From contig ML210271.1 of NCBI GenBank assembly GCA_004369085.1, forward strand, positions 47,106 to 89,244: a stretch of 42,139 bases of DNA, written 5' to 3'. The notes under the pieces were generated by a model that worked only from the letters and a program-made list of their open reading frames with translations, was not told where the DNA came from and did not search any database. Made by a program: the position numbers and the translations under genes. Positions within the stretch are counted from its first letter, which is position 1. Each line of letters opens with the position of its first letter. This document shows, in pieces, positions 1 to 42,139 of this stretch. This DNA is from Coprinopsis marcescibilis. Lineage: Eukaryota > Basidiomycota > Agaricomycetes > Agaricales > Psathyrellaceae.

Positions 1-60
1 AGTTGGACATCCCCAATCACATAGTGTGTCGTTCTCTCCGCCGGTGATTCAACTTGAGCT

Positions 61-2078
61 ATGGGCACTCATGAAATGGACTCTGCAGAAATCGTGAGTA
101 CCGTACATGACTCTGCGCATAAGATTCTTGGTACCAACGCCAGATTTTCAGCGTCAATTACTGGAAACAGCTTCATCCCTGCACAGGCTGGCTCGACGCT
201 GGACCGACCGCCCAAATGCAGAGAGCATGGAAGCATTTCTTGTACACTTGGACCCCGCACTCCTTCCAAATCTCGACGAACTTCAACGCCAGTATCCTCC
301 AGCACTGATTCGCGTCGAGCTTGTAGTCCATTGCCTTGAGGTTGTAACGACCGCGGTCAACTTTTCCAATCGCTCTCAAAACCTTGCAAAAATAATCCAA
401 ACTTCCATCTCGCGCCATCTTCAATCGATAACGACTTCCGTTGCTTTCATTACCGACCACGTTACCGTTATATGGCCTTTACCGTGTGCGGAGGCGCACA
501 AGGCAATGGTGACGACCCTGATGGTTTTGTGTGGCCTGAACAAGCTCGACAGTACGATTTGGAGCACCGCAATCGCCCAAAAGTCCACCTTAAGGTCTAT
601 ACTTAATATCCTCACAGTGCGTTTCGGCGGGTCGTCCTGGAAAACCTCAAAGGAGTATATATACTTCCCTACGGCACCCGAAAACTGTCCAGCACTCGCC
701 GTGTTCGCATCGGCGATGCTTCGCGATGAACCCACGGTCTCAAAGCACTACTCCAGTCTCGTCGACGCGCACGGAGACGCTTACGTTGCAGAGATCTGTG
801 AATGCCTCGTGGCACGACTGGAGGTTCTGGCCAAGAAAGTGGAAGGGAATGTGGGTTTTGTCGATGACTCGAAACGTTTTGTTGGGCTTTTCAGTCTTAT
901 TCGCGCCACCCACGACCTTTCAAAAGCGCCTTTCGTCAAATCGCTGCTTAAACCACACGTCCTTCGACGGACTACAGCAGCGATCTGGAAGATTATGAAG
1001 AAACTCCTTATCCGGCGAGGTGACACGAGCCCGTTTGCGGTGGCGAGCGGCTGGTTGATATTCATGGTGCTGGATTTGACACGGATGCCAGATTATCTCA
1101 ATGCAATGGTATCAATGGTTGATGGAGGGATCCTTCTCACCCTTTTGGGCGACAATCAGGAATCCAAGCGGTTGCGAACCGGAATTGCCATCCACTCGAT
1201 GTTCCCTACCGTCGTGCGTTTTCTCGCCAAATGGTTCAATGACGACTACCGTACCAAAGGGCTCGACGGAGAAAAGGTGAAGACGCTCCAAGTTCTGCGC
1301 GATCATATCACCTTCCTTCGCCCATCAGCATCCCGCAGAGTGCTTAAGAGCCAAAACGGACATTGCAGCAATCTAAAGGTAGGTCCTAGAACTATGCCTG
1401 GGTCGTTCATCCAGAATAACTTTGAGGCTTGAGCAGTGTCCCAACAAAGGAATTGTTCGCGTCCGATACTGCGCCAAATGCCATATGTGCAGTTACTGCT
1501 CCGAGGAGTGCCAGAGGGGCGACTGGTCAGACCGACATCGAGAAGAGTGTGCTCCTGCGGCGCAACACTACCTAGGTGAGCCATTTCTGCTAGAAACATG
1601 CAGCTCAGTACAGCCTGATACTAGTTTGGTTGCCGTAGAGCTGAAGAGGGAGGATAGGTGGGTGACGCGATCGATGAGGAGGTTCTATTACTCCGTCATG
1701 GAGAGGCTGTTCAATAGAGACTGGGCGCCACTTCCTTTCGATCTCAAAGACTCAGTGTACGTGCAAGAGCCCAGTGTTCTTTTGTATGATTCCACACCTA
1801 CAAATTCTCCGCTCGAGGGTCGACGCTGTCAGGTCAAGAATTATGCTTTTAAAACTCCAAGATTCAACATGTCTCCGTATTTTGAACGCCGTATCGAGCA
1901 CATGTTGGCGGAAATTTGCCCGCCCAAGGCGTCCCATGCGGTCAGAATTGCGGAGGGTCGGTTTTATTTTGGGAGGGATACGGACCTGATGGTCATGGTG
2001 AAGTTGGAGCTTGACTTTCGCGGTCCTGGCGAGGATAACTTGTACCATGTTACAAGTGGTTTGATTAGAATTGGGTGA
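61..2078 (+). CDS. MYND-type zinc-finger protein
   Basis: Three exons, 61-93, 152-1378 and 1437-2078, separated by two 58-nt phase-0 introns (GTGAGT..TTTCAG and GTAGGT..GAGCAG), give about 633 residues. The N-terminal 410 residues are helical and not recognised. Residues about 416-458 form a MYND finger: Cys residues in the pattern C..C..C-A-K-C..YCSEEC, then Q-x2-DW-x3-H-x3-C. MYND fingers in fungi bind proline-rich partners and occur in large, poorly characterised Agaricomycete families. An upstream ATG at 61 is preferred because its splice joins the long frame exactly; an ATG at 107 is the alternative. A further intron, 2075-2140 (GTGAGC..GACAG), would replace the stop at 2078 with a short tail ending at 2162. 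The finger is clear; the biological role is unknown. Confidence 0.75.
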
Positions 2079-2395
2079 GCGTTCAAATTTCAGGGTTGTA
2101 CAAGCCCATGGGCTCACCATGAATCGCTTCTATTTGACAGGTCTTCGTACTTACAGATGTGAGCGTATCTCGTATAAACATGAAAATTGGGAAATGTCCG
2201 TTGCGCACAATAGAGTAAACTGTAATATAAAGAGACGATCGCAGAATAAACTAGAATAAACTGCTATACGTGAATGAATGGTAAATACTAAAGGGTATAA
2301 GGGAATGAATGGGTAAAGGTTATAAGGGAACATATTTGCAGAAAACTCGAGGGGATTTTACATTGAACTGTCCTTGGTACTTCTTTCAAGCCACT

Positions 2396-3112
2396 TTATC
2401 GAGCCCTCCAGTTCGAGCTCGATTCTGCGTGACTGCGAGGCCACGGAGATCCTGGCCTCCTCCGGGCCTTCCAAGGTCTACCTATGTGCGCAGAGTCGCT
2501 AGGGAGGTCCACGTTCCCTCCAGGAGCAGAGCTCGGGGTGCGGAGAAGCGGTGTAGTGGCATTGCTGCTTAACCCAGTGGTGGAGAGCGCGGGGGTATCA
2601 TGGCTGCTGCTCGCGGGCGTGCCCTCGTTGTCATGAGCAGGGGCTCCGAACACCCATCGGCGCCCATTTACGTTCTTCAGGATCTCAGGGCAAGTGCCCG
2701 TCACCACCATCCTCATCGCCTCCTCCATCATCTTCCTACACATCCTCTCGTGGACTGGCTTCGAATCTCGAGTGGCGGGCGCGTCGTCGCGCAGCGCCAG
2801 GAGCTGGGCGATGGTGTATATGTGCTGTGCGACGTTGACGGGCTCGGATGGGTAGGTGCGGGTTGCGGCTTTTGGGTTCTCGAGGAGGAATTGGCCGTAG
2901 GCGGATAGAGGCGCCGAACGAGGACGCAGGACAAATTCAGTGTCGTGGTGTTCGGGACTTTCGGTGTCGGGTGGTTCTTCCACCATTACTACGCTCGTTG
3001 GGGACTCTGCGGCAATTGGGCTGGAGTCGGGAACTGCCTGCGCCCAGCGCCCAAAGCTAATGATATCGGAAAAGATCTTGAGCCGGGGAAGCACCTTGAA
3101 TCTCGGCTTCAT
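2396..3112 (-). CDS. Unknown protein, 238 aa
   Basis: One uninterrupted minus-strand frame starts at the ATG at 3112. The frame stays open upstream, but that part reads like leader sequence and lies across a TATA box. The product has a basic N-terminus (MKPRFKVLPRLKIF), a middle block of about 80 residues with helical, charged character (QHIYTIAQLLALRDD, then HERMCRKMMEEAMRMV), and a low-complexity Ser/Thr/Pro-rich C-terminal third. No signal peptide or membrane segment is seen and I do not recognise the family. It runs convergently with the MYND gene, with about 320 bp between the stops. A TATAAATA element lies about 190 bp upstream of the chosen ATG. The ordered middle block supports a real gene rather than a shadow frame. 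Confidence 0.55.
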   Translation of the reverse strand: MKPRFKVLPRLKIFSDIISFGRWAQAVPDSSPIAAESPTSVVMVEEPPDTESPEHHDTEFVLRPRSAPLSAYGQFLLENPKAATRTYPSEPVNVAQHIYTIAQLLALRDDAPATRDSKPVHERMCRKMMEEAMRMVVTGTCPEILKNVNGRRWVFGAPAHDNEGTPASSSHDTPALSTTGLSSNATTPLLRTPSSAPGGNVDLPSDSAHIGRPWKARRRPGSPWPRSHAESSSNWRAR

Positions 3113-3296
3113 CGTTAATGCAAGTCGGACGAGTAGAAAAGACTGGGGATGATAGGGAATGGGAGTCGAAGAAAGACGGGAAGGTGCGGTGGGTGGGGTC
3201 AAACCTTGGGTGGCAAATTCGGCTGGGGTGGGCTGCGGCAAGGGGTAAGGCAAGGGGTGCTCGAATCTGCGGGCCTTACATTTTCCAAACTGGTGG

Positions 3297-3304
3297 TATT
3301 TATA
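3297..3304 (-). promoter_or_regulatory. TATA box of the 2396-3112 gene
   Basis: Minus-strand TATAAATA lies about 185 bp upstream of the ATG at 3112, implying a 5' leader of about 150 nt. Confidence 0.45.
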
Positions 3305-4126
3305 CCCCTGGAAAGCATAGCATGGAAACGCGCTGAGTAAGTCACGCCAGTGGCATGTCGGTTGCTGCCAAAGGAAGGCCACAGGCCAAGCGTCGCGTTG
3401 AACACGGGGCAACGACACTCCGCGGTTGCTGCAGCCTGGGATGTCCTAGGATTCTGAAGGGTTCTGAAGGGTGTGCTGGATAGTGACTTGGCTGTAGTAT
3501 ACGTGTGGACGTGCAAACAGTCGCGTACAACAATGGTGTGTTGTGGCTTCAAGCTGGCGGTCTTTCCCTTTCATTGGCACCGTCAGTCGAGTCGACGCGT
3601 CTCACCGCTTGTGTCTAGACCCATGGCCACTCTTCGCTTGTGAGGGAGGCGTTGTTCTGTTTCTGTCGTTTTCAGAGGCTGTACAGCTCTTTCATTACTG
3701 GTGATTCCGCAATCCGCGACTCCGCGTCAATGGCAATCCTGTTTGGTATGAATGAGAATGATACTTCCTGTTCCAGGATCTTGGGTGCTGAAAAAGAAAA
3801 AGAGAGTGGTAGCGTTGTTTGGTGGGTGTTCAGGCATATATGGGAGCTGCCTCCATAGGCCGCATCGCTGCCCTCGCTGTAGGACTTGCTACAGCCCGAT
3901 GTCGAGTCACTTCCCTAATTGTTCAAGCGAACAGTGTTTGCGGGAACTTCGGCGTTGGAGAGAGTAGGTCTCTGGTCACGAAGAGCTTGTGGGAGGCAGC
4001 GAGGGTGGGCCTGTTATATGTGAGGAGTGATATCTCTTTCTGTGCCCTGTGCGTAGCAGTAAGGTTCTTTAGAAGTTGGCTTTAGCTGCTGCGATGTGAT
4101 ACTAGTAGAATGACGATGGCCACCTA
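3305..4126. other. Intergenic, no gene seen
   Basis: Only short frames without domain-like composition are present. No repeat or RNA gene was recognised. The right edge is the TA target site of the TIR element that follows. Confidence 0.5.
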
Positions 4127-4787
4127 CAGTAATACACCGGCCCGTTGTACGCCGAAACACTTGACCTAGAAAAATAACCAAAAGGTAGAGGATGATCTGC
4201 AAAAAAAGGTAGATAGAATATAAGCCTAGCATACAGGCATTCCAAAATATGTGTAGTCAAAGCTTAGATGTTCGCAATAGTCCTTATAATTCCAAATTCT
4301 TTTCGGTGGGTCTAAAATTCGGCCGTCTCAACCGGTTGTACACCAACTGTATGCGTGACAACGCATGTCATTTTGTGTGACATCATCATTCCCCTGCCTC
4401 AATCTGGATGCTTTTGAGGCCGTGTACTTGACCTCCCAAACCCAAATCTTATCTGTTTCACCTCAAATAAAATCTCACAAGTATTGACAGCATATACGCA
4501 CATATACACACTAACCTTGAGCATGTAAAGTCCTTGGTACATCTGTTATCTTACGAATAATGACCCCAATTGGTAATTGAAAGGAGAAACCTGGCCAGTA
4601 TAAGACACCAAATACTTTAATTTGGTGTATTAACGAAATTTTTGTGCAGTAGATATCTTACTCTAGGTCCTTGTCGTTGAAGATATAAAGGATTTGGAGC
4701 ACAAGACCCCCCAAAAAAGTCTTGAGACAGAAAACAATTCGAAGTGTACAACCGGCCCCCGGTGTACAACGGGCCGGTGTATTACTG
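4127..4787. mobile_element. Non-autonomous TA-flanked TIR element (Tc1/mariner-like)
   Basis: A 24-bp perfect terminal inverted repeat, starting CAGTAATACACCGGCCCG, occupies 4127-4150 and the complement of 4764-4787. It is flanked on both sides by TA (4125-4126 and 4788-4789). CAGT termini and TA target duplication are typical of Tc1/mariner/pogo elements. The 661-bp interior is AT-rich and encodes nothing recognisable, so this is a MITE-like non-autonomous copy. A partial copy of the repeat (ACCGGTTGTACA) lies near 4332. Confidence 0.8.
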
Positions 4788-4789
4788 TA

Positions 4790-5398
4790 CTAGCTATATC
4801 GAGTTCGTCAATGTTGCTCCATGCAATCGTTCGTCATGATCTCGGATGCATCGAGGAAGTGAGACTGGGGCAGAGTGTTTCAGTTCAAGCTGTGAAGCGA
4901 AACGGAAGACATGCTACTATGCGCACGTGCTGATTTGACAAACGGGGTACATAAACAATAGTCTTTTTCAACGGTCCAGGAAAGGCTTGACTTGTTATTC
5001 ATACTTGAAAGACCATACGGCGCTTTGATTTAGGCTGTCCATTGTTAGGATAGCGACGAGTCTGAGTATATGACGGAAACGTAAATCTTGGAAACAAAAG
5101 ACAATGATGGATTCGTAATTCATGTGTAAGCGCCTTGTCTGGTCCATTGGCGCTTGTTTGGTTCAATTGTCCTTTGTGGATGGTCAAAGAAAAAGAAAAA
5201 GGGCGTAACAGATGCGCTGGTTGTTAGGGGTGGCGTAGGAGCCAGTGAAGTGTACAGTACACTGTTACATGTTCATTATGTGGGCTCGACAACGTCGTCG
5301 TCAGGGAGTACCGCAGAGAACACGGGAAGAGACACGATGGTTGGACCGATAATTAATGGTGTCTTAGCCACAACAGTATCGAAGGAGGGCGAGAGGCC
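4790..5398. other. Intergenic, no gene seen
   Basis: Short frames only, with no coding signature. It forms the upstream region of the small gene at 5509. Confidence 0.45.
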
Positions 5399-5406
5399 TA
5401 TAAATA
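5399..5406 (+). promoter_or_regulatory. TATA box of the 5509 gene
   Basis: TATAAATA lies 110 bp before the ATG and is followed by a pyrimidine-rich leader, a typical fungal core promoter. The next paralog has the same arrangement. Confidence 0.7.
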
Positions 5407-5508
5407 CGCATCGGCCCTTGGAGTAGGAACTCGCTATCTATTGTCCACTGTCTACTGTCCAATCCACAACCTACAGCCTATCTCCGTTTCTCTTTCATCT
5501 CTTCAACA

Positions 5509-5823
5509 ATGCAGAGCCCAACCCAAAACCAGCCCCCCATTTCCATCTTAACAGTCCCCAAGCCGCACACGAAACCAGACCCGGACTCTGAGACCGAGAC
5601 CCAGAACCGGATCATGCAGCAGCTCCAACGCGTGCGGTTAGCGGCGCCGATGGCGCTGAAGCGCATTATGAAGGAAGAGGAGGTTAGATGGGGTAGAGGG
5701 GATTCGAGCGGGGCAGCGCTGGTCGTTCTGTCTGTGCCGTTTGTTGATGTTGCGTTTCGGGCTGGGGAAGAGGAGAAGATGAAAGTGCGATTTGCGGATG
5801 GGGTTAGCAAGGTTTCGAGGTGA
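5509..5823 (+). CDS. Small unknown protein, tandem paralog A
   Basis: A single-exon 104-residue frame sits behind a TATA box and a CT-rich leader ending in CTTCAACA-ATG. The N-terminal 30 residues are Pro/Thr/Asp-rich. The remainder reads LQRVRLAAPMALKRI, then a charged stretch, a hydrophobic segment (SGAALVVLSVPFVDVAF) and a basic tail ending KVRFADGVSKVSR. The neighbour at 6255 has the same order: LQRV helix, acidic stretch, hydrophobic segment and KVRFA-SK tail. The two therefore form a diverged tandem pair. The hydrophobic segment could be a membrane anchor but is short and interrupted. The family is not recognised. The start is supported by promoter spacing. Confidence 0.7.
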   Translation: MQSPTQNQPPISILTVPKPHTKPDPDSETETQNRIMQQLQRVRLAAPMALKRIMKEEEVRWGRGDSSGAALVVLSVPFVDVAFRAGEEEKMKVRFADGVSKVSR

Positions 5824-6141
5824 GGTGAGAGTGGGGTGTTGTTGTTGTAGACTTGTAGATGAGGCCTGGGGAAGAGGAGTGTTTTGTAGGATTAGGATGT
5901 TGGATGTTAATGTTAATGTTGATATTGATATTGATAAGAAATTTGAAGCTTGGATTGAGTTGAGGTTTTAGCTTGGTGTATCGCAAGCGCCAAGTACATA
6001 TGTCAGAGCTGTGACTTGATTGCTCAAAGCTGTGCGGCGCCTTTGAGATTCGCGCGCTGTTGGCAGGTGGCGCTTAGACGCGACCACGGTCAAAGCCCTC
6101 TGGCACTGGGCAACAGTACCAGAGACTGAAGCTGTGGGAGC
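5824..6141. other. Spacer with GTTAAT/GATATT short repeats
   Basis: Contains a microsatellite-like stretch at about 5907-5937 (repeats of GTTAAT and GATATT). Otherwise it is the promoter region of the next gene. Confidence 0.5.
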
Positions 6142-6149
6142 TATAAATA
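6142..6149 (+). promoter_or_regulatory. TATA box of the 6255 gene
   Basis: TATAAATA lies 113 bp before the ATG, nearly identical in spacing to the upstream paralog. Confidence 0.7.
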
Positions 6150-6254
6150 TGAGCCATACTTGGCTGACTTCGAAAACACCCCGCTCCCATCCCAACTACG
6201 CCCTTGTCCAAACTATAAGCTCGAGTTCGAGTATATCTTCTATCTCGTTTAACC

Positions 6255-6542
6255 ATGCAACGCCGATCACATCACCCAAATATCAATACCACCTCCAAGG
6301 GACCCAAGAGGCCCTCGAGACCTGCGTCCAAGCTCAGCGTCCTAGAACGCCTCCAACGTGTTGTGAGCGTAAGTGCGCGGGCGGAGCTCGAGCGGGTGCG
6401 CACTGAAGACTGGTTCAATGATGAGGATGGGCGAAGCATGGGTCTGTGTGCGGCAACGTTGGTCTTTCTGAGTATTCCGGCTGCTGTTGCTATTATAGGA
6501 GCTGGCGAGGGGAAGAAGGTGCGGTTTGCGGTGTCGAAGTAG
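6255..6542 (+). CDS. Small unknown protein, tandem paralog B
   Basis: A single-exon 95-residue frame. A basic, Ser/Pro-rich start (MQRRSHHPN...) is followed by LERLQRVVSVSARAELERV, an acidic stretch, a hydrophobic segment (LCAATLVFLSIPAAVAIIGA) long enough to span a membrane, and the tail KKVRFAVSK. Architecture, length, TATA spacing and the LQRV and KVRFA-SK motifs match the gene at 5509, so tandem duplication is inferred. There is no N-terminal signal peptide, so a tail-anchor-like topology is possible. Function is unknown; I do not recognise the family. Confidence 0.7.
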   Translation: MQRRSHHPNINTTSKGPKRPSRPASKLSVLERLQRVVSVSARAELERVRTEDWFNDEDGRSMGLCAATLVFLSIPAAVAIIGAGEGKKVRFAVSK

Positions 6543-7054
6543 TGGTTAATAGTTATGGCTGGACTGAAAAAATTGGAAATAGGATATGTGATTTTGTTCC
6601 ATGTCGAGAGATACTGAGGGTAATGGCTTAGGCTGATAATGTTGCATGGTTTGGAAAGCTTTGGATTTAATTCTCGTCCCCTTCTTGTCGCCGTAGGTAG
6701 AGCCTCCCTGCTTTTGAGTTTCTGCGCTGAGAGAATTCAGATAAAAGATATTGCGCATCGCAAGCACACAAAGAGAAAATAAATGGATAAACGCTGAAAG
6801 TAAGATTGTCCAGAGGTAGGATCGAGGACAATAGGACCCTTCTTTGAATATTGCACGTATTAAATCTATGATAGTTTCATGGACGTCGCACGAAATCCAC
6901 TGCCGCAGTCCAACACCACAAACGCCCAACGCACAGACCACTCCGGCATTGGCAGCGCCGGTTACCTGTTACGGCAAGGCGCGCCACGGCGCCAGGCGCG
7001 TCAACAAACGCGACCCCGTGACACCTTTGTTTGGCAGTTACACGTGACCGTTCG

Positions 7055-7064
7055 AAACGCGTTT
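7055..7064. promoter_or_regulatory. Candidate MluI cell-cycle box
   Basis: AAACGCGTTT is a perfect palindrome with the ACGCGT core bound by MBF-type (Swi6/Mbp1) factors in other fungi. It lies about 360 bp upstream of a mitotic kinase ATG. Function is inferred from position only. Confidence 0.35.
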
Positions 7065-7249
7065 GCCTCGTGCACCAGCTGGTTGCAAGCCAGATCAGTG
7101 AAACGACAAGACCCGACAGTCCTCGTCAGCCATCTTTGCGCTACACGCCCCCACCGCAAGACCAACCGCACCACCACCACCACCGCCAAAGCGCAGCAGC
7201 AAAAGCCTATTGGCTATTCTACCGAGTGGCTTTTGATTTGATTTTTCCT

Positions 7250-7257
7250 TTGTTTAT
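7250..7257 (-). promoter_or_regulatory. Candidate forkhead site
   Basis: ATAAACAA on the minus strand fits the RTAAAYAA forkhead consensus, about 165 bp before the Polo-like kinase ATG. Mitotic gene control by forkhead factors is known in yeasts; here it is only a motif match. Confidence 0.3.
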
Positions 7258-7420
7258 CATCGACGGACGGCGTTAGGCCTTTCGACGATATCGCCCGCAT
7301 CGACGACGACGACGAGCACCGTATAGGCGGCAGCAGCGACGACGACGACAATACCCGCATAACCAGCGCCCACCACCCCTTCAGCAGCTCTACCGACAGC
7401 CAACCACCAGCGACCAGGAT

Positions 7421-10400
7421 ATGTATACAGCGCACGTCCCCAGCTCGGCGGCTTACAGCCGCATGCCACCCAGCGCAGTCCCGGCAGGCTCGAGCCACCC
7501 GCACGGCCTGCATACGACTGGCACCACATCCAAACGCCACCCACTCGGTAACGCCGTCAGCCACCACGCCAACGCCAACGGGCTCGTACATCACCACCAA
7601 CAGCAGCAGCAGCAGCAGCAGCAGCATCATCATTATCAGATGCCCATTCCCATCCCTGGGAAGGGCTCAGTGCCGCCCGTCGTAAAGGGTATGGATCCAG
7701 GAGCAGGGGCCCAGCAGAAAGCGTCGAGCTCGCCGCCCCTCCCTCGACAGAATACAAAAACGAGGCCGCCGTCCCCGCCTAAAGTCATCAGCGACAAGAG
7801 CGGGAGGATGCACTTCAACCGTGTAGGCTTCCTTGGAGAGGTGCGTCTTTGTCATCCTACTCCTTTTTCACTACCAACGTCGGTACTCGCAGGGAGGCTT
7901 CGCGCGTGTCTACGAAGTGCAAGACCAGAAAGGCAGCCACCTGGCTTGCAAGGTAGTTACAAAGTCTGCTCTCAAAACTAAGAAGGCTAAAACCAAAGTA
8001 CGTGGTTCCTATTCAATTCGAGCGCATATACTCAGCTTTTTTTGCTTAGCTCTATGCAGAAATCAAAATCCATCGTAGTCTGGACCACCCCAACATTGTG
8101 ACGTTCCTGGAGTGCTTTGAAGACGAGGAGAATGTGTATATGACGCTCGAGCTCTGCCCAAGCGGGTCGCTCATGGACATGCTCCGGCGTCGTCGACGTT
8201 TCACCGAACCAGAGACACGGTTCTTCATGGTACAGCTCATCGGGGCGTGCCACTACATGCACGCGCACCAGGTCATCCACCGCGACCTCAAGCTCGGCAA
8301 TCTCTTCCTCGACGCGAACATGAACGTCAAGGTTGGCGATTTCGGACTGGCGGCGCTCATCGAGAACCCCGGTGAGCGCAAGAAGACGATCTGCGGGACA
8401 CCGAACTATATTGCGCCCGAGGTTCTGTTTGATACTGCGAATGGACACAGCTTCGAGGTGGATATTTGGTCGATTGGGGTTATTCTCTACACGCTTGTTG
8501 TTGGCCGACCGCCGTTCCAGACTAAGGAGGTCAAGGATATCTATCAGTGCGTTTTTATTTGTTTTTGGGTGGATGTATGCGCGGAAATTGACGTATATAT
8601 GGTGGTTTTAGACGGATCCGGGATAACAAGTATGAGTTTCCGGCGGATAGGCGTGTCTCGTCTGCTTGTCAGCTGCTAGTGCAAGCGGTGCTCACTCCGA
8701 ACCCAGCCGAACGGCCTACGCTGCACGAGATTGTCGATCATACGTTCTTCACCCAAGGGCCTGTCCCGTCCTATATCCCGACTTCGGCGCATGATGGTGT
8801 ACCGGATTTCAAGCAGATATCGCGTAGGGAGAGTGATTCGAATCTGAAGCGGTTGCGCCGTTATGCGCTGTTGGATACGGACTTTACGCCCCCGACCAGT
8901 CAGACGACGAGCGGTGGGGGATCGGGTAGTGGGAAAGGGGCAAACACGACGAATGTGGCGACGAGCATTGCACAGCAGGAGAAGGAGTTCCAGAAGGCTG
9001 TTTTACCTGGCAGTCCGATTAGTGCGTTGTTGAGCAGTGCGAGGCAGCCGTTGATGGTTGGGCCTAATAATGGTGGTGGTGGTGGAGCGGGAGCGCAGAG
9101 TCCGCTGTATCGAAAGTTGGCGGCTGTGAAGGAGAGTCAGCTTGGGAGGAGGAGTGTGACGCGGAATGCGTATGGGGTTATTGAGGAGGAGCAGAGGGGT
9201 GGTGGAACCAAGGGAAAGAAGAGGTATGTGGGTGAGACGGAGGAGGAAGAGGAGGAGATGAGGGTGAGGAAGAAGGAGTTGGAGGCCCAAAAAGCGAGGA
9301 TCGTTGCGCAGATGGCGCCTGTCAAGGAGGAAGGCGAGGATGGTGCTGAGAATGAGGAAGATGATGAGGTTGAGGAGCGATTGAGGGAGAGGGAGAGGCA
9401 GCAGCAGAGGGGTCAGGCGAAGAGGTACAAGGAGGAGGAGAGGGAGAATGTCCCGCCTGTGCGTGCTGCGAATCTACCACAGCCGACCAAGGCCAAGGTG
9501 GTTGTTGAGAGACAGCCGTTTACTAGTGAGTCTTTGGTTTTATTGCGTTTTGGATAGATCTGATTGTTAGTAGATGTTGCGCCGTCCACGATCCCAGCGT
9601 CGTCGTCCATGCCCTCTGCGCCATCCACCACTGCGTTGGCAGCGGCGACACCTAAGTTGAACGGGTTCGACGCGGCGGCGCATACGCTCACGCTAGCGTT
9701 TGATGCCAAAGCTGCTGGACGGGTGTTTTCGAATCCGGAAGGGGATGTGTTGGAGGAAGAGAGGGTGTTTATTGTGAGCTGGGTTGACTATTGCAACAAG
9801 TACGGGATGGGGTATGCGTTGACGGATGGGAGTGTTGGCGTCCATTTCAATGATAGTACTAGTTTGGTGCTGAGTGCTGATAAAGTGTGAGTTTCCGTTT
9901 TTCCAGTCGTTTGTCTGGATGGTCGCTGATGAGGGTTTTGGGCTTAGACACTTTGATTATATCACCTCGAGGAGGGGAGGGACTGTCTATGTGCGGAAAT
10001 CGTACAAGGTGGACGAGTACCCCGATGAGCTGAAGAGCAAGGTGTATTTGTTGAAGCATTTCGAAAAGTATATTATGGAGAGGTTGTATGGGGAGTATGA
10101 GTATACGTATGAGGATGTGGGGAGGACGAAGGGGATGGAGTGGGTGCAAAAGTATCTGAGGATGAAGCATGTTATCGTGTTCAAGTTGAGCCATGACGTT
10201 TTGCAGGTGAGTTTTCATCTTTTTCGTCGTCCTTTCAAAAATACTAACACCGCCCTTCAGTTCAACTTTTACGACCACAGCAAGCTGATCCTATCCTCGC
10301 ACGGGCTGCTCATCACGCATATTGACAAAAACTACAAGATGACGCGGTGGACGTTGAGGGATGTCATGGAGTTTGCGGTGTGTGGTCCGCCGGCTGGTGT

Positions 10401-10674
10401 GGATGGGGAAGTGGTGAAGTTTAATCAAAAGTTGGTGGACAAGCTGAAGTATTGTAAGGAGGTGCTTGTGAGTATTAGGAGTGCGAGTGGGGCCGAGGGG
10501 GTGGGTGAAAAGGTTGAAAAGGGGCTGGGTGCGAGTGAGAGGGAGAGGGAGAGGTATGTGCAGGAGGAGAGGGAAAAGGAGAGGGAGAGGGAGCAGGTAC
10601 CTGTGCCTAGTCGGGTTGCGCCGGGGTATACGGGGTCGTTGAATAAGAGGACGTCGAGGATGGCATTGAGGTAG
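7421..10674 (+). CDS. Polo-like kinase (Cdc5/Plo1/PLK1 type)
   Basis: Seven exons (7421-7840, 7893-7997, 8050-8546, 8612-9525, 9571-9886, 9948-10206, 10261-10674) give 974 residues. The kinase domain has Gly loop [12 protein letters not shown] (138-149), Lys160, Glu179, HRDLKLGN (Asp254), DFG (Asp272) and activation-loop [14 protein letters not shown], with Thr288 equivalent to human PLK1 Thr210. A charged linker of about 300 residues leads to two polo boxes. PB1 has [17 protein letters not shown] (Trp716) and [11 protein letters not shown]2 has FYDHSKLIL, whose His843 and Lys845 match the phosphopeptide-binding His-Lys pincer. PLKs drive mitotic entry, spindle pole maturation and cytokinesis. 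A His/Gln-rich N-terminus and an acidic/basic repeat C-tail make it longer than Cdc5 (about 705 aa). The fifth exon may start at 9571 or 9574 (tandem TAG). Confidence 0.95.
7601..7624 (+). repeat. CAG trinucleotide run encoding poly-Gln
   Basis: An uninterrupted CAG tract within PLK exon 1 codes about eight to nine Gln flanked by His runs. Such tracts are length-variable; here it lies in the disordered N-terminus outside the kinase domain. Confidence 0.8.
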
Positions 10675-11486
10675 CTGTGCGGTGTGGTCGCCTGTTGGTG
10701 GATCGTGGCGCTAGGCCGCGGTTCGGTGTTGTTACGGTTGCGAGTTTTCGGTGTGTGTTGTGGATGGTTTACGATTATGAGTATTATTATTTGTTAGTGC
10801 GTTGTGTTTTTGTTGTTCAATTCAGTTTTGTGTGCTTGTGTATCTATCTATCTGTTCTTGTTCACACTTTGTGTCTCGTGTTTCGGATATCGGTTTTGGT
10901 CCTTTCATCTCCTGGCTTTCACTACCGTATCTCGCTGTTTCGGCTTGTCCCTTTTATATCTCCTCGTTTCGTCTCGACGCATATCGCTTTCGAATTAACT
11001 CAAGTTTCGTATCAGTATCAGTATCAGTTTTAGTTTGGATGCAATTCATAGGAAGATTCATCGTTTAGGATTAGGAGAATGTGTCAAGTTGAGAGTATGA
11101 ATGGATTATGTTGTGTTGTGTTATGTTACCTGCAAGGCCGGGCAGGCTGCCTGGGAATTGCGAAGGCAGGTAGGTAACAAGCCAGAGATTGTGTTGGGTC
11201 GCCTCTGAGTGACGTGCTTTTACGGGGATCTTGTTTCTCTGACCACCATACGAGAATCTCAAAGTTTCAAGGTTTAGCTTCATGATTCTGATTCCTGATC
11301 GGCGAACGCTGATCCTGAAGATCAATCCTCAGTTGCGGGTGTAGTATGCAGGGGCTACGAGTAGCCTATGCGCTCATCGAGTAGATGGTTCAAAGCAGGG
11401 CAATTAGGTTAGACTGGCTAGAGATTACTTACAAGTTAGACGTTAGCGTAGATTAGATCAGATAAACTAATAGGTGGCTGTGAAGA
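10675..11486. other. 3' flank of the kinase gene, no gene seen
   Basis: Contains a TATCAG/ATCAGT short repeat (about 11010-11030), GTGTT/GTTAT runs, and a potential hairpin at about 11128-11178 (TTACCTGC ... GCAGGTAGGTAA). GGCTACGAGTAGCC lies at 11353-11366. No coding frame is supported. Confidence 0.4.
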
Positions 11487-13296
11487 ATGTCAGCGGACGA
11501 GGCACATCCCCTCGAACCGTTAGCTCTCGCACTCATGAAATCCCCAGTCAACAATCCAACAACCTTCCATGCGAAGGCCTGGGGCAACCAATGGCCACAG
11601 CACACAAGCACCATACTTCGCGCAGGTTTTACCCGCCAGCCAACCCACGCCCTATGTGGATCTCGAGCGGGACGACAGTCTGAGTGCTGTCTTCGGCACC
11701 AGTAACGTTCCCGAGCAGTTCGACTACATCTGCCTCGAAGGTTGCAAGAGCTCTTGGGGCGAAAACTCGCGTGGTGGATGTTCTCGTTGTTCGTCAAGAG
11801 TATGTCGTGCTTCGCAAAGCAATGGAGAAGATCGGCGTGAGGGAGGATGAGACAATTGGGGTAGTGATTACGGGCCAAGCAGGGATTGGTTCGTGCTACA
11901 GTCCGTATGATAGGAAAGAGAGCGGTGCTGATCTGTCTCAGGGAAGACTGCCTTCCTTCTATACCTTCTTTTGCATCGCCTGGAGCGCAAGCTTCCAACG
12001 GCGGTCCAGGTTAGTTGCGTCCATCTCTCGGGTTCAGGTGGAGACGCCTGGATGACAAGCTGGGGAGTGTCCTGGAAGGGCTCACATGGGATTGTGACGT
12101 TGGAATTGCTGTCAACAAGAGCCCAACATTTTGCCAGCCGCTCGTCAGAGTTTGGGAGAGCCACAACCTTCGCACCGTCCTCGTCAAAGATGATGTAGTG
12201 ATCAGAATGGTTGAAGCAGCTGGGAGGTACTTGTGTCTTCTCCGAGCTGCCCCATATGCTGGAGATTGCAGCGATCTTGCAAGTAGACTTTTTCCCTTGG
12301 AGCTCTTTGCTCATCCTCACGCCGTTTAACTCGCTATAGGAAAGAGCTCAAGTTCCAGCCTTCTTCGGCTTTCTTGCCTGTCATCAAGCGGGGCCCGTCG
12401 ATTCGGACGACCATCGAACTCGTGCAGACGCCTAACCTGGAGGCCGACGAACGACGGCTCACAGCGGCACCGCAGAGCGATCAGCAAAGTACATCTGTGC
12501 TGACCCTTCATTCTTCTCGACGTCCGGCCAGAAAATACCAAACACACTAGATTCCGGAATCCTCTTCATCCGGCCTTACCGTCCAAAGGGCCTCGTGGAC
12601 CTCAAGTCCTCGCAGCTATTCACGTTCGCCATCCCGACCCACCATCTCGGGCGCATCTTTGAGCAGCACAGCGCCGTTCTGTCGAATGAGAAATTGCTCA
12701 AAGTCCTCGATACCCTCAGCTTGCACTCTTTGACGCGATCCGCTGCAGGCTGGGGGCACGAGATGGCGATGCATCGCAAGATGTGCAGTCCTAGAGCGCT
12801 GTTGGCCATCTCTCGGTCCGTTTCGACGCACCAGGATGACCCGGTCACGGAGACGTCGAAGTATCTGGTTACCGGCACGCCGGGCTGCCTCGTCCTGCAC
12901 GCAGGACTCATGTTCCGAGTGCCCAAATTCTATTGGACGTCGTCGGTCGTCGATCTCCCAGGAGTTGACGGTGTGCTCGGCGATGACGACGGGCACGTCA
13001 ATATCCTACAGGCGGCTATTGCAGATGAGGCCGACTACAGAAGTCCTGTAAAGGGACTTGAAGCGATCTTTGCGATGCTTGGGGCTTGGGAATTTCAGCC
13101 ATATCATCCCGGAGGGTCCTGTCGTTGTCGCTTCGTCATCTTTGCGGATGATAAGCCGACGGCCGATAGGCTCCTGGAGAGGTTTCAAGTCGAGTTGGAG
13201 GGTGTTGAGTACTTAGGCAAGAAGATATCCGTGGAGGTGTGGGCATGTGTTCTTTCGAAAGCGTATGACGGGAGGCGCAAAGATTGGGAAACCTGA
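11487..13296 (+). pseudogene. Decayed CRN/RHS-type P-loop NTPase with nuclease-like C-terminus
   Basis: Coding blocks lie in order but in changing frames. They are an N-terminal block (11487 on), PYVDLERDDSLSAVFGTSN (frame +1), then RVVDVLVVRQEYVV. Next comes a Walker A site GQAGIGKT split by an intron (about 11888-11940), then FLLYLLLHRLERK. A block is inverted at 12010-12215, and VFSELPHMLEIAAIL follows. A C-terminal domain follows, with FYWTSSVVDLPGVDGVLG and VNILQAAIA..SPVKGLE, resembling the D..Q-x-T/A restriction-endonuclease-like fold of RHS/Crinkler proteins, and ending EVEVWACVL-like. Walker A, the FDEDG (Walker B-like) motif and the C-terminus match that family as I know it; naming is by motif only. 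At least four frame changes plus the inversion make it non-functional as read. These proteins are linked to host-manipulating effectors or genome conflict; nothing is reconstructed here. Confidence 0.65.
12010..12215 (-). other. 206-bp inversion inside the NTPase relic
   Basis: The minus strand here is open and encodes the expected missing middle of the surrounding plus-strand gene, including IIFDEDG, KCWALVDS and QASPPEPERW. Turning exactly this interval over would join both flanks in frame. The plus strand of the interval has no sensible coding. See findings. Confidence 0.75.
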
Positions 13297-13611
13297 TCCG
13301 GGAAACTTCCTGTTCCCCAACAATATTTCTTCCCTCAGCGACTATGAGCAAAGCTCGTGCCCATGCCTTTCATACCTTTATTCCTGCGCCCAGCAGTTTC
13401 GATTGATGTCATAATATCACTTGCCTCCTATTACTTTCCTAGCCTCGTCTACCAGCCTAGCCTCTCTTTCCCCCTATTTCCCCCTTCATACCTACATGAT
13501 CCATTTACCCGTTGAAAAAGAGATTTGGCCTGTGAAGAGTCCAGACTCCATAGTATATTCTTCCCACTCTTCATCCTTTCCATTCTTGGCTGATTCCGAC
13601 AGTAGGTTGTA
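13297..13611. other. 3' flank, no gene seen
   Basis: Pyrimidine-rich DNA following the NTPase relic. No coding or RNA feature is recognised. Confidence 0.4.
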
Positions 13612-14292
13612 TACGGTGTACGAGAGGTATATGGTTGAATTTTCACGCGCGATAGCCCTTCCACCTTGATTATCAGTATTTGATGGTGGACTTTATCTAA
13701 CTCCGGCGATGAAATTCTGGTTGAGAGATGTAGGTTTGAGGTGATGAAGAGTCCCTAGTACATANNNNNNNNNNNNNNNNNNNNNNNNNNNNNNNNNNNN
13801 NNNNNNNNNNNNNNNNNNNNNNNNNNNNNNNNNNNNNNNNNNNNNNNNNNNNNNNNNNNNNNNNNNNNNNNNNNNNNNNNNNNNNNNNNNNNNNNNNNNN
13901 NNNNNNNNNNNNNNNNNNNNNNNNNNNNNNNNNNNNNNNNNNNNNNNNNNNNNNNNNNNNNNNNNNNNNNNNNNNNNNNNNNNNNNNNNNNNNNNNNNNN
14001 NNNNNNNNNNNNNNNNNNNNNNNNNNNNNNNNNNNNNNNNNNNNNNNNNNNNNNAATAGATCCACTTTTATGTTTTATATCTGCACTATATGACTATGAG
14101 TGCATGTTTCAGGCCTCATTATACCTTACACTAGCCTGGGGCTTAAGAAATAATCTTCGATATCTCAAGTTAGTAATGTCGGTGCAGAATTTTATCGCCG
14201 GAGTTAGATACAAGTCCACCATCAAATACCGATAATCAAGGTCGAAGGGCTGTCGCGCGTGAAAATTCAACCATATACTTCTCGTACACCGT
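13612..14292. repeat. Inverted repeat flanking an assembly gap
   Basis: Arms of about 108 bp (13612-13719 and the complement of 14185-14292) match closely, with a few substitutions and one indel. Shared sequence includes TTGAATTTTCACGCGCGA and ATCTAACTCCGGCGAT. Between them are unique sequence and 290 Ns (13765-14054). This could be a foldback/MITE-type element; no target duplication was identified. Confidence 0.75.
13765..14054. other. Assembly gap (290 N)
   Basis: Run of undetermined bases, situated inside the loop of an inverted repeat. Confidence 1.
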
Positions 14293-14933
14293 AGTTGTAT
14301 GGCTTGAATTTCTCTGCTCAATTATGTATCGGAAATCGAAATTCAGGCACCTTGCTTTGTTTGAACGCCAACCCGCTGTGGACCTGCCCCTGAAGAGCCG
14401 GAGATCAAGCCGACATTCCGTGATCCACTTTGACCGGAGTTAATAGCTCATGTGCTAGCTGCCATCAACGACTGTTGAATGTTCTCTTGTTCTCAGTTCG
14501 CCATTTCGTCTTTTCAGCTGTGCAGTAAAGTAAGGTATCACCATCTCGTGTAAACCATATTCACCAAAAAATTGCATTTGACATAAAAGGCGAGGGCCAC
14601 TGGCACGAACAGGGTCGGTTTCTGTAGTCCGAATGTCAGACCTTTTTGTCATATCATTCCAGCCAGTTACCGATGTGCCTGACTTGGCTTGATTCCCGGA
14701 GGAAAAAACCGCAGAGGACTCGATTCGGGGTGTTGATTGGATGGTCGTTCAACAGGCATGTTCAGGCCCCAGGGGTTTGATAACCCCCGGGGTGACTGGT
14801 CGTGTCGCACATTGTGCGTTGTTCCACGACCTTGCTAGCCTCACCTTGGCCTTGCCACCCACCCCTTTTGACGAACGAAGAAGGTCCAGAGCGACAACGC
14901 ACTCAACACACTACGTCTCTTCCATCGGCTATC
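14293..14933. other. Intergenic, no gene seen
   Basis: No supported frame. The last 100 bp are the pyrimidine-rich leader region of the next gene. Confidence 0.4.
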
Positions 14934-16039
14934 ATGTTCGTACCATTCGTCAGCCCCCGAAAATTGTTCAGGCGCAAGGGAGGAGGTGGGGTCGGGAGAG
15001 GGAGCTCATCGACTTCGAGTTCAGTCAAGAGCTCCGCAGGTTCCTCGTCCAGCTCCGGCTCGTCCGGGAAAACGAAAAGCAGCTCGTCCTCGTGGTGGTC
15101 ATCAAGCAACTCAAACACCAAGACGAAGTCGTCGACAAAGTCCAGCATCTGGAAGTCTAGCAGCAGCAATACCCCGCAATGGAACAAAGTTGTTGGGGTT
15201 GCTGCTGCCATACCCGCTGGATTCCCTTTTGCTGGAAGGGTGGCGGGTGGAGGAACAAGAGATAGTATTATGGGAACGCGGTGAGCTTGATGTGCAGAGA
15301 AACTCTTCCCGGCATCTTACCAGTTACTTCTATTTAGGACGTACGGAAGTGGTTATCCTGGCGTCGTTGGTAGAGGAACTTCAGGTCGCGGTTTCCCCTT
15401 CTTCTTCTGGCCTCTAACATGGCCGCTCGCTGTCGGTGCGGGCACGGGACTCTACCTGCATAGCAACTACGAGGTGCGTGGCCTGTCTCGGTCCATCCAT
15501 TAAAGTAGCTCATGACCCTTCTCACTCTTCAGTATGGTGCCCCCAACAATTCGACGCGCCCCGGTGGTTCTATGGCATACGCAATCTTCCCATCCCCCAG
15601 TGATTCCACCAATCCTTCTACATTTCGCTTCCTCTCCGACAATGCTACTGTCGCATTGATGATATTCGACGTCGGCATCGAATGTGAAGGACTATTCGAC
15701 CTTTCCACTTTCTCGAGCACACCGATCGCTTTTACCGATTCGACAGGTGTCGGTGGAACCGCTGGACCCGGACCCGAACAAGCCATCCAGTATTACAGAG
15801 CTAGCTCTGCCGCACTCACGCTGGATGGCTACAACAACACCGCAACGTATGGGCTGGAAGGGTCTGCAGACTCTCCACTACCGGCGAGCTTGGATTCAGA
15901 GCTTTTGACGTGTCTCAACACGACAATCGGTGTGAACCTCCCCCTAATCGACGGAGCTACTGGATTACACGCTCCCATTGCACTGCATCTTGTTGGATCT
16001 CTCGGTGTCATACTTTGCTTGCTTCAATCTTGGCTCTAG
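14934..16039 (+). CDS. Ser-rich secreted/GPI-type surface protein, 329 aa
   Basis: Three exons (14934-15280, 15338-15473, 15533-16039) with introns GTGAGC..TTTAG and GTGCGT..TTCAG join in frame. The N-terminus is basic (FVSPRKLFRRKGGG) and then very Ser-rich with Lys and Trp (residues about 25-85). A Gly-rich stretch leads to a hydrophobic segment (FPFFFWPLTWPLAVGAGTG) that may span the membrane. The C-terminal domain contains HSNYEYGAPNNSTRPGG and YYRASSAALTLDGYNNTATY, several N-x-S/T sites, and a hydrophobic C-terminus (LVGSLGVILCLLQSWL) behind small residues, as in GPI-anchored proteins. The YGxPNNSTRPGG / TLDGYNNTA pattern recurs in uncharacterised Agaricomycete proteins as I recall. No enzyme motif is seen. 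A cell-surface role is inferred. Confidence 0.8.
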
Positions 16040-17041
16040 ACGACGTTTTGGCGTCTCCGTGTGCAGCGCGGCTGTCCGATTAGAAATCGGGCTGTCCGCT
16101 GGTTATAATCGTGCGTACTTTGCTCGGTCGCTCTTTTAAACTTTGGCCTCTTTCATCGTAACTTTATACCACGATTATATCGTGGCCTTCATGTATGTAT
16201 TCCCTACTGCCCATGTGCTTAATTAATACAGGTGAGCCCTCAATAACTGTCGTACTACGCGATGAATCTCCTGCTCATTCATCCAAATCAATGTTTTTCA
16301 GAGAACTCATTCCCTTGTAATCATCTACGCCGGAGGCCACTCGGGTCTAAAAACGTTTTTCCACCGTCGAGATTCGGAAAGAACTCGAATGGGCCTCAAA
16401 CATGGCTCAAGACCAATTCTCTGAATTGTTCCCGATGTTCCATGAGGCTCGTTCGTTCTCAACACATCATTCTTGATTCTAATCCGCCGCTTCCATTCAG
16501 CCCGCCGCATATAAGGCGACTGTATCAGACTGTATCCACTCATTTGGGAACAACGCCAGGTACACCAAGCATCCTCCACAGGGACACAGCTAACATAGAA
16601 CCCGCATGCATCAGCAAAAGGGGTGATTACTTCCGCACTTTTTCAACATTTTCAGTTTTAGCAAGTCGGCACGTCGGCATGTCCCTAAAGTAGCCGAAAG
16701 TAGACGTGTTTTTGGCGGGATCGGCTTGGTTTGGCAGAAAAGCGATCATCACTTTTGGGAAAGTGCCACCTGGCTTTTGGCTTGTTGCGCTTTCCCACTT
16801 TTAGCCTCATTTATGGACTCTTTTGGCACTTTTTGACTTGTACAAGTGCCGAAAAGTGGACAAAAGTAACGAGACCTATTACTGATGTGCAGGTTCCAAG
16901 CGCGAATCTTTCATTGATTAACCTATATGGAACAGGTAAATGAGCAGAAGGCGAGAAGCTCGTCCAAATCGGGTGTATGTGGGGAACTCGAGGGAACTCG
17001 CTGTGAAACTGTTGTATCGTGGTGATCGCGTGTTGCCATAA
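16040..17041. other. Intergenic, no gene seen
   Basis: AT-rich. Near 16742-16866 there are reiterated CTTTTGGCAC/AAGTGCC and ACTTGTACAAGT palindromic motifs, suggestive of old repeat sequence. The long plus frame at 16262-16693 has no coding-like composition. Confidence 0.4.
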
Positions 17042-17764
17042 TGGATGACATTCCGTATCGATTTAGAAACCATAATTATTTTCTAAACCTAGATTGCCGG
17101 GATGCCGCCTCTGATTTCGTCCATATGCGGCAGCGGCGGAGCCCCCCATCAGCCATCTGTCAAACCAACCCTCATCCTAGATTTTAATCTGAGTGAGGCC
17201 TCCCGACCCCCCCTCCAGACTCAAACCAGCGTTCTAAACCAAATTCCGTCCCGATGGGGAAACTGCCGTCTCAGCCGTTTCCCCTCAAAGTTATGTCTAC
17301 CCAAACTTCGGAGTTAAACTCGCGTCTTGCTCGCGTCTAATACTGAAGAAATGTTAAGGGATGACTCTGCGGCGCCTTCGTATGCGTTGTTGGAGCCGTG
17401 GTGTAGTCTTTTGAATCTGTATCCTGCGTACACCCTACAAGATGTGCAAAGTGTAGCTTGTCGGCCTTACACAGAGGTCTATGGACAAATGTCGCGCGTC
17501 GAAATCCTTCCCTCCCAAGCTATAAATGTCAGAATCATGTTTTTGTGGGTTTATAACACCACAGGATGGCCTCACTATGGGGGGGATGAAAGGTACAAGG
17601 GGGAGGGCGCATCGGCAATGATTTGATGTATTTAGAAAACCTATATCCTAGATTGGGATACGGATGTAGGATTTGGGGCGAGGGTTAATATTCAAACTCC
17701 GTTTGATCGCTATCTAGGTTTAGAGAACAATTATGGATTCTAAATCGATACGGAATGTCACCCA
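17042..17764. mobile_element. Inverted-repeat element, probably a MITE
   Basis: 51-bp arms (17042-17092 and the complement of 17714-17764) differ at about 4 positions and share GACATTCCGTATCGATTTAG and CTCTAAACCTAG-like ends. The 620-bp interior has no coding sequence. TTGCCA occurs just outside both ends (17033-17038 and 17766-17771) and may be a 6-bp target duplication, but the element ends do not abut it cleanly. Confidence 0.65.
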
Positions 17765-18832
17765 ATTGCCAACCTATCTAACCCCGCGGTCTCTCCCATC
17801 CTAAATCTCTCCTTTACAAGCGCCCTTTATCCATCCGCAATGGCCACATGATCCTTTGCTATCCTTTCGGACCCGGGCTTAGTCTCGCATTAGGTAGCCA
17901 ACGCCGACCCTGAACAAACGGATGTACCGCCAATGGCTGGAATGTGGGGTTAGACGCAGTCTTTCGTGGCTTGCCATGGTAAAGTCCTAATCTTATTTCC
18001 GTGTCTTACCCGAGATTCCACGAACAGGCAGATTTCGAGCAGTAATTTCAAGTTCAGCCTTGCAGCGAATTGTGCGGGGCCGGATGTTGTTGTTAGTTAT
18101 GGCCCAATGGAGCTCCATGGCCGGATCCAAATACATCTTCGAGCATTCTAGATCTGTTGGCGAGCATATGAATCTCATCTCATAGCGTGGCTTTTGTCAG
18201 TTTACGCCTGTGGCTAATGTCACGAAGATTTGTTCGCTGGTGGGGTATTCGTAACGGAACAGACCCTCGGTGGTGATCCCCGCTTCGTGCGGAAGCCGCT
18301 TTCGTTAAGAGCGAATGAAGATGCTTTCTGCTCCACTTGATTTGAGGATTCTGGGGTCGTAAGGAACGGAGCTTAAGTGTTTATGCCAAAGAAGCGGTGT
18401 TCTGAACGACGAGACGTCAGAGACGCGGAATCCGCTCAGGGGATTTCTCGCCGTTTAATCGCGGTAATCCGGGGAAAGGATTTCCAAATACCGCGAGTTG
18501 CTTAAATTGGCCTCATCCAACATGATGTGTGTGTGCTGAGAAAAAGAATACAGTGTTCAATGGAGTCAATTCTTTACGTCAAGGCAACCAGAAGTCTAGT
18601 TGAACGGTCATAAAAGTACATATTTAGTCACTACATGTTTGCGAGTATGTAGCACTGCTGGAGATGCCGACTATTGTGAGAGAGATACATATGGCGCCGT
18701 TAAGGCTTTAAATTCTCGCGAGAAATCAATGCAGAGAGTAGTCGAATTAACCAATTATGAAGAAAGTAGGGGATGCATGCGGGGCAGGCCAATCAACGGT
18801 TGGGGAATTTTAAAGTCTTTTGTAGCGTAAAC
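17765..18832. other. Intergenic, no gene seen
   Basis: No frame with coding signature and no recognised repeat. It is downstream of the peptide-precursor gene on the minus strand. Confidence 0.4.
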
Positions 18833-19347
18833 CTATCTCCTCTCCTGAGCCTCGCCGTCGTCGCCCCTCCAGCCTGGTCGTGTAGGTCCTTCGTCGCGCT
18901 TTACTGCTGATCCATCATGACCATCACCCTTCCACGGTGGACTATCGAACTGCCTCCGTTCCACAGACTATGTGATTTATTCTCAGTAATTGGCACAATG
19001 GTGACGAAAGGTGAACTTACGCGAGCCTCCAATTCTTCATCTCTCCATGCAGGGCTTTCAAACTGCCTTCGCTTAACCTGGGAAACAACCATGTAAGTCT
19101 CGGGATAATATGTAGCTTGCAAGGACAGTGGGCGCTTACAGCGGTCGCCTCTTCGTCTCTCCACGTTGGGCTTTCGAACTGTCTTCGTTCTGCATCACGG
19201 TTGAGCAGCGCATCGCCAGAATTGGAGATCTAGCAGAACTGGTCAGCCACAGCTGTGAAACTGAGAAGGGAAACATGAACAGACAGGTGCGGAAATGGTA
19301 AGAGAGAGGGTGCAAGCGAGGAACAGGAGTATACCGGTGGAGCGCAT
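18833..19347 (-). CDS. Candidate kexin-processed repeat peptide precursor, 114 aa
   Basis: Four exons on the minus strand (19347-19285, 19229-19140, 19077-19021, 18967-18833), all joined in phase 0. Exon 1 is a signal peptide (MRSTGILLFL..LTISAP, 21 aa). Exons 2, 3 and 4 each carry one unit: ERRQFESPTWRDEE (residues 35-48), KRRQFESPAWRDEE (53-66) and ERRQFDSPPWKGDG (73-86). A fourth, diverged unit follows (KRDEGPTRPGWRGDD, 93-107), and the protein ends QERR. Dibasic Arg-Arg/Lys-Arg sites recur every 18-20 residues, so kexin would release peptides beginning Gln-Phe-Glu/Asp-Ser-Pro-x-Trp. Codons for the shared core differ mostly at silent positions, which supports selection on the peptide. A TATA box lies 100 bp upstream. 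The first intron has a weak donor (GTCTGT) but a good CTGAC branch site and CTAG acceptor. Pheromone-like, RiPP-like or effector roles are possible; no tailoring enzyme is adjacent. Confidence 0.75.
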
Positions 19348-19446
19348 TGTTCAAGCAGAATAATGAAGGGAGAGCGAGGAGATGATGTGGGGCAATGGAC
19401 TACCGAGAGGGCGAGGTGATGATTGAACACCGGAAGCTCCATGCCC

Positions 19447-19454
19447 ATTATATA
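19447..19454 (-). promoter_or_regulatory. TATA box of the peptide-precursor gene
   Basis: Minus-strand TATATAAT lies 100 bp before the ATG at 19347 and is followed by a CT-rich leader. It marks the transcript start downstream of competing in-frame ATGs. Confidence 0.6.
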
Positions 19455-19504
19455 GTGCCACGCAGGTGGCACATGCTCCGATAGATGGGATATCCAGTGC
19501 CTGA

Positions 19505-19735
19505 GAGAAGAAACTTATCAAGCGAGAAAAGCTGAGAAAGGTTGAGCATCTCGACGGCGTTTGTAACAGACCGCATGATGATGCGCTGTTACGGGATCTT
19601 AACTCCATCAAGAACCGGGGTTTCTTTGCAGTCGTACCGCTGCAAGATGTTGCGCAGATCTCATCTGGACTACGAAGACTTATTAGGAAGCTGCACCCGA
19701 GCAATGGGAAACTACGTGAGTATAAATGTGAATGA
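19505..19735 (+). pseudogene. Coding relic, unknown family
   Basis: A 76-codon open stretch without ATG reads like ordinary protein: KLIKREKLRKVEHLDG, then LLRDLNSIKNRGFFAVVPLQ and ISSGLRRLIRKLHPS, ending at TGA. No start, no convincing flanking exons and no recognised domain. It is upstream of the peptide gene on the other strand. Most likely a fragment of a decayed gene or element. Confidence 0.35.
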
Positions 19736-20185
19736 GTGTCAGACTGCATAAGGGTGTTTGGCGCTTCTCGGACTAACGTGTAATGATTGGCACATTTATC
19801 CATATCCTTTCCCTTGATTGTTGCGTTGGGCGACGTCATAGAATCCCGTTGCGTACCATCCAGAATCAGCCTCAGACGACAGCGTTTAATATAGCTGGAT
19901 TCCAGGGGGGCAATAAGAGCATGGGACTGTTTGATCCAACTATGTACATAGGTCCTGTCCCCACCTGATTTTTTTCCGAGGTTCTTTCACCTCGTGGTCG
20001 TGAGTATCACGAGTCCCGATTGACGTAGAGATTGACATGTAGTGCTGCTATACCTGTATACCGAAGGGTCGGAGTTCGGAGGCATGAGTTAGTAAGTCTT
20101 TACATGTGGGTTCCAGACATGATCTCTGTCAGTCGGCAGATATTTATAACACCGTATCATTATTAACGCTTCCTTGCTTCAGCAG

Positions 20186-20335
20186 CAGGAAGATCACACA
20201 CTGGGAACCCTCTATCCAGACATTGAGCCAGGGGTGGATCATTTGATTATGAGCTCATTGAAAAGACGGGAGGAAGATCATACCTATCGCCTTCTTGATA
20301 GCCATTGGGAAGGTGAGCCGTCAAGTTTCCAGTAG
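20186..20335 (+). pseudogene. Second coding relic, unknown
   Basis: The open stretch encodes TLGTLYPDIEPGVDHLI and SLKRREEDHTYRLLDSHWE, followed by a GTGAGC that could be an old donor. A further open stretch at 20494-20706 ends VDKAWLNHTS. They may belong with the 19505 relic. No start or domain is seen. Confidence 0.25.
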
Positions 20336-20706
20336 CCCCGCTTTGCTAACATCACTTCACGGGTCTCCGGGGAGGGACGGAGCCCAGTTCAATACAGTTA
20401 TGGAGCAACTGTGCTTCAGTCGAGAGAAGCTTTGTAAATGTAATTGGGGTATTCTTCCTTAGGTCATATCAGCCCCACATCAGGAACCGCCCTGTGCTGA
20501 TCATTCAAGCCCCAGTAAGAATCCTGGATATCAGCTACTCAACTCGAGGGGTAGGTTGTTGGATGATCAGCGTCGTCACCAATAACCAACGGAACGGTCA
20601 ATCCGACGAGGGTATAGTCGTTAGGTTCATGATTTATGCAAACACGATGATGCAAGGGGCGTTCCTGAAAGAAGTTGATAAGGCTTGGCTCAACCATACT
20701 TCATAG

Positions 20707-21779
20707 AAGCCACCACCTCCCTGAGCGCCTGAATAACCTGAGTTGGGAAGCCATATATTGATTTGGAGTATTAATTGCTCAATTGTTCCACATACTTGAG
20801 CAGCGAAATACTGCAAACGTGGGCACTGGCAAAAGGTGAGCTCGGCTTTTCTATATGCACAAAGTCTGGGCCGAGGTCTTGAGTCTCATGTAATTTCTCC
20901 GGCAAACGTCGGTGTGACGAGGAAATGCCGAGGTATACTTGAAAATCCGCTTCAATTGTCCGAGTCGGTCGGAGTGAAACATCCATATACCGCACGTCGA
21001 TCCCAGTTTATTTCTTTCGCTACGTTCAACGTTGTGGGGGTCGGCACGTAAATTGCAAAATGGCTTCAGTTCGTAGATAGCTGGATTCAGTAGACTCGTC
21101 ACGTTACATCCATTAGGATATTTCCAACGCTTAATCTGCGAGCATGTCATCCTATTTAGGGAGCACTGTGGAGATGAAGGCTCGAATCTCTCTCTCAGGT
21201 GTTTAGGTAACCGGGATATTCGCCATGCGGTAGTTCCGACACGCTCGCAGTTCATTCACACAGCGAGATCAGATAGGACAAGTATGCTCGTAGATGTTCC
21301 CTTCGATGCCATTTGCGCCCTCGACTGGGCTTGCATATCACACGCATGTCGTGTAATAACTTCGGATCCTGTTAAGTAACACCGGCCTCCTCATGTAGCA
21401 TGTTGCACGATAATCAAATCTCTTCAAGCTGAAGTACGACTTCCCAAAACGTAAGAGGCACGATGTACACGGGCCACGTCAAATTAGGGCTGCTCAGCCG
21501 ATGATGAGAGGAATATTCGGCGTCCTGACAAGTTACGCTTCCGGCCGAAGTGTACAACTTTATAAGTTTATTCATTCTCCGTTGAGAGTTGTTCCATTGA
21601 TATTCCGTCTCCGATAGAAAATGCTGATCCATCAGTAAACTGAAATTTACGCTTGCCACTACTACAGTAGTACTACTGTGCGTTCATTCCAGCCACAGAC
21701 AACCTGTATTTGACTCTATACAACGAATGTAATGTTTAAGAAATTCATGTTACTAGTGTCACGCTGACAATGTTCGCAG
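20707..21779. other. Intergenic, no gene seen
   Basis: Frames on both strands lack coding-like composition. The 3' part is the upstream region of the dihydrofolate synthase gene. Confidence 0.4.
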
Positions 21780-23315
21780 ATGTCGATTGATCTGTCACTG
21801 GATCGACTTCATAAATTTCTCCCACTTCTGCCTATCAGGTACAGCCGACCAACGATCCACATTGCTGGGACAAACGGAAAAGGCTCTGTCTCGGCAATAC
21901 TGTCAACTATCCTCCTCCATGCATCGCCCTCGTTCTCAGTTGGAAGATTTAATTCTCCCCACCTCACGAAAATCACCGATTGTATCACAATCAACGATCA
22001 CCCTATCGGCGACGAAACGTACCAAGAAACGCGAACACAAGTAGAAACCCTGGCCAAAGAATCAGGGATCACTATCACACCATTCGAAATCCTTGCAGTG
22101 ACGGCACTTCAAATACTTGAAGCCTCAAAAGTCGACGTTGCGGTCATCGAAGTTGGAATGGGTGGTCGATTGGACGCGACCAACGTCATTCCTTCAGAAC
22201 ACATACTGGTGTCCGCTCTGACAACGGTTGACCTTGACCACCAAGGCTTCCTGGGGTCCACTGTCAGCGAGATTACGAAGGAGAAGGCCGCCATCGCCAG
22301 ACAAGACAAACCCTTCGTTCTTGGTCGACAGCGATACCCCGAGGCGGAGAGAATCGCAAGGCGTTTGGTGGAAGAACTTGGAGGAATACTGAAGCCTCCG
22401 ATCATGGTTGATACGCGTGAATGGGATGCAGACCACTCCGGATCCTCTTCTTCCTTTTCGTTGGGGAAGGGCGATTCGGCCTCCTTCACTCCTCCGCCTT
22501 CTCAACGCGTCGAATTCAGTATGAGCTCTTTGAGGCCAGAACTTATATCCACCGCATTCTCTCTACATGGGGCGCACCAATTGGACAATCTCGCCACAGC
22601 TCTGGGAGTACTTGATGCTCTTATATCGTCGTCGTTGAAACAACAAGTCGCCAACAGGATCACTGCCGATAGCGTCAAGTCGGCTCTGGCGAACGTTCGC
22701 TGGAGGGGAAGGCTCAATTGGGAAACTTTGAATCTGAGCTTGCTCGTCGATGCCGAGACACTCCCCGTTCCATCCACTATCCCAGTCCTGGTGGATGGGG
22801 CGCACAACGCTGGATCTAGCCAGAGCCTCTCCAGGTACCTCCTCGACCACGCAATCCCATCGCTCCCATCTGGTTCAAATATCCACTTGTCATATATCGT
22901 GGCAACATCTTATTCTCCGACGAAGCCACCTCGAGAAACTCTACTTCCTCTCTTCACGAACCTTCCGCCCTCCGTTTCATCCATGTCTGTGATAACTGTT
23001 TCGTTTTCACCGCCGGATGGAATGCCATGGGTCAAACCAACTCCTGTAACCGATATGCTGGGCGCTCTCAAAGAAATTTCTCCCAGTATCGCAGAAGTGA
23101 GAGCCATGGATTACGACGATGACCCACAAAGGCAACTCCTTCAAGCTTTCAGAGCTGCCTTGGCGGATTACAAACGCGCTTTAGGCAGATCACCTCATTC
23201 CACCAACTCGACACCCGACCTCCATCATCTTATCGTCGTTGCAGGAAGTCTGTACCTCGTTGCCGATTTTTATCGCTTGCTAGACTCCATTCCACAACCT
23301 TTATCTTCGAAATAA
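21780..23315 (+). CDS. FOL3: Dihydrofolate synthase (FolC/Mur-ligase family)
   Basis: A single-exon 511-residue protein. The ATP-binding motif HIAGTNGKGS is at residues 27-36, followed by FNSPHL, FEILAVTAL and EVGMGGRLDATN (124-135), the signature of FolC-type Mur ligases. The C-terminal domain has LVDGAHN (about 337-343). The enzyme joins glutamate to dihydropteroate with ATP to make dihydrofolate, the step after dihydropteroate synthase in cytosolic folate synthesis. It could be the folylpolyglutamate synthase paralog (MET7/FPGS), but the short N-terminus without a mitochondrial presequence and the overall length favour the FOL3 branch. The start is the first ATG, 28 residues before the P-loop, as usual for the family. 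It is convergent with the F-box gene, the stops being 15 bp apart or less. Confidence 0.9.
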   Translation: MSIDLSLDRLHKFLPLLPIRYSRPTIHIAGTNGKGSVSAILSTILLHASPSFSVGRFNSPHLTKITDCITINDHPIGDETYQETRTQVETLAKESGITITPFEILAVTALQILEASKVDVAVIEVGMGGRLDATNVIPSEHILVSALTTVDLDHQGFLGSTVSEITKEKAAIARQDKPFVLGRQRYPEAERIARRLVEELGGILKPPIMVDTREWDADHSGSSSSFSLGKGDSASFTPPPSQRVEFSMSSLRPELISTAFSLHGAHQLDNLATALGVLDALISSSLKQQVANRITADSVKSALANVRWRGRLNWETLNLSLLVDAETLPVPSTIPVLVDGAHNAGSSQSLSRYLLDHAIPSLPSGSNIHLSYIVATSYSPTKPPRETLLPLFTNLPPSVSSMSVITVSFSPPDGMPWVKPTPVTDMLGALKEISPSIAEVRAMDYDDDPQRQLLQAFRAALADYKRALGRSPHSTNSTPDLHHLIVVAGSLYLVADFYRLLDSIPQPLSSK

Positions 23316-23330
23316 TCAACATATGCTCAT

Positions 23331-24800
23331 TTAGCACTGATCAAGCGATCCAAACGGCCTATATTTACCTGGAATCATGGGGTCGTGGCAGTAAGTTTAT
23401 CGCGCGAATCCATCGAAAATAGAAGAACCTACCCAGCACTGTCTGTTTTATGTCGAGCATCCCCACCCTCGTGAGGTTCTCCACACACAGTTCAATACTC
23501 TGCTGGATCCCATCGAGGTCGTTTGGTTTGCTCTTGTTGGAGAACAGCTCGATATCAACTCGATTCATAAGTGGGAACCGCTGGCGATCTGAGAAGATCA
23601 AATCGAGTTCTCGCCAAGCCTGTGTCGAGTGCTCGACTGTACCACCGCATGACCAGTTCTTGACGTAGAGGTAGAAGGTTGCAAGGGGCGCTGATTCTGG
23701 GAGGGTGCGGCAGAGGTTTAAGATCCAGTATAACGGGTTGGTTCTAACTTCCTTGATTTGGTTGTACTGGATGTAAGGGTGGTTGTACCCGAACGACAAC
23801 TCTCTCAGGTTTACGAGCTTGGATAATTCGAAGGGGACGTAGCCTGAGAGATCTAGGTCGTCAGCTGCGTTGTAGAACATTTGTGAGTCAGCAATGGTAA
23901 AGGCCCCTATGCGTGATCCTCCTTACGTTCCCGAGTTGTCTCGTATGCCAAAGACTGTAATGACAGCGAGCAAGCTGAGAGTAGCCGATAGAGAGACTCT
24001 ATCGTTTTCATCTGTATAATGCCCCTAGGTCGCAGATGAAGCTTCTTCAGGCCAGTGATGTCGATGTGATTATTGAGTAGGAACTCGGTGACTTGAGGGA
24101 TATCCTGTGCTATGCCCTCGAGATGCAGTGCCTGGAGTCGGATTGGAGCATCCTGAGTGCGCGTTTGTATCTGAGGAGTGGATGCTTTCAATGGTGTCAT
24201 CGATTGATCATACTTGAGCTTGAGGTGTGTTAATGAGGGGCTGCAGGAGTCCAAAAGACGTATCGACGTGTTTCTAAGAGAGAGGGAAGTGAGATGATTG
24301 GCTGCGCACATCCGAGCGACAGCGTGTCTGGTTGGAAGTGGATGAATGTCCCATGCGGAATAGGCGGATTGGCGGAAGGTGAATCTCTTGATTTTGTCAA
24401 GATTTAATTGGGACAAAGCTTGGGGTAAACGCTCGTCGAATTTCAATGACGCCGATATACCGCTTCTTCCTATTGCCTGGCGCTCTATATTCTCAAGCGA
24501 TGGCGACCGGCTGATATCCCGAATGACGATGGTATTTACAAGTGTTGCCAGATGGGGAGAACCTTCCAAAAGTTGCGAAAGCTTCTCGCTTGAGGTCTGT
24601 TTCCGTGTACAGGACGACGGACTCGAAGAGGATGTTTCGATCTCGAGAGTTATCTTGGAGAATAGGGCTTCCTGACATAGCCTTCTAAAGATTTGGGACA
24701 CGTAGCTTGCGGCTTTCAGGGTTTCTCGAGCTTCCTGCTTGGGCGCTTGCGAGATGTGACCTACGAGCTCGCGGATGATGTCTTCTGGAAACTGTGCCAT
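23331..24800 (-). CDS. F-box-like protein, 447 aa
   Basis: Exons 24800-23927, 23864-23433 and 23368-23331. The introns GTAAGG..ACGCAG (62 nt) and GTAGGT..TTCCAG (64 nt) join in frame. If the last intron is retained, translation ends at 23365 instead. The start MAQFPEDIIRELVGHIS, then SYVSQIFRRLCQEALFSKI, has the L/IPxDIIxxI ... pattern of variant F-boxes common in Agaricomycetes; an upstream in-frame ATG at 24923 is less likely. The rest has leucine-rich stretches such as HLTSLSLRNTSIRLLD and LTHLKLKYDQS, LRR-like but irregular. Such proteins recruit substrates to SCF ubiquitin ligases. The substrate is unknown. Confidence 0.7.
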
Positions 24801-25118
24801 GAATGTGCAAAGGAAAGGCTTGTGACCGATACCGACTGACTGCCTTAACACCACGATGTTACTTAACCCGCGTATCACCACATCATATTTCTCGGAAATT
24901 GCCGCTGGTAAGTAAGGCAGCAACAGTGTAGCGAGTGTGCGCCTTGACCTTGAATGGAATCTTGGGAAAAGGAAAGATCTGCATAATCATTGGTACTTGA
25001 TTTTGGCCCCTGTGTACCCCGACAGACGAAGCTCGCATGCGGGTCAAGCGGCAAGTCTGAGGGCACGGGTGACGCACCGCCACTTTACTGATCTACATAA
25101 TCTAATCTACTCCCAGCT
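24801..25118. other. Intergenic, no gene seen
   Basis: Promoter side of the F-box gene. No motif is certain. Confidence 0.4.
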
Positions 25119-25495
25119 AAAATAAGTATTTGCTGTGGTTCAATTATGCATTTTCTCCACAACAACACATCTGATTCTCTTCAAACAAGTTGTGAAAAAT
25201 ACTAGAGCTTGGAGTGCATGAACTCAGTAGGGTCACCAAAAAAAATCAAGCTCTCTTAAGGTTGAGAATTAAAATCTCACAAAACCCCCTTTTTGTAACT
25301 CAATGTATGAATTTTCCTGAAGTCCAGAAAAAAGACATTTTATAGGGCTGGCTAATGAAAGGAGGACACAAGTTGTTTTGTNNNNNNNNNNNNNNNNNNN
25401 NNNNNNNNNNNGTATTTTTCACAACTTGTTTGAAGAGAATCAGATGTATTGTTGTGGAGAAAATGCATAATTGAACAACAGCAAATACTTATTTT
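25119..25495. repeat. Inverted repeat flanking a short assembly gap
   Basis: 84-bp arms (25119-25202 and the complement of 25412-25495) differ at only about two positions. Shared sequence includes AAAATAAGTATTTGCTG and CAAACAAGTTGTGAAAAATA. The loop is AT-rich with 30 Ns at 25382-25411. A foldback or MITE-like element without coding capacity. Confidence 0.75.
25382..25411. other. Assembly gap (30 N)
   Basis: Run of undetermined bases directly against the inner end of the right arm of the inverted repeat. Confidence 1.
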
Positions 25496-25637
25496 GGCTA
25501 CGAGTAGCCTAATATCCACCCGCCTTGCCCTAAACCTCGTTCTTCCAAGCTCGGAGCCTAGAGCGCTAGGCCTTGGTACAACCCGGAAAAGCTCGATGGA
25601 GGCTGGATCCGGCAGGTTCCACCGTGAGTCCGTTTTG

Positions 25638-26089
25638 TCAGGATTGAATTTCCCGATTTTTGGTCGACTTCGTCAGGATTGGATCTAGCAAAATCCCCAA
25701 AAAATCTCAAATTTATCAGGATTGTCGAATCTAGCCTCAAACCTTTCTATTAGGGTTAATCTTTCTCCCCTGTGTGCTTGAACGCCGTATTATACGCTAT
25801 AAACCGATACATCACTCTACATGTCAAATTTCAGTTGCTAATCATCTCTACATCCTCGTCCTTCTTTTTTCGAGAACCAAAATACTTCAAACGCTCTCAG
25901 CTTCCAATTCTGGAAATTTCATACATTAAATTCCCGAATTTATCAGGATTGTAGACCTAAGCTGGCCAAAATACCTTATTTTAGTCATAAGGAATTTTGC
26001 AATCAATACCATGTTTCTGATATACACAGAGTTGTTCTTAACAATAGGCTTGGCGCAACTGCTAGGATAGATTCCGTGATCCAGGATTG
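25638..26089 (+). repeat. Dispersed short repeat TCAGGATTG
   Basis: Four exact copies (25638, 25673, 25716, 25943) and one variant (CCAGGATTG at 26081), two of them near AATT(T)CCCGA. Probably remnants of a degenerate tandem repeat. No gene is seen in 25496-26380. Confidence 0.5.
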
Positions 26090-26380
26090 TCGTCAAACCA
26101 CAACTTCTGCATTGTCTTCCCAATAACCACGTGATATAACTTCAACCCTTCAAACATAAGGCATCAGGGTCGAGGTTCGTCTCTGCCCAAACAAAGGAGA
26201 ATCCAGCTACCAGCTCTACCACCTCTCTAACTCAAAACGGAAGGTATTCGGTATTCGTCGTTCAACAGTCCATACACTATCCCAGAAGATCCCATCTTCG
26301 AAGCCACACCATACGATAGAAAGAAACTGCCTTGCCAAGTAGCCAACAACGAAACCGACAGAATCGAAGGTTCATTTAGC

Positions 26381-28934
26381 ATGTCCGCAACAGAATCGAC
26401 ACCCTTCAGCGCAAGCAACACTGCTAGGATAAAGCCCTTGGACCGACGGGAGCTTCAAGTTCAGTCTGAGCTTCAAGGCCAAGTCGTTGAATCCCACAAG
26501 GACTTTGGGAAAGCCCTGTTTGAAGGTGTCGCCTCAGATGGAGAGATATCTGAATACCTCTGCCAGTCGGAGCTGTACAGCACTGAAACGAAGCAATGGA
26601 CAGCGCTCGACGAGAATACATTCACGAAGCAAGCACAAATCTACACCCCTCTTCTCGATATCTTCAAAGATATCCTAGGCTGGTTCAAACGTCCGGTTGT
26701 CGATGAGAAGAGCAGCGCTATGACCAAGCTGTACAATAGAGTGCGAATGGCGCGTGAAGAGGACGTACCAAAGCAATACAGCTCCTTACGACCCGCTTGG
26801 ACCATGGTTTTTGGAGGAGGGAAAGGATGAAGACTGTCCCACCTATGATCTCGCGCTCAGTTCCTGGCAAGGGATGCTGGATACTGCGATAAGCATCCCA
26901 CATATCGAGCAAGTCGGTGTACGCGCCAGGTATGTTACACCCCGGCAGCGAATATGTGATATACTAATAGCACTCAACTTGCCAGGGATATTTACAGCCA
27001 GCAGCCTACCCGAGACTTTGTTCGATCCCTCGTCATAAGTGAACGACGAGTCCGCCTCCTGCAATACGACAGGTCTGGCGCTAAGTACTCAGACCCATTC
27101 GACTTTCATCTCGAGGCTGCACGGTTCGTCAAGCTTGTTTTGGGCCTCACGTCCGATGATCCCCGACTGGTTGGCTTCGACAAAAGCATCTGTTGGGAGG
27201 TGTACAAGGGAACCAAAGACGTCCATGGCAAGATTAACGCAGTCGACGCCAAAGGAGACAAAATCACCTATGACATTGTTGGGGACAGGCCCTCGTTCCA
27301 TCGATGCAGCCTTATCGGACGAGCCACAAACACCTGGGACGTAACTGGCCCGAACGGAGAGGAGTATATTGTCAAGGACTTGTGGCGAGAAGCCAGACGA
27401 TCATCCGAGCCCGACCTTCTTGAAGCAGCCAAGGGCGTAGTTGGCGTTGCACAGATGATTGCCTGTGAGGATATTTACAAAGTTAGCGACTTCAGGGACC
27501 TCCAAGATGGCGAAGAGCTCACAGATCGCACGAAATGTCGAATCACTTTGGAGCGGTATGGCCGACAGATTGAACATTTCCAGTCAGCCTCGCAGGCTTT
27601 GTGGGCCCTTCATGACGCCATTTCAGGTAAGTCTGGCCTTCTGGGATATACCTCCAGGCAGTGCACTAATAACCGCATCTTTCTAGCGCACAAAGAGCTC
27701 TTCAAGGCAGGGGTGCTTCACCGTGACATCAGCAAGAATAACATCCTTTTCGGTCGGCCAGATGCTGAACCAGGTTGGCGTGGCGTCTTGATCGATATGG
27801 ACATGTCAATATTCGTGGACCTTGCTAAACGGGACAATGCGGCCGATTTCCGAACTGTAAGCTGCTCCATTTTCAAACATTGGCAGTAAACTGTAACGCT
27901 AATTCAAACTTAGGGAACACGTATGTTTCAATCGATCAGTGTCCTTACCAGCTTCAACTCGAAAGTGCCTATGGCACAGGATTTCTACGACGACATCGAG
28001 TCTTTTTTCTATGTCCTCTGTTATCTGCTATTTGTATGTGAGAGCAAAGGCAAACAGTACAGGATCCTACCCATGCCACAAGAAAGAACTCTTCGAGTTA
28101 AAATACATTGGAGACATTTCCGCGGAGTTTGTATCGGATTACTGGGGCGAGCCCTGCAGGAATCTTCTCCAGGAATTCCACAGTATTATCCGTTACCTTG
28201 TCAGATCGAAGGCAAAGATACTCCGCAAAGACCCAAAGGCGAGGTCGATCGAGGACCTGAGAGCAGAGTGGCCTAGACTCCATGCGGAGATCCTCCAGCT
28301 TTTCAAGACTGCCATCGCCGAAGTGGAGAAGGCGGAGGCAGAGGCAGCAGCAAATCCATCTGCCGCTCCCCAAGCTGCTGAGCCGGTACCCGATCCAGGG
28401 TCTCCCCACCAAGACTCGAGGTTTCCAGTACCCTTCCCCAATATCCTACCCATCCACAAATCTGCATCTGCCCACACCTCATCAACGCGAGTCTCCTCTT
28501 CCCCGTTCATCCAACCTCCTGGATCACCCCGCAACAACAAGCGGGCCTCGGAAGATCCTCTCGAGGACGTGCAGCCTATCGTCAAGAAGCGTCGATCGCA
28601 GCGCAAACTGCTCCCACATGCATCGTCATCAAATGCGCAGGCGAACACGGCTGATCAACAACTTCCTGAGGAGGCGCCCGTTCTCAGACCGCGCCGGTCT
28701 CAGCGCAAACTGGTCGGCAAACCATCTATGTCCAACTTGAAGGCCAAAGCGAGCTCGGGCGATAAGCAACGTGTCGACGAACCTGTTGTCAAGCCTCGTC
28801 GGTCCCAGCGCAGCTTGAATGGGAAGTCGAAATCGAACTCGGACGACGAAAGCAAAAAGAAGAGCAAGAGGGAATCCACCCTCCCGCGTCGTCGCTCTCA
28901 GCGTTTGGTCGGGAAGGAAGAGAAACAAACTTGA
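26381..28934 (+). CDS. FunK1-type fungal protein kinase with basic repeat tail
   Basis: Exons 26381-26764, 26817-26929, 26986-27626, 27687-27856, 27914-28033 and 28083-28934 give 759 residues in frame. The family signature is clear: SDDPRLVGFDKSI, GVLHRDISKNNILF (catalytic Asp393), LIDMDMSI in place of DFG, DFRTVS/GTRMFQSISVL, and DDIESFFYVLCYLLF. FunK1 kinases are expanded in mushroom-forming fungi; substrates are mostly unknown. The C-terminal 170 residues are disordered and carry four RRSQRxL-type basic repeats, probably nuclear or nucleic-acid binding. The first intron (GTACCA..TTGGAG) is weak. The sequence it removes (VPKQYSSLRPAWTMVFG) looks like genuine FunK1 sequence, so a one-base frameshift near 26815-26827 is an alternative and would mean the gene is damaged. 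Confidence 0.8.
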
Positions 28935-29546
28935 CAGAGTGGTTAAAAATTTCCAGGGGGCCAAATGACGACATTTGTTCTGTAGTTACAGTTCCACCTT
29001 GTCCCATACCTTCTAATCCTAGTTGCGATATCCGCTTGTTTCATTTTCATTTTCTATTCATTGATACTTCCATTTCTGTTTTGTTGCATATCGGATCGTT
29101 CTTATACCTTGCATTTACACCATACCTGCACATTTTCTCAATATATCGTGTTCCATTTCTTCATAGCCTCCACCTTGAGGACTAAGAAGCATATCTCTGC
29201 AAGTACTAACTTGGTGTATACATTTAAACGAATGTGTTCAACATCAAGCGGCCCGAGGACAAATGAGCTCCGCCTTATGTAATTGAACGTGCACCTGTGC
29301 CACTCTTCCTGGGCAATGGTCACTGGCACCGTTTCACCTCTATCCCCCATCACGGCTCGCCGTATTCCGCACTTGTCTTCAAGTTCCGTTTTATAGACTA
29401 ACCTCTACATATGTACTATCAGTCAGTGAGCAGAATCACCATCGTTTGTCCAATGTTGATTGACTCCCAGCTGACAGCATGGCAACATCAAACGTGTGTC
29501 AACTGATTGGCTGGACTTCCAAGTTCACAGGCAGCTGTGGCCAGCA
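28935..29546. other. Intergenic, no gene seen
   Basis: 3' end of the kinase gene and promoter of the transporter. No RNA or coding feature is recognised. Confidence 0.4.
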
Positions 29547-29553
29547 TATAAAA
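29547..29553 (+). promoter_or_regulatory. Candidate TATA box of the transporter
   Basis: TATAAAA begins 42 bp before the annotated ATG at 29589, leaving room for only a very short leader. It may be real, or the true start may differ. Confidence 0.4.
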
Positions 29554-29588
29554 CGGAAGCTTTGACTTACCTCTTGGATTCGTGAGGA

Positions 29589-31210
29589 ATGTCACTGTCA
29601 GCTCTGATTCATCGTGGTGTACGAAGAGCAGCCGGGAGGACTGAGGACCTGGACGAGCCATCTAGCACACCGTACCAAGCAAACACCTCCAAGTTGTCGG
29701 ATAGGCTGTTGGATGTGTTCACCCGCACTTTCGACCTTGGCTTCATTGGATTTGGGGGCCCACCTGTCCATTTCCAAATCTTTCACCGCAGATTTGTCGA
29801 GGGGTTGGGCAAAACACCATGGATAGACGAACAAACGGTGCGTGTCGCGCTCAAAATCGCTCTCTTCTCGTTGACTGACGTAGTTTCCAGTACCAAGAAA
29901 TATTTGCGATATGCCAGGCCCTCCCTGGTCCGGGATCTACCAAGATGCTCTTTACCATTGCCCAAATCCACGCCGGATTTCTACCAGCGTTCTTAGTCTT
30001 CCTCCTTTGGTCGCTGCCAGGGGCATTCGCGATGTATGGACTGGCCCTTGGCGTCCAACGTATCGCAACAACACTTCCAGCACCTGTCTACGCCCTCCTC
30101 TCTGGTCTCAATGCAGCCACCGTCGGGATCATTGCGTTGGCTGCGGTCCAGTTAGCTCGCAAAGCGATCACCGACAAGGTTACAAGAATCCTGGTTGTGA
30201 TGGGTGGATGTGCTGGGATGTGCTACAACGCACTGTGGTACTTCCCAGTTTTGATGGTCATCGCTGGGCTGATTACTGTCATGTGGGACATGTGGCTGCG
30301 GGGAGCTATCGCTAGGTTCAAGCTACGCAAAGTGCGACCTCCGCTGATTACCCCTGAGGAGAGCGGGATGGCCAATTCCGACGTCGGTGCCAACGACGCT
30401 GCATCTGCCACTCGCCCCCATCAAGGCCACGCCAGCACATTCAGTATTGAGCTCGAAGACCGTAGGCCAGCAACACCAGTCTCTACCACACCATCATCCA
30501 AGTCCAATCTCCCCGGCCACGGAATACCAGTCAAGTATGGTCTCGCCGTAATCGTTCTGTTTTGGGCGTCGTTCACTGCGCTCATGGTTGTACGCGGCAC
30601 CCTCGCTGCCCCGCCCCTCCTCCTCGCCGTTTTCAACAACATGTTCCTCGCTGGTACCATCATTTTTGGAGGTGGCCCCGTCGTCATTCCTCTTCTTCGT
30701 GAATACGTCGTCGAACCTGGCTGGGTCTCTCCACGAGACTTTCTCATCGGGCTCGCCATCATCCAAGCCCTCCCCGGTCCCAACTTCAACTTCGCCATTT
30801 ACCTCGGTGCCCTCGCTGTCCTGAGCGGTGACGGATCAAAGTCTGCTGCAGCCATGTTTGTTGGTGCCATCCTTGCGTTCATTGGGATCTTTGCCCCAGG
30901 GATCTGGTTGTCTGTCGGCTTCCAGTCTGTTTGGAGGGCGTTGCGCTCAAAGCCAGTTGTGACGTCACTATTGAGGGGCGTCAACGCTGGTGCAGTTGGA
31001 TTGGTTTTCACCGCTGTGTATAGGCTTTGGGAGATCGGGTACTTGACTGGCGCTGCGAGTTCAGGGGTTAGCTTGAGTAGAGAGCCATGGTGGCTTGTTG
31101 TTGCTGCGTCGACTTTTACAGGCGTGGAATGGTTCGATGTTCCGCCTCCGGTAGCTATTGTTATGGGTGCGGTCGCAGGACTGGCGTGGTATGGTGTTGT
31201 TGCGAGGTAG
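29589..31210 (+). CDS. Chromate ion transporter (CHR family), fused two-half form
   Basis: Exons 29589-29837 and 29891-31210 (53-nt GTGCGT..TTCCAG intron) give 522 residues. Both halves show the CHR signature: N-half GFIGFGGPPVH (51-61) and CQALPGPGSTK just after the splice, C-half GTIIFGGGPVVIPLL (about 338-352) and IIQALPGPNFNFA. About ten to twelve hydrophobic segments are seen, with a hydrophilic linker of about 75 residues between the halves. CHR proteins move chromate out of the cell, or take part in sulfate/chromate exchange; fungal members are long-chain (fused) forms. The intron falls between FVEG..DEQT and YQEIFAICQALPGP, so the splice is confirmed by the conserved motif. Plasma membrane location is inferred. 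Confidence 0.9.
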
Positions 31211-31270
31211 AAACTTTGGTGTATTTCCTATGCCCCAGACCATTTTGTCAGCCACTTGTCTCATTACCGA

Positions 31271-31278
31271 TATATAAA
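31271..31278 (+). promoter_or_regulatory. TATA box of the 31407 gene
   Basis: TATATAAA lies 136 bp before the ATG. A second TATATAAA directly abutting the ATG (31400-31407) is too close to act for this start. Confidence 0.5.
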
Positions 31279-31406
31279 CATTAACTCGTTAACTTCAGCA
31301 GCTCGATCGACAACGCGTTGGATCGCGGCGCATTCCTTCCTTCTCTCCCCCTTTCACTCTAACGCGTTACAAGTCACAACATTATAACACTCTCCTTTCT
31401 ATATAA

Positions 31407-32207
31407 ATGATTTACCAGGCTGTATTCATCGCTGCTGTTCTCTGCGCATCTCTGCCTCAATCCACGGCATGCGAGGACGAATGCATGACTCGAGTGACAA
31501 GCGTATTCAACGGAAACTATTCCATCCCAGTCCACTTCCTTCTTTCGGATCTCGTACGTCCCCCGCCTAACCTGGAATCCGAGCCCGCATTCATCTTATT
31601 TTTGGGCTAGGCGGAAAGAATTGACGACGAATTTTTCCCTGGGTTGTCGCCGCCGCCACCGGTTGACTACCTCGCCCCATTACGCTCCGCATACGACACC
31701 CAAAAGGGCGCAGCACTCCGAAAGGCGATCTTCCCTTCCTTCTTCCACGGAAAATGTCAAGACCCTGCAACTGGAATCAACCCCGCCGGCTGTCCGAATC
31801 CCGACTGCCCCGTTGTTTGTGGCACCCCTGGCTCCATGGTCCATTTCTACTCGAGATTGCGATTTATCGCCTTCAACGAGACGTGGCATCTCCTTCATCG
31901 CATCGCCAAGCCGGATTCGGGTGTGTTCAGGGAGGTGCAGCAGAATATTGAGGATGCACAGACGAGGTATTCGCGGGCGCAAAGAAGGGACTCGAATTTG
32001 GTGTTCGGGCGGCGGGGATTAGACTGGGGTGTCTCCAACTCTCGACGGGCTAATGGCGGGGTCAAGAGCACACTCGAGGGCATCATCAACGGCATACGGT
32101 TCTCCTTGGAGCGGCTGTGCGGGGGATCTGGCGATGGGCGTACGAATGGTCTCCCGTATTGCAGCTGGGAGAACGAGATGAAAGAATATATTCTGACTTT
32201 CCCTTGA
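31407..32207 (+). CDS. Small secreted protein, 247 aa
   Basis: Exons 31407-31553 and 31611-32207, joined by a 57-nt intron (GTACGT..GGCTAG) in phase 0. Residues 1-21 (MIYQAVFIAAVLCASLPQ..) form a signal peptide, followed by CEDEC. Mid-protein there is a Cys-rich patch (GKCQDP...GCPNPDCPVVCGTPGSM), six to eight Cys in all, and FNGNYSIP and FNET offer N-glycosylation sites. The C-terminal third is Arg/Gly-rich, then ERLCGGSGDG and CSWENEMKEY. No enzyme motif is recognised. Length, Cys content and signal fit an extracellular protein, possibly an effector-type small secreted protein, but that is only inference. It is convergent with the membrane protein gene downstream. Confidence 0.75.
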
Positions 32208-32459
32208 ACAGTGGCCTGTGACTTGTGGCATCCATTGACACTTTCCTTTATTATGTATTGATTATCATTTGCCTGACATTGATTGTCTAGCTCTTCGGAA
32301 ATATCATCTCGATACCCAACATATCTAATTTGATTTGCAAAATTACGAAAAGGAGAATACTCCAAGCATATCTGGTGAGAAACTGCACGTAAGGACATTG
32401 ATTCTAGGTGACCATACGAAAGAAACAGCCTGCCTGATTTCTTCGCCCAACCCACGAAA

Positions 32460-33719
32460 TTAATAGTACCCTTGGTTTCGATAGATTTGTTGGGACCGCG
32501 TGGTACCATGGCCCGAGTCATATGTCGTTTGTCCTGAAACCATCCCTGCGGACTGCATAGAACTATGCGCCGATTCGTACGTTGTAGGACTAGACACCAC
32601 CCCATGCGAATGAATGGAGGCCCGGGCTGGATCTAAAACAGTTGACATTGACATCACCTGCGGTGTGTAGAGGGAACCTGCATTAGCGGACTCGTACACC
32701 GACGAATCCGGTGTCGCCGGTGGGTTGAAGTTGTGTATCTTCGTGCCTGTCAGCGATACCATGCTCTCCATGTCTGGGATCGGGGCCGGCTTCTTCGAGT
32801 TCTTTCTGAGCTTGGCAATAGCACCCAGGATAGCTACGACGAGGGTTGGCACTCCGAGACCTAACCCAACCCCTAGGGCAATCTTGTCGCTCCTCGAGAG
32901 GCCTGCTTGGTTGTCTTCGGGATCCAAATTGCCTTTGACGACGACTTCGGTTGGATAGAGAAGGGTGTGAGTCGCGACGGCTCGACCACCTGGGTCGGTC
33001 TCAGTGGACAGGACGGTAAAAGTGGATTTAACAGCTTTAATGGTGAAAGAAAAAGATGGACGTCAAGATGGGAACACACGAACGATTGCTGAAACAGTCC
33101 ACATACTTCTTGCTCCTCCTCCTTCACGACCTCCTGAAGCACCATTGACGAAAGCAGTGGCCGTCCACTCCGCCGACAGTGCTTCCAAGTCTGCGCCTGC
33201 GCAGTGAGGAACTGAGATTGTGGGGCGAGCGTTAGGGGAGAAGCTCGAGGCCAACCAGTCTCCCGTTGCTATTCCACGACCGGAGAACCAACTAATCTTT
33301 TGCGAGTTCCTCTCACTATCAATAAAGACACAGATGTCCCCCGTCCTCGAGTTTCCTGCATTGGATAGCCCGAAACACATGCAAACGTCCTGTGTCCCGA
33401 CGACGTCACTGCCGCTGAGCTTCACGGCTGACTGGTCGAAAAATGCGACGGCGTCTTGGGATTTATTGAACGTCATCATGGCGGTCTCGCATTGGTTGCC
33501 GATGTCCCATGCAAGGTTATAGTTGTCCATTGGTGCACCTAGGGTCCCACAGAGGGGTTCAAAGTGGATGCTGTGATATGTGGTCCCTGTGTATCCAACG
33601 AGATCTTCTGCTGTGACGAGCCCTGATTCTGGGAGGCGGGCGGTGCCATCGGGGGATTGTGCGTGCACCAGCAACGCTATAGACAGAAGGCAGGGTATAA
33701 GGCCGCTTCCGAAACCCAT
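32460..33719 (-). CDS. Single-pass membrane protein with secreted ectodomain, 395 aa
   Basis: Exons 33719-33107 and 33034-32460 with a 72-nt intron (GTATGT..TTAAAG) in phase 1. A signal peptide (MGFGSGLIPCLLSIALLVHAQ) leads an ectodomain of about 230 residues with paired Cys (PLCGTLG, GNQCETAM, DVCMCFGLSNAG, GDICVF, PHCAGAD). A transmembrane helix (about 256-278, IALGVGLGLGVPTLVVAILG) and a basic stop-transfer (KLRKNSKK) follow. The cytoplasmic tail of about 115 residues is rich in Ser/Thr/Tyr with a duplicated motif (PTTYESAHSSMQSAG, QTTYDSGHG). The layout is like that of fungal surface sensors, but no WSC or Mid2 domain is recognised. Topology: N-out, C-in. Function unknown. Confidence 0.8.
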
Positions 33720-34507
33720 GGTGGGTTAGCTGTAATGGATGATGGTTAAACGAATGTGAAAGAGGGTGGTATGCACGAAGGGACAGTATTGAAGAGAAAG
33801 ACGGTGGTTAGTCACTGCGGCGTGAAGGAAAGACTGTGAGAAAGGGACGTGTTGTCCCAGCGTTGACAACCCCGCTGTTCTTCGAGGAATCAAAGGGCGA
33901 GTTCTATCTTTGGCTTTGATAGTTTCTCATCTGAAAATAGTTAGGTCAAGTGATCTAAGTCGATCTGTCACAGCGAACGGCGTACCGCAGAAGACCTAAT
34001 GTGGAATAATGAACATACGTTTCTAGGCTGAAGTCACTCCTTCCAGGTCCTGCAAAGGCTGCAAATCATTAGGTTTTACTGTTGGGACACAGGTCCCATG
34101 TTCACAAGATATGTTATGTTGGTGGACATGATAAGACGTACCGGAGGTAGGGAAGGAGAGGATTATTATCATAGGAAGCCTTATCGGATTCAGGTCCCAC
34201 TTCTTTCATCACGAAAACGACGCAAAAGTCCCGACCTGATCAACAGGCCAAGAATGGGGTTATTGCTTGATTGGCGCTTAGTGGGGTAGAAACAACCCCC
34301 CCTGTACGCCTTACCCGAAGGGACCGCGGGCCCTTTACCAATTGCCGATGGTTTGGCTTCTGGATACGGAGACATTGGCGAGAAAATAGGGGCGAGGCAA
34401 AAAATGAAATCAAGAATTCCCAAGTTTAATATTCCCAAGTTTAATTTCCAATGGTTTAATCGGACTTCTTCGCGTATCATGATACGACTATAATCATTCT
34501 TCACCGA
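33720..34507. other. Intergenic, no gene seen
   Basis: Promoter of the membrane protein and 3' flank of the prenyltransferase gene. The repeated CCCAAGTTTAAT near 34418-34443 is the only local repeat noted. Confidence 0.4.
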
Positions 34508-35898
34508 TCAGGCTTTGGGTTTGTTTGCAGCCAGAATTTCCCTGATGCGGTACTCCCAATAACTAAGCCACGAAGCATGATTAGCTCGCGAAACGACAAA
34601 CCCAGTGAATGGGGCACTCACTTCTTACGAATGGTATCATGCTCGTTCGCCAACGATTTCCACAGCTAAAAATAAAACATCAACCAATGGTCCACCAAAA
34701 TAAGGCAAATTTGATGAGTGGGAAACCCACTTCGATAGCTTTCAACCTCCCCTCCGCACCCCTTTCACCCTCCTCCTTACTTTGTTCTTCGTATACATCT
34801 GCAAGGAACTCGATGGCTGCCGCACACGGCAGTTGAGCTGTGCTCGAGGGCCTTGGGTTGTCGACATCGATGATGTCTGTCACAGATGGATCAAACAGTT
34901 CGGAATAGGGCTTAACAAAGGCAGCCAGCGTTTCGAACGGGATCTTCTGCGACTGAAGTACACCGCGAAGGTAGTTCCACGCTGAGGCATTATTGGGTGC
35001 GAGCGAGATGCTTTGTTTCACGAATCTGGTAGTTCAAGCGTTAGTTGAGTTGATAAGAACCAATAGAAAGAACAGAAAACATACGTCAGTTCCCTCCTCA
35101 ACACCCTCTCCCTATCCTGATCACCATCTCTCACCCCACTCGCCCACACGACAAAGTATCGATGATGCCATGCCGAGTTATTTCTGACGTCCTTGGCCAG
35201 AATCTCATCCACAAAGTCAAGCTCTCCAGTCCACAGCTCGTTTTCATCGTTGAAATAACCCAACAGCCACTGTCGATAGCTCCATGTATGGTAGTTCTTC
35301 GAATCTTCAGCCAACGATCGCGTAATGAACGCAAGTTCAGGTACAGGTTTGCGAATCAGGGTTTGGAGGAGACGACGGTGGTGCCACACTTGATAGGATT
35401 TGAGGTATTTGACGGCGAGTTCATCCATCAGGGCGAGTTCAGTGGTGAGGGAGGAGGAAGTAGCGAGAAGGGTTTCGTAGCGATACTGCCTATCCTGTAG
35501 TCGTTAGCTAAGTCATTAATAGAAAAATTTATTGGTGGGGTACACCAATACTTACCAAGCACTGTAATGGCCTGGGTTCATCCGAATGACTGCTTCAGTC
35601 AACTCCAGCACGCGAGCACTCTTCTCCCCGCTCTTTGCGATGGCGCGAAAGTAGTTCGTTGCGTCCTTATCTATACGCCACACAAGTCCACGATCGCGAT
35701 GTTCAATAGAGTAGTCAAAGAGTCAAGTCTTCTTGTTAGGAATGTAGCCTCGTTGTAGCAGTGCTAGCCCAACTCACATTCCGGGGTGTACATGATGGGC
35801 GCCAGGGGTGCCATGTTCTCGTACTGCTCCAGTGGTACGACATCTTCCCATTCAGGACGCTCTGAAAAGAACTTTGGCTCGTTATCGTCGTCGAACAT
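34508..35898 (-). CDS. RAM2: Protein farnesyltransferase/geranylgeranyltransferase-I alpha subunit
   Basis: Six exons (35898-35778, 35670-35556, 35489-35085, 35025-34731, 34665-34622, 34562-34508) join in frame to 344 residues. It shows the PFTA helical repeats with their invariant W-x-x-R motifs: NPGHYSAWQYRY, SYQVWHHRRLL, NYHTWSYRQWLL, NNSAWHHRYFVV and NNASAWNYL. The end is YWEYRIREIL. The subunit pairs with either beta subunit to prenylate CaaX proteins such as Ras, Rho and fungal lipopeptide pheromones. The first intron (107 nt) is the longest here. Its acceptor at 35671 is chosen because it gives TPEYKDATNYFR, the normal lead into repeat 1. The open frame upstream of 35898 is judged leader sequence. 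Confidence 0.92.
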
Positions 35899-36481
35899 CG
35901 TATATCCTCGGTTTCCCCAATAATGTTCTAGAAAGTGATGGTGACTGTGAGCTCGTCTGGTGATCCAAAAAGTAAAGCCTGGAGATGTTGGTGATCCAGG
36001 TAATATTCTCCACAAATGTAGACCCGGTTTCGTGGCAGACGGCGAAGGCGAGGTCGACAGATAAACAGGTGTGGGCAGGACGAAGCGAAATGGTCTTATA
36101 AGAACAATAAGAGGCGACCTAATGGAATGGCAAGCCGCGATTCTGATCAGCTGTTGGCGGAGAGATCGAGCGTGGCTGTGCTCTGTGGTTAGCACCTGCT
36201 GGAGTCAGGTGGTTCGAACCGGGGTGAACGCAAATCTTATCGAGCAAATATGGATAGCGCAAAATGGATAACGATACCACTTGTCCCAGTCTCGACCAAC
36301 CCCAGCGAGAACCTCAATTTTCCGAACTTTGAAACAAGCCGATGTCCTCTGACACCGAGTCTCCGCCAGACTTCACAGTATACCAGATGCTCCCAACAAG
36401 TCTCAAGTCATCTCAAATTGGATTTTATGCCAAATTGCGAGGCTCCTTGGGCAGCTTGACAGGTAAAATCTGGATAATATT
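35899..36481. other. Upstream region of RAM2-type gene
   Basis: No protein gene is supported. It contains the tRNA-like sequence listed separately. Confidence 0.4.
36169..36232 (+). other. tRNA-like sequence (pol III box pair), doubtful
   Basis: CTCTGTGGTTAGCAC resembles a D-arm/A box, ACCTG-CTGGAGT-CAGGT could be an anticodon arm with GGA in the loop, and GGTTCGAACC fits a B box. The T-stem and acceptor stem do not pair well, so it may be a tRNA relic or a SINE head rather than a working tRNA. Confidence 0.25.
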
Positions 36482-37335
36482 TCAAACACTGCGATTATAA
36501 TATGGGACCCATTTCGCCCACCAGAATTTTGATACAGCATGGTCAAAGTATGGTACAATACACGACTCATACAGTAGGGGGAGCCTCCTCCCCTCGTTCC
36601 CTTCCCTATGACATCCGTAGCTGAATAAAACAGTGTTCTTGATGCGAGAGACGGTGCGAAACGATGGAATGTGATAGTAGAGAAAGACTAGGACCACGGC
36701 AGAGAAAAGCCATACCTTTGCTTTGGCACAAACATCCCAAAGCTGAATACATGAAATGAGATGAGATATGATCTCAAATTTCTTACCTCGTTGAGCTTTT
36801 CATACAGTGAATTCAAGTCTTTGGGACAGCGACCGAGGTAAGCTCCATGCCATTGCATGGCACGATGGGGAGGACACCGGTGTTACAGCGAACATAGCTT
36901 TTGACTTCGGAAAGTGACATTATCTCGTGGTCCGGGTAGAGTCATGAATGCTTCGCATGCTATGTCGTATGTAAACCTCCTCAGTTCCGTTAATAGTGAG
37001 TTCAAAGAAGCGTATCTTTGGGGTCGCGGCTGTTGTCAAAGATCGCTTTGAAAGGGTTGCCATCCGTGCCCTCTTCGAGCTCCGCCGGAAAGATTTCGTT
37101 AGAAGATTTGGGATCATCATTTGGCGTTCTTGACTGCGTCGATAAAGTGAAACAAAGTCTGGATGCTTTCGACTGCGGAAATTAGATAGGTTCAGATAAA
37201 GAGCACTAGAAAACACCCACTATTTGTGTAATAAGTTCCTGCACACTCCTCCTCCGCTGGGCTGTCCGGATGTTTTTCTTCCGCGTGCTGTTGGCTGTCA
37301 CGCTGTAAGTCGTACATGACCTGCTTTGTAGGGGC
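36482..37335 (-). pseudogene. Decayed multi-frame gene, unknown family
   Basis: Minus-strand stretches read as protein in successive frames: QVMYDLQRDSQQHAEEKHP, then ESIQTLFHFIDAVKN, NEIFPAELEEGTDGNPFKAI, LLTELRRFTYDIACEAFMTL, YVRCNTGVLPIVPCNGMEL and AYLGRCPKDLNSLYEKLNE. After a GTAAGA..TTCAG intron comes LWDVCAKAKVWLFSAVVLVFL. Changes of frame without plausible introns (near 37140, 37010 and 36870) suggest indel decay. Family not recognised. The upstream end touches the TA-flanked element at 37361. Confidence 0.35.
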
Positions 37336-37360
37336 CTGAAAGTAGGTTCATATATAAATA

Positions 37361-38414
37361 CAGTCGAAACTGTCTTAAGGCATACTTGAGAAAAGGCATA
37401 CCCTCCCAAAGGGCATACATGTTCGGGTCCACTGACATGGTGGGCAGGCAAATTTGCTCAAAAAGGCATACCCTCTGAAAAGGCATAAGGCATAGGCCTT
37501 TTGGGGAAAAAGGCATACATTTTGGGCGATATTTCCAACAATTTCAAGAGGGTTCTAAGATTTTCTAGTACAATCATGCGATATATACATAGCACAATGT
37601 CCAGAATGAGGAATTAGATCCAAATTCTCCGCATTCTAACATCTCATCATGTCTTCCAATTTACTAAGCATGCTGCAGAAAGGCCTCAAGGCGCTCAGAA
37701 AACACGTTGAGTCACACCGAAATACTATTCTCAACAAGATCAAACACAAGGCGGTGGTTCCCAGTGAAGATGAGGCATGGCTCGATCATGAAGGAAATAT
37801 GGTAGATAAAGAATGGATGTTGGATTTGCTAGAGAGGGCAAAAACCCCTGACGGAGTGTTTAACGAACTCAATGATGCTGACAAGATGCTTGCTGAGGAG
37901 TTACGCAAGTTGGGTGAGCCTGGTGCAACGGTAGCTGGGAATTGGCGTAAACGTGAGTTCTTTGCTTCAGGTGACAGCGGAATGACAATTGAATATGGGC
38001 GATTTTAGGTGGAAACTTCGAAAAAGCGCCCGAAAAGCAAAAGGATCCAGAAGTTAATTCTGAGGATGAAGTGGATGGACCCCGGTTGAAGCTGGACGGT
38101 AAGCTATTAAATGCGACACTGGACCAGCGAATCCAGATGCTCAACTGGTACCACAAGAATCGAAAGAACCAAAAAGCCACGGAACGACATTTTCGACAAT
38201 TTACAACTTAAGGAAGCGAGGTCTCTAAAGGCCTCGCGAGTTACTGATTATTTCACGCGCTCTTACTTAATTAGATTAGGTAGTCACTATTATACATACT
38301 TATAATATGGGAAAATCCTTCTATTTTGGGAGATACCTGGCCAAAGGCATAACCTCCCAAAAGGCATAACTTGGCATGTCCACCGACAGTTATGCCTTAA
38401 GACAGTTTCGACTG
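37361..38414. mobile_element. Pogo/Tc1-like element, internally deleted
   Basis: 24-bp perfect TIRs starting CAGTCGAAACTGTCTTAAGG (37361-37384 and the complement of 38391-38414) are flanked by TA on both sides (37359-37360 and 38415-38416). The first 12 bases can fold as CAGT-CGAA-ACTG. Subterminal copies of AAAGGCATAC/AACCTCCCAAA and GTCCACYGACA occur near both ends, as expected of transposase-binding sites. The 1054-bp element keeps a gene for a DNA-binding N-terminus but lacks the DDE catalytic region, so it is non-autonomous. Confidence 0.85.
37649..38211 (+). pseudogene. N-terminal remnant of a CENP-B/pogo-type transposase
   Basis: Exons 37649-37952 and 38009-38211 (56-nt GTGAGT..TTTTAG intron, phase 1) give 168 residues. 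The N-terminus (LLSMLQKGLKALRKHV, then SEDEAWLDHEGNMVDKEWML) is followed by an acidic linker and the helix-turn-helix start LDQRIQMLNWYHKNRKNQKA, ending TERHF. This is the N-terminal HTH of pogo/Fot1-like transposases as I know them. After ERHF the frame breaks, and NLQLKEARSLKASRVTDYF continues in the next frame to about 38300. No DDE domain follows. It may still encode a DNA-binding fragment able to interfere with related transposases, but that is speculation. Confidence 0.65.
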
Positions 38415-38672
38415 TAGTTCCGGGGCCTGTTGGGCCACGGTTTTCTTACCGACCTCAAATCTGTGCGCAAAACGCATAACGTGACCTCTTTCTTTTTGGG
38501 TCATGTGCCGTTGCTCTTTCTCGGTAGCATTGTTCTGAAGCCATTCCATGCATATATGTCTTTGGTGTATGCTGTCGATCGTAGAAGGTATCCGAGTCAT
38601 GTATCCTAACCGTGTGTGTTTGCATCTTTCTTGCCTGTTCATCTTTGTGCTTCTGAATGTGTCTGCTATTAT

Positions 38673-39228
38673 TCACTTCTGGTTACTGCGATTGGTCTCT
38701 ATCAAGTCTCGCATCTTTGGTGTAAGTCTTAGTAGCGATCTGGGTCTCAGTCCTTTCGGACGTTGCTTCTCCATATTGATGTTTGTTGGCTTGATTTTCT
38801 TGGCTTCAGATTTTGGGGGTTTGGCTGTACTTGATCGCGGCTGGTCTTCGGCTGACTTGGAGCCCGTTTGTAATTCTTTGCTCTCTTTCTTTTCTTTGTC
38901 TAGTGCCCTGCGAACATGTGCAACACTGTTATTGTTTTATGTTCGTCAGTATCTTAATTGAATATCATATTGCTGGTTTTACTTACAACTCCAATGCTAT
39001 CCATACATTCTCGTCTGTTTCTTGCTCGTTGTCACTTTGTCTGTGAGGATGGCTGTTGGTATCTTCCTCGTGTTCATCTTCTATGATGTCTGCTAGCTGT
39101 TCATTGTAATTGACTCCGCTGTCATCGTCTGTCGGGTTATGGAGGTAACCTCTGTCCAATGACCTCATTTGCCTCTCTACATCTTCGTCACCAAACGTGC
39201 ACACCCCAAACTGACCGAATAGAACCAT
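38673..39228 (-). CDS. Unknown acidic/lysine-rich protein, 158 aa
   Basis: Exons 39228-38987 and 38907-38673 (GTAAGT..TCGCAG intron, phase 2). The N-half is acidic (FGDEDVERQMRSLDRG, IIEDEHEEDTNSH). The C-half is Lys/Ser-rich (LDKEKKESKELQTGSKSAED, KPPKSEAKKIKPTN), ending IETNRSNQK. No domain is recognised. A TATAAAAA (39265-39258) lies just 30 bp upstream of the ATG, so the start may be further downstream or the leader very short. Further minus-strand coding-like sequence follows at 38642-38417 (MTQKERGHVMRFAHRFEVGKK), so the gene could be longer with an unrecognised intron. Part of the 38.6-42 kb cluster. Confidence 0.5.
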
Positions 39229-39257
39229 TGCGCTGTGTAGCCTATCTTGTAGCCTTG

Positions 39258-39265
39258 TTTTTATA
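39258..39265 (-). promoter_or_regulatory. Candidate TATA box
   Basis: Minus-strand TATAAAAA lies 30 bp before the ATG at 39228. Confidence 0.35.
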
Positions 39266-39766
39266 ATTATTTTATTCGCACACTCTGATCCATGATTCAG
39301 GATAGGGGTTTCTAGGGTTGCAGTGTTGCGTGTTATTCTCTATGTTTTATTGTGTCCGTGTTCTTCTTCAGACTTCTATTCATTGATGTTCTTTGACAGC
39401 TGTCGTTCGTCAATCTCTGTCTTTTGCCTTGGGCGTCTACTCATTTCTGTCCTATGTTTGCCTTGAAATCAGTTTTTAATATTCATCTACTACAGTGGCT
39501 TGTAGACAGTCGGGGGATGCTGTTCTTATGCTGTTTAGCATCTGTTTAAACTTCCTGATTGAGCGGGTCTATTGTGTCAGGTACAGTTTCATGTTCCACA
39601 TGTGTTTATAGTATCCGTTTTTGCTAAGCCATCTTGTGTTAGTAGTACTATTTCGTCCAACACATTGCTGACAATTGTATCTAGATCTACTACATATTTG
39701 TATTATCCTTACGCGCCTTCTTACTTGTATCTTCAGTGTCTTGATTTGCAAACAGTCTTTTGCGTT
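39266..39766. other. Spacer with minus-strand coding-like pieces
   Basis: Minus strand shows TIVSNVLDEIVLLTQDGLAK and HVEHETVPDTIDPLNQE in two frames (about 39690-39540), perhaps exons of another small-exon gene. No complete model could be built. Confidence 0.3.
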
Positions 39767-40884
39767 TCAGAGGCTTGGGACTGGCATTGTTGCTGGGGTA
39801 GCGGCTGGTGATTGTTGCATCTTCTTTGCCGGTCTGTTGTCGAAGCTGAACCTCGGCGGCCTATTTTTCTGTTAGATCACGAGCTCAGGTTTGTCGTTCG
39901 TTTTACTCTCACCTTCCTCACTTCGTCCGTTATCTTTGTGATCGCTCGCAGCGCCAGGATCATCTTGAATTGATCTTCTCTGATTGGAATGTTTACGACG
40001 GCTACAGTTGCTTCGACTATATCGCCTTCTTTAATTTCCTCCGGCTTGATTGACTCGTATCTGTGCGTTATAATGATTCAGTTTATTTGTAGTTGCCGCT
40101 AGATGTGTTTGGTGCTTACCTATATTTGTCTGGGCTCACTTGTTTCTTAACACAGTATTCTACTCGGTTATCAGCGCTGTGTATGAATTTCGATCCACGT
40201 ATAGCCTCTAGAATGCTGTGTGGGTCGACATCGGTTCCGAATGGTTGGTGCTTTTCATTGGGTGAAAGATCGCGATCCGTCAGGTAGCGCGCGTGACAGT
40301 CTATTGCGACATCTCCTTCGTATGGCTTGTAGTCTGGTTCCGTTGTCGCCTCTGTACCGGGATTACCCTTGAACAGCCCCATGCACTCGGACATTCCTCA
40401 CTTGAAGTCGGAGAATTGAACCGATCCTAGTCCAGTTAATTTGACATACTGCCGGAGGTTTCGTACATGGTTATCGGTCTTCACCCGTCTAATTCACTTG
40501 CCTGTTCAGTGGTTATTTTTTTACCTAAGTGCCTCGCTTACGGTCTCTGCAATACAGGTGGCAGTGTCTGGAGCACAGAATCCCTATTATTCTGAAGAAC
40601 ACTTCCTCTGAAGGTGCCTTGTTGTTAACAATGCGGAATGTTCGAGGCTCGGCGAATTCGCTGACTCGCATGTCCTTCATCTGTATCTACTTTAGCGTAT
40701 TTCGATTATGCAGTTTGCATGGCGCTCACGTTCAATGCGGTTAGATGTGGGTATCCGTCTATCTCCTGCTCCGATTTTGCTATCAGTGCATCGACCAGGG
40801 TTCCTATCTTATGTGTCAGCGTGTATCTGTTTCTGAGAAGCTATTGCTCTTACTGGCTTTGTCGCTGTCATAGAAGGCATTCAT
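39767..40884 (-). pseudogene. Unknown Agaricomycete family protein with in-frame TGA
   Basis: Exons 40884-40854, 40803-40730, 40680-40630, 40583-40525, 40488-40120, 40060-39913 and 39868-39767 join in frame: MNAFYDSDKARTLVDALIAK..., RVSEFAEPRTFRI, GFCAPDTATCIAETVSEALR, NHVRNLRQYVKLTGLGSVQF, FGTDVDPHSILEAIRGSKFI, EEIKEGDIVEATVAVVNIP. One TGA (40400-40398) lies in frame between SDFK and GMSECMGLFKG. It is either a nonsense mutation or part of an unrecognised intron (a GTTCAA..TTCAAG splice would avoid it at the cost of about 15 residues). The first introns are short (36-50 nt). I recall similar proteins as large uncharacterised families in mushroom genomes, perhaps mobile-element linked. A TATAAATA lies 46 bp upstream. 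Confidence 0.55.
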
Positions 40885-40929
40885 TGTGTGAATAACCGTG
40901 TGTCTAGAATCTACTCCTTTAGACTCCCC

Positions 40930-40937
40930 TATTTATA
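40930..40937 (-). promoter_or_regulatory. TATA box of the 39767-40884 gene
   Basis: Minus-strand TATAAATA, 46 bp before the ATG at 40884, in the roughly 400-bp divergent promoter shared with the gene at 41287. Confidence 0.55.
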
Positions 40938-41196
40938 CAGACACTTTCCAACCATTTCGACCGTTCACATGAGTTTGTCTCGTGTTTCCAGTCATTCTAC
41001 TCATTACCTCATGGTCAGTTATCCATTTGTTGATGTAGTATTGCTCATTCAATTTGCCCTTATTGGCTTGAATCTCAGTTACCGATGCGTTCCTACGTGC
41101 GATCTTCGGCGGAATCTTTCAGCTATTCGGTGGGTTTGAACTTTTCCCTTTTACTGGTTCGTACGATCTACATGTGAATCTTGTCCTTGCATATGG

Positions 41197-41204
41197 TATA
41201 TATA
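41197..41204 (+). promoter_or_regulatory. TATA box of the 41287 gene
   Basis: TATATATA, 83 bp before the ATG at 41287. Confidence 0.5.
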
Positions 41205-41286
41205 CCTGTGCTGGTGGTGGTCGTGATTGCACCCTCTTTTCGTTCTCACTCCCTCTAATTGTAGCTGCATACTTGTTTCTCTTATT

Positions 41287-42041
41287 ATGCCCCCTCGACG
41301 CAAGAAGAAGCTGCTGGTTGTAGATAATTTGTAAGTGTTCTTTCTTCACTTTCATTTCAAGGTGTGCTTGCTGGCACCGCCACACAATCAGCTGGGATCC
41401 ATTACGGTACATTGATGATTATGATGATTTTCCTTACATTGTTATTAGTGACAACGAAGCTGGCATAGACCCCGGCACTGATCATGGTGCAAAATCTGTT
41501 ACTACTAGGCACGTCTATTTTGTTTGGGTTTTATCATCAGGTTCTGACTTATCTATGCTAGGTCCAGTCGCGGTCGTACTGCCAATGTTGTCGCATCTGC
41601 CCTGTACGTCTATCTCTGATCTGACCTTACTTCATTGTGCTCATATGAAGGGTTACCAGTCCTAGTACCACCATTGATGCACATTTGTCTTCATCGGGTG
41701 TAGAGACTGGGACTTGGCTGCGACCAGCCAAGCCCATCTCCGTTCTCCTATCACAACACATCTCGCACCCAACAGCGCCAACACGGTGCAATCATTTAGG
41801 CGCCCGATCACATGACCACCGAAACTTCGAGATTCCCGCCCATCGCAAGCATCCCTATGCCCCTTCGAACCATATCTCCGCCCCAAAACACCTCAACTCC
41901 ACTCTTTCGATCATCGGGCACCATCTTTGGACTTCATCTCGCTTCCGAGCACCCAACAAAGCCCAGAATTGGCTTAGTGCGTGGGAGACCAACCCTGAAG
42001 ACCCAAAAATACCTCAAACACAGGGAAGATTGGGCCGGTAA
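41287..42041 (+). CDS. Unknown small-exon gene, 194 aa model
   Basis: Exons 41287-41330, 41392-41508, 41562-41603 and 41660-42041. The start MPPRRKKKLLVVDN is strongly basic, and an acidic block follows (RYIDDYDDFPYIVISDNEAG). The third exon is tiny (SSRGRTANVVASA). Intron 1 (GTAAGT..ATCAG) and intron 3 (GTACGT..ACCAG) are good. Intron 2 needs a GC donor (GCACGT) to keep frame; the GT option at 41513 leads to an early stop. The last exon is Pro/His-rich and its composition shifts at about 41720, so the true 3' end is uncertain. Divergent from the 39767-40884 gene. No domain is recognised; the K/R-rich N-terminus could be a nuclear signal. Confidence 0.45.
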
Positions 42042-42139
42042 ATCGTTTTTCATCGTATCTATACCCGTGTTTAGGGCTCTGTCTTGCATATACGAATATT
42101 CCAGAGCCTCTTGGCTCAACTTTCCCCATTTTATTTTAT

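Follow-up and report, generated by a model that had tools for sequence, protein, structure and literature searches.

The analysed window, a stretch of 42,139 nucleotides from Coprinopsis marcescibilis, carries on its minus strand a gene with four exons of 63, 90, 57, and 135 nt, which are joined into a product of 114 amino acids. The spliced product was 100% identical to FA15DRAFT_672666 (P0001), a deposited hypothetical protein of this species on a contig of 89244 bases, which ends where the window ends, and the deposited annotation therefore has the same gene model. As shown in Table 1, the exons are separated by three introns, all with GT-AG borders and all in phase 0. These results confirmed an earlier note on this DNA, which had described a signal-peptide exon followed by phase-0 exons carrying three repeat units, one per exon, and a diverged fourth unit, and which had given no strand.

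Table 1. Features of the FA15DRAFT_672666 gene (positions in the window) and two further precursor frames of the same genome (contig and positions).
Feature	Position	Strand	Basis
Candidate TATATAAT box-like sequence, 100 nt upstream of the start codon	19447..19454	-	sequence reading
Exon 1: start codon and predicted signal peptide MRSTGILLFLACTLSLTISAP	19285..19347	-	spliced translation; matches P0001; hydropathy
Intron 1, 55 nt, phase 0	19230..19284	-	splicing of sequence
Exon 2: ISNSGDALLNRDAERR, then unit 1 QFESPTW-R and acidic spacer	19140..19229	-	spliced translation
Intron 2, 62 nt, phase 0	19078..19139	-	splicing of sequence
Exon 3, 57 nt, in-frame cassette: VKRR-QFESPAW-R and acidic spacer	19021..19077	-	spliced translation
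Intron 3, 53 nt, phase 0	18968..19020	-	splicing of sequence
Exon 4: SVERR-QFDSPPW-K, KR-DEGPTRPGW-R (diverged unit 4), terminal ERR, stop	18833..18967	-	spliced translation
QFRSKAW precursor (classical KEP), intronless open frame	C84:52577-53065	minus	genome search with P0003
KEP-like frame: five QGGRPNQGRPW and first unit IFKSSSW	C76:22299-22835	plus	genome search with C84

By a crude hydropathy measure, the protein starts with a predicted signal peptide: a peak of 2.6 was reached at residues 6-16, and the values were at or below -0.98 after residue 25. The order of its parts is a signal-like segment ending in SAP, followed by ISNSGDALLNRDAE-RR-QFESPTW-R-DEEATAV-KRR-QFESPAW-R-DEELEARSVE-RR-QFDSPPW-K-GDGHDGSAV-KR-DEGPTRPGW-R-GDDGEAQERR. 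Three RRQFxSPxW units and a fourth one after KR are thus separated by dibasic sites. RRQ was found at residues 36, 54, and 74 and KRD at residue 93, giving spacings of 18, 20, and 19 residues, in agreement with the interval of 18-20 residues reported before. Together with the hydropathy peak, these RR- and KR-separated repeats support the prediction of a secreted kexin-type precursor. A Pfam scan of FA15DRAFT_672666 gave no match above the cut-off, and the best chain in a PDB search reached only an E-value of 0.93.

The units of exons 2-4, ERRQFESPTW, KRRQFESPAW, and ERRQFDSPPW, follow the pattern [EK]RRQF(E/D)SPxW, with one unit in each exon. Unit 4 ends in PGW, and all four Trp residues of the protein lie within PxW[KR]. 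When the mature part was shuffled 100,000 times, four PxW[KR] were never reached (0/100,000), and one or more QFxSxxW appeared in 28 shuffles, compared with the three observed. The RRQFxSPxW core was then compared between exons over nine codons (about 5.3 synonymous and 21.7 non-synonymous sites). The synonymous and non-synonymous changes numbered 4 and 1 for exons 2 and 3, 3 and 2 for exons 2 and 4, and 5 and 2 for exons 3 and 4, with Fisher p values of 0.0014, 0.03, and 0.0003, respectively, from small counts and non-independent exon pairs. Synonymous sites between the units were near saturation. Outside the core, exons 2 and 4 differed by 12 non-synonymous changes over 17 codons, compared with 2 in the nine core codons. 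W[RK] was kept in 4/4 units, and the residues beyond it diverged. These comparisons indicate that the RRQFxSPxW core is under purifying selection, and the earlier reading of mostly silent core differences and a selected peptide held.

FA15DRAFT_672666 is probably a KEX2-processed repeat protein (KEP) that is secreted and cut in the Golgi into short Trp-ending peptides, three of its exons each supplying one QF(E/D)SPxW. The signal peptide would be removed near SAP. A Kex2 cut after RR would then expose Gln directly; since RR stands immediately before Gln, kexin alone would suffice and Ste13 trimming would not be needed, unlike in the likely relatives. The C-terminus would be made at the single Arg or Lys after Trp, by Kex2 or another basic-residue protease, followed by Kex1-type trimming, which would yield QFESPTW, QFESPAW, QFDSPPW, and DEGPTRPGW. 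Finally, the N-terminal Gln may cyclise to pyroglutamate. This last proposal had been made before. The Coprinopsis cinerea KEP 490115, upon expression in Pichia, gave QMRPPSW, QYKAPSW, and pyro-QYKAPSW according to PMC9769878.

The C-terminus is the uncertain step of this scheme. If it fails, peptides of 15 to 18 residues running through the acidic spacers would result. Only RR and KR are strong sites for Kex2, and a single Arg or Lys between Trp and Asp or Gly is a poor one; processing may therefore not release the heptapeptide. It is conceivable, though we consider it rather unlikely, that the precursor is processed by kexin into such 15- to 18-residue peptides between the dibasic sites (e.g. 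QFESPTWRDEEATAV), with W[RK] left uncut; the likeness of units 1 and 2 through RDEE would fit this outcome. The divergence beyond W[RK], with its excess of non-synonymous changes over the core, argues against it, as do the Trp that precedes a dibasic site in nine compared precursors and the published cores of KEP 490115, which end at Trp (PMC9769878). In Pichia, several products of three KEPs were apparently cut after a single Arg (Vogt et al., PMC9769878). Because W[RK] is kept in the four units, the residues behind it diverge, and the published 490115 cores end at Trp, we prefer Trp as the probable C-terminal end of the peptides. It is improbable that the protein works uncleaved after secretion, for instance as a small protein of the wall or surface whose dibasic repeats serve as linkers or arose by chance. 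The chain is short, charged residues are abundant in it, and its cleavage is a prediction, but the core including RR was kept against synonymous change, and processed KEPs have been published (PMC9769878).

Searches for homologues gave a QFRSKAW precursor in the same genome and, by profile, Trp-ending KEPs. The whole protein returned only itself in a search of 5.8 billion sequences at E-values up to 10, in which nine word-sharing candidates were scored. A chimera of published cores and FA15DRAFT_672666, searched against 5.8 billion sequences, also gave only this protein among 292 scored candidates. Lack of homologues is common among KEPs (2560 of 7878 in PMC7329392). A profile composed of published cores, self-written spacers of varied length, and the FA15DRAFT_672666 cores recovered 8 proteins among 7987 scored candidates, including P0001, whose place is circular. 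The E-values ranged from 5e-8 (P0002) to 0.15 (P0007) and 0.57 (P0008), the last two being non-significant. KEP 490115 itself was not recognised among the profile-found proteins, and the W-RR and XA/XP traits of these relatives were partly written into the query.

Among the recovered proteins, P0002 (Termitomyces), P0003 (Panaeolus papilionaceus, with two QYHKPDW), P0005 (Lyophyllum shimeji), and P0006 (Amanita thiersii) are Trp-ending KEPs of Agaricomycetes. Like FA15DRAFT_672666, they begin with a hydrophobic stretch and contain several units whose final Trp precedes a basic residue. Unlike it, they have a double basic site after Trp, and X[AP] follows 8/10, 3/3, 3/5, and 7/7 of their dibasic sites, respectively, compared with 0/5 in FA15DRAFT_672666. 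In all nine other precursors, wherever a basic residue follows Trp, a second one comes next (W[KR]R), and X[AP] comes after most dibasic sites; in FA15DRAFT_672666, W[KR]R occurs in 0/4 units and a single basic residue after Trp in 4/4. This contrast is partly a matter of ascertainment, 7/9 of the precursors coming from the profile that holds such spacers.

Searches of the C. marcescibilis genome itself gave two further precursors. The FA15DRAFT_672666 protein (E up to 10) returned its own exons and an unrelated-looking place on C18 (E 1.25), and neither C84 nor C76. A QYKAPSW-type probe and P0006 found nothing in this genome; these misses say little, because P0003 then found C84 (52832-53044, E 4e-7) and C84 found C76 (E 2e-9). 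Genome searches with C76 and C84 retrieved one another, and none of the queries P0003, C84, and C76 returned the FA15DRAFT_672666 gene. The C84 frame contains eight QFRSKAW copies with RR sites and EP/AP dipeptides, and all core differences between the copies are synonymous. For C76, one intron of 144 nt was placed by eye just after the signal peptide, which puts it close to intron 1 of FA15DRAFT_672666 in position and phase; the frame is also open without it. With a DNA pattern of the core (up to 2 mismatches), 7 places were found in the genome, 2 of them in this gene, compared with 2 for the reversed control; for the other five, the reading covered L006, which holds a single copy, and a partial translation of L001. 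The protein pattern [RS]Q[FY]xxPxW gave 17 places, 3 of them in the FA15DRAFT_672666 gene, compared with 9 for the reversed control, and the other 14 had no second copy within about 140 residues around them.

C84 and FA15DRAFT_672666 share the QF-x-S-x-x-W core (5/7 residues identical between QFRSKAW and QFESPAW), W-R, and a hydrophobic start, which ends in AAP in C84. They differ in that C84 is intronless, has eight identical cores and W-RR, and shows XP/XA after 8/9 dibasic sites. Moreover, its core is basic where those of FA15DRAFT_672666 are acidic. With Trp kept in place, 0.3% of shuffles scored as high as QFRSKAW against the FA15DRAFT_672666 cores, and a single BLASTP comparison of the two proteins gave an E-value of 1e-4. 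With its acidic cores, FA15DRAFT_672666 may be the counterpart of this basic QFRSKAW array.

When 13 cores were compared in this way, 6 fell below 5% of shuffles and 7 did not. The six were QFRSKAW, QYKAPSW (0.6%), VINSPSW (1.3%), QYHKPDW (2.7%), GYRAPSW (3.3%), and QMRPPSW (4.7%); the seven included GPPAPSW of KEP 447393 (54%) and the C76 core (47%). In alignments of the mature region, the score was reached by 2 of 1000 shuffles for C84, 1 for P0005, 2 for P0002, 11 for P0008, 20 for P0003, 21 for P0007, 94 for P0006, 235 for P0004, and 236 for C76. With basic pairs kept together, these counts became 16, 2, 25, 24, 58, 88, 276, 534, and 372 per 1000, respectively. We regard kinship of FA15DRAFT_672666 to other KEPs as likely, though weak and not proven; its probable place is among the Trp-ending KEPs of Agaricomycetes. 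Its KEP-like build is independent of the question of kinship.

The nearest described system is KEP 490115, which also comes from an Agaricomycete and, as described in PMC9769878, also has Gln-starting, Trp-ending heptapeptides between kexin sites. The earlier statement that no family with this core had been described is not supported, in view of these heptapeptides and the QFRSKAW precursor. KEP 490115, known here by its published cores, has Ste13-type XA/XP dipeptides before the core, unlike FA15DRAFT_672666, which has none; many basidiomycete KEPs combine Ste13 motifs with a C-terminal Trp (PMC9769878). The alpha-pheromone precursors of ascomycetes likewise hold repeated short kexin-released peptides, which in Fusarium and others end in a well-conserved PCW (PMC6339444), but they carry a Ste13 signature that is absent from FA15DRAFT_672666. 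Mating in basidiomycetes involves prenylated a-type pheromones (PMC9769878). We suggest that FA15DRAFT_672666 could descend from a precursor of the W-(K/R)R-(XA/XP)n-Q type that lost its Ste13 spacers and underwent an old tandem duplication of an exon.

The layout with one unit per exon is peculiar to FA15DRAFT_672666 among these three precursors of the genome: C84 and apparently C76 keep their arrays in one exon, and the layout does not appear to be a family trait there. Exons 2 (90 nt) and 3 (57 nt) are multiples of three between phase-0 introns, and each could be skipped in frame; variation of copy number by splicing is thus possible as far as the gene sequence goes. The earlier note had ascribed the layout to duplication of an exon with its intron. 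The exon borders are consistent with this, but pairwise aligned introns scored no better than shuffles (p 0.85, 0.25, and 0.67), and neither a repeat search of 18300-19900 nor Tandem Repeats Finder listed a direct DNA repeat at the locus. A duplication, if any, would therefore be old. The near saturation of synonymous sites would explain both the absence of a DNA repeat and the loss of intron similarity, if such similarity ever existed. Duplication of exon plus intron is plausible from the exon borders, without support from intron similarity.

The units may instead have multiplied within one exon, with introns gained later between them and no exon-plus-intron duplication, a history to which we give the smaller credence. 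Introns 2 and 3, no more alike than shuffles, and the C84 and C76 arrays, each in a single open frame, fit such a gain. It is opposed by the shared phase of introns 2 and 3, each of which ends 2-3 codons before RR, and by the near-saturated synonymous sites, under which homologous introns would look unrelated. P0008, a metagenomic protein (JGI, contig of 16613 bases), also speaks against it, as judged from its protein sequence; its match to the profile was non-significant. This protein reads INSPSWKR-(EA)n-VPGIVPYV plus an F/Y/L-rich stretch, twice, followed by a third INSPSWKR. We infer that it is the unspliced translation of three tandem exon copies, in which the two linkers would be still-similar introns of some 65-75 nt. 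The DNA encoding P0008 was not found in viral and genome contigs. P0008 is only a hint that exon-plus-intron duplication recurs among KEPs.

The genome was also scanned for processing enzymes. The kexin P-domain gave 4 matches on C6 and C2, read as three loci, and C. cinerea has three kex2 genes (PMC9769878). DPPIV gave 3 matches, read as one Ste13-like gene on C197. There were 16 matches to Peptidase_M28, a family that also includes glutaminyl cyclases. At least 8 matches to UstYa (PF11807) were found in four pairs on C59, C72, and C280; these pairs could mark dikaritin-type clusters of C. marcescibilis.

Dikaritins (ustiloxin and others) had been named in the earlier note as a match for this precursor, and they do share a signal peptide and kexin-spaced repeats with it. 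That FA15DRAFT_672666 is a dikaritin-type RiPP precursor with cores cyclised by UstYa enzymes is nevertheless very improbable, even though the genome contains UstYa matches. None of the 8 listed UstYa (DUF3328) matches, counted as lower bounds, lies on the 89-kb contig that holds the gene (C126); no UstYa-type enzyme was present in the 10 ORFs scanned among the 71 window ORFs of at least 100 amino acids, and the cores contain no Tyr. These searches covered the sequence outside a masked, unreadable stretch within about 13.7-14.1 kb of the window. A UstYa neighbour is reported for only 6.1% of basidiomycete KEPs (PMC7329392).

Taken as a whole, FA15DRAFT_672666 is likely a genuine and functional Trp-ending mushroom KEP. 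What sets it apart as new is the absence of Ste13 spacers, the distribution of single units over separate exons, and the acidic form of a core whose basic form occurs in another precursor of the same genome. By analogy with the KEP class, its peptides would most likely serve as an extracellular signal or as an agent in biotic interactions. Little is understood of what KEPs do, common though they are in mushrooms; knockouts of six kep genes in C. cinerea are described without a phenotype (PMC9769878). The two QFxSxxW precursors, a basic one with Ste13-type spacers and an acidic one without, would offer a built-in comparison for receptor, target, and processing rules. More speculatively, exon-plus-intron duplication could have made in-frame cassettes of a splice-tunable precursor, exon skipping setting the ratio of QFESPTW, QFESPAW, and QFDSPPW; these acidic, Ste13-independent peptides and the basic QFRSKAW of the Ste13 route could then be matched pyroglutamyl heptapeptides on the QFxSxxW scaffold, possibly opposing or partner signals. 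We regard this combined proposal as a long shot.

No report of exon-by-exon KEP repeats was found in the open-licence literature, supplements aside, and FA15DRAFT_672666 may already be contained in the supplement of PMC7329392. Gene structure is barely treated in the main text of three KEP papers: the words "intron" and "exon" gave 0 and 0 hits in PMC7329392, 0 and 0 in PMC6339444, and 1 and 0 in PMC9769878. The exon-per-unit layout may explain why such precursors are missed, because unspliced translation breaks the repeat.

Elsewhere in the window, four of the ten scanned ORFs had a domain match (POLO box, Mur ligase middle domain, fungal protein kinase, chromate transporter), and the other six had none. 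A masked stretch within 13697-14065 gives unknown residues in the ORF listed there, and a gene at this place would be missed. A CAG microsatellite of 8.7 copies was found at 7601-7626, a GAGGGA repeat at 10533-10593 within the ORF that matched the POLO box, and 2.3 copies of a 15-base unit at 34416-34449.
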